Assembly (NCBI RefSeq): GCF_002754375.1
Contig: NZ_PEFF01000001.1
Location: forward strand, 6,093,501-6,157,500
DNA: 64,000 nucleotides
Reading direction: 5' to 3'
DNA from: Variovorax sp. 54
GTDB lineage: Bacteria; Pseudomonadota; Gammaproteobacteria; Burkholderiales; Burkholderiaceae_C
Shown here: one piece after another, positions 1 to 64,000 of the stretch
How the letters are laid out: each line of letters starts with the position of its first letter
Position numbering within the stretch: the first letter of the stretch is position 1
Position numbers and translations under genes: made by a program
Notes under the pieces: generated by a model
Seen by the model: the letters and a program-made list of their open reading frames with translations, nothing else
Databases searched by the model: none
Told to the model about the DNA's origin: nothing

Positions 1-756
1 CTGGCCTTCGTGCGCATGCCCGCAGGGCACGGCGACGGCATCAAGCCCTCGTCGTTCGGCGATGCGATGTCGCGCGTGGCGGGCATCGTGAAAGGCGCGC
101 TGCACACGCGGCACCTGTTCCTCATCACGCTGCTCACGTCGGCGGCGCTGGCCTACCTCTGGGGCAGCAGCAACTGGCTGCCGACCTACCTGCGCGAAGC
201 GCGCGGCTTCTCGCTGCGCGAGATGGGCTGGATCGCCTCGCTGCCGCAGTACGCCACCGTGCTCGCGGTGTTCACGGGCGGTGTGCTCATCGACAAGCTC
301 GGGCGTGACCGCGTGCCCTTCATCTTCATGGGCGCGAGCGCGGGCGTGGCACTGTCGGTGCTGCTGGCCATCAATGCGCGCGACCCGTACATGGCCGCGA
401 CCTGCCTCGTGGCGGCCAACTTCTTCTGGGGCCTGCAGAGCCCGGCCATTCCGAGCACCGTGCAGCACTGCGCGCGGCCCGAGCACACGGCCAGCGCCTT
501 CGGCGTGACCAATGGCGTGGGAAGCCTCGTGGCGGGCTTCATGCCGGCACTGATGGGTGGTGTGATCACCGCGGTGTCGCACAGTGGCGGTGCAGCACAC
601 ACAACGGTGACAGCGGCCTCGTCCGCGGCAGGTTTCTTCGCGGGCTTTGCGCTGCTCATCGGCACACAGGTCGTCGTGTTCGCGTGCGGCTTTTTGCTGT
701 GGTGGCGCGAGCGCGCGCAACGCACCGCTGCAGTCTCTGGTTCACAGCTTTCGTAG
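1..756 (+). CDS. MFS transporter, C-terminal part (5' end outside window)
   Basis: The frame is open from the first base, so this is the carboxy-terminal half of a longer major facilitator superfamily permease in the inner membrane. About six hydrophobic segments are visible. A loop reading GGVLIDKLGRDR matches the conserved motif between MFS helices 2-3 or 8-9, and the following segments carry small-residue packing typical of the second six-helix bundle. The substrate cannot be read from this part. Related anion:cation symporters in this lineage carry organic acids, which is only a guess here. The gene ends in TAG with no obvious terminator after it. Confidence 0.8.
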   Translation: MAFVRMPAGHGDGIKPSSFGDAMSRVAGIVKGALHTRHLFLITLLTSAALAYLWGSSNWLPTYLREARGFSLREMGWIASLPQYATVLAVFTGGVLIDKLGRDRVPFIFMGASAGVALSVLLAINARDPYMAATCLVAANFFWGLQSPAIPSTVQHCARPEHTASAFGVTNGVGSLVAGFMPALMGGVITAVSHSGGAAHTTVTAASSAAGFFAGFALLIGTQVVVFACGFLLWWRERAQRTAAVSGSQLS

Positions 757-1412
757 CGTTCGCCGCGGCTTGAACCTTCGTACTGTGGCCGCTTCGTCAC
801 AGTGAACGGCCTTCGTTTTTGTCATCTGCGTGAGCAGGTGTTTCGGCCGCAGAACCATCTTCGTATTGCATGGCACGCGTCGCGTGCCATGACGCCATTC
901 GGCCTATCGCGCGCGAACAATTGGAGAGAGAAAAGTTCCGCGAATCGTTGAGCTCATTGCATCGATCAGCTACAACTGCGAGCACTTCAACGGACGAGGG
1001 AATGCGCGTGAAATCAACCACAAGAGCCGCAGCCAGTCTTGCCGTCGCCATCGCTTTCGCCATGGCCCCGGCCGTTCACCTGACGGGTGAACGCATCGCG
1101 TCGATGCACGGGCACTGAGCCCGGCCCGCGACACCCCACCGCGTTCACACGCTCCCCCCACACCCCCGCGTCTTGACGGGAATGGCGCCGCTCGCCCCGC
1201 GCATCCTGGGACCACCGCTGCACACGCGGTGCGGTCCGGCCTGAGCCTGCGTTCCTGACGAACTGGTTGTTCGCCGGGAGGGCGTTGTGCTGCCCGCATT
1301 TCCTGTTGATCTGTCGTTCCACTCATCCCGCGCGCGTCACGTGCATCACCGGCTATCCGCCGGTGCCTGCGGTGCGGCGCATGTTCCTTACCAAGAGTAC
1401 CCAGAGGCGATC
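757..1412. other. Intergenic region without a convincing gene
   Basis: About 650 bases separate the MFS gene from the aminopeptidase. The only plausible coding segment is a tiny secreted-type ORF at 1002-1118. A 7-bp stem with a 5-base loop (CACCGGC/GCCGGTG, 1347-1365) lies in what is probably the leader of the aminopeptidase mRNA. It has no T-tract, so it is not a classical terminator. I see no tRNA or repeat here. Confidence 0.6.
1002..1118 (+). CDS. Possible short secreted peptide
   Basis: This ORF of 38 residues begins with MRVKSTTRAAASLAVAIAFA, which has the basic N-terminus and hydrophobic core of a signal peptide, and ends after a short polar tail. A purine stretch (gaggga) directly precedes the ATG. 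The frame also opens further upstream, but that extension has no ribosome-binding site and no protein-like character. No family is recognised; this could be chance in GC-rich DNA. Confidence 0.25.
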   Translation: MRVKSTTRAAASLAVAIAFAMAPAVHLTGERIASMHGH

Positions 1413-3647
1413 ATGAAATCACTGAATACACCTGTCGTTCATCGTCTGGCCCTCACGGCCGTGACCCTCGCTGCACTGACGGCCTGCGGCGGCGGCGGAG
1501 ACAGCGGCGGTGGCGCATCCTTCGGCGGCTCCGGCCTGAACGCACCATCGCTGGCCACGGCGCCCGCGGCCGACAGCGGCGACACCACCAAGAAGACGCC
1601 CGACGACGGCGTGCCCGCCGCACCCGAATCGGCAGTGGCTGCGGTCGATCGTTCGGCCCGGCCGATGGAGTTGCCCGACACCGTCTGGCCCGTGAACTAC
1701 AAGCTGTGGTTCCGCCCCGATGCGGCGCTCAAGACCTTCGTGGGCCGCGCCGATGTGGAGATCGATGTGCGCGAGCCGGTCGATGCCATCGTCGTCGCCG
1801 CGCACGACCTCAACTTTGCGCGCGGGCGCACCACGCTGCGCAAGGTGTCCAAGCCGGGCGAAGCGATCCCGCTGATTCCCACGCCGCAGACGCGCGGCGA
1901 CTTCGTGCAACTGCGCCTGAACGACGGCCAGATCGCCAAGGGCAAGTACTTGCTGCACATGGAGTGGGACGGCAAGATCCAGTTCTCCGATGCCGAGTAC
2001 TGCACGCCCGACGTGCTGGCGAAGAACCCGCTGTGCTCGGCCGCGTCGGGCATCTTCAAGGTGGGCCTCTCCACGCCCGAGGGCGTGAGCAGCGATGCCA
2101 TCGTGACGCAGGGCGAAACCAACTTCGCACGCCAGTGGTTCCCCGGCTGGGATGAGCCGGCCTTCCGCCACACCTTCGAGATTTCGGCCGAGGTGCCGGG
2201 CGACTGGAAGACCGTGTCGAACGGTGCACAGACCGAGGCCGTGAAACTGCCCGACGGCTACCAGCGCGTGGCCTTCGAGAAGACACCCTCGATGCCGATG
2301 TACCTGGCCTTCTTCGGCGGCGGCAAGTTCGACATCCTGGCCGACAAATTCAAGAACCCGCTCGACGGCAGCGACATGGCGCTGCGCTGGTTCACGCCGC
2401 CGGGCCGCTCCGACTGGGCCAAGTTCGCGATGGAGTGGACCAAGGTGTCGATGGACTACTACTACAAGTACACCGGCATCCCGTTGCCCTTCAAGAAGTT
2501 CGACACCGTGGCCGCCAACGACAGCTACGACAACAAGCCCAACACCGGCTTCGGCGGCATGGAGAACTGGGGCGCGATCTTCGAGTTTGCCGATGCGGTG
2601 CTCACCAAGCCCGGCGACAAGCCTTCGCTGTATTCGGTGACCGTGGTCACGCACGAGGTGGCGCACCAGTGGTTCGGCGACCTGGTCACGCTCGACTGGT
2701 GGGACAACGTGTGGCTCAACGAGTCGTTTGCGCGCTGGTTCGAACGGCGCACCACGATCAAGTTCCACCCCGAGTACTACAGCTTCTCCGACTACGTGCT
2801 CGACAAGCACAACGTGATCGTGGCCGACCTGAAGCCCTCGGCCGTGCCGGTGCAGCGCAACCTGAACGACGCGGGATCGTTCGGCTTCATCAGCCCGTCG
2901 ATCTTTGTCTACAACAAGGGCAGCCACGTGCTGGAGACGATCCAGAACTACATCGGCGAAGAGGCGATGCAGAAGGGCCTGCAGATCTATCTGAAGGACT
3001 ATGCGTACGGCAACGTCACGCCCACGCGCTTGTGGACCTCGCTGGAAAAGGCCACGAACAAGAAGGTCGCCGACATCGGCGACAGCCTCATCCGCCAGAC
3101 GGGCGTGCCGCTGCTCACGGTCGATGCGCAATGCGCCGGCGACCGCACTTACGTCAACATCACGCAGGAGTCGTTCCCCAACCAGAACCAGTTCCCGGCC
3201 TCGACGTGGACCATTCCCGTCACGCTGGCGTACGGTGACGCAATGGACAAGCGCGAGACCTTCGTGATGTCGAACAACGCCACGCAGGTCGAGCTGCCGG
3301 GCTGCACCGCGGTGCTCGCCGGGCCGACGGGGCAGGACTACTACGTGAGCAACTACAGCGCGCCGTCGTGGAGCAACCTGCTGGCCAAGGTGCAGAACTT
3401 CGCGGGCAACAAGCCCTTGCTGCTGAACATCGAGCGCGATGCCTTCCGCCTGCTGGGCGTGGGGCGCATCACGCAGGCGCAGTACGACCAGATCAAGGGC
3501 GTGCTCAATCTGCCGGCACCGCTGCTCGCCAAGACGCAGCTGAGCCAGCAGAAGATGGCGGCGGTGGATGCGGGGGGCAAGGAAGAGTACCCGCACGCAC
3601 TGCGCTTCCAGGGCAAGCTGCCGCTGCGCGAGAACCAGAAGCGTTGA
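1413..3647 (+). CDS. M1 family aminopeptidase, lipoprotein
   Basis: This 744-residue zinc aminopeptidase removes N-terminal residues from peptides and is predicted to act outside the cytoplasm. The N-terminus is a lipoprotein signal ending LTAC with the lipidated cysteine at 25, followed by a Gly/Ser-rich spacer. The M1 exopeptidase motif GGMENWG is at 381-387. The zinc site is HEVAH at 414-418 with the third ligand E437 in NESF, the exact HExxH-18-E spacing. I chose the ATG at 1413 because it gives the signal peptide; the frame runs 42 codons further upstream without one. It lacks the long helical C-terminal domain of cytoplasmic PepN, so it is a compact M1 enzyme. Neighbours give no pathway. 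Confidence 0.9.
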   Translation: MKSLNTPVVHRLALTAVTLAALTACGGGGDSGGGASFGGSGLNAPSLATAPAADSGDTTKKTPDDGVPAAPESAVAAVDRSARPMELPDTVWPVNYKLWFRPDAALKTFVGRADVEIDVREPVDAIVVAAHDLNFARGRTTLRKVSKPGEAIPLIPTPQTRGDFVQLRLNDGQIAKGKYLLHMEWDGKIQFSDAEYCTPDVLAKNPLCSAASGIFKVGLSTPEGVSSDAIVTQGETNFARQWFPGWDEPAFRHTFEISAEVPGDWKTVSNGAQTEAVKLPDGYQRVAFEKTPSMPMYLAFFGGGKFDILADKFKNPLDGSDMALRWFTPPGRSDWAKFAMEWTKVSMDYYYKYTGIPLPFKKFDTVAANDSYDNKPNTGFGGMENWGAIFEFADAVLTKPGDKPSLYSVTVVTHEVAHQWFGDLVTLDWWDNVWLNESFARWFERRTTIKFHPEYYSFSDYVLDKHNVIVADLKPSAVPVQRNLNDAGSFGFISPSIFVYNKGSHVLETIQNYIGEEAMQKGLQIYLKDYAYGNVTPTRLWTSLEKATNKKVADIGDSLIRQTGVPLLTVDAQCAGDRTYVNITQESFPNQNQFPASTWTIPVTLAYGDAMDKRETFVMSNNATQVELPGCTAVLAGPTGQDYYVSNYSAPSWSNLLAKVQNFAGNKPLLLNIERDAFRLLGVGRITQAQYDQIKGVLNLPAPLLAKTQLSQQKMAAVDAGGKEEYPHALRFQGKLPLRENQKR

Positions 3648-3739
3648 GTCGGGCTGAGTTGAACTGAGCCTTCTTTCGTGAACCCCGCATGCGTCGCCGG
3701 GCGTGCCTGGCGGCGCATGCGTCACCTCATTCGAATCCC

Positions 3740-4147
3740 ATGAAAACACTTCTGAATTCTTTGCTGGCAGTGGCCTGCGTGGCACTGCTCTCGGCCTGCG
3801 GCGCACGCGGCGGGCCCGAGACCGAACTGGTCGGTGTCTACGCCGTCGAACGCAACGGCGTGCTCAAGGAGGTCGTCAAGATCGAGCGAGACGGCGACCG
3901 CTACGTCATGCGCGACAAGGTGCGTACGCCCGAATGGAGCGAACCCAAGATGCAGATGCAGCCTGTGTCACGCGAGCGCTGGAGCCGCATCACCACCGAC
4001 ACGGAGAACACGTCCTTCGTCGGCATCTCGAGCGACCAGCTCGGCATCTTCAAGGTGCCGCCCGGGTGGCAGAAGAACGGCTTCAAGACGCAGACGGGGT
4101 ACTTCCTGTTTTATTCGCAGGGGCCTGTGGAGGCGCACAAGTTGTGA
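3740..4147 (+). CDS. Small hypothetical lipoprotein
   Basis: The product has 135 residues and a clear lipoprotein signal (LLSAC, lipid cysteine at 20). The mature part begins GARGGPETELVGVY and is rich in charged and beta-prone residues, with no membrane segment. I do not recognise the family. It starts 92 bases after the aminopeptidase on the same strand and could be transcribed with it. The start at 3740 is the one that gives the signal peptide. Confidence 0.7.
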   Translation: MKTLLNSLLAVACVALLSACGARGGPETELVGVYAVERNGVLKEVVKIERDGDRYVMRDKVRTPEWSEPKMQMQPVSRERWSRITTDTENTSFVGISSDQLGIFKVPPGWQKNGFKTQTGYFLFYSQGPVEAHKL

Positions 4148-4190
4148 TTCGTGCCGCTGCTGTTCAGGGCGCGATCGTGCCGACGGGGCA

Positions 4191-4392
4191 CCTCGCTCCG
4201 CGAATGTCCTCCGCCCTTCGGGCTCCCCCTTGATTTCGCTGCGCAAGGCACCCCATCCGCACGATCGTTGTCGGCTGCGGTCGTTGATCGGTCGCAAGCG
4301 CAGAGCGTGCCCAGGTGCGCAGGGCACTGGGTGCTCCTCGCAGCGAAATCAAGGAGGAGGGCGAAGCCCGGGGGACATTCGCGGAGGGGAGT
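4191..4392. repeat. REP-like long inverted repeat
   Basis: Two roughly 63-base arms face each other: 4191-4253 and the reverse complement of 4330-4392, separated by about 76 bases. The arms share the blocks CTCCGCGAATGTC and CCTTGATTTCGCTGCG and differ by a few substitutions and small indels. It lies between two convergent genes. The structure resembles interspersed palindromic repeats of chromosomes in this family rather than a transposon: there is no coding sequence in it and no visible target duplication. Confidence 0.7.
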
Positions 4393-4433
4393 ACCCGGTG
4401 TCCTGTGCACGCGCCCCGAACGAGAGGACCTGG

Positions 4434-5168
4434 CTAAGGCGCAACGATCGCGCCTTCGATGCGATGGCGCTTCAACGCATCGGCCACAAAGCCAGAAGCC
4501 TTCATCTCCTCGACGAAGGCAGCAAGCAGCGCCTGCGCCTCGGGCCCCCGACTGGCCGGCGTGCCCATGGCTTGCTGGATCACCATGAAGCGCCCCGGCA
4601 GCACACGCACGCCCGGCGCACGGGCAGCCTCGCCTTCGAGCAGCTGGCGAATGCCCGCCGCCACCTCGACCTCGCCCGCCCGCAATGCAGCGAGCGCAGG
4701 CCCCGCACCCTGAAGGCGCACGATCTCCGCCGCCTTGATCTCGCGTGTGAGAAACAAATCGTAGGCGCTCCCAGAGCCGACCGAGATGCGATGGCCTTCG
4801 GCATCGACCTGCGCGTTGTCGGTCAGCGCCGACGATTCAGACACGAGGTAGCTGCCTTCGATCAGCACATAAGGCGCCGTGAAGCGCAGCCCTTCGCTGC
4901 GCGCGGGGTCGACCGCGAAGAAGCCGATGTCGGCCTTCTCGTTCTTCACCGCGTCCACCGAAGCCGCGGCCTTCTCGAACACCACCAGCTCGATGCCCAC
5001 GCCAACGCGCCGCGCGAACTCGCGAGCGAGGTCGATCGACACGCCGACAGGCTCGCCCGTGGCGGCGTCCTTGTTGGCAAGGATCGGGTTGCCGAGGTTG
5101 ATCGAGGCGCGCAGCGTGCCGCTGGGGGCGAAGGCGGTCACGAGGGCGGAAGAGGGCGATGTGGTCAT
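4434..5168 (-). CDS. ABC transporter solute-binding protein, family 3
   Basis: This 244-residue protein has the type 3 (amino-acid/opine type) periplasmic binding fold. Its N-terminal segment holds GTLRASINLGNP, followed by the usual GEPVGVSIDLAREFARR first-lobe helix, then the second lobe from about residue 105. Starting at 5168 the protein has no signal peptide; upstream in-frame codons add only an arginine-rich tail that is not a convincing signal. It may therefore be cytoplasmic or a non-transport sensor. No permease or ATPase gene is adjacent. Its promoter side faces the end of the ModA-like gene, so both could be one transcript. Ligand unknown. Confidence 0.75.
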   Translation of the reverse strand: MTTSPSSALVTAFAPSGTLRASINLGNPILANKDAATGEPVGVSIDLAREFARRVGVGIELVVFEKAAASVDAVKNEKADIGFFAVDPARSEGLRFTAPYVLIEGSYLVSESSALTDNAQVDAEGHRISVGSGSAYDLFLTREIKAAEIVRLQGAGPALAALRAGEVEVAAGIRQLLEGEAARAPGVRVLPGRFMVIQQAMGTPASRGPEAQALLAAFVEEMKASGFVADALKRHRIEGAIVAP

Positions 5169-5238
5169 GGCGTCCGTTCGTCGGAAAGAGGAAGGAGGGG
5201 ATGAAGGCCGCCAGTTTACGGGCCGTGAGGCCGCTGCT

Positions 5239-6051
5239 TCAGCGCGCGGAGAGCGGCTCCAGCCCCGTCTTCGCAATCGTCGGCGCCGCGGCCGGCGCGT
5301 TGAGATAGCGAATCAGCTGCCGCGCCGCCTCGGGCTGCTTCGATGCTGTGGCAACGCCGGCCGAGAACACCGTCACGCGCTGCACCTCGGCGGGCAGCGG
5401 GCCGATGTAGTCGATGCCTTCGATGGGCAGCAGCTCGCTCACTTGTTGCAGGCCCAGCGCCGCATCGCCGCGCGCCACGACTGTGCCCACGCGCTCGCTG
5501 AGGATGCGTTTGCTCTTGGGCTTCACCAGGTCTTCGATGCCCAGCTTCTTGAGCAGCTCGGTTTCGTAGTAGGTGCCGCTCGCGCTCGCCGAGTAGGCAA
5601 TCGACGGTGCCGCGAGCAGCGTGCGCTTGAGCGCATCGACCGTGCCGATGTCCGGCTTGGGCGCGCCCTTGCGCACCGCAAAGCCGATCGACGAACGCAC
5701 CAGGTCGACCTGGCTGCCCGCCACCACCTGGCCCTGCGCCACCAGCGCATCGAGCGCGGGGCGCGCGAGGATCACGACGTCGGCCGGTTCGTTGCGGCCC
5801 AGGCGGCTGGGAATCGAATCGCTGGCGGCGCCCATCGACGCGCCGTAGGCCGTCTTCACGCTGCGGCCACTGCTGCGCTCGAAGCCGGGGCGCAGCTCGT
5901 TGTAGGCGGCGGTGAAGCCGCCGGAGGTCATGACGTGGATGTCGCCGGTGGCGGCGGGTGGGGTGCTGACGCAACCGGCGAGGGCGAAGGAGGCGGCCAG
6001 CGCCAGGGCGGCGCGGCGGGTCAGGGCGGAACGGAGGGCAAAGGTGGTCAC
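5239..6051 (-). CDS. ModA-like solute-binding lipoprotein
   Basis: The 270-residue product has a lipoprotein signal (LAGC, cysteine 27) and a type 2 periplasmic binding fold like that of molybdate-binding ModA: a start around DIHVMTSGGFTAAYNELRPGFE, then NEPADVVILA, and a late SAGVATASKQPEAAR segment. ModA members bind molybdate or tungstate, but many paralogues in this lineage lack modBC partners and bind other small anions. No modB or modC is nearby, so the ligand is not assigned. It lies 70 bases upstream of the family 3 binding protein on the same strand. Confidence 0.8.
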   Translation of the reverse strand: MTTFALRSALTRRAALALAASFALAGCVSTPPAATGDIHVMTSGGFTAAYNELRPGFERSSGRSVKTAYGASMGAASDSIPSRLGRNEPADVVILARPALDALVAQGQVVAGSQVDLVRSSIGFAVRKGAPKPDIGTVDALKRTLLAAPSIAYSASASGTYYETELLKKLGIEDLVKPKSKRILSERVGTVVARGDAALGLQQVSELLPIEGIDYIGPLPAEVQRVTVFSAGVATASKQPEAARQLIRYLNAPAAAPTIAKTGLEPLSAR

Positions 6052-6139
6052 GGCGTGTGTCTCCTGATGAAGGGTGCCGTCCCATCGTAGAGGCCGAGGC
6101 TGTCAATCGGCCTTCAGGAAATTCGGGGTTACTACCAGC

Positions 6140-6343
6140 CTAGCGCGGCGGCTTGGGCGGGGCTGCGTCCTTGGCGGGCGCATCGGCAGCCGGCAGCCGC
6201 CCCCGCTTCGCAAGCCCTTCGCGCAGCAGGAACTCGACCTGCGCGTTCGCGCTGCGCAACTCCTGGGCCGCCAGCCGCTCGATCTCGGCCCACAGGGCCG
6301 GATCGATGCGCAGCGGATAGGACTTCTTACCGGGACTGGCCAT
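6140..6343 (-). CDS. Ribbon-helix-helix (Arc-like) small protein
   Basis: This 67-residue protein has a KSYPLRIDPALWAEIERLA strand-helix start and a second helix LRSANAQVEFLLREGL, the pattern of Arc/MetJ-type DNA-binding proteins that act as dimers. A proline-rich, charged tail follows. It begins 51 bases after the SPFH gene on the same strand, so the two are probably one operon. The likely role is to bind DNA, perhaps the palindrome upstream of the SPFH gene. No toxin partner is visible, so I do not call it an antitoxin. Confidence 0.75.
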   Translation of the reverse strand: MASPGKKSYPLRIDPALWAEIERLAAQELRSANAQVEFLLREGLAKRGRLPAADAPAKDAAPPKPPR

Positions 6344-6394
6344 CAGAATCAGAGGAAAACGTGGCGGCGGCAGCAGGGAGGTGCCGTGGATGCA

Positions 6395-7291
6395 TCAGGT
6401 GTAGAGCGTGCCCGTGTTGACCACGGGCTGGGTTTCGCGGTCCGAGCACAGTACCACCAGCAGGTTCGACACCATCGAGGCCTTGCGCTCGTCGTCGAGC
6501 ACGACGAGGTTGCGTTCCGACAGGCCCTTGAGGGCCGCCTCGACCATGCCGACCGCGCCCGCCACGATCTGGTGCCGCGCGCTCACGATGGCCACCGCCT
6601 GCTGGCGCCGCAGCATCACCTGGGCAATTTCCGGCGCGTAGGCCAGGTGCGTGAGCTTGGCATCGAGCACCTCGACACCCGCGCTGGCAAAGCGCTGGTT
6701 CAGCTCGGCCTTGAGCGCATCAGCCACCACGTCGAGCCCGGCGCGCAGCGTGACCTCGTCGCTTTGCAGATCGTCGCCGCTGTCGTACGCGTAGAGCGTG
6801 GCCAGGTGGCGAATCGCGGCTTCAGACTGGATGGCGACGAACTTGTTGTAGTCGTCGATCTCGAACACGGCCTGCGCCGTGTCGTGCACGCGCCAGACCA
6901 CGGCCGCGCCGATCTCCACCGGGTTGCCGCGCTTGTCGTTCACCTTCAGCGGCGGCGTGTTGAGGTTGCGCGCGCGCAGCGAGATCTTCTGGCCCGACTG
7001 GAACGGGTTGGTCCAGCGCAGGCCCTCGCTGCGGTCGGTGCCCTGGTACTTGCCGAAGAGCGTGAGGATGATGCCCTCGTTGGGCTTGAGCATGTACAGC
7101 CCCGGCAGCAGCGTGACGCCGACGACGATCAGCAAGATGCTCAGGGGCAGCGGCATCATCCGCCGCACGAGCACCCAGGCGCCGACCGCAAGGATCAGCA
7201 GCGCCACGGCGACGATGCCGTATCCGTTGACGGACCGATAGGGCCGCTCCCTGCGAACCTGGCGGGGGATGGACGGGGTCTGCTCGTGCAT
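6395..7291 (-). CDS. SPFH/band 7 domain membrane protein
   Basis: This 298-residue protein starts with a basic cytoplasmic tail, then two hydrophobic segments (about residues 24-42 and 49-66), then an SPFH domain beginning [18 protein letters not shown]. The core includes [19 protein letters not shown] and the coiled ending [18 protein letters not shown]. Family members build membrane-associated oligomers and scaffold or control proteases. A strong ribosome-binding site (aggagg) sits 6 bases before the ATG. A 16-bp perfect palindrome lies 16-31 bases upstream, and the ribbon-helix-helix gene follows directly. Confidence 0.88.
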
Positions 7292-7306
7292 GAAGGCCTC
7301 CTGTTG

Positions 7307-7322
7307 AAAGTGATATCACTTT
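7307..7322. promoter_or_regulatory. Perfect 16-bp palindrome, candidate operator of the SPFH-RHH operon
   Basis: The sequence AAAGTGATATCACTTT is a perfect dyad just upstream of the SPFH gene. Read on the minus strand it directly follows an AT-rich stretch that could hold the -10 element, so a bound protein would block transcription. It overlaps the last codons of the LysR gene (stop at 7316). The natural ligand is the ribbon-helix-helix protein of the same operon; this is inference. Confidence 0.6.
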
Positions 7323-8236
7323 AATATCTTTTTGGAGGTCGTCAAGACTTTCTTTCGGCCTGCCTTCGCCGGTTCGGCCGCTTCGCGCAGGCACTGCGCA
7401 AACTGCGCGACGAGGGGCGGGCTGGCCCGCGGCTTGCGCTGCAGCAGCCCGACCTCGCGATGGAACGTGGACTCGCCCAGCGACAGCATGCGCACGCCCG
7501 GCGGCAGCGGAAGGTGGGCCTCGACCCACGGCACGAGCGCGACGCCCAGGCCTTTCGAGGCCAGGTGGATGAGCCCGGAGATTTCGTCGACCTCGATGGC
7601 GTCGCTCACCGCGATGTCTTCGCGCCGCAGGAACCGTTCGACCATGCGCCCGCCGAACGACGCGCGGTCGTAGCGCAGGAACGGCTGTTCGCGCAGCAGG
7701 GTGCGCCAGTTCCTGCCCGGCACGTTCGCGGGAGCAATGAGCACATAGGGCTCGCGCACCAGGGTCTGCCACGTCAGCTCCGGAAGAATGCCGAAGGGTG
7801 GCCGGATGATCACGGCCGCATCGATGTTGCCGGCGTCCAGGTCGTCCATGAGCCGCATCGACACGCCGGGCGAGATGTGGACGCGCAGCAGCGGGAAGCC
7901 GGCGCGCAGTTTCTCGAGTGCGCGCGCCACCAGCGTCGGCTGCGCGGACGCAATGGCGCCGATGCGCAGCAGCCCGGCGTTGGCCGCGTCGTCGGGCAGC
8001 TCGCCGAGCTTGGCGTAGAGCGCGCAGATTTCTTCCGCCCGCCCCAGCGTGGTCTCGCCCGCCGTATTCAAGGTGGCGGAGCGGCCCGTGCGATCGAAGA
8101 GCGGGAAGCCCAGCGATTCCTCGAGGCGCTTGATCTGGCTGCTGACGGCCGACTGCGTGAGGCCGATGCGCTCTCCCGCCGCGGCAAAGGTGCCGTGGCG
8201 GCACACGGCGATGAAGGTGCGAAGCTCAGTGATCAT
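7316..8236 (-). CDS. LysR-family transcriptional regulator
   Basis: This 306-residue LysR protein has its winged helix-turn-helix in the first 60 residues (FAAAGERIGLTQSAVSSQIKRLEESLG) and a type 2 periplasmic-like effector domain from about residue 90. The C-terminus ends in a lysine-rich tail. It is divergent from the VOC protein gene across 100 bases that hold an AT-rich CGAT-N7-ATCG dyad (8267-8281), a possible binding site. By position it would control the VOC and solute-binding genes. Its stop lies inside the operator of the SPFH operon. Confidence 0.9.
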   Translation of the reverse strand: MITELRTFIAVCRHGTFAAAGERIGLTQSAVSSQIKRLEESLGFPLFDRTGRSATLNTAGETTLGRAEEICALYAKLGELPDDAANAGLLRIGAIASAQPTLVARALEKLRAGFPLLRVHISPGVSMRLMDDLDAGNIDAAVIIRPPFGILPELTWQTLVREPYVLIAPANVPGRNWRTLLREQPFLRYDRASFGGRMVERFLRREDIAVSDAIEVDEISGLIHLASKGLGVALVPWVEAHLPLPPGVRMLSLGESTFHREVGLLQRKPRASPPLVAQFAQCLREAAEPAKAGRKKVLTTSKKILK

Positions 8237-8336
8237 TCTGAATTCATCGAAATTGGTGGTGCTCAGCGATCAAATATATCGTTTTCGGTTATGTGAGTCG
8301 CTGCTTAGAGTTCGCTCACCCTGAACTCCTTGAACG

Positions 8337-8777
8337 ATGAACCCCATGAACACGCCCACTGCACGCATCCCGTTCCACCTGGCCTTTCCCGTGCGCGACA
8401 TCGCCGAGGCACGCGCCTTCTACGGCGAGTTGCTCGAATGTCCCGAAGGCCGCAGCTCGGCCGAGTGGGTCGACTTCAACTTCCACGGCCACCAGATCGT
8501 GGCGCACCTGGCACCCGACGAATGCGGCCACAAGACGAACAGCGCCGTGGACGGCCACGACGTGCCCGTGCGCCATTTCGGCGCCGTGCTGCCGATGGAC
8601 CTGTGGCAGGCAATGGCCGACAAGCTCATCGCACGCCAGACGCAATTCGTGATCGATCCCTACATCCGGTTCAAGGGCGAGCCCGGCGAACAGGCGACGA
8701 TGTTCTTTCTCGACCCGTCGGGCAACGCCATCGAGCTGAAGTCTTTTGCGGATCTGGATTCGCTGTTCGCCGTCTGA
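8337..8777 (+). CDS. VOC/glyoxalase-fold protein
   Basis: The 146-residue product has the vicinal-oxygen-chelate fold: an N-terminal [20 protein letters not shown] unit and a C-terminal [15 protein letters not shown] unit, which supply the paired metal-ligand positions (H and E) of glyoxalase, dioxygenase and resistance proteins. It is a single module, so it should work as a dimer. The start could also be the ATG nine bases downstream. It is divergent from the LysR gene and followed after 10 bases by a solute-binding protein gene. Substrate unknown. Confidence 0.85.
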
Positions 8778-8787
8778 AAGCGCCGAC

Positions 8788-9702
8788 GTGAAAACCCCCC
8801 AATGCCTTCTGGCGGCCGCAACGGCCGCCGCGCTCCTGCTGTGCGCCGGGCGTGCATCCGCCCAAACCGACGTGCTGAAGAAGATCAGGGAGTCCGGCGC
8901 CATCACCATGGGCGTGCGCGACGCCTCGGGCGCCATGTCCTTCACCCTGGGGCCCGGCAGCTACACGGGCTTTCACGTCGAGGTTTGCGAACGTGTCATT
9001 GCCGACATCGGGAAGGCGTTGCAGATCGGCAAGATCCATGTGAAGTACCAGCTCGTCACCCCGCAGAACCGCATGCCGCTCGTGCAGAACGGAACGGTCG
9101 ACATCGAGTGCGGCACCACGACCAACAATGCGGCGCGCCAGAAAGACGTCGCGTTCGCCCCGACGCTCTATGTCGAAGGGGTTCGCATCGCCGTCAAGGC
9201 GACATCCGGCGTTGCTTCTGCGGCCCAGCTTGCCGGCAAGGCAGTGGCCGTGACCACGGGGAGCACCTCCGTCCAGCTGCTGAGAAAACTCAAGCGCGAC
9301 AACGCCCCTGAGATCGCGGAGGTGTACGCCAAGGACAACAGCGAAGGCTTCCTGCTGCTCGAATCGGGCCGCGCAGAGGGCTTCGTCGCCGACGGCCAGA
9401 TCCTTGCGACCTTGATTTCAAAGAGCAAGGCGCCGGCGCAATACAGGTTGCTCGACCAGGTGCTCAGCGTCGAGCCGATCGCGATCATGATTCCCAAGGG
9501 GGATGCCGCGTTCAAGAAGCTGGTCGATCAAAGCGTCCTGGCGTTGGTAAGGAGCGGGGACGCTGCGCGGATCTACGACAAGTGGTTCATGCAGCCCATT
9601 GCGCCGCACGGCGCGAAGGTGGGGCTGCCGGCCAGCGCCCTGACCAAGGCCGCCTGGGCCCACCCCAGCGACAAGCCGATGGAAGACTACGAGGTGCGAT
9701 AG
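8788..9702 (+). CDS. ABC transporter solute-binding protein, amino-acid type (family 3)
   Basis: This 304-residue periplasmic protein begins with a GTG at 8788, chosen because it yields a normal signal peptide ending ASAQ around residue 26. The mature part starts VLKKIRESGAITMGVRDASG and contains the family signature in the segment around GPGSYTGFHVEVCERV and VDIECGTTTNN, as in glutamate/aspartate-binding GltI. The gene follows the VOC gene by 10 bases, so they are one operon. No permease or ATPase gene is adjacent; it may serve a transporter elsewhere. Confidence 0.85.
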   Translation: MKTPQCLLAAATAAALLLCAGRASAQTDVLKKIRESGAITMGVRDASGAMSFTLGPGSYTGFHVEVCERVIADIGKALQIGKIHVKYQLVTPQNRMPLVQNGTVDIECGTTTNNAARQKDVAFAPTLYVEGVRIAVKATSGVASAAQLAGKAVAVTTGSTSVQLLRKLKRDNAPEIAEVYAKDNSEGFLLLESGRAEGFVADGQILATLISKSKAPAQYRLLDQVLSVEPIAIMIPKGDAAFKKLVDQSVLALVRSGDAARIYDKWFMQPIAPHGAKVGLPASALTKAAWAHPSDKPMEDYEVR

Positions 9703-9731
9703 GGCGGCACCCGCAAGGCGACGAGGTCGAA

Positions 9732-10526
9732 TCAGACGATCAGGTCGAAGCAGCAGCCCGCGTAGTAAGGCTTGTCCCCGCCATCGACGAAGGGCACCTC
9801 GATCGGCTTGCCCTCGTTGCGCCACACATCCCGCTTTCGGTAGCCGGAGCGTGCCAGGTCGGCGAGCAGCTCGTCGTGATGCTGGATGCGGTAGGCGCAC
9901 ACGGCCACGCCGATGCTGTTGAGCGTGTAGATCGTGCGCTCGGGGTGCACGGCCGTGGTGTTCATGACGATGCGCCGGGGCTTCACGGCCAGCGAGGAAA
10001 GAATCGCGTCCATGCGTGTCGGCAGGTACTGCAGGCTGCCCGAGACATACAGCACGTCGCAGCCGCTCGCATCGCAGTAGTCGGTGGTGAAGCTCAGTTG
10101 CGCAGTCGCCTCGCGCTTGACCGCCATCGCGCGGCCGCTCTCGACCACGCCGGGCACGTCGCACACCGTCCAGCGCAGGGTGTCGGGGTAGGTCAGCACG
10201 CGGCGGAAGGCGTAGTACTTGATGCCGACATGCCCGCCCAGGTCGAACACGCGCGTCAGGCCCGCATCGATGGAGCGGCCCAGCCAGAAGAGGCCGGGAT
10301 AGTCGTAGAAATAGATCTGAGGGCTGTAAAGCTCGCCCGCGTCGGCATTGGCATAGCCGACGGCCTTGGTGGGCGGTGCGCCGGCCTCGGCCGCCTCGAA
10401 GCTCTCGAACGACCCCATGAAGAGGTTCTCGTCCGTGTTGTTCAGGAACTTGCGCTTGTAGGCGCTTTCGCGGGGCGGGAAGGCCAGCAGGCTTGAAAGC
10501 ATCTCTGTCTCCGGTGGCATGCCCAT
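9732..10526 (-). CDS. Methyltransferase, TIGR04325 family
   Basis: This 264-residue protein has a Rossmann-type SAM-binding motif (VFDLGGHVGIKYYAFRR) and the conserved ending with CCFDLIV. The block DVLYVSGSLQYL corresponds to the post-II/motif III region. The family is normally found in polysaccharide or O-antigen loci, but here the gene stands alone between a binding protein and a regulator. A start at an internal ATG (10502) is also possible. The acceptor is unknown. Confidence 0.75.
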   Translation of the reverse strand: MGMPPETEMLSSLLAFPPRESAYKRKFLNNTDENLFMGSFESFEAAEAGAPPTKAVGYANADAGELYSPQIYFYDYPGLFWLGRSIDAGLTRVFDLGGHVGIKYYAFRRVLTYPDTLRWTVCDVPGVVESGRAMAVKREATAQLSFTTDYCDASGCDVLYVSGSLQYLPTRMDAILSSLAVKPRRIVMNTTAVHPERTIYTLNSIGVAVCAYRIQHHDELLADLARSGYRKRDVWRNEGKPIEVPFVDGGDKPYYAGCCFDLIV

Positions 10527-10592
10527 TCTGAGCGCATCCGGGGCTTTCGAGGGCGATAGCCCGGCGCCGTTGGGGCGGTTACCCCATGGAGG

Positions 10593-11459
10593 TTACATAC
10601 CGCTCGCCAGTGCCGCCGCCGCCGCCCGCGTCTCCACGCCCAGCTTCTCGAAGATGTGCTCCAGGTGCTTGTTCACCGTGCGCGGGCTGGTGCCCAAAAT
10701 CTCGCCGATGTCGCGGTTGGTCTTGCCCTTGGCGAGCCACGACAGCACCTCGGTCTCGCGCGGCGTGAGGGCCGCGTCGGCCAGGCGTGCGGCCGGGCCT
10801 TCGCGCTGGATGGCGAACAGCAGCATGGTCTCGCCGAGCGCCGCCGCACCCAGGTTGCGCACCGACAGGCGCATGGCCGTGGCGGTGCCGATGGCGATCG
10901 ACGCGCCCGGCGCCAGCGCAGGTTCTACCGAGGCGGGCAGGCGGCCCGGCGCCACCGGGTCTTCGAGCGCATGCAGCCACAGCGCGGCCTGCGGCGAGCG
11001 CCAGGCGATGCGCCCGCGCGTGTCGACGAACACGACGCCCATGCCCGCCACGTCGACCGCGTCGCGCGCCATGCGCGTGATGCGGGCGTTGCGCGTGTGG
11101 GTGTGCAGGCGCGCCAACACCTCCTGCGCGCGGATCGGCTTCACCACGTAGTCGACGCCGCCGCACTCGAAGCCCTCGACGACGTGCGCGGTTTCCGACA
11201 GGCCGGTCATGAACAGCACCGGGATGTGCGCGAGCGCCGGGTTGGCCTTGATGCGCCGGCAGGTCTCGAAGCCCGAGAGGCCGGGCATGAGGCCGTCGAG
11301 CAATATCGCGTCGGGCACCACGAGTTCGAGCCGCTGCAGGGCCGACTCGCCGTCGGCCGCCACCAGCACGGTGTAGCCGCTGGCCTCGAGCGTGTCGCAC
11401 AGCATGCCCAGGCTGCTGGGGGCGTCGTCGACCACCAGCACGACGGGGCGTTCGGACAT
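10593..11459 (-). CDS. Response regulator, REC-linker-LuxR type
   Basis: This 288-residue protein has a receiver domain (residues 5-125; acidic pair D11/D12, phospho-acceptor D55 in ILLDGLMPG, lysine in VVKPIRA). A PAS-like middle segment (MGVVFVDTRGRIAWRSPQAALW) follows, then a C-terminal LuxR-type helix-turn-helix (LTPRETEVLSWLAKGKTNRDI). It starts 4 bases after the stop of the permease-kinase fusion and is surely its partner. An upstream ATG at 11492 would overlap the kinase gene. By position it should control the divergent urt-fmd operon. Confidence 0.9.
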   Translation of the reverse strand: MSERPVVLVVDDAPSSLGMLCDTLEASGYTVLVAADGESALQRLELVVPDAILLDGLMPGLSGFETCRRIKANPALAHIPVLFMTGLSETAHVVEGFECGGVDYVVKPIRAQEVLARLHTHTRNARITRMARDAVDVAGMGVVFVDTRGRIAWRSPQAALWLHALEDPVAPGRLPASVEPALAPGASIAIGTATAMRLSVRNLGAAALGETMLLFAIQREGPAARLADAALTPRETEVLSWLAKGKTNRDIGEILGTSPRTVNKHLEHIFEKLGVETRAAAAALASGM

Positions 11460-11463
11460 GGAT

Positions 11464-14400
11464 TCAGTAGGAGGCGAGGGGGGTGTCTGCATCTTCTGCC
11501 AGTGCGTTGCGGAGCGTGTCGAGTTCGAAGCGCGTGACCATGCCGCGCAGCCAGGTGCAGGTGGCGGCCGCGGCGGGCGAGGCCGCGGCCAGCCGGTCGA
11601 GCGCGGTGTGCAGGCCGCGCACGTGGCCCATCTGCACCAGGCGCATCAGGTCGGCGCGGTCGTCTTCGCTGAGTGCGAGCAGGGGCGGGCGCTGCGGCGT
11701 CGCGTCGGGGTCGGCCGGCGGCGGCAGGGCGTCGCCGATGGCCAGCCATTCGAGGCCCAGGTGCCGCTCCAGCGTGGCGATGAGTTCCGACTCGATCACC
11801 GGCTTGCCCACGAAGGCCTGACAGCCCGCGGCGCGCAGCCGGTCGGCCTGGTTCTCGAACATGTTGGCCGAGACGATGATGATCGGCAGCTCGGCGAAGC
11901 CCGAGGCCCGCACCGAGCGCGCGGTCTGCCAGCCGTCCATGTCGTCCATCGTCAGGTCGAGCAGGATGGCCGAGGGCAGCTCTTCGCGCAGGCTGTCCAG
12001 GCACTCGGTGCCGCTGGCCGCCTCGCGCACCGTGAAGCCCAGCGGCGCGAGCATGCCGGCGAGCATCTGGCGCTGCACCGGCTGGTCGTCCACCACCAGC
12101 AGCGTGCGGCGCTCGCCCAGGTAGCCCGACACCGGCTCGCGAGAGCCCGCCTGCGGGCCGGGATCGGCCACCTCACGCAGGTACACGCGCACGCTGAAGG
12201 TGCTGCCCGCCGACGAGGTCGACGCCAGCTTGAGCTCGCCGCCCATGAGCGAGGTGAGCAGCCCGGTGATGGTCAGGCCCAGCCCCGTGCCCGGCTCGCC
12301 GCGCCGGCGGCCCGCAGCGCCGCGCTCGAAAGGCAGGAAGATGCGCTGGCGGTCTTGCGGCGCCACGCCGATGCCGGTGTCGACCACGTCGAAGCGCAGC
12401 ACCTCGCGCCGCGCGTCCACATGCAGCGTGACAGTGCCGCTGTCGGTGAAGCGCACGGCGTTGGTCAGCAGGTTGATGAGGATCTGCCGCAGCCACTTCA
12501 CGTCGGCATGCACCCACGGCGGCAGCCGGCCCGCATGCGTGTAGACAAAGGCCAGGCCCTTGGCCTCGGCCTGCGGTCGCACCATCTGCACCACCTGGTC
12601 GAGAAAGGCCGGCAGCGCCAGTGGCGAGGGCTCCAGCTGCAGCCGGCCGGCCTCGATGCGCGCGAGGTCGAGCAGGCCGTCGATGAGGCCCAGCATGTGC
12701 TCGCCGCTGCGGTGGATGGTCTGCACCGCCTCGCGCGGCGGCAGGGCCGCATCGCCACCCTTGAGCAGGATCTGCGAGTAGCCCAGGATGCTGTTGAGCG
12801 GCGTGCGCAATTCGTGCGTCATGCCGGCCACGTAGCGCGTCTTGGCCTGGTTCGCGGCTTCGGCGGCTTCCTTGGCGGTCTGCAGTGCGGCGTCGGTGCG
12901 GCGGTGCGCTTCGATTTCGAGCGCGAGCAGGTTGTTGTGGCGGTTCGATTCCTCTTGTGCCATCTGGCGGCTCTCGCTGCCCAGCACCACCCACCATGCG
13001 GCCACGGCGGCGATCACCGAGAGCAGCGCGAACACTTTCAGGAATGCTGTCGCCATCGCCGAATCGATGGTGCCGGCGATGGCCTCCTGCGCGTAGACCA
13101 CGCCCACCACCGTGGCGAGCAGCGCGATCAGCGAAGTGGCGACCAGCAGGTAGTGCGCGACGCGGAAGTTCAGCCGTGCCGACAGGGCAGGCGGCAGCAG
13201 CGCCTGCAGCCAGCCGCTCATCTGCTCGGCGGCGCGCGAGTCGGTCTTGCAGCGGTCGTGGCAGCGCGATTCGAGCGTGCAGCACAGCGAGCAGATCGGC
13301 GCGCTGTAGGCCGGGCAGTGGGCCATGTCTTCCGACTCGAAGCTGTTGTCGCACACCGAGCATTTCACGCTCTGGCCCGGCGTCCAGCGGTCGATGTCGG
13401 TGCGCGCCAGGTAGTAGCGCCCGCGCGTCTTCCACGCCAGCAGCGGCGACACGAGCATCGCCGTGGCGAGCGCGATGAAGGGCGAGAAGGCCCGCGCCCA
13501 CTGGCCGAGCGCGCCCGAGTAGGCCAGCATCGCCAGCGCCGCCGCCACCAGCATCGCGACCAGGCCCACGGGGTTGATGTCGTACAGGTGCGCGCGCTTG
13601 AACTCGATGGTCTTCGGGCTCCAGCCCAGCGGCTTGTTGATGACCAGGTCGGCCACCAGCGCGCCGACCCAGGCGATGGCGATGTTGCTGTAGAAGCCCA
13701 GCACGTGCTCCAGCGCCGCGAACACGCCCAGCGCCATCAGCAAGATCGCGATGGCCACGTTGAACACCAGCCACACCACGCGCCCCGGGTGGCTGTGCGT
13801 GAGCCGCGCAAAGAAGTTCGACCACGCCAGCGAGCCCGCATAGGCGTTGGTCAGGTTGATCTTCATCTGCGAGACCACGACGAACAGCACCGTGATGCCC
13901 AGCACCCACGCCGGGTCGCGCAGCACGTACGAAAAACCCGTGAGGTACATCTGCGTGGGCTCGATCGCATGGTTCGCTGGAATCTCGTGCTGCAGCGCCA
14001 GGAACGCGAGGAACGCGCCGCCCATCATCTTCAGCATGCCCGGCACGATCCAGCCCGGGCCCGCAACCAGCACGGCCGTCCACCAGCGCCCACGGTTGGC
14101 GGCGGTCTTCTCGGGCAGAAAGCGCAGGTAGTCGACCTGCTCGCCGATCTGCACCACGAGCGAGAAGGCCACCGTGGCCGCCGCACCGAACATCAGCGGA
14201 TCGAAGCCGCTGCTGTCCGACGTGCGGCCCACCAGGCCGGTGAAGTCGGCATACAGCTCGGGCTTCTTCACCATCACCGCGATGAAGGGGCAGACGAACA
14301 GCACGATCCAGATCGGCTGCGTCCACAGCTGCAGCCCCGAAATCAGCGTGATGCCGCGTGCCACCAGCGGAATGATCACGATCGACGACACCAGGTACAG

Positions 14401-14859
14401 CAGCCACAGCGGCCAGTCCAGGTACATCTGCAGCGCCAGCGCGAGGATGGCCGCCTCGAGCGCGAAGAAGATGAAGGTGAAGCTCGCGTAGATCAGCGAG
14501 GTGAGCGTGGAGCCCAGGTAGCCGAAGCCCGCGCCGCGCGTGAGCAGGTCCATGTCGACGCCGTGCCGTGCGGCGTAGTACGAGATGGGCAGGCCCGTGA
14601 GGAAGGTGATGAGCCCCACCACCAGGATCGCCCACAGCGCGTTCGAGAAACCGTAGCTCAGCGCGATCGCGCCGCCGATGGCCTCCAGCGCCAGGAACGA
14701 GGTGGCGCCGAAGGCCGCGTTGGCCACGCGGAACTCCGACCACTTGCGAAAGCTGCGCGGCGTGTAGCGCAGCGCGTAGTCCTCCAGCGTTTCGTTCGCG
14801 ACCCAGGCGTTGTAGTCGCGGCGGATGCGAAAGATCTTCTGTCCGGAGACGGATGTCAT
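11464..14859 (-). CDS. NCS1-type permease fused to hybrid histidine kinase
   Basis: This 1131-residue membrane sensor has three parts. Residues 1 to about 480 form a nucleobase/cation symporter-1 permease with about 12 helices and the family motif EQVDYLRFLPEKT. Residues 500-537 form a cysteine-rich linker with eight cysteines (500, 503, 515, 523, 526, 527, 533, 537). A short pair of membrane segments follows, then the kinase: H-box THELRTP with H682, ATP-binding GTGLGL from 857, and a receiver domain with D968. The C-terminal 100 residues are helical and Hpt-like without a clear His motif. The ATG at 14859 gives the usual permease N-terminus. It is divergent from urtA and coupled to a response regulator. 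The permease part may sense urea, amide or a nucleobase, as the SSS-type permease does in CbrA; this is inference. Confidence 0.88.
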   Translation of the reverse strand: MTSVSGQKIFRIRRDYNAWVANETLEDYALRYTPRSFRKWSEFRVANAAFGATSFLALEAIGGAIALSYGFSNALWAILVVGLITFLTGLPISYYAARHGVDMDLLTRGAGFGYLGSTLTSLIYASFTFIFFALEAAILALALQMYLDWPLWLLYLVSSIVIIPLVARGITLISGLQLWTQPIWIVLFVCPFIAVMVKKPELYADFTGLVGRTSDSSGFDPLMFGAAATVAFSLVVQIGEQVDYLRFLPEKTAANRGRWWTAVLVAGPGWIVPGMLKMMGGAFLAFLALQHEIPANHAIEPTQMYLTGFSYVLRDPAWVLGITVLFVVVSQMKINLTNAYAGSLAWSNFFARLTHSHPGRVVWLVFNVAIAILLMALGVFAALEHVLGFYSNIAIAWVGALVADLVINKPLGWSPKTIEFKRAHLYDINPVGLVAMLVAAALAMLAYSGALGQWARAFSPFIALATAMLVSPLLAWKTRGRYYLARTDIDRWTPGQSVKCSVCDNSFESEDMAHCPAYSAPICSLCCTLESRCHDRCKTDSRAAEQMSGWLQALLPPALSARLNFRVAHYLLVATSLIALLATVVGVVYAQEAIAGTIDSAMATAFLKVFALLSVIAAVAAWWVVLGSESRQMAQEESNRHNNLLALEIEAHRRTDAALQTAKEAAEAANQAKTRYVAGMTHELRTPLNSILGYSQILLKGGDAALPPREAVQTIHRSGEHMLGLIDGLLDLARIEAGRLQLEPSPLALPAFLDQVVQMVRPQAEAKGLAFVYTHAGRLPPWVHADVKWLRQILINLLTNAVRFTDSGTVTLHVDARREVLRFDVVDTGIGVAPQDRQRIFLPFERGAAGRRRGEPGTGLGLTITGLLTSLMGGELKLASTSSAGSTFSVRVYLREVADPGPQAGSREPVSGYLGERRTLLVVDDQPVQRQMLAGMLAPLGFTVREAASGTECLDSLREELPSAILLDLTMDDMDGWQTARSVRASGFAELPIIIVSANMFENQADRLRAAGCQAFVGKPVIESELIATLERHLGLEWLAIGDALPPPADPDATPQRPPLLALSEDDRADLMRLVQMGHVRGLHTALDRLAAASPAAAATCTWLRGMVTRFELDTLRNALAEDADTPLASY

Positions 14860-15104
14860 GGCGGGTTCTCGCGGCGGCGGCAACGGTGGCATGCGGCAGG
14901 TACAGCAAGAAGCGCTCCCTGCTGTCTCCTGCGTTGTCTGGCTCGGGAGTCTGCGGGTGGGGCGGGGCACCGCCGCTACGTTGAATGACGTATTCGCGCA
15001 GAGGCAAGTGATTTCTAAAGTACCAGCCATGGTGCTAGCGGCACCGTCCGATGCACTGCGATGGTGCGCGGATCTTCTTTTCAACCACCTGCCTGGAGTT
15101 CCTG

Positions 15105-16373
15105 ATGTCGCGTGATTCCGATCCTTCCTCTCTCGATGCCATGGCACTGCGCCGCCGCCGCCTGCTGCAGGGCGCCGCCGCGCTGCCCGTGATGGGCCTG
15201 AGCGGCCTGAGCTTCGGCCAGGGGCAGTTCCCCACGGCCAAGGTCAACACCACCAAGCTCGCGGTGACCGACACCGAAGTCACGGTGGGCCAGCTGCATT
15301 CGTCCACCGGCACCATGGCCATCTCGGAGACCGGCTCCATCCAGGCCGAGCAACTGGCCATCGACCAGATCAACGCCATGGGCGGCATCCTGGGTCGCAA
15401 GATCAAGGTCATCAAGGAAGACGGCGCCTCCGACTGGCCCACCTTCGCCGAGAAGTCGAAGAAGCTGTTGGTCAACGACAAGGTCGCCGCCGTGTTCGGC
15501 TGCTGGACCAGCGCCTCGCGCAAGGCCGTGCTGCCGGTGTTCGAGAAGGAAAACGGCCTGCTGTACTACCCGACCTTCTACGAAGGCCTGGAGCAGAGCA
15601 AGAACGTGATCTACACGGGCCAGGAGGCCACGCAGCAGATCATCTGGGGCCTGGACTGGGGCGCGAAGGAGAAGAAGGCGAAGACCTTCTTCCTGGTCGG
15701 CTCCGACTACATCTGGCCGCGCACCTCGATGAAGATCGCGCGCAAGCACATCGAGAATTTCCAGAAGGGCTCGGTCAAGGGCGAGGAGTACTACCCGCTG
15801 GGTCACACCAACTTCAACTCGCTGATCAACAAGATCAAGGTCGCCAAGCCCGACTGCATTTTTGCGGCGGTGGTGGGCGGCTCGAACGTGGCGTTCTACA
15901 AGCAGCTCAAGGCCGCGGGCATCACCGGCGACAAGCAGTTCCTGCTGACGCTGGCCGTGACCGAAGACGAAATGACCGGCGTGGGCGGCGAGAACTTCGC
16001 GGGCTTCTACTCGTCGATGAAGTACTTCCAGTCGCTGGACAACGAGAACAACAAGAAGTTCGTGGCGGCCTTCAAGGCCAAGTACGGCAAGGACGCGGTG
16101 ATCGGCGACGTGACGCAGGCGGGCTACCTCGGCCCATGGCTGTGGAAGGCCGCGGTGGAGAAGGCGGGCAGCTTCGACATCGACAAGGTCGTGGCCGGTT
16201 CGCCGGGCATCGAGCTGAAGACGGCGCCTGAAGGCTACGTGAAGCTGGATGCGAACCACCATCTGTGGAGCAAGGCGCGCATCGGGCAGGGGCAGCTGGA
16301 TGGCTCCTTCAAGGTGGTCGCTGAATCGGCCGAGCTGATCAAGCCTGATCCGTTCCCGAAGGGCTACCAGTAA
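15105..16373 (+). CDS. urtA: Urea/short-chain amide ABC transporter binding protein
   Basis: This 422-residue type 1 periplasmic binding protein is exported by the Tat route: the signal contains RRRRLLQGAAALPVMG at 16-31. The mature part carries VTVGQLHSSTGTMAISE and the UrtA/AmiC-like blocks VFGCWTSASRKAVLPVFE and LLYYPTFYEGLEQSKNV. It binds urea or a small amide and hands it to UrtBC. The ATG at 15105 has a ggag site 6 bases upstream and gives the Tat signal. The gene opens the urtABCDE-fmdAB operon. The formamidase downstream favours amides as substrates alongside urea. Confidence 0.92.
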   Translation: MSRDSDPSSLDAMALRRRRLLQGAAALPVMGLSGLSFGQGQFPTAKVNTTKLAVTDTEVTVGQLHSSTGTMAISETGSIQAEQLAIDQINAMGGILGRKIKVIKEDGASDWPTFAEKSKKLLVNDKVAAVFGCWTSASRKAVLPVFEKENGLLYYPTFYEGLEQSKNVIYTGQEATQQIIWGLDWGAKEKKAKTFFLVGSDYIWPRTSMKIARKHIENFQKGSVKGEEYYPLGHTNFNSLINKIKVAKPDCIFAAVVGGSNVAFYKQLKAAGITGDKQFLLTLAVTEDEMTGVGGENFAGFYSSMKYFQSLDNENNKKFVAAFKAKYGKDAVIGDVTQAGYLGPWLWKAAVEKAGSFDIDKVVAGSPGIELKTAPEGYVKLDANHHLWSKARIGQGQLDGSFKVVAESAELIKPDPFPKGYQ

Positions 16374-16397
16374 ACCGGCCGTAGGCCCTCACCCCAA

Positions 16398-16421
16398 CCC
16401 TCTCCCGCGTGCGGGAGAGGG
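16398..16421. repeat. GC-rich hairpin between urtA and urtB
   Basis: An 11-bp perfect stem (CCCTCTCCCGC / GCGGGAGAGGG) with a 2-base loop, preceded by CCCTCACCCCAA. The same hairpin occurs twice between urtD and urtE. It has no T-tract and is probably an interspersed palindrome that protects the upstream urtA message or attenuates the rest. Confidence 0.75.
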
Positions 16422-16450
16422 AGCAAATCCAACTCTCCGGAACTTCCGCC

Positions 16451-17365
16451 ATGACTTTGTCGGACATGATGAACATCGGCCTGATGCAGGGCTTCGCGGG
16501 GCTGAGCCTCTTCGCGGTGCTGCTGCTCATGGGCCTCGGGCTCGCGATCATCTTCGGGCAGATGGGCGTGATCAACATGGCGCATGGCGAGTTCATGACC
16601 ATCGGCGCCTACTCGATCTTCCTGGCCGCGCAGGTGACCGAGCGCATGGTGCCCTCGTTCATGCCGTACTACTTTCCGATCGCCATCGGGCTGGCCTTCG
16701 TGTTCGCCTTCATCGCGGGCTGGCTTGTGGAATGGGCGCTGATCCGCCACCTGTACAAGCGACCGCTCGACACGCTGCTCGCCACCTGGGGCGTGAGCCT
16801 GGGCCTGCAGCAGGTTTTTCGCACCTTCATCGGCCCGAAGGAAGTGAGCCCCACGTTGCCCGAGTGGCTCATGGGTTCGTGGACGCCGCACGAAGGCCTC
16901 GACATTCCGATCAACGGCCTGTTCGTGCTGGCGCTCACCGCGCTGGCCACGGGCGGCGTGCTCATCGCGTTGCACAAGAGCCGCTGGGGCCTGCGGGTGC
17001 GCGCCACCGTGGCCAACCGCACGATGGCCAACGCCACCGGCATCGACACCCAGAAGACCGACCGCCTCACGTTTGCCATCGGCTGCGGCATTGCCGGCGT
17101 GGCGGGCGCGGCCTTCACCACCATCGGCTCGACCGGGCCGACCTCGGGCTCGCTGTACATCGTCGACGCCTTCCTGGTCGTCACCTTCGGCGGCGCGGCC
17201 AGCCTGCTGGGTACCGTGGTCTCGGCCTTCGGCATTGCGCAGACGCAGTCGATCTCGGAGTTCTTCATGACCGGCTCGATGGCCAAGGTGCTGACGCTGT
17301 CGCTGATTGTTCTCATCTTGATGATGCGACCGCAGGGATTGTTCGCCGTCAAGGTCCGCCGCTGA
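16451..17365 (+). CDS. urtB: Urea/amide ABC transporter permease UrtB
   Basis: This 304-residue membrane permease has about eight hydrophobic segments and the LivH-type signature: MGLGLAIIFGQMGVINMAHGEF near residue 27, then a late VVTFGGAASLLGT cytoplasmic loop that contacts the ATPases. It forms the channel with UrtC. The ATG at 16451 follows the hairpin by 30 bases; an in-frame upstream start would lie inside the hairpin and is unlikely. Confidence 0.92.
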   Translation: MTLSDMMNIGLMQGFAGLSLFAVLLLMGLGLAIIFGQMGVINMAHGEFMTIGAYSIFLAAQVTERMVPSFMPYYFPIAIGLAFVFAFIAGWLVEWALIRHLYKRPLDTLLATWGVSLGLQQVFRTFIGPKEVSPTLPEWLMGSWTPHEGLDIPINGLFVLALTALATGGVLIALHKSRWGLRVRATVANRTMANATGIDTQKTDRLTFAIGCGIAGVAGAAFTTIGSTGPTSGSLYIVDAFLVVTFGGAASLLGTVVSAFGIAQTQSISEFFMTGSMAKVLTLSLIVLILMMRPQGLFAVKVRR

Positions 17366-17396
17366 TGAACCCGATTTCTTCCTGGAGAACGTTCCG

Positions 17397-18593
17397 ATGA
17401 ATTTCATCAAGGCCTCGATCCAGCGCTACCAGCTCGGCAGCCTCCTGCTGCTGGTGCTGCTGCTCGCGGTGGTGCTGCCGCTGTCGCTCGACATCTTTCG
17501 CCTCAACCTCGTGGGCAAGTACCTTACCTACGCCTTCGTGGCCGTGGGGCTCGTCATGGTGTGGGGCTACGGCGGCGTGCTGAGCCTGGGGCAGGGCGTG
17601 TTCTTCGGCATCGGCGGCTATGCGATGGCGATGTTCCTCAAGCTCGAAGCGTCGGACCCCATCACGACCAAGATCCAGTCGACGCCCGGCATCCCGGACT
17701 TCATGGACTGGAACCAGATCACCGAGCTGCCCGCGCTGTGGCTGCCGTTCAAGAGCCTGCCGCTGAGCCTCGCGCTGGTGGTGCTCGCACCGATGGCGCT
17801 GGCCTGGCTCGTGAGCTTTGCGATGTTCAAGCGCCGCGTGGGCGGCGTGTACTTCGCGATCATCACGCAGGCGGTGGCGCTCATCTGCACCGTGCTCATC
17901 ATCGGCCAGCAGGGGTATACGGGCGGCGTGAACGGCATGACCGACCTGAAGACCATGCTGGGTTGGGACACGCGCACCGACAGCGCCAAGTACATCCTCT
18001 ACTACGTCTGCGTGGGCTTGCTGGTGCTGAGCATCCTGCTGTGCCGCTGGGTGCAGACCAGCAAGCTGGGCACGCTGCTGCTCGCCATGCGCGACAAGGA
18101 AGACCGCGTGCGCTTCTCGGGCTACGACGTGTCGAACTTCAAGGTCTTCACCTTCTGCCTGGCGGCCGGGCTCTCGGGCATCGGCGGTGCGATGTTCGCG
18201 CTGCAGGTGGGCTTCATGTCGCCGAGCTTCGTGGGCATCGTGCCCTCGATCGAGATGGTGATCTTCTGCGCCGTCGGTGGCCGCATGAGCCTGGTGGGCG
18301 CGGTGTATGGCGCGCTGCTGGTGAATGCGGGCAAGACGCTGTTCTCCGAAAGCTTCCCTGACCTGTGGCTCTTTTTGATGGCCGCGCTTTTCATCGGCGT
18401 GACCATGGCTTTCCCGATGGGCCTGGCGGGCCTGTGGGAAGACACGATCAAGCCCTGGTGGGCCTCGCGCCGCCAGGCCCTGCGCGACGCCGCGGTGAAG
18501 CCGCCGCCCGCCGCCGTGTCGGCCCCTTCCCCTGTCGCCGCGCCGCAGGCCGAGCCCGCCTTGCCCGAAGGCATCGGCCGCCAGCGCGCCTGA
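17397..18593 (+). CDS. urtC: Urea/amide ABC transporter permease UrtC
   Basis: This 398-residue LivM-type permease has about ten hydrophobic segments, with the family block VMVWGYGGVLSLGQGVFFGIGG near residue 48 and the coupling segment RFSGYDVSNFKVFTFCLAAG. It ends with about 45 residues rich in Pro and Ala that lie beyond the family core. It is 31 bases after urtB and 22 before urtD. Confidence 0.92.
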   Translation: MNFIKASIQRYQLGSLLLLVLLLAVVLPLSLDIFRLNLVGKYLTYAFVAVGLVMVWGYGGVLSLGQGVFFGIGGYAMAMFLKLEASDPITTKIQSTPGIPDFMDWNQITELPALWLPFKSLPLSLALVVLAPMALAWLVSFAMFKRRVGGVYFAIITQAVALICTVLIIGQQGYTGGVNGMTDLKTMLGWDTRTDSAKYILYYVCVGLLVLSILLCRWVQTSKLGTLLLAMRDKEDRVRFSGYDVSNFKVFTFCLAAGLSGIGGAMFALQVGFMSPSFVGIVPSIEMVIFCAVGGRMSLVGAVYGALLVNAGKTLFSESFPDLWLFLMAALFIGVTMAFPMGLAGLWEDTIKPWWASRRQALRDAAVKPPPAAVSAPSPVAAPQAEPALPEGIGRQRA

Positions 18594-18615
18594 TCGAACC
18601 CGGAGCCCCCACCCC

Positions 18616-19359
<744 letters not shown>

Positions 19360-19382
19360 GGTGAAGCCGAGCTTGTGTTGTC

Positions 19383-19497
19383 CCCTCTCCCGCTTGCGGG
19401 AGAGGGCTAGGGTGAGGGTCGCGGGCCTTCGTCACAGCCAGACCTTTTCCACCGCCCAAAGCCCTCACCCCAGCCCTCTCCCGCAAGCGGGAGAGGG
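19383..19497. repeat. Pair of GC-rich hairpins between urtD and urtE
   Basis: Two copies of the CCCTCTCCCGC/GCGGGAGAGGG hairpin (19383-19406 and 19474-19497) lie head to head. Each is flanked by a TAGGGTGAGGG or CCCTCACCCCAG block, so the whole 115 bases form a larger inverted repeat, like a BIME. They fill the only large gap within the operon. No T-tract is present. Confidence 0.75.
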
Positions 19498-19533
19498 AGC
19501 AAGACAGATCAACCCCGCGCTGGAGCCTTTGAA

Positions 19534-20235
19534 ATGAGCACCGTCATGCTGAAGGTCGAAGACCTGCACGTCGCCTACGGCCAGAGCGAGGCCTTGCACG
19601 GCCTCTCGTTCGAAGGCCATGCGAACGAAACCATCGCCATCATGGGCCGCAACGGCATGGGCAAGACCACGCTGTTCAAGAGCCTCATGGGCATCCTGCC
19701 GCTGAAGAGCGGCCGCATCGAGGTGGCGGGGCAGGACGTGTCGCGCGACGAGAGCTTCAGGCGCGTGGCCAAGGGCATCGCCTACGTGCCGCAGGGCCGG
19801 ATGATCTTCCCGACGCTGACCGTGGAAGAGAACATCCAGACCGGTCTGGAGAACTCGAAGACCCGGCGCATTCCCGAAGAAATCTACGCGTTGTTCCCCG
19901 TGCTGTGGGACATGAAAAGCCGCAAGGGCGGCAACCTCTCAGGCGGCCAGCAGCAGCAGCTTGCGATTGCGCGCGCGCTCGTCACCGACCCCAAGGTGCT
20001 GCTGCTCGACGAGCCCACCGAGGGCATCCAGCCTTCGATCATCAAGGACATCGCCAAGGCGCTCAACGAGATCCGCAAGCTGCGCGGCATCACCATCGTC
20101 GTGTCCGAACAGGTGCTGAGCTTCGCGATGGACGTGGCCGACCGGCTCTTCGTGATCGAAGGCGGCCGGCTCGTGCACGAGACCGCGCGCGACAAGACCG
20201 ATGTGGAACACATCAAAGCCTATCTCTCTGTCTAA
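19534..20235 (+). CDS. urtE: Urea/amide ABC transporter ATPase UrtE
   Basis: This 233-residue LivF-type ATPase has Walker A GRNGMGKTT (about 37-45), Q-loop region AYVPQGRMIFPTLTVEENI, signature LSGGQQQQLAIARAL, Walker B LLLDEPTEGI and the switch region IVVSEQ, where the usual His is replaced by Gln as in many LivF proteins. It completes the transporter and is followed after 24 bases by fmdA. Confidence 0.93.
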   Translation: MSTVMLKVEDLHVAYGQSEALHGLSFEGHANETIAIMGRNGMGKTTLFKSLMGILPLKSGRIEVAGQDVSRDESFRRVAKGIAYVPQGRMIFPTLTVEENIQTGLENSKTRRIPEEIYALFPVLWDMKSRKGGNLSGGQQQQLAIARALVTDPKVLLLDEPTEGIQPSIIKDIAKALNEIRKLRGITIVVSEQVLSFAMDVADRLFVIEGGRLVHETARDKTDVEHIKAYLSV

Positions 20236-20259
20236 CCACAACCCCAGGAGCCACTGCAC

Positions 20260-21492
20260 ATGACGGACACGCTGATCAAGGTCGACCTGACCCAATCGCC
20301 CACCGAGAACGAGAACATCCACAACCGCTGGCACCCGGACATTCCGATGGCCTGCTGGGTCAACCCGGGTGACGACTTCATCCTCGAGACCTTCGACTGG
20401 ACCGGCGGCTTCATCAAGAACAACGACAGCGCCGACGACGTGCGCGACATCGACCTGAGCACCGTGCACTACCTCTCGGGCCCGGTGGGCGTGAAGGGCG
20501 CCGAGCCCGGTGACCTGCTGGTGGTCGACCTGCTCGATATCGGCGCCAAGCAGGACAGCCTCTGGGGCTTCAACGGCTTCTTCTCGAAGAAGAACGGCGG
20601 CGGCTTTCTGACCGATCACTTTCCCGAAGCGCAGAAATCGATCTGGGACTTCAAGGGCATGTTCACGAGTTCGCGCCACATTCCGGGCGTCAACTTCGCG
20701 GGGTTGATCCATCCGGGCCTGATCGGCTGCCTGCCCGACAAGCCCATGCTCGATATGTGGAACGAGCGCGAAGGCAAGCTCATCGCCACCGACCCGGACC
20801 GCGTGCCCGGCCTCGCGAACCCGCCGTTCGCCGGCACCGCCCACATGGGCAAGATGACCGGTGAAGCACGCGCTAAGGCCGCGGCCGAAGGTGCCCGCAC
20901 CGTGCCGCCACGCGAGCATGGTGGCAACTGCGACATCAAGGATCTGTCGCGCGGTTCGAAGGTGTTCTTCCCCGTGTACGTCGAGGGCGCGGGCCTCAGC
21001 GTGGGCGACCTGCATTTCAGTCAGGGCGACGGCGAGATCACCTTCTGCGGCGCCATCGAGATGGCCGGCTGGGTGCACATGAAGGTCACGCTCATCAAGG
21101 GCGGCATGGCCAAGTACGGCATCAAGAACCCGATCTTCAAGCCCAGCCCGATCACGCCGCAGTACAACGACTACCTGATCTTCGAAGGCATCTCGGTCGA
21201 CGAGAGCGGCAAGCAGCACTACCTGGACGTGAACGTGGCCTACCGCCAGGCGTGCCTGAACGCCATCGAGTACCTGAAGAAGTTCGGCTACTCGGGCGCG
21301 CAGGCCTATTCGATTTTGGGCACCGCGCCCGTGCAGGGCCACATCAGTGGCGTGGTCGACGTGCCCAACTCGTGCGCCACGCTGTGGCTGCCCACGGGCA
21401 TCTTCGACTTCGACATCAACCCGAACGCCTCGGGGCCGGTGAAGTTCATCGACGGCAGCATCGACATGCCGCTGTCGCACGACCTGCGCTGA
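20260..21492 (+). CDS. fmdA: Formamidase / short-chain aliphatic amidase
   Basis: This 410-residue enzyme of the FmdA/AmdA family hydrolyses formamide (and weakly acetamide) to the acid and ammonia in the cytoplasm. The length and the N-terminal block beginning VDLTQSPTENENIHNRWHP match the family, as do FDWTGGFIKN and the C-terminal GAQAYSILGTAPVQGH. It has a gga-gcc ribosome site and is the sixth gene of the operon, which fits import followed by hydrolysis for nitrogen. Confidence 0.92.
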   Translation: MTDTLIKVDLTQSPTENENIHNRWHPDIPMACWVNPGDDFILETFDWTGGFIKNNDSADDVRDIDLSTVHYLSGPVGVKGAEPGDLLVVDLLDIGAKQDSLWGFNGFFSKKNGGGFLTDHFPEAQKSIWDFKGMFTSSRHIPGVNFAGLIHPGLIGCLPDKPMLDMWNEREGKLIATDPDRVPGLANPPFAGTAHMGKMTGEARAKAAAEGARTVPPREHGGNCDIKDLSRGSKVFFPVYVEGAGLSVGDLHFSQGDGEITFCGAIEMAGWVHMKVTLIKGGMAKYGIKNPIFKPSPITPQYNDYLIFEGISVDESGKQHYLDVNVAYRQACLNAIEYLKKFGYSGAQAYSILGTAPVQGHISGVVDVPNSCATLWLPTGIFDFDINPNASGPVKFIDGSIDMPLSHDLR

Positions 21493-21511
21493 AGAAGAGA
21501 AGGCCCCACGC

Positions 21512-21856
21512 ATGCCGACCTACGACTACGCCTGCGGGCAGTGCGGTGGCTTCGAATCGCTGCGGCCTTCGGGCCAGCGCGACGAGCCCGCCGCATGCCC
21601 CGATTGCGGCACGGCCTCGCCGCGCGTGTTCACCGCCGCGCCGCGCCTGGCGCTGATGGCTGCCGACACGCGCCACGCGATGGCCACCAACGAACGCGCG
21701 CGGCACGAGCCGTCGAGCTCGCGCGACTATGCGCGGCTGCGGCATCCCTCGGGCTGCGGCTGCTGCTCGGGATCGTCGCGACGCAGTGCCACGCAGACCG
21801 CGCCGAACGGTGCGAAATCGGCCCCGTCGCGGCGGCCCTGGATGATCTCGCACTGA
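21512..21856 (+). CDS. fmdB: FmdB-family zinc-ribbon protein
   Basis: This 114-residue protein begins MPTYDYACGQCGGFE and has the paired CxxC motifs (C8/C11 and C29/C32) of the FmdB zinc ribbon. In Methylophilus, fmdB is next to the formamidase and is thought to regulate amidase expression. The tail after residue 50 is polar with a GCGCC patch. It is the last gene of the operon, 19 bases after fmdA. Confidence 0.85.
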   Translation: MPTYDYACGQCGGFESLRPSGQRDEPAACPDCGTASPRVFTAAPRLALMAADTRHAMATNERARHEPSSSRDYARLRHPSGCGCCSGSSRRSATQTAPNGAKSAPSRRPWMISH

Positions 21857-21867
21857 GGCTTCGGTGT

Positions 21868-21904
21868 GCATTCCTTGCATGCGCTGAGCGCATGCAAGGA
21901 ATGC
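21868..21904. promoter_or_regulatory. 18-bp perfect inverted repeat after fmdB
   Basis: Arms 21868-21885 and 21887-21904 are perfectly complementary around a single base; the left arm reads GCATTCCTTGCATGCGCT. It begins 11 bases after the fmdB stop. No T-tract follows, so it may be a Rho-assisted end, an RNA-stabilising hairpin or a protein site. Confidence 0.55.
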
Positions 21905-22087
21905 CGGTGACGAGAACTTTCTCGCGTGTTCCCTCTGGAGGGCAGGGTTCCGGCCACCGCATCGCATGCGCGAGCGGCGCGCGATTGTTTCAATCCCGTG
22001 AACGCCGCGATTCCTTTTGCTGCCGTTTTTTTGGGCGCTTCAGGTTCAAACTTCATTCCATCGACACACCACCTGAAGGAGATTGAA

Positions 22088-22438
22088 ATGAATGCCTCGA
22101 AGACCCTCGCCGCCGTTGCCCTCTCGCTCCTGGCTGCTGCCGGTGCCCACGCTGAAACCTATGACGGCGTGCACACCGTGAACTCGACGCTCTCGCGTTC
22201 GGAAGTCGCGTCGCAAGCCGTGGCTGCCGCCCGTGCCGGCAACGAGTACAGCGACGGCGCCACCGCCGGCGCACAGACCTTCACCTCGACCGCCGACCGC
22301 TCGTCGGTCCGCGCTGAAGCCGTCGCCAAGGCCCACGACCCGCTCGCCAGCCTCGACCGCCGCGCGTTCTACCGCGACGAAGTGCCGGCTGCGTACAAGA
22401 AGCCCAGCGTGTCGTTCACGCGCCAGGCTGGCCTGTAA
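22088..22438 (+). CDS. Small secreted protein (DUF4148-like)
   Basis: This 116-residue protein has a Sec signal ending AHA after residue 22, and a mature domain with the repeated motif SRSEVASQAVAAARAGN and SSVRAEAVAKAHDPLA. This resembles the small periplasmic DUF4148-type proteins common in Burkholderiales. An excellent ribosome site (AAGGAG, 22076-22081) marks the start, and a strong terminator follows, so it is a monocistronic and probably well-expressed gene. Function unknown. Confidence 0.82.
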   Translation: MNASKTLAAVALSLLAAAGAHAETYDGVHTVNSTLSRSEVASQAVAAARAGNEYSDGATAGAQTFTSTADRSSVRAEAVAKAHDPLASLDRRAFYRDEVPAAYKKPSVSFTRQAGL

Positions 22439-22477
22439 TTGGTCGACCGCAGTCCCTTCGGGGGCTGACAAGAACGA

Positions 22478-22500
22478 ACGGGCCCTCGGGCCCGTTTTTT
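22478..22500 (+). terminator. Rho-independent terminator of the small secreted protein gene
   Basis: An 8-bp GC stem (ACGGGCCC/GGGCCCGT) around TC is followed by six T residues. It ends exactly at the stop codon of the convergent FAD oxidoreductase gene. Confidence 0.9.
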
Positions 22501-23624
22501 CATGCCTGCATCTTCGCGACCAAGTCTGCGACGTGCGCGCCCAGCGCGAGCGACGCTGTCAGCCCCGGCGACTCGATGCCGAACAGGTTGACCAGCCCCG
22601 CGATGCCGTGGTCCCGAGACGTCTGGATCACGAAATCCGTCGCCGTGTTGTGCATCGACGAGCCCGGGCCCGCCAATCGTGGGCGGATGCCGGTATAGCC
22701 CGGCTGCAACTCACCGTCCTGCAAGGCGGGGTAATAGCGGCGCACCGACTGGTAGAAGGCCGCTTCGCGTGAGGCGTCGAAGCTGTAGTCGATGCCGTCG
22801 CGCCAGCTCAGGTCGGGCCCGAACTTGCATTGGCCGCCGAGGTCGAGCGTCACGTGGGCGCGCAAGGCGCCTTCGCGCCCGGTCGGGTACACGAGGTGAC
22901 GGAAGGGCGATTTGCGCGCGAGCGAGAAATAGTGGCCGATCGCGTAGTACAGCGGCGGCACCTTGTCTGCGGGCATGCCTTCCACGCGTGCGGCGATTTC
23001 CTGCGCGCCGAGTCCGGCCGCGTTCACCACCGTGTTGCACAGCACGCTCGTTGCTTCCGCGCCGCCCACCTCGACCACGAGGCCGTCCACCGTAGGCCTC
23101 ACGGCCTGCACGCGGCTTTGCAGCGCCAGCGAGGCACCCGCACGTTCCGCGTCGCCCAGGTACGACAGCATCAGCGCGTGGCTGTCGACGATGCTCGTCG
23201 AGGGCGAATGCAGCGCGCCGACGCAGGCCACCTCGGGCTCCATGTCGCGCGCTTCGGCGGCGCCGAGGAGGCGCAGGTCGGTCACGCCGTGGGCCGCGCC
23301 GAGCGCGATGTACTTGTCGAGCTCGGGCAGCTCCGCGTCCTGCACCGCCACGATGAGCTTGCCGATGCGCTGGTGGCCGATGCCGCGTTCGGCGCAGTAG
23401 GCGTACAGCGCGGCCTTGCCCGCCACGCACAGCCGGCCCTTGAGCGAGCCGGGTGCGTACGAGATGCCCGCGTGGATCACCTCCGAATTGCGCGCGCTGG
23501 TGTGCGTGCCGATGGCGTGCTCGGCTTCGAGGATCACGACCTCGCGCCCGGCCATCGCGAGCGATCGCGCGATGGCCAGGCCCACCACGCCGGCGCCGAT
23601 CACGACGCAGTCGATCCGGTCCAT
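22500..23624 (-). CDS. FAD-dependent oxidoreductase, LhgO/DAO family
   Basis: This 374-residue flavoprotein starts with the dinucleotide motif VVIGAGVVGLAIARSLA and continues with THTSARNSEVIHAGISY, a block seen in L-2-hydroxyglutarate oxidase LhgO and related enzymes. The C-terminal block GYTGIRPRLAGPG fits the same group. It oxidises a 2-hydroxy acid or amine with FAD. I chose the ATG at 23624, 5 bases after the Bug gene stop; an upstream start would enter that gene. It is the last gene of a four-gene operon with a dehydrogenase and an aldolase. Confidence 0.88.
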   Translation of the reverse strand: MDRIDCVVIGAGVVGLAIARSLAMAGREVVILEAEHAIGTHTSARNSEVIHAGISYAPGSLKGRLCVAGKAALYAYCAERGIGHQRIGKLIVAVQDAELPELDKYIALGAAHGVTDLRLLGAAEARDMEPEVACVGALHSPSTSIVDSHALMLSYLGDAERAGASLALQSRVQAVRPTVDGLVVEVGGAEATSVLCNTVVNAAGLGAQEIAARVEGMPADKVPPLYYAIGHYFSLARKSPFRHLVYPTGREGALRAHVTLDLGGQCKFGPDLSWRDGIDYSFDASREAAFYQSVRRYYPALQDGELQPGYTGIRPRLAGPGSSMHNTATDFVIQTSRDHGIAGLVNLFGIESPGLTASLALGAHVADLVAKMQA

Positions 23625-23629
23625 GCGGC

Positions 23630-24607
23630 TCAGTCCAGCCGGATGTCGGCTTCGCGGATCAGCGCGCCCCACTTGGCGTGCTCGGCGCGGATGTAGGCGT
23701 CGAACTGCTGCGGCGTGCCGCTGGCGGGCACGCTGCCTTCCTGCGCGAGCTTGTCCTGCACGTCCTTGCGCGCCACCGTCTTCACGACGGCCGCGTTGAT
23801 GCGGTTGATCACGTCGGCGGGCAGGCCGGCCGGGCCGACGAGGCCGACCCAGGTCGTGGCCTCGAAGCCTGCGAAACCCTGTTCGGCCACGGTGGGCACG
23901 TTCGGCAGCGCGGGCAGGCGCTTGGCCGAGGTGACGGCCAGCGCGCGGGCGCGGCCGTTCGACAGCTGCGACATCACCGACACGCTGCTGCCGAAGTACA
24001 GCGCGATCTGCCCGCTGATCAGGTCGTTCATGGCCGGGCCTGCGCCCTTGTAGGGCACCTGCATGACCTTGATGCCCGCGCGGCGCGCCAGCATTTCGCC
24101 GGCCAGGTGCCCCACGGTGCCGTTGCCGGCCTGCGCGATGCTGAACTCGCCCGGCTTCGCCTTCGCAGCTTTGATGAAGTCGGCCAGCGTGCGCAGCGGC
24201 GAGTCCGCGCGCACGGCGAGCACGACGGGCTGCGAGGCCACTTCGGCGATGGGCGAAAAATCTTTCAGCGCCTCGAAGGGCATCTTCGAATAGAGCCAGG
24301 GGTTGATCGTGAGGTTCGAGGTCTGTCCCATGCCGATCGTGTAGCCGTCGGGCGTGGCCTTGGCCACGGCATCGAGGCCGATGTTGCCGGCCGCGCCGGG
24401 CTTGTTGTCGACGACGACGGTCCAGCGCTCGAGCGAGGTGAGGCGCTCTGCAATCAGGCGCGAGGTCGCGTCGGTGCCGCCACCGGGCGTGAAGGGCACC
24501 ACCAGCTTCACGGGCCGCTGCGGCCAGTCGCCTTGGGCGTAGGCCATGCCCGCCGCTTGGGCGATCGATACGAAGGCGGTGGTCTGCAGAAAGTCTCTAC
24601 GGTTCAT
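23630..24607 (-). CDS. Bug-family tripartite tricarboxylate receptor
   Basis: This 325-residue periplasmic protein of the Bug/TctC family starts MNRRDFLQTTAFVSIAQ, a Tat-like signal. The body has the family signature WPQRPVKLVVPFTPGGGTDATSR and VVDNKPGAAGNIG. It binds a carboxylated ligand. No TctA/TctB membrane partners are adjacent, as is usual for this expanded family. Its place in the operon suggests the substrate is the hydroxy acid handled by the neighbours. Confidence 0.9.
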   Translation of the reverse strand: MNRRDFLQTTAFVSIAQAAGMAYAQGDWPQRPVKLVVPFTPGGGTDATSRLIAERLTSLERWTVVVDNKPGAAGNIGLDAVAKATPDGYTIGMGQTSNLTINPWLYSKMPFEALKDFSPIAEVASQPVVLAVRADSPLRTLADFIKAAKAKPGEFSIAQAGNGTVGHLAGEMLARRAGIKVMQVPYKGAGPAMNDLISGQIALYFGSSVSVMSQLSNGRARALAVTSAKRLPALPNVPTVAEQGFAGFEATTWVGLVGPAGLPADVINRINAAVVKTVARKDVQDKLAQEGSVPASGTPQQFDAYIRAEHAKWGALIREADIRLD

Positions 24608-24648
24608 GTCTTGTCTCCTGGGGGTTCTTGTGTTTTCGTGGCTGCCGT

Positions 24649-25341
24649 TCAGACCGGCAGGCCCTTGGCGCGCAGCACGGCGTCGAAGCGCTCGGGGTCG
24701 GCGGTGCCGGTGCGGTTGGTCTCGCGGATCTTGGCTTCGCGGGCCAGGTGGGCCCGCGTCTTGAGGAGCACGTCGGCCGCTTCGGCGGCGGGCACGGCGA
24801 TGACGCCGTCGGCGTCGCCCACCACCAGGTCGCCCGGCATCACGACCAGGCCCGCGCACGAGACCGGCACGTTCACCTCGCCGGGGCCGTCCTTGCTGGG
24901 CCCGCGGTGCGTGTGGCCGCGCGCGAAGATCGGCATGCCGTCTTCGGCCCACTCGCACAGGTCGCGCACCGCGCCGTCGATGACGAGGCCGGCCAGCTGG
25001 CGCGCGATGCAGGTGGTGCGCATCAGGCCGCCGACCAGCGCCTGCGTGACGTCGCCGCCGCCATCGATCACGAGCACGTCGCCCGGCGCGACCATCATCA
25101 GCGCCTTGTGGATCATCAGGTTGTCGCCGGGCCGCACACGCACGGTGACGGCGGGGCCGCACAGCACGGTGTCGAGCCGCGCGTGGTACTGGCGCAGCCC
25201 GACGGTGCCGACATTGCGGCTCATCGCATCGCCGATGGCGGCGACGGGCAGCGTGCGAAAGGCGTCGACGAGGGCGGCGTCGGGGCCGGGCGCGCGCGGG
25301 TTGATGCGGTAGCCGGGCGGCCAGGAGAGGGGGGCGGTCAT
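24649..25341 (-). CDS. RraA-like aldolase/decarboxylase family protein
   Basis: This 230-residue protein has the RraA/HMG-aldolase fold: AAIGDAMSRNVGTVG, then GDNLMIHKALMMVAPGDVLVIDGGGD, then GLVIDGAVRDLCEWAEDGMPIFARG, which includes the conserved D-G-x-x-R-D metal/substrate motif. Relatives cleave 4-hydroxy-4-methyl-2-oxoglutarate or carboxyhydroxyoxoadipate; RraA itself inhibits RNase E. Catalytic use is favoured here because it shares a 4-base overlap (ATGA) with the dehydrogenase gene. Confidence 0.85.
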   Translation of the reverse strand: MTAPLSWPPGYRINPRAPGPDAALVDAFRTLPVAAIGDAMSRNVGTVGLRQYHARLDTVLCGPAVTVRVRPGDNLMIHKALMMVAPGDVLVIDGGGDVTQALVGGLMRTTCIARQLAGLVIDGAVRDLCEWAEDGMPIFARGHTHRGPSKDGPGEVNVPVSCAGLVVMPGDLVVGDADGVIAVPAAEAADVLLKTRAHLAREAKIRETNRTGTADPERFDAVLRAKGLPV

Positions 25342-26339
25342 GCGGTGATTCCGTGCAGAAGGGGTGAAGACAAAACCTGCGGGTTCACGCAAGCCGAAGG
25401 ATCGACCGGGCGGCCTTGCAGCCAGCCCAGCACGTTGCGGGCGGCGCCGCTGGCCATGCCTGCGAGCGCGGCGGGCGTGGAGCCGCCGACATGCGGCGTG
25501 AGCACCACGTTGGGCAAGGAAGCCAGCAGGCTGCCGGCGGGCAGGGGTTCGTCGGCCATGGTGTCGAGGCCGGCCGCGTGCAACTGACCGCTTTGCAGCG
25601 CGGCGACGAGCGCGGGCTCGTCGATCACCTCGCCGCGCGCCGTGTTGACGACGATCGCGCCGCGCGGCAGTGCCGCGAGTTGCGCGGCGCCGAGCATCTG
25701 GCGCGTGTGGCGGTTGAGCGGCACGTGCAGGCTGAGCACATCGCTCAGCGGCAGCAGCGCATCGAACGAAGGCAGCAGGCGCACGCCGGCCACCGGGCTC
25801 GGGCCGTTTCCGAGGGCCGGGTCGAACGCGGCCACCTGCATGCCGAGCGCGAGGCCCACCCGGGCGACGCGCTGGCCGATCTGGCCGAAGCCGACCAGGC
25901 CCAGCGTCTTGCCATGCAGTTCCACGCCGTCTTGCGCGCGCGACCAGCGGCCGTCGTGCAGTTCGCGGTCCATCCAGCCGATGCGGCGGGCGGCGGCGAG
26001 CATCAGGCCGAGCGTCATCTCGGCGACCGATTGCGCATTGGCGCCGGGCGTGACATAGACCGGAATGCCGCGCGCGGTGGCCGCTTCGACGTCGATGTTG
26101 CTCACGCCCACGCCGTGCTTGGAGATCACCTTCAGCGTCGGGCATGCGGCGATGGCGCGGGCCGACAGCTGCACGGTGCGCGAGATGACGGCGTCGATGG
26201 GTTCGCTCGCCATCAGCTGCTCGACTTCTTCAACGCCGTCTGCGTTGGCAAGGTAGATGACGCGGGCGCCGGCTTCGGCGAGAAGGTCGGCGCCGGCGGT
26301 GGCAAGCCGTGGCGCGGTGACCAGGACGGTGGGGTGCAT
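25338..26339 (-). CDS. D-isomer-specific 2-hydroxyacid dehydrogenase
   Basis: This 333-residue NAD-dependent enzyme has the dinucleotide motif LGLVGFGQIGQRVARVG and the three catalytic positions of the family: an Arg in NTARGEVIDEPAL, a Glu in the DEPLPAGS region and a His in LTPHVGGSTPAA. It interconverts a 2-oxo acid and a D-2-hydroxy acid. The ATG at 26339 fits the family N-terminus (MHPTVLVTAP); the frame extends 19 codons further. It is first in the operon and divergent from a LysR gene. Confidence 0.9.
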   Translation of the reverse strand: MHPTVLVTAPRLATAGADLLAEAGARVIYLANADGVEEVEQLMASEPIDAVISRTVQLSARAIAACPTLKVISKHGVGVSNIDVEAATARGIPVYVTPGANAQSVAEMTLGLMLAAARRIGWMDRELHDGRWSRAQDGVELHGKTLGLVGFGQIGQRVARVGLALGMQVAAFDPALGNGPSPVAGVRLLPSFDALLPLSDVLSLHVPLNRHTRQMLGAAQLAALPRGAIVVNTARGEVIDEPALVAALQSGQLHAAGLDTMADEPLPAGSLLASLPNVVLTPHVGGSTPAALAGMASGAARNVLGWLQGRPVDPSACVNPQVLSSPLLHGITA

Positions 26340-26446
26340 GGAGAAAGAAGAAGGTCGTTCGAGGGTCTGTGTGGGCTGGATTGTGGAAATCGCCATTCAT
26401 TCCGTCCAATCGATAATGTTCATTCAACGATTCCTCGGAGCTATGA

Positions 26447-27376
26447 ATGGACATCCAGCTGCGCGACCTGAAATATTTCGAGGTGGTCGCCGACACCGGC
26501 CACCTGGGCCAGGCTGCCGACAAGCTGGGCCGCACGCAGCCCGCGCTGACCAAGGCGGTGCAGCGGCTCGAGGAGGCCTTCGGCAGCGCGCTGTTCGAGC
26601 GCAAGGGCCGGGGCATCCAGCTCACGGCGGTGGGCGAGGTGCTGCTGGCGCGCGCCCGGCTGCTGCGCGGCGCCACCGAAGAGGCGCTGCGCGAGGTGAG
26701 CGATTTCGCCAAGGGCAACGCGGGCCACGTGCGCATCGGCAGCGGGCCCATTGCGGCCGACCACGTGCTGCCCGAGGTGTGCAACCTGCTGCTGGCCGAG
26801 GCCGGCGACACGCGCATCGACATCACCGTCGCGCCCAGCATGGCGCTGCGCGAGCGGCTGCGTGAAGGCGCCATCGACCTCTTGATCGGCCTCATGCCCG
26901 CGCACGACCCGGCCTTCGTCACGCATTCGATCGTCGAGGACGTGGTGGTGGTCGCCGCCAGCCCGCAGCACCCCGTGTTCGACCTGCCGAAGATCACGAT
27001 GAAGTCGCTGTTGCAATGGCGCTGGGTGCTGCCCGCCGACCCCATTCCCAGCCGCCAGTGGCTCGATGCGGCGTTTCAGTCGCGCGGGCTGCCGTTGCCT
27101 GCGGTGCAGGTCAACGCGAACTCGATCCCGCTGCTGCCGCGCCTCATCTCGCGCTCCGACATGTTGAGCTTCCTGTCGCGCCACACGCTCGGTGCGGCCG
27201 GGCGCGAAGGCACGCTGCGCGAGGTGCCGCTCAAGGAGACCACGCTGCGCCGCCACCTGGGCGTCACATACCGCAAGGAGGGCTACCTGTCGCCGGCGGC
27301 GCGGCGCCTCGTGACCTTGCTGCGCAATGAAGGGGCGCAGCTTTTTTCGTCGGCGTTGGCGCAGCGCGTGCTGTGA
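26447..27376 (+). CDS. LysR-family transcriptional regulator
   Basis: This 309-residue LysR protein has its helix-turn-helix in LGQAADKLGRTQPALTKAVQRLEEAFG. The effector domain has GHVRIGSGPIAADHVLPEV. The 107-base divergent gap with the dehydrogenase gene contains AATCG (26408-26412) and CGATT (26428-26432), a weak dyad that may be its site. By position it controls the four-gene hydroxy-acid operon. Confidence 0.9.
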   Translation: MDIQLRDLKYFEVVADTGHLGQAADKLGRTQPALTKAVQRLEEAFGSALFERKGRGIQLTAVGEVLLARARLLRGATEEALREVSDFAKGNAGHVRIGSGPIAADHVLPEVCNLLLAEAGDTRIDITVAPSMALRERLREGAIDLLIGLMPAHDPAFVTHSIVEDVVVVAASPQHPVFDLPKITMKSLLQWRWVLPADPIPSRQWLDAAFQSRGLPLPAVQVNANSIPLLPRLISRSDMLSFLSRHTLGAAGREGTLREVPLKETTLRRHLGVTYRKEGYLSPAARRLVTLLRNEGAQLFSSALAQRVL

Positions 27377-27424
27377 CCGGTGTGGTGCGACGTCTGCGGC
27401 AAGCGAGCTAGCTCGCGCGTCAGC

Positions 27425-29704
27425 TCACTCCCGCGTCAACACGAAGCGCTTCTGAATCCCGCCCGCAGCAGAAGGCGCCACCCACAGATCGATCTCACCC
27501 GGCTCGACCACAGGCTTCATGTCCCGCCCCAGAAACTGCAGATCGTCATCGCCGACAGTGAACTCGACCACCTCCGACGCACCCGGCGCAATCCGCACCT
27601 TGCGGAAATTCTTCAGCTCACGCACCGGCCGCGTCACGCTCGCCGCGCGCTGGGCCAGGTACAGCTGCACCACTTCTTCCGCCTCGCGTGTGCCCGTGTT
27701 GGTGACCGTGGCGCGCACGCGCAGCGTGTTGCCGATGGCAAGCCGGTCGCTGCTCAGCTCGACCTGGTCGTAGCGCACCGGCGCATAGCCGATGCCGAAA
27801 CCGAAGGGGTACAGCGCCTCGTTCGTCGCGTCCAGGTAGCGCGTCTTGAAGGCCGTGCCCGGCGCGCTCTCGGGCGAGGGGCGGCCGGTGCGCTTGTGGG
27901 CGTAGTAGTAGGGCACCTGGCCAGCAGTCTGAGGAAAGCTCACGGGCAGGCGGCCCGAAGGGTTGGCGTCGCCGAACACCACATCCGCGATCGCGTGGCC
28001 GGTCTGCACGCCGAGGAACCAGGTCACGACGATGGCGCGCGCGTTGCGCACCGCACCCTTGAGTGCCATTGCGCGGCCGTTGCTCAGCAGCACGACCACC
28101 GGCTTGCCCGTGGCGGCCACGGCCTCGGCCAGGTCTTGCTGCGCCTGCGGCAGGCCGATGTCGCTGCGTGAGCGCGACTCGCCCGACATCTTCTGGCTCT
28201 CGCCGATGGCCAGCACCACCACGTCGGCGTCGCGTGCGGCGGCCACGGCGGTTTCGATGCCGCCGGGCAGGGGCGCCTCGACGTTCGTGCCGCGCGTGAC
28301 GGTCAGCCGCGAGGCCTCGATGCCCAGCGCGGCGTGCAGGCCTTCGTCGATGCCCACGGGCGCGGACTGGCCCGGGAACAGGCTCCAGGAGCCCATCAGG
28401 TCCTTGGTGCCTTCGGCGAAGGGGCCGATCAGCGCGATCTTCTGCGGACCGGTCTTGGCCAGCGGCAGCAGCTGGCCCTCGTTCTTCAGCATCACGATCG
28501 AGCGACGCGCGCTCTCGCGGGCCAGGGCGATGAACTCGGGGTTCTCCACGCGCTGTTCGGCCGGAGGACCATCGAGGCCGCGCATCGGGTCGTCGAAGAG
28601 GCCGAGCTTGAGCTTGACACGCAGCACGCGCCGCACGGCCTCGTCGAGCCGCGCCATCGGCACCTCGCCCGAGGCCACGAGGTCGGGCAGGTGGCGGATG
28701 TACAGGCCGCTTTGCATGCTCACGTCGGTGCCAGCCATGAAGGCCAGCTTGGCGGCCTCGCGGCTGTTGGCGGCGTGGCCGTGTTCGATGAGTTCTTCGT
28801 CGGCCGTGTAGTCGGACACCACGAAGCCCTTGAACTTCCATTCGTCGCGCAGCACGCCGGTGAGCAGCGCGGGGTTGGCGGTCGAGGGAACGCCGCCGAT
28901 CTCGTTGAACGCGCTCATGACCGAGAGCGCGCCCGCATCGAGCGCCGCGCGGAACGGAGGCAGGTAGACCTCGCGCAGCGTGCGTTCAGAGATTTCGCTC
29001 GTGTTGTAGTCGAGCCCGCCCTCGGCCGCGCCGTAGGCCGCGAAGTGCTTGGGCGTGGCGAGCATCGAATCGGCATTCGAAAGGTTGCTGCCCTGGAAGC
29101 CGCGCACGCGCGCCGCTGCGAACTGGCGTGCGAGGTACGGGTCTTCGCCCACGCCTTCGAGGCCGCGGCCCCAGCGCGCGTCGCGCGCGATGTCGACCAT
29201 CGGCGCGAAGGTCCAGCGAAAGCCGTCGGCCGTGGCCTCGACCGCCGCCGCGCGCGCGGTGCGCTCGGCCAGCGCGGGCTCCCAGCTCGAAGCTTCGGCC
29301 AGCGGCATCGGGAAGATGGTGCGAAAGCCGTGGATCACGTCGGCGCCGAAGATCAGCGGAATGCCCAACCGCGATTCGCGCACCGCCACCTGCTGCAACC
29401 GCCGCTTGCCTTCGAGGCCGGCGTTGTTGAACAGGCCCGTGAGCCGCCCGTTGCGCACGTCCTCGGTCTCCTGCTGCCCGTTGCGCCAGCCGGCCTGCGG
29501 GTTGTTCGGGATGTTGATGTCGGCGGGGCCGTAGAGGCTGAGCTGGCCCGCCTTTTCCTGCGGCGTCATGCGCGCGATCAGCGATTCGATGCGGGCTTCG
29601 GCTGCGTCGGAGGGCTTCAGGTCTTTGGGAATGGACGCCGCGATGGCGGGGAGGGAGAGGGTGGACAGGACGAGGGCGAGAGCGGCGGCTTTTCGAACAT
29701 GCAT
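27425..29704 (-). CDS. bglX: Periplasmic beta-glucosidase, GH3
   Basis: This 759-residue enzyme has a Sec signal (ending AIAAS) and the three domains of BglX: an (alpha/beta)8 barrel starting IESLIARMTPQEKAGQLSL, an alpha/beta sandwich, and a C-terminal fibronectin III-like domain. The nucleophile is D298 in VVSDYTADEEL. It hydrolyses beta-glucosides in the periplasm. It is alone on its strand and converges on the LysR gene; no sugar transporter is adjacent. Confidence 0.92.
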   Translation of the reverse strand: MHVRKAAALALVLSTLSLPAIAASIPKDLKPSDAAEARIESLIARMTPQEKAGQLSLYGPADINIPNNPQAGWRNGQQETEDVRNGRLTGLFNNAGLEGKRRLQQVAVRESRLGIPLIFGADVIHGFRTIFPMPLAEASSWEPALAERTARAAAVEATADGFRWTFAPMVDIARDARWGRGLEGVGEDPYLARQFAAARVRGFQGSNLSNADSMLATPKHFAAYGAAEGGLDYNTSEISERTLREVYLPPFRAALDAGALSVMSAFNEIGGVPSTANPALLTGVLRDEWKFKGFVVSDYTADEELIEHGHAANSREAAKLAFMAGTDVSMQSGLYIRHLPDLVASGEVPMARLDEAVRRVLRVKLKLGLFDDPMRGLDGPPAEQRVENPEFIALARESARRSIVMLKNEGQLLPLAKTGPQKIALIGPFAEGTKDLMGSWSLFPGQSAPVGIDEGLHAALGIEASRLTVTRGTNVEAPLPGGIETAVAAARDADVVVLAIGESQKMSGESRSRSDIGLPQAQQDLAEAVAATGKPVVVLLSNGRAMALKGAVRNARAIVVTWFLGVQTGHAIADVVFGDANPSGRLPVSFPQTAGQVPYYYAHKRTGRPSPESAPGTAFKTRYLDATNEALYPFGFGIGYAPVRYDQVELSSDRLAIGNTLRVRATVTNTGTREAEEVVQLYLAQRAASVTRPVRELKNFRKVRIAPGASEVVEFTVGDDDLQFLGRDMKPVVEPGEIDLWVAPSAAGGIQKRFVLTRE

Positions 29705-29789
29705 GGCCGCCTATTCTGCAGACAACACGCGTTGGCCCCGGCCAGCGGGTTTCCGCCCTGGGCGTAGGGCCTTGTCCGACCCGGGCCGC

Positions 29790-30758
29790 TTACTCGGCGG
29801 TGGCGCCGGCGTCCTTCGCCACCTTGACCCACTTGGTCGTCTCGGTGCCGATGAAGGTCGCGAGTTCGGCGGGCTTCATGTTGCCGGCGGTCACGCCCTG
29901 TTCTTCGAAGCGCTTGACCACATCGGGCTGCTGCACCGCGCGGGCCAGCTCGGTGTTCAGGCGCTGCACGATCTCGGGCGGCGTGCCGTGCGGCGCCATG
30001 AGCGCGAACCACGTCGTCATGTCATAGCCCTTGAGGCCCGCCTCGTCGAGCGTGGGCACGCCGGGGTAGGCGGGCGCGCGCGTCTTCGTCGTCACGGCCA
30101 GCGCGTGCACCTTGCCGGCGCGGATGTGCGGCGAGGCCGAGGGGCTGGTCTCGATCGCCATCTGGATCTGCCCGCCCATGAGGTCGGCCATCATCGGCGC
30201 GCCGCCCTTGTAGGGCACATGCACGATGTCGGTCTTGGTCATCGAGCGGAACAGCTCGCCCGAAATGTGCTCGGTGCTGCCGCTGCCGGCCGAGCCGAAG
30301 TTGACCTTGCCGGGGTTGGCCTTGATGTACGCCACGAGTTCGGCCATCGTCTTCGCGGGCACCTTCTCGTTGACGATCAGCACGTTAGGCGTGGAGGCCG
30401 CGAGCGCCACCGGATCGAAGTCGCGCTGGAAGTCGTAGGGCAGCTTCTTGTACAGGCCCGGTGCGATCGCATGCGCGATGGTGGCCAGGAACAGCGTGTA
30501 GCCGTCGGCCGGTGCCTTCGCGGCGATGGTCGCGCCCACGGTGCCGCCTGCGCCGCCGCGGTTGTCGACGATCACCGGCTGCTTGAGCGCTTCGGAGAGC
30601 TTCTGGCCGATGGTGCGCGCGACGATGTCGGTGGTGCCGCCCGCCACGAAGGGCACGACAAGGGTGATGGGTTTCGCGGGCCAGTCGGCGGCAGAGGCCA
30701 TGCCTGCGGCGAGCATCAGCATGGCGACGGCGGTGCGAAGAAAGGTGTGGCGTTTCAT
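29790..30758 (-). CDS. Bug-family tripartite tricarboxylate receptor
   Basis: This 322-residue periplasmic receptor has a Sec signal (ending GMASA) and the family block WPAKPITLVVPFVAGGTTDIVAR with VIVDNRGGAGGTVGA. It lies 47 bases after tcuB and shares its direction, so it is the last gene of the tricarballylate cluster. It probably binds a tricarboxylate and serves TctAB-type permeases encoded elsewhere; none is in the window. Confidence 0.88.
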   Translation of the reverse strand: MKRHTFLRTAVAMLMLAAGMASAADWPAKPITLVVPFVAGGTTDIVARTIGQKLSEALKQPVIVDNRGGAGGTVGATIAAKAPADGYTLFLATIAHAIAPGLYKKLPYDFQRDFDPVALAASTPNVLIVNEKVPAKTMAELVAYIKANPGKVNFGSAGSGSTEHISGELFRSMTKTDIVHVPYKGGAPMMADLMGGQIQMAIETSPSASPHIRAGKVHALAVTTKTRAPAYPGVPTLDEAGLKGYDMTTWFALMAPHGTPPEIVQRLNTELARAVQQPDVVKRFEEQGVTAGNMKPAELATFIGTETTKWVKVAKDAGATAE

Positions 30759-30805
30759 GGTCGTGAGGTCTCCGTGTCGTTGTGAAAGTGCAGGATTCGG
30801 TGCAT

Positions 30806-32044
30806 TCAATCGGCGCCCAGCCGAAGCCGGCTGGGCAGTCGCTTCTCGATGGCGAACTTCAGGAGCGCCGCGCAGCGGAAGATGCCGTGCGCGAACTTGC
30901 CGTAGGGCAGCGTGAGAAAGAGCGCCATCACCACGCCCAGGTGCACGGCGAGCAGCAGCGCCATGAAGCGCGTGTCGCGCCACGCGAGCAGTGCCAGGCC
31001 GGTGAGGCTGGTGAGCAGCAGCAGCGCGATGAAGCCGCGGTCCATCGGCCGCTGCGCCGCATCGCCGTGCGCGGCGTGGCGACGCAGGTTCAGCCACAGC
31101 AAGCCGACGGGGCCGAGCACGAGGCCGATGCCACCCGCGGTGCCCAAGAGCACGGGCAGGCTCGTGAGCGCATAGGGCGCATGCAGGTCGAACAGGTAGT
31201 GGTACAGCGTCGCCACGCAGGTGGAGGCGAAGCACAGCATGAAGCCGTAGAAGGTGAAGTGATGAAAACGCCGGCGCCACAGCGTGAAGCGGTCGTCGGC
31301 GTTGTTGCAGCCTTCGCCGTGGCCACCGTCCAGGTAGGTCAGGTGCAACGCGTCGTGCGCGGCTTCGGCGCTCGCTGCGCGGCGCACGCCCGGCAGGTCG
31401 GGGGCGTTGCCGGGGTCGTTCGCGGGCGACACCTCGCGCCAGAAGCGGCGCGTGCCCATGGCCAAAGCAAACATCACGAACAGGAACACCGTACCGAACA
31501 CCAGCGCGAGGAAGTTGTGCGGAAAGATCGCGTAGAAGTTGCCCGCGAGCGGCTCGTGCAGCAGCGAGCCCGACATCGTCACGGCCAGCACGAGGAACAG
31601 CGCGAGCCCGCCCGCCAGTGCGAGTGCCACGGTGAGCCCGGCCTTCTTGTAGAGCGCGCCCATCGCGGGCGGCCAGGCGTAGTCGTGGTACGTCTGCAGG
31701 CGCACCTGCGCCATCGCCTGCGGCACGTTGACCGCGAACTCGTGCGGCGGTGCGTACTGGCAGGCATGCAGGCACGCGCCGCAGTTGTGGCACAGGTTGG
31801 CGAGGTAGTGCGTGTCGGCCTTGCCGAATTCGAGCCGGCGCGTCATCGCGGGGAACACGGCGCAGAAGCCTTCGCAGTAGCGGCAGGCGTTGCAGATCTG
31901 CAGGATGCGCGCGACCTCGCCCTCGCTGGCGGTCAACGGCAGCGCGGGCTGGATCGGGATCACGCGCTGCGATGGAGACGGGGTGCTGCCGATGCCGTCG
32001 GCATCCGCACGGGCGCGTGCGACGAGGTCAGTGAGCTGCTGCAA
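30806..32044 (-). CDS. tcuB: Tricarballylate utilization Fe-S/heme membrane protein TcuB
   Basis: This 412-residue protein has two 4Fe-4S motifs of the form C-x2-C-x2-C-x3-C (C51, 54, 57, 61 and C85, 88, 91, 95). About six membrane segments follow, with histidines that may ligate heme. TcuB reoxidises the flavin of TcuA and passes electrons to the quinone pool. It overlaps tcuA by 17 bases. Confidence 0.9.
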
Positions 32045-33455
32045 GGGCGGTCTCCGGGGAATTCTTCGAATGGTTCTTGGCGGCCTTCGCAGCCTGTGTC
32101 CCGGCGATGCGCCCGAAGGCCGTGCCGATGCTCATGCCCACGCCGGCCGTGTAGCCCTTGCCCAGCACATTGCCGGCCATCATTTCGCCGGCCACGAACA
32201 AGTTGGGGCTCGGCCGTCCGCCGAAGCGCACGGCCGCGGTCTCGTCGACCTTCAGGCCGAGGTAGGTGAAGGTGATGCCGGGGCGCAGCGGGTAGGCGTA
32301 GAAGGGCGCCGTGTCGATCGGCCGCGCCCAGTGCGTCTTGGCGGGCGCGAGGCCTTCGGTGTGGCAGTCGTCCAGCGCGGTGTGGTCGAAACGGCCGACG
32401 CGGCAGGCGGCGTTGTAGTCCTGCACGGTGCGCACGAAGGTGGCTTCGTCCAGGCCGATCTTCTGCGCGAGTTCGCCGAGCGTGTTCGCCTGCGTGCCGG
32501 TGAACACGGGCGGCATGAAGCGGCCCACCGCCTGCTGGTCGATGACCGACCAGGCGATCTGCCCCGGCTGCTGCGCCACGAGCCGGCCCCAGATCGCATA
32601 GCGCTTGGGCCAGAAGTCTTCGCCCTCGTCGTAGAAGCGCTGCGCGTCGCGGTTGACCACCACGCCGAGCGACACGCAATCGATGCGCGTGCAGATGCCG
32701 CCGTCGTACAGCGGTGCGCGCGCGTCGATGGCGACCATGTGACCCTGCGACGGATCGCCGATGCTGTCGGCGCCCGCGGCGATCATGTGTTTGAGCAGCA
32801 CGCCCTGGTTGAAGCGCGTGCCGCGAATGAGGAAGTTGTCGGCCGGCCACTCGCCGCGTTCGTTCTGGCCCCAGGCTTCGCGCAGCCATTCGCGGTTCGA
32901 TTCGAAACCGCCCGAGGCCAGCACGCAGCTCCTGGCTTCGATGCGCTCGCCGGCCTCGGTGCGCACGGCGACGAAGCGGTCGCCGTCGAGTTCGACCGAG
33001 GCCACGGGCGTGTCGTAGCGAATCTGCACGCCGAGCGTTTCGGCGCTGCGAAAGTAGGCGTTGACGAGCGCCTTGCCGCCGCCCATGAAGAAGGCGTTGG
33101 TGCGCGCCACGTGCAGCGCACCCGACAGTGGCGGCTGGAAGCGCACGCCGTGGCGGCGCATCCAGTCGCGGCAGTTCGACGAAGCGCGGATCACGAGGCG
33201 GGCCAGGTGCTCGTCGGTCAGGCCGCCGGTCACCTTCAAGAGGTCTTGCCAGTACTCCTCTTCAGGGTAGGCCTCGACCAGCACGTCCTGCGGCGCGTCG
33301 TGCATGCAGCGCAGGTTGCGGGTGTGCTGCGAATTGCCGCCGCGCCATGCTTTCGGCGAGGCCTCCAGCAGCAGCACCGAAGCGCCGGCCTCGCGCGCCA
33401 TCAGCGCGGCGCACAGCGCGGCATTGCCGCCACCGACAACCAGTACATCTATCAC
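32028..33455 (-). CDS. tcuA: FAD-dependent tricarballylate dehydrogenase TcuA
   Basis: This 475-residue flavoprotein of the fumarate-reductase/succinate-dehydrogenase family starts [22 protein letters not shown]. The capping and active-site block includes [19 protein letters not shown] and the C-terminal [13 protein letters not shown]. In Salmonella, TcuA oxidises tricarballylate to cis-aconitate. The overlapping Fe-S partner tcuB and the upstream LysR support the assignment. Length matches the family. Confidence 0.9.
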
Positions 33456-33532
33456 TCGTGGGTCTCCTTGGAATGCAGGAGACTTTAGGGCGCATGGCCT
33501 TCACGCGAAAGGCCGAAAGACGCAACAGGTGT

Positions 33533-34459
33533 TCAGCTTTCGAGAAGACTTGCGCCGGCCCAGCGGCCTTCGCTGACCAGCGTGCGGGCCGTTTCGGTGA
33601 CCACCACGCGCGCGGCCAGCGCGGCGGGCGAAAGCTCATCGTCCGACAGGCTCACGAGCAGGTTGCGGCGCCCCACGTGGGCGTCGGAAATCTGCGTGAG
33701 CTCGAGGTCGTCGCGGTCGTGCCGCGCGGTGGCGGCGCCGGGCTGGATGGTGGCGCCGTGGCCGGCGCGCACCGCGTCCATCAGCAGCGCCAGGCCGTCG
33801 ACTTCGGCCACGATGCGCGGCGCCACGCGCGCCCGTGCGAAGGCCGCCATCAGCGTGGCGCGCAGGCCGTGGCTGCCGCTGGGCAGGATCAGCGGCACCT
33901 CGGCCAGTTGCGACAGCCGCACCTTCGCACCTTTGGGGCGCGGCGTCAGCGTGGGCGAGGCGATCACGAAGAGCTTTTCGGCCAGCAGCGGCGCCACGCT
34001 CCAGCGCCGCGGCGTGTCGGTCTGGAACAGCACGGCCAGGTCGAGCTGGCGCGCATGCAGCATCGTCGTGAGGTGGCCCGACAGCGCCTCGACCATGTGC
34101 AGCCGCACCTCGGGGTAGCGCGCCTGCATGGCCTGCATGAGCGGCACGCCCAGCACGGTGGCGGTGGTGGGCGCCAGGCCCACGCTCACATGGCCCGACA
34201 GGCGCGCTTGCTGCGCCGCACGCACCGCGTCGTCGGCGTGGCGCAAGGTGAGTTGCGCCTGGTGCAGGAAGGCCAGGCCCGCATCGGTGGGCATGACGCC
34301 GGTCGAATGGCGGCGCAGCAGCCGTGTCGAGAGTTCGCTCTCGAGCCGGCTGATCTGCTGGCTCAGCGCAGAGGTCACCACCCCCAGCTCCACGGCCGCG
34401 CGGCCCATGCTGCGCAGTTCGCAGACCTTGACGAAGTAGCGCAGTTGTCTCAGTTCCAT
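33533..34459 (-). CDS. tcuR: LysR-family regulator of the tcu genes
   Basis: This 308-residue LysR protein has its helix-turn-helix in MGRAAVELGVVTSALSQQISRLESEL. It precedes tcuA on the same strand by 77 bases, the arrangement known for tcuR in Salmonella, where it activates tcuABC in response to tricarballylate. It begins 7 bases after the BASS symporter gene. The symbol rests on context rather than on a diagnostic motif. Confidence 0.78.
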   Translation of the reverse strand: MELRQLRYFVKVCELRSMGRAAVELGVVTSALSQQISRLESELSTRLLRRHSTGVMPTDAGLAFLHQAQLTLRHADDAVRAAQQARLSGHVSVGLAPTTATVLGVPLMQAMQARYPEVRLHMVEALSGHLTTMLHARQLDLAVLFQTDTPRRWSVAPLLAEKLFVIASPTLTPRPKGAKVRLSQLAEVPLILPSGSHGLRATLMAAFARARVAPRIVAEVDGLALLMDAVRAGHGATIQPGAATARHDRDDLELTQISDAHVGRRNLLVSLSDDELSPAALAARVVVTETARTLVSEGRWAGASLLES

Positions 34460-34466
34460 GCGCGCA

Positions 34467-35345
34467 TCATGGCGCAGGCACGACCGCCGGTTGGCCGCGT
34501 CGCAGCAGCAACCATCCGAACAGCGGGGCCGTGATGTACATCACCACCGAGTAGATCGCGGCCGGCAGCGCGAGCGGAAAGCTCCCGAGCACGCTCACCG
34601 CGATGAAGATGGCGAGCGTGGAGTTGTGGATGCCGATCTCGTAGCTGATGGCGGTGGCCAGCGGCTTGTCCAGGCCGGCCGCGCGGCTCAGGTAGTAGCC
34701 CGCCAGCAGGCTCACGAGATTGAACAGCAGCACCGGCACGCCGATCTCGGCGAAGGTGGAGGTGATGGTCTTCCACTCGTTGGCGATGGCGAGCACCGTG
34801 ACCACCGCGAGCACGACGCCGCTGAAGATCTTGGTCGGCTTTTCCATGCGCGCCGCGAAGCCGGGCTTGCGCGATGCGACGAACATGCCGATGGCCACCG
34901 GCACCAGCACGATGGCGATCACCTCGACCAGCTTGCGCGTCTGCAGCGGCACCACCTGGCCGCTCGGCGCGAAGTGGTTGATGGCCCAGTTGGCGATGAG
35001 CGGCAGCGTGACGATCGACAGCAGCGTGTTCACGGCGGTGAGCGAAATGTTCATCGCCACGTTGCCGCCGAACAGGTGCGAGAACAGGTTGGCCGAGATG
35101 CCGCCCGGCGAGGCCGCCAGCAGCATGAGCCCGATGGCGAACACCGGCGACAGGCCGAAGCCCACGATGATGGCGTAGCAGGCCAGCGGCAGGCCGATGA
35201 CCTGCAGCACGAGCGCGAGGGTCACGGCCTTCGGGTGCTTGAACAGGCGCCGGAAGTCTTCGAGTGAGAGCGACAGCCCCAGCCCGAACATCACGAGCGC
35301 GAGCGCGCCGAACAGGAACCGGGTCACGATGAGCGTGGTGTCCAT
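34467..35345 (-). CDS. Bile acid:sodium symporter (BASS) family transporter
   Basis: This 292-residue membrane protein has about nine to ten helices. Family marks are GLSLSLEDFRRLFKHPKAV at the first helix, LLAASPGGISANLFSHLFGGNVA (the crossing helix with the sodium site) and SYEIGIHNSTLA. It is 7 bases ahead of the LysR gene of the tcu cluster. BASS proteins carry organic anions with sodium, so it may import the substrate of TcuAB, replacing the MFS carrier TcuC. Confidence 0.88.
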   Translation of the reverse strand: MDTTLIVTRFLFGALALVMFGLGLSLSLEDFRRLFKHPKAVTLALVLQVIGLPLACYAIIVGFGLSPVFAIGLMLLAASPGGISANLFSHLFGGNVAMNISLTAVNTLLSIVTLPLIANWAINHFAPSGQVVPLQTRKLVEVIAIVLVPVAIGMFVASRKPGFAARMEKPTKIFSGVVLAVVTVLAIANEWKTITSTFAEIGVPVLLFNLVSLLAGYYLSRAAGLDKPLATAISYEIGIHNSTLAIFIAVSVLGSFPLALPAAIYSVVMYITAPLFGWLLLRRGQPAVVPAP

Positions 35346-35453
35346 GGGGTGGTGTCTCCTCTGTCGTTCTTCTTGAACGCGCTTAAAAAAAAGGCTGCCG
35401 GCACCCGTCGCGCGGGCGCTGGCAGCCGTGGAAACCGGGACCGACGCGTGGTC

Positions 35454-36221
35454 TTATTGTTTGTAGCTGTCGTCGATGCGGTCGAGTTTGCGAATCAGCG
35501 AAGGCCAGACGAACATGCCGCCGAGGCCGCCGCTTTGCACCTTCATCGCCTGGCCCACGCCCTCGATGATCTTCGGATTCACGTGCGTGAGTTCGCCGCC
35601 ACCGGCCTGCGCGGCGATCTGGATCTGGCAGGTGTTCTCGAAGGTGTACATCGAAAGGAAGGCGTCGGCAATGGTCTTGCCGCAGGTCAGCAGTCCGTGG
35701 TTGCGCAGCATGAGGAAGTTCGCATGGCCCATGTCGGCCTGCAGGCGCGGCTTCTCGTCGTCGCGGAAGGCCACGCCTTCGTAGTCGTGGTAGGCCAGCG
35801 AGGCCAGCACGAAGGTCGATTGCTGGCTGATGGGCAGCACGCCGTTCTTCTGCGCGCTCACCGCGATGCCGGCCTTGGTGTGGGTGTGCAGCACGCACTG
35901 GATGTCTTCGCGCGCGGCATGCACGGCGCTGTGGATCACGAAGCCGGCCGGGTTCACCGGGTAGGGCGACTCGATGATCTTGTTGCACTGCTGGTCGACC
36001 TTGACCAGGCTCGACGCCGTGATCTCGTCGAACATCAAACCGTAGGGGTTGATCAGGAAGTGGTGCTCGGGGCCGGGCACGCGCGCGCTGATGTGCGTGA
36101 ACACCAGGTCGCTCCAGCCGTACAGCGCCACGAGGCGGTAGCAGGCGGCGAGGTCGACGCGCAGTTGCCATTCTTCGGCGGAGACGAGCTTCTGGATTTC
36201 GGAGGCGGAGGTTGCGTTCAT
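35454..36221 (-). CDS. Class II aldolase/adducin-family protein
   Basis: This 255-residue protein has the L-fuculose-phosphate aldolase fold with the zinc-binding HTHTKAG block and a third histidine in LRNHGLLTCGKTI. The N-terminal block LVALYGWSDLVFTHISARVPG is common to the family branch that acts on non-phosphorylated or CoA-free substrates. It follows the HD-domain gene by 23 bases and is thus cotranscribed. Reaction unknown. Confidence 0.87.
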   Translation of the reverse strand: MNATSASEIQKLVSAEEWQLRVDLAACYRLVALYGWSDLVFTHISARVPGPEHHFLINPYGLMFDEITASSLVKVDQQCNKIIESPYPVNPAGFVIHSAVHAAREDIQCVLHTHTKAGIAVSAQKNGVLPISQQSTFVLASLAYHDYEGVAFRDDEKPRLQADMGHANFLMLRNHGLLTCGKTIADAFLSMYTFENTCQIQIAAQAGGGELTHVNPKIIEGVGQAMKVQSGGLGGMFVWPSLIRKLDRIDDSYKQ

Positions 36222-36244
36222 GGTCGTGTGTCCTTTGTCGGGGA

Positions 36245-36835
36245 TCAGGCGGTGGCCTGCTCGGTGAGCACGGTCTTGTAGATGCTCTGCTTGGGCTGCG
36301 CCATCAGGCGGCGCAGCATGGGTTCGAATTCGCTGATGGGCAGGGTCTCGGCCTTGGGGTTGAAGGCCGGGTTGTCGTAGAGCGCGCAGAACTCGGCGGT
36401 GCGCTCGTAGTGCGGGTGGTCCTTGAAGTTGTCGCGCATGTCGCGGTCCAGCCCGATGTGGTGAAAGAAGTAGTGGCCCTGGAAGATGCCGTGGTTCTGC
36501 ACCATCCAGTGGTTGGCCTCGCTCACGAAGGGCTTGAGGATGGCGGCGGCAATGTCGGGGTGGTTGAAGGTGCCGAGCGTGTCGCCGATGTCGTGCAGCA
36601 GCGCGCACACCACGTACTCCTCGTCGCGGCCGTCGCGCAGCGCGCGCGTGGCGGTCTGCAGCGAGTGCGTGTAGCGGTCGACCGGAAAGCCGCCGTAGTC
36701 GCCTTCGAGGATCTGCAGGTGCTTGATCACGCGTGCGGGCAGGCCGCCCGTGAACTGCATGAACTCGCCGCCGATCAGTTGCCAGTCTTCGCGCGTGCTT
36801 TCCTGCATGCTCTTGAAACTTGCCCGTGCATTCAT
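36245..36835 (-). CDS. HD-domain protein of the diiron oxygenase (PhnZ/MIOX-like) type
   Basis: This 196-residue HD-domain protein has a six-ligand pattern: H57 (YTHSLQ), H81-D82 (LLHDIGD), H92 (NHPDIA), H115 (NHGIFQ) and D154 (LYDNPAF). Two metals could be held, as in myo-inositol oxygenase and the phosphonate oxygenase PhnZ, which use a mixed-valence diiron centre. The alternative is an ordinary HD phosphohydrolase. The ATG at 36835 is chosen because the upstream extension crosses the palindrome. It is paired with a class II aldolase and divergent from a Crp/Fnr regulator. Confidence 0.8.
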   Translation of the reverse strand: MNARASFKSMQESTREDWQLIGGEFMQFTGGLPARVIKHLQILEGDYGGFPVDRYTHSLQTATRALRDGRDEEYVVCALLHDIGDTLGTFNHPDIAAAILKPFVSEANHWMVQNHGIFQGHYFFHHIGLDRDMRDNFKDHPHYERTAEFCALYDNPAFNPKAETLPISEFEPMLRRLMAQPKQSIYKTVLTEQATA

Positions 36836-36895
36836 CGTGTGCGTCTCCGTTCTTGGGGAATGGCGGTCACTGTAGACCTGCGCTTGACCTTCAAC

Positions 36896-36911
36896 TGTCA
36901 AGAATTTGACA
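36896..36911. promoter_or_regulatory. CRP-like palindrome between the HD operon and the Crp/Fnr gene
   Basis: TGTCAAGAATTTGACA is a perfect dyad with TGTCA-N6-TGACA spacing, the geometry of CRP-family sites (TGTGA-N6-TCACA). It lies about 60 bases from each of the two divergent start codons, so one bound dimer could act on both promoters. Confidence 0.65.
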
Positions 36912-36966
36912 ATGCAGGCTTCTGGTAAACCCGCCTCGGGTGCCCTTCCTCTCCCTTTCCTCCTCC

Positions 36967-37689
36967 ATGGCCACCTCGACCAAGCCGCGCCTTTCGGCCG
37001 CGCACCGCACCGCGCTCGACGGCAACCCGTGGTTCACCAGCATGCCGCGCGCGCAGCGCGACGCGCTGGTGGGCGCGGCCGAATTGCTGCACGTGCGGCG
37101 CGGCACGATGGTGTTCCGCCAGGGCGACCCGATCCATGCCGCGGGCGGCGGCTTCTACGGGCTGGTGGCGGGCACCATCAAGATCTCGTCGCTGCGCCAG
37201 GACGGGCGCGAGGCCATCCTCGCGGTGCTGGAGCCGGGCAACTGGTTCGGCGAGATCACGCTCATCGACGGCTCGCCGCGCACGCACGACGCCACCGCGC
37301 TCGAAGCACTCGACCTGCTGGTGGTGTCGCCCGATGCCTTTGCGCGGCAGATGCGCGACGTGGCGTTTTCGAACGCCATCGCCGCCATGCTGGCCGCGCG
37401 CGTGCGCATGCTCTACGGCCTGGCCGAAGACGCCACCTTGCGCAGCCTGCGCGCGCGCGTGGCGCACCGGCTGCTGGTGCTGGCGCGCGGCGACGCCACG
37501 CAGTCGGTGCACCTGCGGCACGAACTCATGCTGTCGCAGGAGGCGCTGGCCATGATGCTCGGCGTGACGCGCCAGACGCTGTCGAAGGAACTCAACGCGC
37601 TGGCGACCGAGGGCGTGGTGTCGCTGGGCTACGGGCGCATCGAGCTGCTGTCGCTCGACGCGCTGCAGGGGCTGGTGCGCACGGGGTGA
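36967..37689 (+). CDS. Crp/Fnr-family transcriptional regulator
   Basis: This 240-residue protein has a cyclic-nucleotide-binding-like N-terminal domain (MVFRQGDPIHAAGGGFYGLV, ILAVLEPGNWFGEITLIDG) and a C-terminal winged helix with LSQEALAMMLGVTRQTLSKELNAL. There are no Fnr-type cysteines at the N-terminus. It uses the RQTLSKEL recognition helix typical of Crp relatives. A start at 36940 is possible but leaves a non-conserved tail. It probably binds the palindrome upstream. Confidence 0.9.
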   Translation: MATSTKPRLSAAHRTALDGNPWFTSMPRAQRDALVGAAELLHVRRGTMVFRQGDPIHAAGGGFYGLVAGTIKISSLRQDGREAILAVLEPGNWFGEITLIDGSPRTHDATALEALDLLVVSPDAFARQMRDVAFSNAIAAMLAARVRMLYGLAEDATLRSLRARVAHRLLVLARGDATQSVHLRHELMLSQEALAMMLGVTRQTLSKELNALATEGVVSLGYGRIELLSLDALQGLVRTG

Positions 37690-37799
37690 TGGGCTGATGG
37701 TCTTGTCACAACGCGGGCAGGGCGCAGGCGTATAAGACCTTCCCGGCCCGCCATTCCGGCGGCTCGGTGTCTTATTTCTTCACTGGAAGGTGGCGAATC

Positions 37800-38489
37800 A
37801 TGAGCAACAACCAACCGACGGTCGTGCTGGTCCATGGTTTCTGGGGCGGCGCGGCGCACTGGCACAACGTCATCGTTGAACTCTTGCGCAAGGGCCACAC
37901 GGCCATCCGCGCGGTCGAGCTGCCGCTGACCTCGCTGGCCGACGACGCCGAGCGCACACGCAAGATGGTGGCGCAGGTTCAGGGGCCGGTGCTGCTGGTC
38001 GGCCACTCGTACGGCGGCGCGGTGATCACGCAGGCCGGCGACATGCCCAACGTGGTCGGGCTGGTCTACATCGCCGCCTTCGCACCCGACGCCGGCGAAA
38101 GCCCCGGCGGCATCACGCAGGAGCATCCGCCGGTGGCCGTGCCCAACCTGGCGCCCGACAGCGACGGCTATTTGTGGGTGATCCCCGAGAAATACCACGA
38201 GAGCTTCTGCCAGGACCTGAGCGCCGAAGAAGGCCTGGTGATGGGCCTCACGCAGAAGGCGCCGCTGGCCAGCACCTTCGGCGACACCATCACGGCGCCG
38301 GCCTGGAAGAAGAAGCCGTCGTGGTACCAGATCTCGAGCGAGGACCGCATGATCTCGCCCGTCAATCAGGAGCGCATGTCGGCGCGGCTGGGCGCGAAGA
38401 AGGTCATCACGCTGGCAGCCAGCCATGCCTCGCTGGCCTCGCAGCCGCAGGCCGTGGCGGCGCTCATCGACGAAGCCGCGAGCGCCTGA
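37800..38489 (+). CDS. Alpha/beta hydrolase
   Basis: This 229-residue hydrolase has the oxyanion motif HGF (12-14), the nucleophile elbow GHSYGG with S70, and the catalytic histidine in ASHASL near the C-terminus. It resembles the EstC/salicylate-esterase-like cytoplasmic hydrolases. The ATG at 37800 has a ggaagg site upstream. It stands alone between a regulator and a converging MFS gene. Confidence 0.87.
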   Translation: MSNNQPTVVLVHGFWGGAAHWHNVIVELLRKGHTAIRAVELPLTSLADDAERTRKMVAQVQGPVLLVGHSYGGAVITQAGDMPNVVGLVYIAAFAPDAGESPGGITQEHPPVAVPNLAPDSDGYLWVIPEKYHESFCQDLSAEEGLVMGLTQKAPLASTFGDTITAPAWKKKPSWYQISSEDRMISPVNQERMSARLGAKKVITLAASHASLASQPQAVAALIDEAASA

Positions 38490-38495
38490 GGCCGG

Positions 38496-40019
38496 TTAGG
38501 CGCAGCGCTCGGTGCGCTGCGCAGCCGTCGGGCGGGCCCGCCAGCCGAGGAAGGCCACGGCGCAGGCCGCCGCAATCACGATCGCCACGGCCACGCCCAT
38601 CACCGAGAAAAAAGCCTGGTCGAAGGCCGTGTGCGCGAGCGCCACGAGCTGCGTGGCAATCGGCGCGGGCAGCGTCTCTGCGGCCAGCAGCGCGGCGTCG
38701 ATGCTGTCGCTCGCCGAGGCCGGCACGGCCAGGCCTTCGGGAATGACCAGCGCGGCCGTGTAGCTCGACGAGAGCACGCTGCCCAGCAGCGCGATGCCCA
38801 GCACGCCGCCGAGTTCGTACGACACCTCTTCGATCGACGCCGCCATGCCGGCGTGTTCCACGGGCGCGTTGTTCATGACCGCGTTGGACGCCGCCGTGAT
38901 GGTCGCCCCCACGCCCAGCCCCAGCAGCACCAGGATGGCCGGCTTGAGCAGGCCTGCGGCATCGACCGCCAGTGCCAGCGCGCACAGCGCCAGCGCCGTG
39001 GTGACGAGGCCGCCCAGGATGACGGGGCGCGAGCCGATGCGCGCCAGCAGCAGGCCCGCGAGAGGCCCCGACACGAAGGCTGCCAGCGGCAGCGGCAGCA
39101 GGGTGAGACCGGCCTGCAGCGGCGTGAGGCCGACCACCAGCTGCAGCCGCTGGCTGAACACCAGCTCGACACCGATCAGCGCCACCGAGGCCACGATGGC
39201 CGCGATCACGCCGCCCGAGAAGTACGCGTTGCGGAACAGGCGGAAGTCGATCAGCGGCGCGCTGCTGCGCCGCTGGCGCCGCACGAAGAGGGCCATGGCC
39301 ACCACGGCGAGCACGCCGGTGATGGCGGCTGTCGTGACCGAGGGAGCGAACTTCGTGAGCTCCTTGATGGTCAGCACGAGGAAGACCAGCCCGACCAGCA
39401 CCTGCACCGAGCCGATGAAGTCCCACGGGCGCGTGCCGGTGTTCTTCTGCGTCGGCAGCAGCCACAGGGCCAGCACCAGCGCGAGCACCACCACGGGCAC
39501 GTTGATGAGAAACACCGAACCCCACCAGAAGTATTCGAGCAGCACGCCGCCCACGACCGGCCCGAGCGCCGCGCCGCCCGAGGCCACCGAGGCCCACACG
39601 CCGATGGCCACGGCGCGCTCGCGCTCGTCGGTGAACACCAGCCGCAGGATCGCCAGCGTGGCCGGCATCATCATCGACGCGCCCACGCCCAACAGGGCGC
39701 GCGCGGCGATGAGGACGGCCGGGTTCGGCGCGTAGGCCGCGCACAGCGAGGCCACGCCGAACACGGCCAGGCCCGCGACGAACATGCGCCGGTAGCCCAC
39801 GCGGTCGCCCAGCGCGCCCATGCCCAGCAGGAAGCCGGAGACGACCACGGTGTACGCGTTGAGGATCCACAACTTCTCGGTGGCCGATGCGGCCAGGTCG
39901 TGCGTGAGCGTGGGCAGCGCCGTGTAGAGCACGGTCATGTCGACCACGATCAGCAACAGCGCCATCGAGACGATGCCGAGCGTGATCCATTTCTTTGCGG
40001 TGGGGTTCAAGCCGTTCAT
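38496..40019 (-). CDS. MFS drug efflux transporter, DHA2 (14-helix) family
   Basis: This 507-residue permease has 14 predicted helices. The drug-antiporter motif C appears as GGAALGPVVGGVLLEYFWW, and the motif A loop as GALGDRVGYRRMFVAG. Members use the proton gradient to expel drugs or dyes. Its start overlaps the acetyltransferase gene by 4 bases (ATGA), so they are translationally coupled, and a LysR gene is divergent. Confidence 0.9.
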   Translation of the reverse strand: MNGLNPTAKKWITLGIVSMALLLIVVDMTVLYTALPTLTHDLAASATEKLWILNAYTVVVSGFLLGMGALGDRVGYRRMFVAGLAVFGVASLCAAYAPNPAVLIAARALLGVGASMMMPATLAILRLVFTDERERAVAIGVWASVASGGAALGPVVGGVLLEYFWWGSVFLINVPVVVLALVLALWLLPTQKNTGTRPWDFIGSVQVLVGLVFLVLTIKELTKFAPSVTTAAITGVLAVVAMALFVRRQRRSSAPLIDFRLFRNAYFSGGVIAAIVASVALIGVELVFSQRLQLVVGLTPLQAGLTLLPLPLAAFVSGPLAGLLLARIGSRPVILGGLVTTALALCALALAVDAAGLLKPAILVLLGLGVGATITAASNAVMNNAPVEHAGMAASIEEVSYELGGVLGIALLGSVLSSSYTAALVIPEGLAVPASASDSIDAALLAAETLPAPIATQLVALAHTAFDQAFFSVMGVAVAIVIAAACAVAFLGWRARPTAAQRTERCA

Positions 40020-40609
40020 AACGTGGCCCTCCGGTCGTGCGACTGTGCGGTGGTGCCGTCCAGTTCCTTGAGCATCGTGACGGAGACGGTCGTGCAGCCG
40101 CGTGCGTGGAAGAAGTCGTGCGCGCGGGTGTTGCCGATGCCGCTTTCGAGAAAGAGGCGCTGGATGCCGCGGCGCTGCAGCTCGGCGCAGACCCAGTCGA
40201 ACAGCTGCCCGCCCAAGCCCATGCCCTGGAAGCGCGCGTCGACGACGAGGTCGTCGAGCGTCGCGAAGCTGCGCGCGGCGCGGCGGGCGTCGTCGATCGA
40301 GACCAGCGCGAAGCCGGCCAGTGCGCCGTCGATTCGCGCGACGGCCACACGCGCGGTGGCCGTGGACGGGTCGAGCGCCAGTGTCTCGCGCAGCTGGGTT
40401 TCAAAGAGGCTGGGCAGGTCGGGGCGCCATTCGCCGACGGCCACGGCGCGCTGCTCCTGCAGCTCGGCGTGCGAGATGTAGGCGGGAGAAAGTTGCTGCA
40501 GGAACAGGGCGGTCATCGCCTGGGCCTGGGAAGGATCGCTGCACCAGCTCAGTTCGAACGCCGGTGTCGTCTTGTTGTTCACATTCGTCATGGCGCCATC
40601 TTGCGTCAT
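40016..40609 (-). CDS. GNAT-family N-acetyltransferase
   Basis: This 197-residue GNAT protein has the acetyl-CoA motif ARFQGMGLGGQLFDWV and the C-terminal IQRLFLESGIGNTRAHDFF with the usual ARGC ending. It transfers an acetyl group to an unknown amine. Start at 40609 or 40591 is possible. Coupling to a drug-efflux gene suggests a joint role in resisting an amine-bearing compound. Confidence 0.87.
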   Translation of the reverse strand: MTQDGAMTNVNNKTTPAFELSWCSDPSQAQAMTALFLQQLSPAYISHAELQEQRAVAVGEWRPDLPSLFETQLRETLALDPSTATARVAVARIDGALAGFALVSIDDARRAARSFATLDDLVVDARFQGMGLGGQLFDWVCAELQRRGIQRLFLESGIGNTRAHDFFHARGCTTVSVTMLKELDGTTAQSHDRRATL

Positions 40610-40662
40610 TGAAATGAATGAATAAAGATGGAATCGATCTGAAAAATAGATGGGTGACCGAA

Positions 40663-41541
40663 ATGGAATGGACCGTCGATCAATTGCGCCAGTTCGTGAC
40701 GACCGCCGAATGCGGCTCGTTTTCGGCCGCGGCGCGCCATCTGGGCAAGGCCCAGTCGGCCGTGAGCACCGCCATCGGGCTGCTCGAGGTCGACCTCGGC
40801 GTGGCGCTGTTCGACCGCTCGCGCCGCAACGCGCAGTTGTCCGACGCGGGCCGGGTGTTGCTGCTCGAGGCGCGCGAGCTGCTGCGGCAGGCCGAGCAAC
40901 TCGACCAGCGCGCCCGCTCGCTGCACGAGGGCGACGAGGCCGCGCTGTCGCTGGCGCTGGACGAAGCCCTGCCGTACACCGCCATCGGCACGCTGATGCG
41001 CGAGATTTCGGCGAAGTTTCCGAGCCTCGAACTCACGCTGCTGAACGGCACCGCGACCGAGGTGGCCGACTATGTCGAGCAGGAGCGCGCCAGCGCGGCC
41101 TTTCACTTCGACCGCGGCCCGGTGCACGCCAGCTTCGACCAGCGCCACATCGGCAGCGTGCGCCAGGGCGTGTTCGTGGCCAGCGACCATCCGTTGGCCG
41201 ACGGCCGCACGGTGCGGCGCCAGGACCTGGCCCGGCAACGGCAGCTGCTGATGCATGCGGACGACGTGCACGAGGTGGCCTACAGCCCGCGCGTGTGGCG
41301 CTCCGACAGCTTCTACAGCACGGCGGAGATGGTGGCCGACAACCTGGGCTGGGCCGTGCTGCCCATCAACATCGCGCGCTACGAGGGCTTCAGCAAGGCG
41401 CTGAAGGAAGTGCCTTGCCCCTCGCTGGCGTTGCCGCGGCTGTCGGTGCGCATGCTGTGGCTGCCGGGGCGGCCGCTTGGGGCCACGGCGCTGTATGTGC
41501 AGCAGCGCTTTACCGAGCTGCTGGGTGACGGTGCTGTGTGA
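40663..41541 (+). CDS. LysR-family transcriptional regulator
   Basis: This 292-residue LysR protein starts MEWTVDQLRQFVTTAECGSF and has the helix-turn-helix FSAAARHLGKAQSAVSTAIGLLE. An earlier ATG at 40618 would add 15 residues not typical of the family. It is divergent from the acetyltransferase/efflux pair and should regulate it. It converges on the next binding-protein gene with a 6-base gap. Confidence 0.88.
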   Translation: MEWTVDQLRQFVTTAECGSFSAAARHLGKAQSAVSTAIGLLEVDLGVALFDRSRRNAQLSDAGRVLLLEARELLRQAEQLDQRARSLHEGDEAALSLALDEALPYTAIGTLMREISAKFPSLELTLLNGTATEVADYVEQERASAAFHFDRGPVHASFDQRHIGSVRQGVFVASDHPLADGRTVRRQDLARQRQLLMHADDVHEVAYSPRVWRSDSFYSTAEMVADNLGWAVLPINIARYEGFSKALKEVPCPSLALPRLSVRMLWLPGRPLGATALYVQQRFTELLGDGAV

Positions 41542-41547
41542 GGTGCT

Positions 41548-42720
41548 TCAGCGCAGCACGCGGCCGTCGGCCGAGATGCTGATCAGGTCGATGCTGCGCA
41601 CGTTGTCGCGCAGGCCCGGGCGCAGGTTGATGCGGAAGCCACCCACGTCGTAGTCGGTCATCGCCGTCATCGTGCGCTGCAGCGTTGCGGTGTTGAAGCC
41701 ACGGCCCGCGCGGCGCACCGCCTCGCCCGCGGCCTTGGCGGCGATGAAGCCTTCGAGCCCTTCGTACGACGCGGTCTGGTCGGAGTTGTCGACCGCCGCG
41801 AGGTACTCCTTGACGATCGGAATGGCCGAGGGGCGCGGCGAGGGCACGACCTGCGAGATCACGATGCCGCCGATGTCCTTGCCCAGCTCGGCGTAGAGCG
41901 GGTCGATGCCGACGATCGAGAAGGCCATGAAGTTGCCCGTGTAGCCGCTCTTGCGCAGCGTGCGGATGGCGCTGGCCGTGGTGCCCGAGAGCGACACCAG
42001 CACGATGGCCTGGGGCGTCTGCTGCTGCACGGTCTTCAGCGCGGCGTCGAGCTTGTCGGCGCCCGCCGGCACCAGCGCGCTCGCAACCAGCGGCGGCAGC
42101 TTGAGTTCGGTGACGGCCTGCTGCACGGCGGCCAGGCCGGCGCGGCCCATGGCGTCGTCGTCGCCCACCAGCGCGATGCGCTTTTGCCCCACGGTGGCGC
42201 ATTGGCGCACGATCTTGAGGGCCTCGTCGATCATGCCGGGGCGCACATGGAACACGTTCGGGTGCTCGGGGCCGCGCAGCGTGTCGGACGCGGCAAAGGG
42301 CGCAAACAGCAGGCTGCCCTGCTGCGTGGCGACCTTGGCGCCGGCCTCGCTGCTGGCGGTGCCGACAAAGCCGAACAGCATGTCGGCCTTGTTCGCACCC
42401 AGCAGCGTGCGTGCGTTGGTGGTGGCGCGTGCGGCGTCGTAGCCGTCGTCGAGCTGCAGCAGCTTGAGTTGCAGGCCGGTGGCGGCGTTGCGCGTGTTGA
42501 AGTCGCTCACGGCAAGGCGGCTGCCCGCCGCGAAGGCGTTGCCGATCTCGTTGGCGCTGCCCGTGAGGGGCACCGACTGGCCGAGCAAAACGACGCGGGC
42601 CCCGGCGCCGCCGGCAGGGCGCGGTGTCTGTGCCAGCAGGGGACGGGTGATACCGAGGCCGCTTCCCAGAAGCAGCGTTGCACAGGCCTTGCCCAGCCAT
42701 GTCCTGCGAGACGCGTTCAT
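41548..42720 (-). CDS. Branched-chain amino-acid type ABC solute-binding protein
   Basis: This 390-residue type 1 periplasmic binding protein has a signal peptide ending LLAQTP and the family block VVLLGQSVPLTGSANEIG, with DADFG-like and FAPFAASDTLRG segments. The C-terminal DVGGFRINLRPGLRD is also typical. No livHMGF genes are near it, so it is an orphan. Ligand unknown; aromatic or aliphatic acids are possible for this branch. Confidence 0.87.
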   Translation of the reverse strand: MNASRRTWLGKACATLLLGSGLGITRPLLAQTPRPAGGAGARVVLLGQSVPLTGSANEIGNAFAAGSRLAVSDFNTRNAATGLQLKLLQLDDGYDAARATTNARTLLGANKADMLFGFVGTASSEAGAKVATQQGSLLFAPFAASDTLRGPEHPNVFHVRPGMIDEALKIVRQCATVGQKRIALVGDDDAMGRAGLAAVQQAVTELKLPPLVASALVPAGADKLDAALKTVQQQTPQAIVLVSLSGTTASAIRTLRKSGYTGNFMAFSIVGIDPLYAELGKDIGGIVISQVVPSPRPSAIPIVKEYLAAVDNSDQTASYEGLEGFIAAKAAGEAVRRAGRGFNTATLQRTMTAMTDYDVGGFRINLRPGLRDNVRSIDLISISADGRVLR

Positions 42721-42804
42721 TGGCTTCCCTTTGCTAACAATAGTAAAAAAGTGTAGCAATTTCGGGGCCAGGGCGGAAGGCGCGGGTGCTCCAGAATTGC
42801 CCTT

Positions 42805-43365
42805 ATGAAAATGACTGTGTCCTGGGTTCTTGGGGGGGTGTGCGTGGTGCTCGCCGGTTGCGTTGTGTCGCCCCCATCGGAGGTGGTGGAAAAGGCGCTG
42901 CCCGCGCCGGCGGTCTTCGTGCCCGTGGCTGCACCGCAGCCGCCGCAACCGATGATCGACCCGCCACCCCTGCCGCCGCCATCGATGATCGAGCCGCCAC
43001 CGCTGCCACTGGCGGGGCCGCCGATGGCATTGCCGTCGGGGCCGACCCTCATGGCAGCGCCGCGCACCGATCGGCAGGAGGCGGCGGACGCGGTCGTGAA
43101 AGACCCGGTGATCCGCCAGCGCCGCTATCCCAAGTACCCGTCCGCACTGGCGGAAGAGGGCATCGAGGGCGTGGTGGTCACCACCTTCTTCGTCGGCGTG
43201 GACGGCAAGCCCGAAGACATCCGCGTCGAACGCTCGCCGCACCCGCTGTTGTCGCGGGCGGCGACCGATGCGATCAAGGAGTGGCGCTTCGACCCGGCGC
43301 GCACGGCGGACGGGCGTGCGGTGCGCGGCGCGATGCGGCTGCCGTTCCGCTTCCAGCTCGAGTGA
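42805..43365 (+). CDS. TonB C-terminal-domain lipoprotein
   Basis: This 186-residue protein has a lipoprotein signal (VLAGC, cysteine 19), a 60-residue proline-rich region with PPPLPPPS and PPPLPLAGPP, and a C-terminal TonB-type domain: RRYPKYPSALAEEGIEGVVV, then VERSPHPLLSRAATDAIKEWRFDPA. Normal TonB is anchored by a membrane helix and powered by ExbBD. A lipid anchor suggests a different attachment or an outer-membrane location. No exbBD gene is adjacent. Confidence 0.82.
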   Translation: MKMTVSWVLGGVCVVLAGCVVSPPSEVVEKALPAPAVFVPVAAPQPPQPMIDPPPLPPPSMIEPPPLPLAGPPMALPSGPTLMAAPRTDRQEAADAVVKDPVIRQRRYPKYPSALAEEGIEGVVVTTFFVGVDGKPEDIRVERSPHPLLSRAATDAIKEWRFDPARTADGRAVRGAMRLPFRFQLE

Positions 43366-43386
43366 GCGGGCGGAGATGACGCGCGC

Positions 43387-44145
43387 TCAGGCGCGTTTTT
43401 CGAACACCAGGTCCCACACGCCGTGGCCCAACTTGAGGCCGCGGTTCTCGAACTTGGTGAGCGGGCGATACGCCGGCTTGTCCGCGTAGCCGGTGTCCGG
43501 CGCGGTGTTGCGCAGCAGCGGCTCGGCGCCCAGCACTTCGAGCATCTGCTCGGCGTAGGGCTGCCAGTCGGTGGCGCAGTGGATGTAGCCGCCCGGGCGC
43601 AGGTGCTGCGCCAGCTTGGTCACGAACTCGGGCTGGATCAGCCGGCGCTTGTTGTGGCGCTTCTTGTGCCACGGATCGGGAAAGAACACATGCACGCCGG
43701 CCAGCGTGCCGGGCTGCAGCATGTGGTCGAGCACGTCGACCGCGTCGTGCGCGCAGATGCGGATGTTCGAAATCGACTGCTCGCCGATGCGCTTGAGCAG
43801 CGCACCCACGCCGGGCTCGTGCACTTCGCAGCACAGGAAGTTGGTCTCGGGCAGCACGGTGGCGATGTGCGCCGTGGCCTCGCCCATGCCGAAGCCGATC
43901 TCCAGCACCGTCGGGCCGGCGCGGCCGCCGAAGGCCGCCGTGAGGTCGAGCGGTTCGGGCGTGTAGGGAATGAGGAACAGCGGGCCCAGCTCGGCGAAGG
44001 CGCGGGCCTGGCCGTCGGTGGTGCGGCCGGCGCGCTTCACGAAGCTCTTGAGGCGGCGATGCAGCGGATGCGGCTTGCCGTCGGTGGCGTCGTCTTCGGG
44101 AGGCACGGGCGGAAGGTCGTTGGACACGGTGTCGGGAATGTTCAT
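43387..44145 (-). CDS. trmB: tRNA (guanine-N7)-methyltransferase
   Basis: This 252-residue enzyme methylates G46 of the variable loop with SAM. The SAM motif is [16 protein letters not shown], followed by [16 protein letters not shown] and the diagnostic [19 protein letters not shown]. The ATG at 44145 is used because it overlaps the gluQ stop by 4 bases (ATGA). About 50 N-terminal residues precede the catalytic core. Confidence 0.94.
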
Positions 44146-45047
44146 GAGGGCCGCGAATTGTAGAGATCGCGCCATTCGGGCACCCAGCCGGCCAATGCGG
44201 CGGTGCAACCGTCGGCTGCCGTGGGGCGCAGGCCGAGGGCGCGCGCGGCGGTGTCGAGCGCGGTCAATGCGGCTTGCGGCGTGGCGGTGTCGATGGCTGT
44301 GGCGCCGTTCTGCTTGGAGAGCTTGTCGCCGTCGGCGCCGCGCACCAGCGGCGTGTGCAGGTAGCTCGGCGTGGGCAGGCCGAGCGCCTGCTGCAGCAGG
44401 ATCTGGCGCGCGGTGTTGTCGGCCAGGTCTTCGCCGCGCACCACGTCGGTCACGCCCTGTTCGGCGTCGTCGACCACGACGGCGAGCTGATAGGCCCAGG
44501 GACCGTCGGCGCGTCGCAGCACGAAGTCGCCGACCTCGCGTTGCACGTCCTGTTGCTGCGGGCCGAGGCGGCGGTCGGTCCAGTGCAGATCGCCGGCCGG
44601 CATGCGGTGTGCGGCAAAGCGCCAGGCGCGCGCGGGCTTGCCGTGCAGGCCGTCGCGGCAGGTGCCGGGGTAGACGCGCTCGCCGTGGCGTTCATGCGCA
44701 TGGCCGAGCCGGGCCAGGGCGAGGTCGATGTCCTTGCGCGAGCAGCCGCAGGGATAGGCGAGGCCACACGCCTGCAGCGCGGTCAGCGCCGCCTCGTAGC
44801 GGGCGGCGCGCTGCGTCTGCCACTCGGGCGGTTCGTCGGGGAGCAGGGCGCAATCGGCGAGCTGGCGCAGGATGTGCTCGCCCATGCCGGGCAGGCAGCG
44901 CTCGGTGTCGGCGTCCTCGATGCGGATCAGCCAGCGCGCCTGGTCGCCGCGCGCGCGCACATCGAGCCAGCTCGCGAGCGCGGCCACCAGCGAGCCGGCA
45001 TGCAGCGGGCCGGTGGGCGAGGGCGCAAAGCGGCCGGTGGCGCGCAT
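44142..45047 (-). CDS. gluQ: Glutamyl-queuosine tRNA(Asp) synthetase
   Basis: This 301-residue paralogue of GluRS lacks the anticodon-binding domain. It has the class I motifs [17 protein letters not shown] (HIGH region) and DKLSKQNG (KMSKS region), and the zinc residues in YPCGCSRKD and VYPGTCRDG. It charges glutamate onto queuosine 34 of tRNA-Asp. It is coupled to trmB, giving a tRNA-modification pair. Confidence 0.93.
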
Positions 45048-45053
45048 CCTTTC

Positions 45054-46136
45054 TTAGAGAGCGGCGAGGGCCAGCGAGAGGCCCGAAACAAAGCCATCTT
45101 CCACGCGATGGCCGATGCACCAGTCACCGGCAATGCCGATGCGCGCCTTGGCGTCCCACAGGTGGGTCTGGCCGACCGGCACCTGTGTCTGCGCCTCGGG
45201 CCAGCAACGCGCCTGCGCATGGCTGGGCGTGGCGTGGATGCCGGTGATCTCCGAGAAGGCGCGCAGCAGCTTGGCCTCGATGCGCGCGGGCGTGTCGCGC
45301 AGGTGTTCTTCCGACCAGGTGGCGCTGGCCTGCAGGGTCCAGCGTTCGACGCGCTCGCGGCCGGGCTTGGACGATTCACGCGCCAGCCATGCCACGCGGT
45401 GGTGGGTGCTGCGCGCCACGTTCCATTGCGGGCCGAGGTGCGACATGTTGGCCTGGTTGGCCTGGGGGAAGGCGATCATCAGCGTCCAGCAGGGCGCGAT
45501 GCGCACGCGGTCGATCTTGCGGCTCAGCGTGGCCGAGCGTTCGCCGTCGGCCAGCAGTTCGCGGGTGCGTGCGGGCGGCACGGCCAGCAGCACGGCGTCG
45601 AAGCCGGAGTACACGTGCTGCGAATCGTCGGCACCGGCGGTGCGCAGCTGCCAGCGGGTGGCGTCGAGCGCGTCGGGCTCGATGCGGGTGACCTGGGTGC
45701 CGGTGACGAGGTGCTCGCCGAGCGGTGCGGCCCAGTGGGCCACGAGGGCGTCCATGCCGGGCTGGGCGACCCAGTGCGGCTCCAGCGAAGGCAACGCCGC
45801 TTCGGCCACGCGGCCGTGGGCGTCGAGCACGCGCACGAGGTTGGCGCTCCAGGGGCGGCACAGCGCGGGCGTGGTGGCCAGCACCTGCGCAAAGCGCGGG
45901 TCGCGCACGGTGAAGTATTGGGCGCCGCTGTCGAAGCGGCCGAAGGCGGTGTCGATGCTCGCCATCCGCCCGCCCGTCGTGGCCTCGCGTTCGAACACCG
46001 TGACACGGTGCCCGGCCTGCATCAGTGTGCGGGCGCAGGCCACGCCGGCAATGCCGGCGCCGATGACGGCGTAGTGGCGGGCGGCGGCGGGAGTTCGGTG
46101 GCGGTCGGCGGTGGCGCGGGCTTTGGCTTTGGGCAT
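45054..46136 (-). CDS. FAD-dependent amine-oxidase/renalase-like oxidoreductase
   Basis: This 360-residue flavoprotein starts with a basic tail and HYAVIGAGIAGVACARTLMQAG, continues VFEREATTGGRMAS with FGRFDSGAQYFTVRD, and ends with GIAGDWCIGHRVEDGFVSGL. This layout is the renalase-like group, which oxidises reduced nicotinamide isomers. It is 6 bases ahead of gluQ. Its actual substrate is not shown by the sequence. Confidence 0.85.
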   Translation of the reverse strand: MPKAKARATADRHRTPAAARHYAVIGAGIAGVACARTLMQAGHRVTVFEREATTGGRMASIDTAFGRFDSGAQYFTVRDPRFAQVLATTPALCRPWSANLVRVLDAHGRVAEAALPSLEPHWVAQPGMDALVAHWAAPLGEHLVTGTQVTRIEPDALDATRWQLRTAGADDSQHVYSGFDAVLLAVPPARTRELLADGERSATLSRKIDRVRIAPCWTLMIAFPQANQANMSHLGPQWNVARSTHHRVAWLARESSKPGRERVERWTLQASATWSEEHLRDTPARIEAKLLRAFSEITGIHATPSHAQARCWPEAQTQVPVGQTHLWDAKARIGIAGDWCIGHRVEDGFVSGLSLALAAL

Positions 46137-46261
46137 GGCGGACTCTTTTCTTTTGACAGGGTGATGACGGAGGAGGCCGTACAGACTCTACCTCGGTCTG
46201 CGCACGTCGCCGGGCTGGGGCCGACCCTTACGAGGCCCCGCCCTTGCGTTGCATCAGGCGC

Positions 46262-47215
46262 TCAACGGCCCCGGTGCCGTTCGAGCAGCGCCTTGCGCGT
46301 GCCCTCGTGCTCGAACTGCGCGAGCCACCATTCGAGCGCGCGCCCCGGCTTGCCCGCGCTGCGCACGCGCCATGCGCAATGCATGGTGCCGAGCGGCGGC
46401 TGACGTTCGGTCTGCAGTTCGACGAGGTGGCCGGCCTCGATGTACGGCCGCGCCATCGGCTCGGGCAAGAAGCCGCCGCCCAGTCCGTGCAACTGCGCGG
46501 CGATCTTGGCCTGCATGCTGGGCACGGTGAGCACGTCCTGTCCGCCGACGAGGTTCACCGTCATGCTCGGCCCGCTGCGCACCGAGTCGGCCGCAGCCAC
46601 CGCGCGGTGCTGGCGCAGCACCGCATCGCTGATCGGCTGCGGCAGGCGCGCGAGCGGATGGTGCGGCGCCACGGCGAACACGAAGCGCAGCTCGCCGATG
46701 GGGCGGCTGCGGATGCCGGTGGCGGTGAAGGCCAGGCTCGCGGCATCGAGCACCGCGCCAATCGCCAGGTCGGCCTCGCCGCTGGTCAGCGCCTCAATGG
46801 TGCCGAGCAGGGTTTCGTCGCGCAGCTTCAGGCGCGTGGGCGGGTCGAGCGCGAAGAAGGCGGTGCACAGGTCGAGCAGCGGGTCGCGCGCGATCACGCT
46901 GTCCACCGCGATGGTCAGCATCGGCTCCCAGCCGGTGGCCACGCGCTTCACGCGGTTGGCCACGGCGTCGATCTCGCCGAGCAGGCGCGCGGCCTCGCGC
47001 AGCAGTTCGGCGCCGGCCTCGGTGAGGCGGGCCTGGCGCGCGCTGCGGTCGAACAGCAGCACGTCGAGCGCGTCTTCGATCTGCCGCACGCGGTAGCTCA
47101 GCGCGCTGGGCACGAGGCCGAGCGCGCGCGCGGCGGCGGCAAAGCTGCCGGCGGCCGCCACCGTCTGCAGCATGGCCAGCGCGTCGGGGGTCAGTACGTC
47201 TCGGGCGCTGGGCAT
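46262..47215 (-). CDS. LysR-family transcriptional regulator
   Basis: This 317-residue LysR protein has its helix-turn-helix in FAAAARALGLVPSALSYRVRQIEDALD. It is divergent from the pirin operon across a 163-base gap that holds a T-N11-A dyad at 47232-47246, close to its own start. This fits a regulator of the pirin-DoxX-flavodoxin genes, which in related bacteria respond to redox or electrophile stress. An upstream ATG (47236) would lie in the dyad, so 47215 is preferred. Confidence 0.89.
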   Translation of the reverse strand: MPSARDVLTPDALAMLQTVAAAGSFAAAARALGLVPSALSYRVRQIEDALDVLLFDRSARQARLTEAGAELLREAARLLGEIDAVANRVKRVATGWEPMLTIAVDSVIARDPLLDLCTAFFALDPPTRLKLRDETLLGTIEALTSGEADLAIGAVLDAASLAFTATGIRSRPIGELRFVFAVAPHHPLARLPQPISDAVLRQHRAVAAADSVRSGPSMTVNLVGGQDVLTVPSMQAKIAAQLHGLGGGFLPEPMARPYIEAGHLVELQTERQPPLGTMHCAWRVRSAGKPGRALEWWLAQFEHEGTRKALLERHRGR

Positions 47216-47231
47216 GGGGCGGGCTCCATCG

Positions 47232-47246
47232 TTCAAATAATTTGAA
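47232..47246. promoter_or_regulatory. LysR-type operator (TTCAAA-TAA-TTTGAA)
   Basis: A 6+3+6 perfect dyad that contains the T-N11-A LysR core. Extending outwards the arms stay complementary with one mismatch up to ATC/GAT. It lies between the LysR gene and the pirin operon. Confidence 0.65.
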
Positions 47247-47378
47247 TGATGCCATCAAAACCCAGCGTCTTTCAGCGGGGGATGGAAGCCCAAAATTCTT
47301 CTCATCCGCTGCGCATCCGGCGCGGCCCACGACGAAAGCCCCGGCGCCCGAACCGGGTGGGGCAGCAAGGAGTTCGAT

Positions 47379-48080
<702 letters not shown>

Positions 48081-48141
48081 GACGGCGTCTTTTTCCTTTC
48101 TTTGTTCCTTTCGCTTCAATAACCACCGAGGAGTTTTCACC

Positions 48142-48567
48142 ATGGCCATTTCCACCACAACCACCGCCCCCAACGCCGCCCAGGACACGCTGGCACTCAT
48201 CGGCCGCGTGCTGCTCGCCGCGCTGTTCGTGCCCGCCGGCTTCGGCAAGCTCATGGGCTTTGCCGGCACCGTGGGGTACATCTCCTCGGTGGGCGCACCG
48301 CTGCCGCAGGTGGCGGCGGTCATCGCGATCGTCGTGGAGCTGGGGCTCGGCCTGCTGCTGCTGGTCGGCTTCAAGACGCGCGTGTCGGCGATCGTGCTGG
48401 CGATCTTCACCGTGGCCGCGGCCGTGCTGTTCCACAACTACTGGGCAATGCCCGCCGACAAGGCCTTCGTGAACCAGCTGATGTTCTTCAAGAACATCGC
48501 GATCGCCGGCGGTCTGCTCGCCTTCGCCGCCTTCGGCGCCGGTCGCTTCAGCATCGATAAGAAATAA
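48142..48567 (+). CDS. DoxX family membrane protein
   Basis: This 141-residue protein has four membrane helices, with the DoxX signature RVLLAALFVPAGFGKLMGFAG and VVELGLGLLLLVGF. Family members may couple to quinone oxidoreductases in the inner membrane. The start has a gagg ribosome site. It is the second gene of the pirin operon. Confidence 0.9.
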   Translation: MAISTTTTAPNAAQDTLALIGRVLLAALFVPAGFGKLMGFAGTVGYISSVGAPLPQVAAVIAIVVELGLGLLLLVGFKTRVSAIVLAIFTVAAAVLFHNYWAMPADKAFVNQLMFFKNIAIAGGLLAFAAFGAGRFSIDKK

Positions 48568-48641
48568 GCTCGCCCCCTGGCCGCGCGCACTTCGTGGGCG
48601 CGGCCTGCTGAATTCATCGCTTCTTTGAGGAAATCCGTTTC

Positions 48642-49193
48642 ATGGCAAACATCGTCGTTGTCTTCCATTCCGGCTACGGCCACACCCAGCGCGTGGCCCA
48701 GGCCGTGGCCGACGGGGCGGGCGCGCAGCTGCTCGCCATCGACGCCGACGGCAACCTGACCGCCGATGGCTGGGAGACGCTGGCCGCGGCCGACACCATC
48801 ATCTTCGGCTCACCGACCTACATGGGCGGCGTGAGCTGGCAGTTCAAGAAATTCGCCGACGCGTCGTCGAAGGTCTGGTACACGCAAGGCTGGAAAGACA
48901 AGCTCTTCGCCGGCTTCACCAACAGCGCCACGATGAACGGCGACAAGGTCACGACCATGACCTACCTGTGGACGCTGGCGATGCAGCACAGCGGCATCTG
49001 GGTCAGCATGGGCATCCTGCCGACCAACAACAAGGCGGCCACGCGCGACGCGATGAACTACGTCGGCGGCTACGGCGGCCTGCTCACGCAATCGCCTTCG
49101 GATGCGAGCCCGGCCGAGATGCCCAAGGGTGACCTCGAGACGGCACGCGCCTTCGGCGAGCGCATCGGCACGGTGGCAAGATCGCGCGCATAA
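48642..49193 (+). CDS. Flavodoxin-like NAD(P)H:quinone oxidoreductase
   Basis: This 183-residue protein has the flavodoxin fold: FMN-phosphate loop in VVVFHSGYGHTQRVAQ, FMN loop in FGSPTYMGGVSWQFKKF and the third loop in PTNNKAATRDAMNYVGGYGG. It resembles WrbA-type enzymes that reduce quinones by two electrons. It fits a quinone/oxidative-stress role with the flanking pirins and DoxX. Confidence 0.88.
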   Translation: MANIVVVFHSGYGHTQRVAQAVADGAGAQLLAIDADGNLTADGWETLAAADTIIFGSPTYMGGVSWQFKKFADASSKVWYTQGWKDKLFAGFTNSATMNGDKVTTMTYLWTLAMQHSGIWVSMGILPTNNKAATRDAMNYVGGYGGLLTQSPSDASPAEMPKGDLETARAFGERIGTVARSRA

Positions 49194-49227
49194 CGCCCCC
49201 ACCGAACCTCGCCCTCAGGAGAACACG

Positions 49228-50151
49228 ATGACCGACACGATCCCCGAAATTCAATTGCTGCGACCCCACGACAAGGACCTGGGCGGTGGCTTCAACGTGC
49301 GCCGTGTGCTGCCGGCGGCGCAGCGTCGCTCGGTCGGGCCCTTCGTGTTCTTCGACCACTTCGGTCCGGCCACCGAGCAGCCCGGCAACGCGCACGACGT
49401 GCGGCCGCATCCGCACATCGGGCTGGCGACGGTCACCTATCTGTTCGAGGGCGCGATGATGCACCGCGACAGCCTCGGCAGCGTGCAGGAAATCCAGCCC
49501 GGCGCCATCAACTGGATGACCGCGGGGCGCGGCATCGTGCACTCCGAGCGCAAGCCCGAGCGCCTGCTGGCCGATACCTTCGTGAACCACGGCCTGCAGC
49601 TGTGGGCCGCGCTGCCGCAGGCCCATGAAGAGGTCGAGCCCAGCTTCGAGCACACGCCGGCCGAGGCGATTCCCGAGCTGACGGTGCAGGGCGTGCCGGT
49701 GCGCGTGCTGGTGGGCGAGGCCTTCGGCGTGCGCTCGCCGGTGAAGACGCTGGCGCAGACGGTCTACCTCGATATCGCGCTGCCGGCTGGCGGCCGTTTC
49801 GAGCTGCCCGTGTTGGCGCCCGAGCTGGCGGTCTACATGGTGGACGGCGATGCGCTGGTGAACGGTGAGCTGGCGCCCGCCCACACGATGGCGGTGCTGC
49901 CTGACGGGCAGGGCGCGGTGCTGAGTGCCGACACGGCGGTGCGCCTGATGGTGATCGGCGGCGAGCCGCTCGACGGCCCGCGCTACATCACCTGGAATTT
50001 CGTTTCGAGCCGGCGTGAGCGCATCCTCGAGGCCGGTGCCGACTGGGCCGCGCAGCGCATGGGCCAGGTGCCCGGCGAGACCGAGTTCATTCCGCTGCCG
50101 GGCAAGCCCTTCGGCGTGCGCGAGCCCGACACGGGCACCACGCCGGTCTGA
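49228..50151 (+). CDS. Pirin family protein
   Basis: This 307-residue bicupin, longer than the first pirin, carries ligands H61, H63, H105 and E107 (RPHPHIGLAT, GIVHSERK) and the C-terminal pirin cupin with YITWNFVSSRRERI. It has an agga-type ribosome site 7 bases upstream of the ATG. It ends the pirin-DoxX-flavodoxin-pirin operon. Human pirin-like members have quercetinase activity; the substrate here is unknown. Confidence 0.92.
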   Translation: MTDTIPEIQLLRPHDKDLGGGFNVRRVLPAAQRRSVGPFVFFDHFGPATEQPGNAHDVRPHPHIGLATVTYLFEGAMMHRDSLGSVQEIQPGAINWMTAGRGIVHSERKPERLLADTFVNHGLQLWAALPQAHEEVEPSFEHTPAEAIPELTVQGVPVRVLVGEAFGVRSPVKTLAQTVYLDIALPAGGRFELPVLAPELAVYMVDGDALVNGELAPAHTMAVLPDGQGAVLSADTAVRLMVIGGEPLDGPRYITWNFVSSRRERILEAGADWAAQRMGQVPGETEFIPLPGKPFGVREPDTGTTPV

Positions 50152-50160
50152 CCCCGCTGT

Positions 50161-50946
50161 TTACTGCTTGATGCCGATGTCCGGGTCTTCCGAGGCCCGG
50201 GCACTGGCATCGGAGGCGCGCGCGCTGAGGTCGGGTGCCAGGGCCCGGCGGCCGTCGAACACGAAGCAGTCGCCGTGGTAGTGCGCGCCGCCGACGTCCT
50301 CGAAGTACTTGAGGATGCCGCCTTCGAGCTGCAGCACGTGCTCCACGCCTTCCTCGCGCATGAGGATGGCCGCCTTCTCGCAGCGGATGCCGCCGGTGCA
50401 GAAGCTCACCACCGTCTTGCCTTCGAAGTCGGCGCGGTGCGCTTTCAATGCGGGCGGGAACTCGGTGAACTTGGTGATGCGCCAGTCGACCGCGCCGTCG
50501 AAGGTGCCTTCGTCGACTTCGAAGTCGTTGCGCGTGTCCAGCATCACGATCTCGCGGCCCTCGTCGTCGTGGCCCTGGTCGAGCCAGCGCTTGAGCGTGG
50601 GCGCGTCCACGCCGGGCGCACGGCCGGCGGCGGGCTGGATGGCCGGGTGGTCCATGCGGATGATCTCGCGCTTGAGCTTCACCAGCATGCGCCGGAAGGG
50701 CTGCGTGGCCGACCAGCTTTCCTTGGTTTCGAGGTCGGCAAAGCGCGCATCGGCACGCAGGTCGGCCAGGAAGGCGTGGATGGCCTGCGCCGTCCCCGCC
50801 AGAAACAGGTTGATACCTTCGGGCGCCAGCAGGATGGTGCCCATGAGGCCCAGGGCCTGCGCGCGGTCGCGCAGGGTCTCACGCAGCACGGGGCTGTCGT
50901 TGATGCCCACGAACTTGTAGGCGGCGATATTCAAAATCTCTTGCAC
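50161..50946 (-). CDS. trhO: tRNA uridine(34) hydroxylase, rhodanese-like (TrhO/YceA)
   Basis: This 261-residue protein has an N-terminal ferredoxin-like domain ([30 protein letters not shown]) and a rhodanese domain with the catalytic loop CTGGIR (C183) and a second cysteine at 189. It hydroxylates U34 of tRNAs with O2. The start is GTG at 50946, near a TACAAT box, so its mRNA may have almost no leader. It is divergent from dnaE. Confidence 0.92.
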
Positions 50947-50995
50947 GGGGCGGGATTGTAGGGATCACCGCACCACATGGTGGGGTGGCGCTTCC

Positions 50996-51001
50996 TACAA
51001 T
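50996..51001 (+). promoter_or_regulatory. Candidate -10 box of a leaderless dnaE mRNA
   Basis: TACAAT ends 6 bases before the dnaE ATG, placing the transcription start at or next to the start codon. A mirror TACAAT on the other strand (50955-50960) lies 9 bases before the trhO GTG. Neither gene shows a ribosome-binding site. No clear -35 was identified. Confidence 0.5.
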
Positions 51002-51007
51002 CGACGG

Positions 51008-54000
51008 ATGTTTGTTCACCTGCGTCTGCACACCGAGTTTTCCGTCGTCGATGGCACGAATCGAATCGACGAAGTCATCAAGGTCGCCGCTGCCGACAAG
51101 CAGCCCGCGCTGGCCATCACCGACCTGAACAACCTGTTCGGGACGGTCAAGTTCTACAAGCAGGGCCGGGGCAAGGGCGTCAAGCCCGTCATCGGCGCTG
51201 AAATCTTCATCGACGGGCTGGGCAAGGAGCCCGGCGCGCTGACCCGCCTCATCCTGCTGGTGCAGAGCATCGAGGGCTACCTCAACCTGTCGGAGCTGCT
51301 GGCCCGCGCCTGGACACAGAACGTGAGCCGCGGCCAGTCGCAGGCGGCCTGCAAGCTCGAATGGCTGCAGGAACTGCAGGGCGGGCTGATCGCGCTGTCG
51401 GGCGCACAGGCCGGGCCGCTGGGCCAGCCGCTGCTGCAAGGCCAGGAAGAGCGCGCCGCCGAGCTGGCGCTGCAGCTCGCGGGCATGTTCCCGCACCGTT
51501 TCTACATCGAGCTGCAACGCGCCGGCCGCCCTGAAGACGAACCGCACGTGATTGCCGCAGTGAAGCTCGCCGCCCGCCTGAAGCTGCCGGTGGTCGCCAC
51601 GCACCCGGTGCAGTTCGCCGAACGCCAGGACTACGAAGCGCATGAGGCGCGCGTGTGCATTTCCGAAGGCGAAATTCTGGGCAACCCGCGCCGCGTGCGC
51701 AAGTTCACCGAAGAGCAGTACTTCAAGTCGAGCGCCGAGATGCAGGCGCTGTTCGCCGACGTGCCGAGCGCGCTGGCCAACACGGTCGAGATCGCCAAGC
51801 GCTGCAACCTGACGCTGGTGCTCGGCAAGCCGCAACTGCCCGACTTCCCGACGCCCTTCATCAGCGAAGGCGTGCGCATGCCGATCGGCGAGTTCTTCCG
51901 CCAGGAGTCGTTCGACGGGCTGGAGGTGCGGCTGAAGCACCTGTTCCCCGACGAAGCCAAGCGTGAGGCTGAGCGGGCGCGCTACGTGGAGCGCCTCGAG
52001 TTCGAGATCAACACGATCCTGAACATGGGCTTCCCCGGCTACTTCCTGATCGTGGGCGACTTCATCAAGTGGGCCAAGGAAAACGGCTGCCCCGTGGGGC
52101 CGGGCCGGGGCTCGGGTGCAGGCTCGCTCGTGGCCTACGCGCTGAAGATCACCGACCTCGACCCGCTCGAATACAAGCTGCTGTTCGAACGTTTCCTGAA
52201 CCCCGAACGCGTCTCGATGCCCGACTTCGACATCGACTTCTGCCAGGGCAACCGGGACCGCGTGATCGACTACGTGAAGGACAAGTACGGCCGCAACGCC
52301 GTGAGCCAGATCGCCACCTTCGGCACCATGGCCGCGCGCGCGGCCATCCGCGACGTGGGCCGCGTGCTCGACATGAGCTACATGTTCTGCGACGGCATCA
52401 GCAAGCTGATTCCGAACAAGCCGGGCATGTCGGTCACGCTGCAGTACCCGCCCGCGACCAAGATCGAAGGCGACAAGAACAACTACGCCATCGAGATGGA
52501 GCCGCAACTGGCGGAGCGCATCGAGAAGGAAGAAGAAGTCCGCATGCTGGTCGAGCTCGCGCAGAAGCTCGAAGGCATGACCCGCAACATCGGCATGCAC
52601 GCCGGCGGCGTGCTCATTGCGCCGGGCAAGCTCACCGACTTCTGCCCGCTGTACCAGCAGCCCGGCAGCGAATCGGCCGTGAGCCAGTACGACAAGGACG
52701 ACGTCGAAGCCATCGGCCTCGTGAAGTTCGACTTCTTGGGTCTTGCGACGCTCACCATCCTGGAGATTGCGCGCGAGTTCATCATGAAGCGCCACAAGAG
52801 CCAGGAGAACTTCGCGTTCGAGAACATCCCGCTGAACGACGGACCGACCTACCGCCTGTTCTCCGACGGCAAGACCGAGGCCGTGTTCCAGTTCGAATCC
52901 CGCGGCATGCAGGGCATGCTGAAAGATGCGCGGCCCACGCGCCTGGAAGATCTGATCGCGCTGAACGCGCTGTACCGTCCGGGCCCGATGGACCTGATTC
53001 CCAGCTTCGTGGCGCGCAAGCACGGCCGCGAAGACGTGGAGTACCCGCACCCGGCCGTGGCCGAAATGCTCTCCGAGACCTACGGGATCATGGTCTACCA
53101 GGAGCAGGTGATGCAGACCGCGCAGATCCTGGGCGGTTACTCGCTCGGCGGCGCCGACTTGCTTCGCCGCGCGATGGGCAAGAAGAAGCTCGAGGAAATG
53201 GCCGAGCACCGCGAGAAGTTCCGCGCGGGCGCCCTGGCCACGCACGGCATCGTGCAGGACAAGGCCGACGAAATCTTCGACTTGATGGAGAAGTTCGCGG
53301 GCTACGGCTTCAACAAGTCGCACGCCGCCGCCTACTCGCTGCTGGCGTACCACACGGGCTGGCTCAAGGTCCATTACACGGCCGAGTTCTTCTGCGCCAA
53401 TATGACCGTGGAAATGGACGACACGGACAAGCTGAAGCTCTTGTTCGAAGACGCCCAGAAGAACTTCAACATCACCTTCGAGCCGCCGGACGTGAACCGC
53501 GGCAACTACCGCTTCGAGCCGGTCACCAACCGGATCATCCGCTACGGCCTGGGCGCCGTGAAGGGCACGGGCCAGCTCGCGGTCGAGGCCGTGGTGCGCG
53601 CGCGCGAAGAGGGCGGGCCGTTCAAGAGCCTGTACGACTTCTGCGTGCGCATCGACCGCCAGCGCATCAACAAGCGCACGGTCGAAGCGCTCATCAAGGC
53701 CGGCGCGTTCGACGCGATCCAGCAGAACCGCGCGTCGCTCATCGCCTCGGTCGATCGTGCCTTCGAGTTCGCCATTGCCACCGCGGCCAACGCCTCGCAG
53801 GTCGATATCTTCGGCGACTGCGAGCACGGTTCGGCCACGCAGGAACCCGACCTGGTCGATGCCACGCCCTGGGGCGTGAAGGAGCGCCTGACCTTCGAGA
53901 AGACCGCCGTCGGCTTCTACCTGTCGGGCCACCTGTTCGACGAGGTCTCGCACGAGGTGCGGCGCTTCTGCAAGCGCGAGATCGGCGACCTGCTCGACAG

Positions 54001-54526
54001 CCGCGACCCGCAGGTCATTGCCGGCATCGTGAGCGACTTCCGCGTCATCAACGGCCAGCGCGGCCGGCTGGCGATCTTCAAGCTCGACGACAAGTCGGAG
54101 TCCATCGACGCCACGGCCGACGAGGCGCTCATCAACGCCAACCGCAACACGCTGAAGGACGACGAGCTCGTCATCGTGAGCGGCAAGCTGCAGCCCGCGC
54201 GCGGCGGCTTCGAGGCGCGCTTCCAGGTGCAGCAGGTGTGGGACCTGGCTTCGGCGCGCTGCCGCTTCGGCAAGTTCCTGCGCGTGGCGGTCAACGGCAA
54301 GGTGCCCGAGATCGCGCGCCTCCTGAAAGACTTTCCGGCGCGCACCGAGCAGACCGAGGTCGGTGACCTGGTGCACGGCCTGCCCGTGCGCCTGTCGATG
54401 GCGCGGGGCGGGGCACAGGTCGAGTTGCAACTGGGCGAGCGCGCGAAGTTCTTCCCGACCGATGCGGCGCTCGCGAGCTGGACCGCGCAGGCGGAAGCCG
54501 GCAAGGCGCAGGTCATCTACGATTGA
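51008..54526 (+). CDS. dnaE: DNA polymerase III alpha subunit
   Basis: This 1172-residue replicative polymerase has the PHP domain from residue 1 (FVHLRLHTEFSVVDGTNRI), the palm with the catalytic aspartates D406, D408 and D410 in PDFDIDFCQGNRDRV, the NMGFPGYFLIVGDFIKWAK fingers, the tandem HhH region and the C-terminal OB fold. Length is normal for dnaE1 of Proteobacteria. It is flanked by trhO and a YgiW-like gene, and the ATG is preceded by a TACAAT box. Confidence 0.97.
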   Translation: MFVHLRLHTEFSVVDGTNRIDEVIKVAAADKQPALAITDLNNLFGTVKFYKQGRGKGVKPVIGAEIFIDGLGKEPGALTRLILLVQSIEGYLNLSELLARAWTQNVSRGQSQAACKLEWLQELQGGLIALSGAQAGPLGQPLLQGQEERAAELALQLAGMFPHRFYIELQRAGRPEDEPHVIAAVKLAARLKLPVVATHPVQFAERQDYEAHEARVCISEGEILGNPRRVRKFTEEQYFKSSAEMQALFADVPSALANTVEIAKRCNLTLVLGKPQLPDFPTPFISEGVRMPIGEFFRQESFDGLEVRLKHLFPDEAKREAERARYVERLEFEINTILNMGFPGYFLIVGDFIKWAKENGCPVGPGRGSGAGSLVAYALKITDLDPLEYKLLFERFLNPERVSMPDFDIDFCQGNRDRVIDYVKDKYGRNAVSQIATFGTMAARAAIRDVGRVLDMSYMFCDGISKLIPNKPGMSVTLQYPPATKIEGDKNNYAIEMEPQLAERIEKEEEVRMLVELAQKLEGMTRNIGMHAGGVLIAPGKLTDFCPLYQQPGSESAVSQYDKDDVEAIGLVKFDFLGLATLTILEIAREFIMKRHKSQENFAFENIPLNDGPTYRLFSDGKTEAVFQFESRGMQGMLKDARPTRLEDLIALNALYRPGPMDLIPSFVARKHGREDVEYPHPAVAEMLSETYGIMVYQEQVMQTAQILGGYSLGGADLLRRAMGKKKLEEMAEHREKFRAGALATHGIVQDKADEIFDLMEKFAGYGFNKSHAAAYSLLAYHTGWLKVHYTAEFFCANMTVEMDDTDKLKLLFEDAQKNFNITFEPPDVNRGNYRFEPVTNRIIRYGLGAVKGTGQLAVEAVVRAREEGGPFKSLYDFCVRIDRQRINKRTVEALIKAGAFDAIQQNRASLIASVDRAFEFAIATAANASQVDIFGDCEHGSATQEPDLVDATPWGVKERLTFEKTAVGFYLSGHLFDEVSHEVRRFCKREIGDLLDSRDPQVIAGIVSDFRVINGQRGRLAIFKLDDKSESIDATADEALINANRNTLKDDELVIVSGKLQPARGGFEARFQVQQVWDLASARCRFGKFLRVAVNGKVPEIARLLKDFPARTEQTEVGDLVHGLPVRLSMARGGAQVELQLGERAKFFPTDAALASWTAQAEAGKAQVIYD

Positions 54527-54623
54527 TCGGATCGCGCGGGCCGGCGGGGAACCTCGGGGCCTTCGTGCGGTCCATCAGTCTGTTGCAACCTGGCCTTGGG
54601 CCACTCACAGGAGGAACGACCGC

Positions 54624-54995
54624 ATGCATTTCAAGAAGATCCTCAAGACCACCGCATTGACGTTCGGCCTGGCGCTGCCCATGGCTGCGGCCTGGGCCCA
54701 GTACGCCGGCCCGAGTTCGGTGCCCAACCTCACGGTCAAGCAGCTGCTCGAAACCGGGCAGGACGACCAGCACGCCACGGTGCGCGGCTTCATCGTCTCG
54801 CACGACGGCGGCGAGCACTACACCTTCGCCGACGACACGGGCCGCCTGAAGGTCGAGATCGACGCCAAGTACTTCCCGCCGGGCGTGAAGATCGATGACA
54901 AGGTGCGCGTCGAGCTCAGCGGCGAGTTCGACAAGGACCGGCTCACCGGCAAGACCGAACTCGACGTCAAGCGCGTCATCACCGTCCTGCGCTGA
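54624..54995 (+). CDS. YgiW/YdeI-type periplasmic OB-fold protein
   Basis: This 123-residue protein has a signal peptide ending AAWAQ and the OB-fold block VKQLLETGQDDQHATVRGFIV, followed by YTFADDTGRLKVEID and VRVELSGEFDKDRLTGKTELDVKRV. The E. coli relatives YgiW and YdeI respond to stress and cationic peptides. A strong aggagga site precedes the ATG. Its last 17 bases overlap the end of the convergent helicase-nuclease gene. Confidence 0.9.
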   Translation: MHFKKILKTTALTFGLALPMAAAWAQYAGPSSVPNLTVKQLLETGQDDQHATVRGFIVSHDGGEHYTFADDTGRLKVEIDAKYFPPGVKIDDKVRVELSGEFDKDRLTGKTELDVKRVITVLR

Positions 54996-57900
54996 CCCCT
55001 GCCTTTTTTTCGAGCGCCTGTTCGACCTGGTCGAGCACGGCCTCGGGGGCGTGCAGCCAGTCCTTGGCCAGCACCTGCATCACCTGCCAGCCGAAGGCAT
55101 CGAGGATGCGCGGACGCGAGACGTAGCGCTCCAGCACGTTGTGGCGGCGGCCGTCCTGCGCCGCGCCGTCCACCAGGATGCCCAGCGCATAGTGGCCCTG
55201 GCCCGACGCGCGCACCGCGAGGTCGCAGCGAAAACGCGACTGACCCACCTGTTCGTCCACCGCATGCCCGCGTGCGCGCAGCGCCTGCGCGATCTGCGCC
55301 GTGACGTCGTCCGTGCGCGCCTGCCGCGCCACGTGGCCACGGGCGAGCGGGTTCATGCCTTCGAGCACGCGCCGCGCCGTGTCCTCGTCGCCGCGTGACA
55401 GGCACTCGGCATAGCGCAGGAAGTTCTTCAGCGCCGCCGCGCCCTCGTTGTGGTCGTTGGTGATCGCCTCGTGGCGGATGGTCGAGACCACCGCCATGTG
55501 GTGCTTGGCGCGGCTGAAGATCACGTTCAGCCGCTTCTCGCCGCCGCGCTGGTTGATCGGGCCGAAGTTCATCAGCATGCGGCCCTCGGGGTTGGGGCCG
55601 TAGCAGATGCTGAGGATGATGATGTCGCGCTCGTCGCCCTGCACGTTCTCCAGGTTCTTGATGAAGAGGCCGCAGAACTGGTCGTCTTCCTCGCGCACGT
55701 ACTCGGCCTCGAGCCGCGCCGCAAAGTCGGCATCGACCGCGCCGAGCGCGTTCAGCTCTTCCTCGATCTCGCCCTGTTGCGCCTCGGAGAACGCCACGAT
55801 GCCCAGGCTGCGCCCGGTCTCGCGCTGGAGCAGTTCGCGCACCAGCTGCGCGATGTGGCGCGCCTCGCCGTCGTTGATGCGGTTCTCGTACACGGCGTCG
55901 GCCACGCGGTGGAAGCTGATGGCGCGCGAGAGCAGGGCGTCGACCTGCGCCTTCACGGATTCGTCGGTCGGGCTGCGCGACTGCACCACGATCTCGGCGC
56001 GCTCGGGCGCGGGCAGGCTGCGGTCGGGAATGGTGTACAGGTTGCCCGCGTAGAAGGCCGCGTTCGAAAAGCCGATGAGCGACTCGTAGCGGCTGCGGTA
56101 GTGCCAGGCCAGCAGCGTGGCCGGCAGGTTGCGCGCACCCTGGTTCAAGAGGCTGTCGGCGTCGAGCACCACGGCGATGCGTTCGGCTTCTTCGCCGTTC
56201 TCTGCATCGTCGCCCTCCACGGTGACGGTGTCTTCCTCGGCATCGCGGCCCGACGAGAAGAAGCTGGTCGGCGGCAGCTGCATCTCGTCGCCCACCACGA
56301 TGATCTGCGACGCGCGGTACAGCGCGGGCACGGCTTCTTCCACTGGAATCTGGCTGGCCTCGTCGAAGATCACCACGTCGAACAGGTCGGCCGCAAGCGG
56401 CAGCGTGTCGGACACCGACAGCGGGCTCATGAGCCAGATCGGTTTCATGTCGCGCACCACGCGGCCGGTGTCGCCGCTGGCGAGTTCGCGGATCGCCTTG
56501 TAGCGCATGGTCTTGCCGAACTCGTGCTCGAGCTCGCGGCGGCCCGCGTTGTAGCTCTTCTTGAAGACCTTGCCGTCGGCGTCGAGCTGGCTGGCGGGCA
56601 GCGCGCTCTTTTGCACATGGTCGCGGAAGCGCTGGCGCACCGCGGCGGCGAGCGTGCGTGCGTTGCGTTCGAGCAGCTTGCGTTCGCCTTCGCCCAGGCG
56701 CTGCGCATGGCGCGCGAGCTTGGCGCCGTCGAAGCGCGGCAGCCAGCGTTCGGTGCGGTAGACGCGCTCCAGCCCTTCGCGTGCGACGGCGTACTCGATC
56801 GCTTCGGGCGGCAGCGGCAGGGTGCGCAGCGCGGCGGCCACGGCAGGGTCGGCATCGGCCAGTTCCTGCAGCGGCTGCAGCACCGACGGCAGCGCATCGG
56901 CCTGGTCGCGCAGCGTGCGGGCCAGCGCGTCGAACGCGTCCAGCGGTTGCGCGCCGGCGTCATGCAGCAGGTCGTGCCAGAGGGCGTCGAGCGTGTCGAC
57001 GCGCGGCGCGGCGGCGACAAGCTGTTCGACGCTGCGGCGGGCCGCATCGGTGCGCAGGTGGGCCTGGAAGGCCGCGCGCAGGCCGGCGCCGCCGTCGATG
57101 CCGCGCATGGCCTGCAGCTGCTGCGCGAAGGCGTCGGCATCGGTGCAGCCGTAGTCGGCTTCGATGCGTGCTGCTTGCTGGTCGAGCGCGGTGCGCGCGG
57201 CCTGTTCGGCGCGCAGGTCTTCGAGGATCTGGCTGGGCTGCGGGCGCACGGCATGCGCGGCGAAGTCGTAGCGGCGCTTGAGTTCGCCCGACAGGCGCCA
57301 CCACGAGGGCTGCAGCCAGCGCAACAGCGAGCCTTGCTGCGTGCGGGCCTGCGCGAGTGCGGCTTCGGTATCGCCGGGCGAGAGCTTGTCGCGCCAGTGG
57401 GCGGTGCGTTGCAGCTGCGCGTCGAGCGCTTGTTGCAGCGTGCGCTTCTCGTTCAAGGTGGCGCCGAGCGCGAGGCTGCTCGGGTGCGCGGCGTCGAGCA
57501 GCGCCAGCTGGCCGCGCGCGGCCAGCGAGGCGACGCTGCGCGCATCGGCCACCACGGCCCGCGCATCGCGCCACAGCACGCCGGCCTCGGCCAGCGGCGG
57601 CCAGGCGTCGACCAGCGCATCGCGGCAAGGCGCGCTCAGGTCGATGGCGCGTTCGCTGCGTTCGACCAGCCGCGCCAGTGGCTTCTCCTGCGCCAGCAGC
57701 GACGGTGCGAGCTGCGCGAACACATGCTGCGCGAAGCTGGGCGCACCCAGGCTTTCGGTCACGGCCAGGTGCAGGCGCGACACCAGCTCCGCATGCCGGC
57801 GCCAGGCCGCGAAGGCGGGCAATGCTTCGGCCTGCAGCGGCGTGAGCGACGGGTCGCTGGCCTTGAGTGCCACGAGCCGCGAGAGCAGCTCGCGCAGCGT

Positions 57901-60198
57901 CACCGCGATGTGCTCGGGCACGTCGTGCATGGCGGCGTCGAAGCGTTCGAGGGCGCGCAGGTCGAGGTCCATCGCGTCGAGCACCTGTGTGCGCTCCGTG
58001 CTTTCCTGTGCCAGCGTGCCGGGGGCTTCGAGCCACAGCTCGTAGGTCTTGCGCAGGTTCTGCACGAAGGCCTTCTTGTCGCCCTGCGAGTCGTGAATCA
58101 TGCAGCACAGCTCGTCCAGCCCCTGCTGGCGCAGGCGGTGAAACACGACGTCGATGGCGGCGCGCTTCTCGCAGACGAACAGCACGCGCTGGCCGCGGCC
58201 CACGTAGTCGGCGATCAGGTTGGTGATGGTCTGCGACTTCCCCGTGCCCGGTGGGCCCTGGATGATGTAGCTGGTGCCCGTGCGCGCCAGCGCCACCGCA
58301 GCGGTCTGCGTGGCGTCGGCCTGCACCACGGGCCACTGGTCGGCCAGCGGCAGGGCGGGCGGCGTCTCGGCGTCGACGCGGCGCGGCTGCAGCGAGAACA
58401 CGCGGTCGAAGGCCTCGCTCGCCAGGTCGGATTCGGCCAGCCCCGAGTAGTCGCGTACCAGCGACATCTTGCGGTGGTTGAAATTGCCCAGCGTCACGGC
58501 CGTGAGGTCGATGTCCCACTGGTAGGGGTTGCCGCTGCTGTCGCGCAGCGCGAAGGTCTTGCGCTCGGTGTCATCGGCAGCCGTGGCCGCCATCTGCGGC
58601 GCGCGCGGCTGTGGCGCGCCGCCGACGGCTTCGCGCACCGGCAGCGGCACGGGGCGCACGCGCGCATGGAACAGCTGCAGCCCGCGCGGGCGGAAGTCGT
58701 CCTGTGCGTAGCTGAAGTCTTGCGAGGCCACCGGCACCGCCGAGGGCGAGCGCACGCGGGTGCGGCGCTTGAACTGTTCGAGCCGCTGGCGCGCGCGCTG
58801 GTGCATCACGGCGATTTCGGGCTGCTTCACGAGCCGCAGCTGCACGCCAGGCTCGCTCTGCGCGATCTGCGCCGACAGCTGCGCGTGGAACTGTTCGAGC
58901 GAGGTTTCGCGCAGGTCCACCGTCTCGGGCAGCGCGATGCCGTACAGCTGGCGCAGGTGGTGGCGCAGCGTGGGGTTCACCTGCGCCTCGCTGGCCGAGG
59001 CTTCGAGCAGGTACTGGTCGCGCACGCCTTTCTTGCGCGTCAGCTCCACCGGCAGCATCAGCAGCGGTGAGGCGATGCGTTCGGCGCGTTCGGCCTCGCC
59101 CTCCTTGAGGTTGTGCCAGCGCAGGAAGGCGACCACCAGCGACAGCTGCGAGAAGCCGTACTCGGCCCGGTCGCGCCGTGCCTCCTGCAGGATGCGGTCG
59201 AGCGCGCCCGGCAGGTAGGGCTGGTCTTCGAAGCGCAGCCAGCGCGCCAGCGGCACGGGGTCGCAGCTGGCGATGTCGGCGGCAAAGCGGCTGTCCCATA
59301 CGCACAGTTGGTCGGTGCGGATGCTGTTCAGGTCGACCACCAGCGGCACGCTGGCGACGGTGAGGTTCACATGCGCCTGCGTCGGCTTGAAGTACAGCAG
59401 GCGGTTGCGCCGCGACAGATCGAACAGCCGGTCGCGCAGGTGCAGCTGGATCGCCTGGCGGCGCTGGCCTGCGCCGTCTCTTGCGGGTGCGATGCGGTCC
59501 AGGCCGAGGTCGACGGGCTGGTCGCGGTAGGTCTCGAGCCGGCGGATGACCGAGGGCAGGTCGCGCGCACGCTCGTGGCGGTCGAGCGCGGTCATCTCGA
59601 AGATCACGGCGGCCACCACCGGGTGCAGCCGGCGGTTCAGTTCGAACAGGTTGCCGCGGTGCGTGGCAAAGCGGGTCAGGTCGTCGCCATCGGTGAAGTC
59701 GAGCCCGCACGACAGGCTGGCCAGCACCTGGCCCAGGCAGAGGATGTCGCCGAGCGCGTCGTGGTGGCCCAGGCGCAGTTCCCACGCGGTGTAGCCGGGC
59801 AGGTAGACGGGTCGCGTGGGCACCGTGTCGGGCCCGGCATCGGCCATGACCGCGAGGTTTTCGAGCGCGACGCCGGCCTCGGCATCGACGGTCAGGCGCG
59901 TTTCGCCGACCACGCGCAGCACGGAGGCGGCGGGTTGTTCGAGCGGCGCGATCGCCTCGGGGTGGCGGCGCGGCGCGGTGCCGTCGGGCTGGGCCAGTGC
60001 CAGCGCGGGTTCGGCGGGTGCGTCGGTCACGCGGTAGGCAAACGCGCTGCCGAGCGCGGCAACGTTGCCGAGTTCGTGCAGGGCCGAGACCTCGCGCAGC
60101 AGCGGCAGCACGAGCTTGAGCACGTCGTCGGTCTGCAGGCCACCGTGGGCCTCGGCGGTGGCTAGCAGTTGCAGGAGCGGGGCGGGGGCGAGGGTCAT
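54979..60198 (-). CDS. Kinase-like lobe + DUF4011 + SF1 helicase + MTES/Vsr-type nuclease
   Basis: This 1739-residue protein has four parts. Residues about 20-230 resemble the C-lobe of a protein kinase without its catalytic residues: LHELG near 40, PGYTAWE at 134-140 (APE-like), GDILCLG at 150-156, and HERARDLPSVI at 208-218. The DUF4011 core LRDRLFDLSRRNRLLYF is at 254-270. The SF1 helicase has Walker A GPPGTGKS at 648-655, an insertion of about 620 residues, Walker B FDEAS with D1279-E1280, GDEMQLPP at 1303-1310 and SRAK at 1562-1565. The C-terminal domain, with D1659 and LVDG (D1677), matches a Vsr-like nuclease of the REase MTES-1575 type. DUF4011-helicase-nuclease proteins are known from bacterial defence islands. 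The start overlaps the M48 gene by 4 bases. Confidence 0.85.
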   Translation of the reverse strand: MTLAPAPLLQLLATAEAHGGLQTDDVLKLVLPLLREVSALHELGNVAALGSAFAYRVTDAPAEPALALAQPDGTAPRRHPEAIAPLEQPAASVLRVVGETRLTVDAEAGVALENLAVMADAGPDTVPTRPVYLPGYTAWELRLGHHDALGDILCLGQVLASLSCGLDFTDGDDLTRFATHRGNLFELNRRLHPVVAAVIFEMTALDRHERARDLPSVIRRLETYRDQPVDLGLDRIAPARDGAGQRRQAIQLHLRDRLFDLSRRNRLLYFKPTQAHVNLTVASVPLVVDLNSIRTDQLCVWDSRFAADIASCDPVPLARWLRFEDQPYLPGALDRILQEARRDRAEYGFSQLSLVVAFLRWHNLKEGEAERAERIASPLLMLPVELTRKKGVRDQYLLEASASEAQVNPTLRHHLRQLYGIALPETVDLRETSLEQFHAQLSAQIAQSEPGVQLRLVKQPEIAVMHQRARQRLEQFKRRTRVRSPSAVPVASQDFSYAQDDFRPRGLQLFHARVRPVPLPVREAVGGAPQPRAPQMAATAADDTERKTFALRDSSGNPYQWDIDLTAVTLGNFNHRKMSLVRDYSGLAESDLASEAFDRVFSLQPRRVDAETPPALPLADQWPVVQADATQTAAVALARTGTSYIIQGPPGTGKSQTITNLIADYVGRGQRVLFVCEKRAAIDVVFHRLRQQGLDELCCMIHDSQGDKKAFVQNLRKTYELWLEAPGTLAQESTERTQVLDAMDLDLRALERFDAAMHDVPEHIAVTLRELLSRLVALKASDPSLTPLQAEALPAFAAWRRHAELVSRLHLAVTESLGAPSFAQHVFAQLAPSLLAQEKPLARLVERSERAIDLSAPCRDALVDAWPPLAEAGVLWRDARAVVADARSVASLAARGQLALLDAAHPSSLALGATLNEKRTLQQALDAQLQRTAHWRDKLSPGDTEAALAQARTQQGSLLRWLQPSWWRLSGELKRRYDFAAHAVRPQPSQILEDLRAEQAARTALDQQAARIEADYGCTDADAFAQQLQAMRGIDGGAGLRAAFQAHLRTDAARRSVEQLVAAAPRVDTLDALWHDLLHDAGAQPLDAFDALARTLRDQADALPSVLQPLQELADADPAVAAALRTLPLPPEAIEYAVAREGLERVYRTERWLPRFDGAKLARHAQRLGEGERKLLERNARTLAAAVRQRFRDHVQKSALPASQLDADGKVFKKSYNAGRRELEHEFGKTMRYKAIRELASGDTGRVVRDMKPIWLMSPLSVSDTLPLAADLFDVVIFDEASQIPVEEAVPALYRASQIIVVGDEMQLPPTSFFSSGRDAEEDTVTVEGDDAENGEEAERIAVVLDADSLLNQGARNLPATLLAWHYRSRYESLIGFSNAAFYAGNLYTIPDRSLPAPERAEIVVQSRSPTDESVKAQVDALLSRAISFHRVADAVYENRINDGEARHIAQLVRELLQRETGRSLGIVAFSEAQQGEIEEELNALGAVDADFAARLEAEYVREEDDQFCGLFIKNLENVQGDERDIIILSICYGPNPEGRMLMNFGPINQRGGEKRLNVIFSRAKHHMAVVSTIRHEAITNDHNEGAAALKNFLRYAECLSRGDEDTARRVLEGMNPLARGHVARQARTDDVTAQIAQALRARGHAVDEQVGQSRFRCDLAVRASGQGHYALGILVDGAAQDGRRHNVLERYVSRPRILDAFGWQVMQVLAKDWLHAPEAVLDQVEQALEKKAGVSAGR

Positions 60199-61433
60199 GC
60201 GGCGGCGGCTTGCGAAGGCGGGTTGGCGGCCTTGTCGAGCAGGGCGGCGGCGTCGCGTTTGACGCGGGTGAAGTTGCGCTTGGACAGACCCAGGTCTTTC
60301 AGCACGCGCTGTTCGAAGGGCGTGGCGCAGTCCAGCGCATCGGCCAGGCCCAGCGCGGCGGCGAGGGTGACGTCGTCCATCTCGGGGTCGGCGGCGACGA
60401 AGTCGACCAGCACGCTGGCCAGGTAGTCGTGCAGGCCGGCGGGCGCGGGCTCGGGCGGCGGCATCGCCGACGTGGGCGGCACGAAGTCGGGGAAGAAACG
60501 GCGCGCATGCGCCAGCAGCGCTTCCGACTGCAGCACGGGCCGTTGCAGCAGCTGCGCGAGGGTGCCGCGCGTGAGCGCGCTCACGCGCTGCTGGCCGAGC
60601 ATGTCGAGCGTGCCCAGGTCGAGCGGGCCTTCGAGCGCGGCGGCCAGCCATTCGTCGGCGTCGTGCTCGCGGCCGGTCCACAGGCGCAGCGCGCGGGCGC
60701 GCACGAACACCTCGGGGTGGCTCACGCCGCGCGTCTGCAGCGCCTTGTTGTTGGGGTCGGCGCAGATCTCCTCGGCCTGCGCCAGGTAGCTCGCCACGTT
60801 GACCTGCGTGAGGCCGGTCTCGATCTTGATGAGCGCGCTCACGGCGGGTTCGAGCGCGCCACAGGCCACGCAGCCGCCGCGGTCGGCAAAGGCCTCGGTG
60901 TACAGCGCATGGCGCCGCGCGGCCTGCAGGTGGCTCGCATCGGCGCGCGGGTCGGCCGCCGTGGCGTGCAGCAGGCGGTCGACGACGTGGTGCCTGCCGC
61001 CGTCGCGTTCCCACAGCAGGTAGTGCGCGAGCTCGTGGCCGAGCACGGCCTGGCGCTCCGGGCCCTGCAGCCGTTCGAGCAGCGGGCCCGAGAGCACGAT
61101 GTGCGCCTCGCCCGGCACGACGTAGATGGCGGCATTCATGGCCGCGCCGTCGCCGGACGGGGCCTGGTAGAGCGTGATGCGCGCCGTGACGCCCAGCCGC
61201 TGCGCGGCCAGGGTCGCATCGGCATGCAGGTCGGGGTGTGCGTCGGCGTCGAGGCGGTAGGCGCTGCGCAGCAGCTCGGCGCGCATGGCGGCCGTGTGTT
61301 CTTCGCGCGCTTCGGCGGAGGCGGCCCAGCGCCAGGCCTCGGGTTCGTTCGCCTGGAGGTGAGCGGCCAGTGCCTGCTGGTAGGGCAGCGGCGTCAGGTC
61401 TTGGAGGCGAACGGCAGGGAAAGAGTCGACCAT
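60195..61433 (-). CDS. M48-type zinc metallopeptidase
   Basis: This 412-residue protein has an M48-like catalytic core: HELAH at 133-137 with the third ligand E180 in YTEAFADR, and a GALEPAVSALIKIETGL helix after it. No signal peptide or membrane segment is seen, unlike HtpX or Oma1, so it should be cytosolic. The C-terminal 170 residues are helical and unrecognised. It overlaps the helicase-nuclease gene by 4 bases (ATGA), which implies joint synthesis. I infer that it modifies or activates the partner by cleavage, or acts on an invader protein. Confidence 0.82.
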   Translation of the reverse strand: MVDSFPAVRLQDLTPLPYQQALAAHLQANEPEAWRWAASAEAREEHTAAMRAELLRSAYRLDADAHPDLHADATLAAQRLGVTARITLYQAPSGDGAAMNAAIYVVPGEAHIVLSGPLLERLQGPERQAVLGHELAHYLLWERDGGRHHVVDRLLHATAADPRADASHLQAARRHALYTEAFADRGGCVACGALEPAVSALIKIETGLTQVNVASYLAQAEEICADPNNKALQTRGVSHPEVFVRARALRLWTGREHDADEWLAAALEGPLDLGTLDMLGQQRVSALTRGTLAQLLQRPVLQSEALLAHARRFFPDFVPPTSAMPPPEPAPAGLHDYLASVLVDFVAADPEMDDVTLAAALGLADALDCATPFEQRVLKDLGLSKRNFTRVKRDAAALLDKAANPPSQAAAA

Positions 61434-61493
61434 GTCAGGAGCGCCAGCAACATTGAGTTGCCGACGATCCTAAACGAGCGGGTGACGTCGCTT

Positions 61494-61520
61494 GCAATCA
61501 CCCACGATGTGGGTGATTGC
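61494..61520. promoter_or_regulatory. 12-bp hairpin between tolA and the M48 gene
   Basis: GCAATCACCCAC and GTGGGTGATTGC form a perfect 12-bp stem with a GAT loop, 17 bases after the tolA stop. No T-tract follows on the minus strand. It may mark the end of the tol transcript or hold a regulator site for the peptidase gene, which starts 60 bases further. Confidence 0.55.
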
Positions 61521-61536
61521 GGCCCCAGCGCTTGGA

Positions 61537-62460
61537 TCAGCGCTTGGGCTTGAGCGTGACGATGAGCGACGGGAAGATGCGCCCGTCGTTGTCGCGCGGC
61601 AGCTTGTCGGTCTTGCGCAGGCCGCGTTCGGCGGCTTCGTCCCAGGCCGGCAGGCCGCTGGACTTGGCGAGCTTGACGCCGACGATGGTGCCGTCGGGTG
61701 CCAGGTTGACCAGGAACTCGGCCTCGGGGTTGCCGTTCACGCTGTCGGCATCGGGGAAGGTGATGTTCGGGCGCACCTTCTCGGCGATGCGCGCACCGTA
61801 GCCACTCGACGGGCCGGTGGTGCGCAGGGCATTGCCCTTCGCGTCTTCGTTGCCGCTGGCGCCGGCCATGCCCTGCATGCGCTTGAGCGTTGCGGCGCGA
61901 TCCGCGGCCGCCTGCTTGGTGGCCGCTTCAGCCTTCTTCGCTTCAGCCTGCTTGGCCTCGGCCTCCTGCTGCTTTTTCTGGTCGGCCAGTTTCTTCTGTT
62001 GCTCTTTCTTGCGCTCGGCTTCGTCTTCGGCGCGCTCCTTGGCCTCGAGCTCTTTCTTCTTTTGCTGCTGGCGCTGCTGTTCGAGCTCGCGCTCTTTTTG
62101 CGCTTTCTGTTCCTTGAGCTTCTTCTCGCGCTCCAGCGCGATGTCGGGCGCAGGGGCAGGCGCCGGCTCGGGCGGCTTGACGGCCGGGGGAGGCGGTGGG
62201 GGCGGCGCGGGCGCAGGCGGCGGCGGTGCGGGCACGGGGGCCGGCGGCTCCGGCACCGACAGGCGCGGAGCGGCCTGCATCACCGTGGTCGACCACAGCT
62301 CGGCATCGACCGCGCCGTCGTCGGCTTCGCTGCGCCAGCGCACCCCCCACGTGAGGGCGGCGATCAGCAGCGCGTGGGCAATGAGCGCGAGCACCACCGC
62401 GCGGGGCGTGCCGCGCTGCGGCGGCGGCGCGAACTCGGGGCGATCCAGGGCGAGCGACAT
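61537..62460 (-). CDS. tolA: Cell-envelope protein TolA
   Basis: This 307-residue protein has an N-terminal membrane helix (VVLALIAHALLIAALTWGV), a proline-rich segment, a long coiled region rich in K, E, A and Q (about 110-195), and a C-terminal TolA/TonB domain (RIAEKVRPNITFP, GTIVGVKLAKSSGLPAWDEAAERGL). It links the TolQR motor to the outer membrane and helps the envelope constrict during division. It follows tolR by 3 bases. Confidence 0.92.
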   Translation of the reverse strand: MSLALDRPEFAPPPQRGTPRAVVLALIAHALLIAALTWGVRWRSEADDGAVDAELWSTTVMQAAPRLSVPEPPAPVPAPPPPAPAPPPPPPPAVKPPEPAPAPAPDIALEREKKLKEQKAQKERELEQQRQQQKKKELEAKERAEDEAERKKEQQKKLADQKKQQEAEAKQAEAKKAEAATKQAAADRAATLKRMQGMAGASGNEDAKGNALRTTGPSSGYGARIAEKVRPNITFPDADSVNGNPEAEFLVNLAPDGTIVGVKLAKSSGLPAWDEAAERGLRKTDKLPRDNDGRIFPSLIVTLKPKR

Positions 62461-62463
62461 GCC

Positions 62464-62901
<438 letters not shown>

Positions 62902-62935
62902 GTCGTCGCGTCCTTTGTCTTGTGCGCGCCGCTCT

Positions 62936-63658
62936 TCAGCGGTTCGCGGCGGTGACCGAGGCGGCGGGCGTCACGGCGCCGGGGTTGGCCGAGAGGTTGC
63001 GCTGCAGGATGTTGGAGAACTCTTCGATGTAGGTCTCCAGGGCGATGGCGATCTTGTCGATCTCGCGCGCGAAGCGGTTGTAGCCGACCACCGCGGGAAT
63101 GGCGGCGAACAGGCCGATGGCCGTGGCCACCAGCGCTTCGGCAATGCCGGGCGCCACGGTGGCCAGCGTCACCTGCGTGAGGGCGGCCAGGCCGGTGAAG
63201 GCATGCATGATCCCCCAGACCGTGCCGAACAGGCCCACGTACGGCGACACCGAACCGACGGTGGCCAGGAACGACAGGTTCTGCTCGGCCGCATCCAGCT
63301 CGCGCTGGAAGCTCGCGCGCATGGCGCGGCGGGCGCCGTCGAGCAACGTGGGCGCATCGGTCACGTGGCGCTCGCGCAGCTTCTGGTACTCGCGCATGCC
63401 GGAGGCAAAGATGCGCTCCATGGGGCCGGCGAACTTGGCGTTTTGTGCGGCCGAGGCGAACAGCTCGTTCAGGCTGGTGCCCGACCAGAACTCGCGCTCG
63501 AAGTCTTCATTGAGCACACGGATGCGCTTGAGGGAAAAGTACTTGCGGATGATGGCGGCCCAGCTGGCGACCGACACGATCACCAGCAGCAGCACGACCA
63601 GTTGCACCACGAAGCTGGCGTGGAGCAGGAGATTGATGATGGAGAGATCTTGGTTCAT
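62936..63658 (-). CDS. tolQ: Tol-Pal motor protein TolQ
   Basis: This 240-residue protein has three membrane helices: one near residues 15-37, and two in VGSVSPYVGLFGTVWGIMHAF and GIAEALVATAIGLFAAIPAVV, which carry the threonines of the proton path. The start at 63658 overlaps the ybgC stop by 4 bases. Longer upstream starts enter ybgC and are rejected. Confidence 0.94.
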   Translation of the reverse strand: MNQDLSIINLLLHASFVVQLVVLLLVIVSVASWAAIIRKYFSLKRIRVLNEDFEREFWSGTSLNELFASAAQNAKFAGPMERIFASGMREYQKLRERHVTDAPTLLDGARRAMRASFQRELDAAEQNLSFLATVGSVSPYVGLFGTVWGIMHAFTGLAALTQVTLATVAPGIAEALVATAIGLFAAIPAVVGYNRFAREIDKIAIALETYIEEFSNILQRNLSANPGAVTPAASVTAANR

Positions 63659-64000
63659 GGCTTGAAAGGTTGAATCATGGAGCCGCTGGAGTGCTCGAGG
63701 GTTCCCGAAACTTGGGCCGGAATGCGCGCAGGGCGCAAGGTGGCGGCGTCCACCCAGCCGATGCGGATCGTGCCTTCGCACAGCAAGACCGGTGCCGCAG
63801 CGCCGGTGCGCTCTTGCTCTGTCTTTGATAGCACGCGCTGACCGATTGTCAACGACGCAGTGCCCAATTGTCGGAGTTCGGCTGTAACCAGCAGTTCGTC
63901 GTCCAGCCGCGAGGGCCGATGGTATTTGAGCTGCGTTTCGCTCACCACGAACTGGCCGCCGGTGGCTTCCTTGAGCTTGCGCTGCTCGACGCCCAGGGAG
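63655..64000 (-). CDS. ybgC: Acyl-CoA thioesterase YbgC, C-terminal part (5' end outside window)
   Basis: The frame is open to the right edge, and the 115 visible codons cover the C-terminal part of a hot-dog-fold thioesterase: SLGVEQRKLKEATGGQFVVS, LKYHRPSRLDDELLV and the closing strands. ybgC is the standard first gene of tol-pal clusters, which fits tolQ downstream. The N-terminal catalytic Asp region is outside the window. Confidence 0.9.
   Translation of the reverse strand, partial: SLGVEQRKLKEATGGQFVVSETQLKYHRPSRLDDELLVTAELRQLGTASLTIGQRVLSKTEQERTGAAAPVLLCEGTIRIGWVDAATLRPARIPAQVSGTLEHSSGSMIQPFKP

Follow-up and report, generated by a model that had tools for sequence, protein, structure and literature searches.

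The M48-type metallopeptidase and the DUF4011 helicase encoded side by side in Variovorax sp. 54 are a conserved module, and the pair looks like a so far undescribed protease under helicase control, with a possible role in defence against viruses or plasmids. In the window (the whole stretch of 64,000 nucleotides that was analysed), the peptidase gene (60195..61433, minus strand; 412 aa) is joined to the helicase gene (54979..60198, minus strand; 1739 aa), which begins with an ATG at 60198 and ends at 54979, through an ATGA stop/start overlap of 4 bases (60195..60198, minus strand) that the initial annotation had reported. The pair also lies, as stated there, between dnaE (51008-54526, plus strand) and the tol genes, with tolA (61537-62460, minus strand) at its flank; conservation across genomes supports these two names. 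The gap between tolA and the peptidase gene holds a 12-bp perfect hairpin without a T-run (61494..61520, minus strand), which is possibly the end of the tol transcript.

Chance is excluded as the cause of this pairing, because the pair is conserved in other genomes. All 24 peptidase orthologues placed in genomes adjoin a helicase gene (20 in Variovorax and 4 in other genera); among 101 Variovorax genomes, peptidase and helicase occur in one and the same set of 20, adjacent every time, and in the carriers from other genera the genes are adjacent (4/4) and overlapping. Among the divergent helicase rows, 25 of 104 share a contig with a peptidase row, against 0.08 expected (by exact identity of longest-contig size), and across 13 strains the peptidase and helicase distances correlate with r 0.980, the values against the neighbouring dnaE being 0.63 and 0.68. 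Further, two distant genomes encode the peptidase, DUF4011, AAA_11/12, and MTES as one protein (L095, 1953 aa; L105, 1896 aa), with HExxH, the glutamate, and HPX4R intact in both. The search for M48 neighbours of helicase homologues across genomes, which the initial annotation had proposed, thus bears out its description of the peptidase as a constant partner. A peptidase match was found at none of the 17 Variovorax loci fetched for other related helicases.

The window peptidase carries the complete M48 signature, comprising (i) the HELAH zinc motif at residues 133-137 (H133, E134, and H137; 61023..61037, minus strand), an HExxH found in 101/101 aligned sequences, the window included; (ii) the third zinc ligand, E180, within E-x-x-A-D-R (60894..60896, minus strand), which is invariant in the 101 aligned sequences; and (iii) the HPX4R motif H239-R245 (60699..60719, minus strand), which corresponds to the active-site plug and fourth zinc ligand of BepA and is kept in 101/101 aligned peptidases, 2/2 fusions, and 11/11 solo relatives. 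Peptidase_M48 (PF01435) matches the window protein with an E value of 2.9e-7 (30.9 bits against a Pfam cut-off of 20.3) and all 101 aligned sequences at E 0.1 or better. Its most hydrophobic 19-residue segment averages 1.38, below the usual threshold of 1.6 for a transmembrane segment, and the protein is therefore consistent with a cytosolic location, as had been supposed together with its HELAH motif and E180. In BepA, according to PMC7950410, the plug blocks the active site and its HPX4R histidine serves as fourth ligand of the zinc, and the window peptidase has HExxH, the glutamate, and a plug with this inhibitory histidine in common with BepA and other M48 peptidases. By analogy, we infer that the window peptidase would be latent, held by its HPX4R plug. 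BepA itself has a TPR domain and an outer-membrane role, whereas the window peptidase looks cytosolic and has a helicase partner.

A TerB domain scores above cut-off in 4/4 stand-alone relatives of the peptidase; the two fusions score 21.5 and 16.7, below the cut-off of 24.4, and the C-terminus of the paired family gives TerB an hhalign probability of just 0.7-2.5 percent, so that a TerB domain in the paired peptidase, likely by eye, is unproven by hhalign. TerB with a helicase is a known anti-phage combination (PMC10250203 and PMC10952713), and the TerB of the stand-alone relatives recalls Shango (a TerB-like protein, an ATPase, and a helicase); Shango differs, however, in having three genes, with no peptidase named among them.

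The partner protein contains all of the domains previously assigned to it, namely DUF4011 (residues 257-415; 58954..59430), the AAA_11 (residues 628-691; 58126..58317) and AAA_12 (residues 1356-1572; 55483..56133) parts of an SF1 helicase, and a C-terminal, Vsr-like MTES_1575 domain (residues 1635-1729; 55012..55296; all on the minus strand), although the designation of the last as a nuclease is doubtful, given L1675. The UPF1-like SF1 motifs Walker A, the DEAS box, and motif VI are intact; GPPGTGKS at residue 648 places K654 in the AAA_11 part, QGDERD and FSRA lie in the AAA_12 part, and ILVDG at 1674 places D1677, both numbered residues agreeing with the positions given earlier. Residues 15-233 (59500..60156, minus strand) weakly resemble the C-lobe of a pseudokinase, with the catalytic motifs missing: in a profile search against the PDB, kinases or a pseudokinase account for 20 of the 21 matches listed, AMPK alone for 15 (best E a weak 0.0028), and for 11 of the 12 listed with a smaller alignment (best E 0.06), and the Pfam kinase model matches the N-terminus weakly (E 0.067) in one of 16 family members. 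A WGR domain is present in 95 of 104 divergent helicase relatives (rows P0146-P0249).

The MTES domain is probably catalytically dead, because L1675 stands where most related helicases have the glutamate of the I-E-x-D-G motif. This glutamate is absent from all 118 family members (a count that omits six truncated helicase rows of <1650 aa) and from both fusions, and is kept in 18 of 19 other related helicases, including Thioclava and 17/17 Variovorax proteins, several of the latter being closely related to one another. The glutamate is likewise missing in a Bacteroides relative whose 4 annotated features include no M48 gene, an observation that counts against a protease-effector reading. The initial annotation had proposed that the peptidase cleaves its partner to release nuclease activity; the fused and adjacent genes do imply intimate contact, and the domain still scores 62.6 bits (Pfam), but with the motif glutamate missing throughout the family and the fusions, cleavage would probably have no active nuclease to set free, and we rejected this model as the main one and consider it very improbable. 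In PD-(D/E)XK folds, catalytic residues can migrate, and a nearby downstream glutamate (ER-motif) is kept in 12/12 paired rows listed, so that the death of the nuclease is not proven. Nuclease-based defence of the classical type, with a catalytic residue that has migrated and the peptidase as an accessory for limiting damage or recycling the complex, would also fit the retention of D1659 (111 D and 7 E among 118) and D1677 (117/118); the canonical histidine and the RDRDRLR-like stretch are, however, lost as well, and we regard this alternative as improbable.

The initial annotation had noted that DUF4011-helicase-nuclease proteins occur in defence islands, and profile comparisons show kinship of the helicase to defence proteins. 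The window helicase scores 466 bits against Hhe (NCBIfam NF042953), a related anti-phage DUF4011-helicase-MTES protein, and 681 bits against anti-phage ProA (NCBIfam NF058533; best stretch, residues 560-1732), in both cases below the equivalog cut-off (2000 and 1500 bits, respectively, far below in the case of Hhe), and is thus a member of neither. The name and model of Hhe show no peptidase, unlike the window pair, and the contrast in the MTES glutamate is drawn from the related Variovorax helicases that keep it, not from Hhe itself; no paper on anti-phage ProA was recognised in our literature searches. In a PADLOC scan that covered two proteins of the window, the peptidase and the helicase, the top match of the helicase was PDC-S37, a candidate system only (689 bits in 3 stretches, the best spanning 216-1045 of 1550; no cut-off given), and no model matched the peptidase, which agrees with its placement outside any nameable system. 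Literature searches, as far as the retrieved portions of the papers extend, yielded no recognised M48-DUF4011 system of such composition. PMC12278908 describes in Hachiman HamAB a sensor helicase that constrains and releases its effector, as we propose here; the Hachiman effector is a nuclease, whereas that of the window pair is probably a protease.

The module is rare and patchy, and its neighbours differ by lineage. Among 200 genomes of the family the pair was found in 3, one of them that of the window itself, and in three further sets (198, 24, and 20 genomes) it was found in the starting genome only; all of these counts are lower bounds, with few candidates scored per genome (3-18 in the large sets). 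A fixed position in all relatives, which the initial annotation had named as counting against its proposal, was observed in part: the dnaE-tolA site is used by 20/20 Variovorax carriers, but 81 of 101 Variovorax genomes lack the pair and four other genera hold it at other sites. The dnaE-tolA junctions of 19 of the 81 non-carriers were fetched, and all but that of L129 were resolved: 6 are empty (about 48-70 bp), a PBP gene occupies 11 (joined in one by iron-uptake-like genes), and 1 has an OB-fold gene alone; no defence gene was recognised by eye in them, and a defence hotspot was rejected. Housekeeping genes surround the Variovorax site, which cannot be recognised as a defence island, and these surroundings, like the site's other cargo of PBP, OB-fold, and iron-uptake-like genes (identified by eye), count against a protease-effector defence reading. 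Elsewhere, one copy of the pair adjoins SIR2 PDC-S65, HEPN-RES, and PIN-like genes. One fusion adjoins hda, which also counts against that reading, as does the fact that DUF4011 genes can be core genome; in P. aeruginosa, PMC10250203 places a DUF4011 gene at the flank of a defence hotspot in every isolate. Mobile-element cargo was likewise rejected: the peptidase had no match on the plasmids, phages, or viral contigs searched, and the helicase had none on the viral contigs searched, while its plasmid matches (402 records) are all distant relatives that cover less than 80% of the window helicase.

The reading that we prefer, with a probability of about 0.45, is that the two genes form one machine, in which the SF1 helicase would be the sensor and the latent M48 zinc peptidase, not a nuclease, the effector. 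The helicase would sense DNA (or RNA), and the inactive MTES domain, together with the WGR domain in many relatives, would hold DNA; on engaging foreign or damaged DNA, the complex would move the plug and switch on the peptidase, which would cut a protein of the phage, the plasmid, or the host and so stop the invader. On this view, a protease would have replaced the nuclease as effector of an ancestral helicase-nuclease. More tentatively, and less likely than not, the pair may represent a new class of helicase-gated proteolytic immunity, in which a DUF4011 helicase with a dead nuclease, its pseudokinase-like and WGR parts turned into a sensing scaffold, would unlock the plugged M48 peptidase to destroy a protein of the invader or the host, and which some distant relatives would have fixed as one polypeptide. 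The possible role in defence is supported by the kinship to Hhe, ProA, and PDC-S37, by the patchiness, and by the copy beside SIR2, RES, and PIN-like genes.

Two further alternatives concern this role rather than the nuclease. In DNA-protein crosslink removal, for which Spartan/Wss1-type proteases with helicases are the comparison, the helicase would unwind up to a covalently bound protein (a damage adduct, a conjugation relaxase, or a phage terminal protein) and the peptidase would digest it. The combination of helicase, metallopeptidase, and the WGR domain of most divergent relatives suits such a function, as does an SprT-like profile that cross-matches 98 of 101 peptidase sequences at E 0.1; the window peptidase nevertheless falls just under the SprT-like cut-off (24.8 against 25.6) and has the M48 glutamate, E180, as third ligand where SprT has a histidine, so that SprT/Spartan membership was rejected, and a factor for repair should occur less patchily than in 3/200 genomes. 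We consider crosslink removal unlikely, if well worth keeping in mind. That the genes are an ordinary chromosomal stress pair of the clade, and not an immune system, fits the single site in all Variovorax carriers and its housekeeping neighbours, but not the congeners without the pair (81/101), its scatter over distant families at other sites, or the empty sites in 6 of the 19 junctions fetched, and we give it only a slim chance.

In many known bacterial defences built on a helicase, the final step is the cutting of nucleic acid. If our preferred reading of a helicase-controlled metallopeptidase is true, it would add proteolysis to the repertoire of helicase-based defence, and single loss-of-function mutants could test the idea, given the conserved plug, the loss of the nuclease residue, and the fusions that occur in nature. 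A large orphan family, which at E 0.001 or better counts 706 homologues of the peptidase and 1040 of the helicase (8000 candidates scored per search), would, if so, gain a function.

Within the window, the M48 peptidase gene (60195-61433, minus strand; 412 codons, assigned to M48 by Pfam) overlaps the helicase gene (54979-60198, minus strand; 1739 codons) through the sequence ATGA, and the coordinates and residues given for both genes by the initial annotation are correct. In the helicase, DUF4011 and split SF1 helicase parts precede an MTES_1575 domain at the C terminus, and the helicase motifs are intact. Upstream of the peptidase gene, tolA lies at a distance of 103 bp, with a perfect 12-bp hairpin in between, and a consensus scan of this interval found no promoter or terminator. 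Past the other end of the helicase gene lies dnaE, separated from it by a small gene (about 54624-54995), by eye that of an OB-fold protein, which is convergent with the helicase gene such that the 3' ends share 17 bases (54979-54995).

Among 101 Variovorax genomes, the peptidase (>340 bits) was found in 20 and the helicase (>2000 bits) in exactly those 20, adjacent every time; peptidase rows scoring 20-24 bits over short stretches that surround HExxH, and further helicase rows at 254 bits or less, were left out of these counts. The proposal that the peptidase is a steady partner of the helicase in more than one genome was borne out, with adjacency in 24/24 genomes, namely these 20 and four beyond Variovorax (G066, G985, G687, and G1326), in each of which the genes overlap by a few bases. 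Moreover, among the matches listed, 25 of 104 divergent helicase rows (P0146-P0249) share an identical longest-contig size with one of 102 divergent peptidase rows (P0026-P0129 minus two fragments), with 0.08 expected by chance (shifted lengths); unmatched rows are little informative because each list holds the best 120 rows. In 13 Variovorax strains (the window and 12 loci), the correlation between peptidase and helicase distances is 0.980, against 0.63 and 0.68 for the correlations with dnaE distances. Seventeen fetched loci, covering a part of the other, weaker-scoring Variovorax helicases, had no peptidase match. The pair is real and conserved, and very probably constitutes one functional module; no earlier description of such a pair was found in the literature searched. 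In G687, the helicase gene (L094:4688-10352) is split into two overlapping frames by decay, a frameshift, or an assembly error.

A class-wide search (369 genomes) gave 15 matches: the window, two true orthologues, two long open frames of about 1900-1950 codons each, and 10 distant stand-alone peptidases. In each of the two long frames, L095:2546-8407 and L105:8701-14391, M48, DUF4011, AAA_11/12, and MTES are all above cut-off in one protein, and the peptidase parts of these fusions retain HExxH, the glutamate, and HPX4R. Their placement in the helicase tree has weak support (0.726), so the association may have arisen once or twice. Stand-alone M48 peptidases of about 400 residues (L096-L104, also L074 and L106) form a sister family, which showed no helicase match nearby; gene order around three of its members (L100, L102, and L104) is similar by eye. 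TerB is above cut-off in all four stand-alone relatives tested and under cut-off in the two fusions, whose C-terminal part matches that of the stand-alone proteins (probability 89.7 percent); the paired-family C-terminus gave no such match (0.7-2.5 percent).

One option in the initial annotation had the peptidase cleaving the helicase to release nuclease activity, a mechanism that must be altered in view of the MTES motif (I-E-x-D-G). We aligned 137 C-termini (118 family members, the partner gene being verified for a part of them, 2 fusions, and 17 other Variovorax proteins). The motif glutamate, at position 1675 of the window helicase, is replaced by a hydrophobic residue or Gln in 118/118 members (L 93, M 10, I 5, F 4, V 3, Q 3) and by Leu in both fusions; it is Glu in 17/17 other Variovorax proteins and in Thioclava, and Ile in Bacteroides. 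The flanking glycine is mostly gone in the family, as are the histidine and the RDRDRLR-like stretch. These losses are read as loss of nuclease activity, a migrated glutamate being the main caveat. On plasmid 29 of Bacteroides finegoldii (L132), a DUF3320-type helicase has Ile for the MTES glutamate, and none of the 4 annotated features shown beside it is an M48 gene, so nuclease loss may have arisen more than once. HPX4R is present in 101/101 aligned peptidases; according to PMC7950410, the HPX4R histidine of the M48 peptidase BepA serves as a fourth ligand of the zinc and sits on a plug that is proposed to shift to allow activity. Together, the MTES losses and this plug suggest that the effector is likely a latent protease. 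Judged from sequence, we moderately favor a protease effector combined with a dead nuclease.

Among the matches listed, a WGR domain ends 95/104 divergent helicase rows, 5 of the 9 others being under 1400 residues, and is absent from the Variovorax-like rows (P0130-P0145). For helicase residues 15-233, protein kinases made up 20/21 PDB sequences listed (15 AMPK; best E 0.0028, C-lobe aligned). A smaller alignment gave a best kinase E of only 0.06, and Pfam matched a kinase in 1/16 members (E 0.067); the resemblance is a lead, not a result.

Carriers are sparse: 3/200 genomes in the window's family (its own counted), and only the starting genome among 198, 24, and 20 in the families of G1326, G985, and G924 (fused type), respectively. 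An order-wide search (399 genomes) returned two Variovorax and one partial distant match, and a phylum-wide search with the helicase N-terminus (398 genomes) returned three genomes, two of them Variovorax. The Variovorax site is constant, with the pair 43-592 bp from dnaE in 20/20 carriers; 6/19 non-carrier junctions fetched are almost empty and 11/19 hold a PBP gene. The dnaE-tolA junction (window 54526-61537, L111-L129, L013) is variable, being empty or holding an OB-fold gene, a PBP gene, the pair, or, by eye, sigma/FecR/TonB-receptor-like genes.

In G1326, a cluster upstream of the pair (L110:2027-7227) comprises HEPN-RES, PIN-like (21.9 bits, below the 23.6 cut-off), unmatched, and SIR2 genes, the last (PDC-S65, 700 bits) about 1 kb from the pair and the HEPN-RES and PIN-like genes further out. 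G687 has two PIN genes <4 kb downstream, and the gene adjoining the L105 fusion encodes DUF5655 and matches PDC-S11 weakly (19.5 bits). In G066, G985, and G924, the neighbors tested were a transporter, a glyoxalase, and hda. Among neighbors tested, one locus has a clear defense context and one or two further loci have a possible one; none was seen at the remaining loci. DUF4011 alone is no proof of defense, since a DUF4011 gene belongs to the P. aeruginosa core genome (PMC10250203). The helicase is plainly kin to the anti-phage proteins Hhe and ProA, yet falls under the membership cut-off of each; a sensor-effector immune-complex mode may be compatible with these scores. On balance, action against phages or plasmids is slightly better than an even prospect, and the joint statement, given as the best explanation, has a probability of about 0.45.
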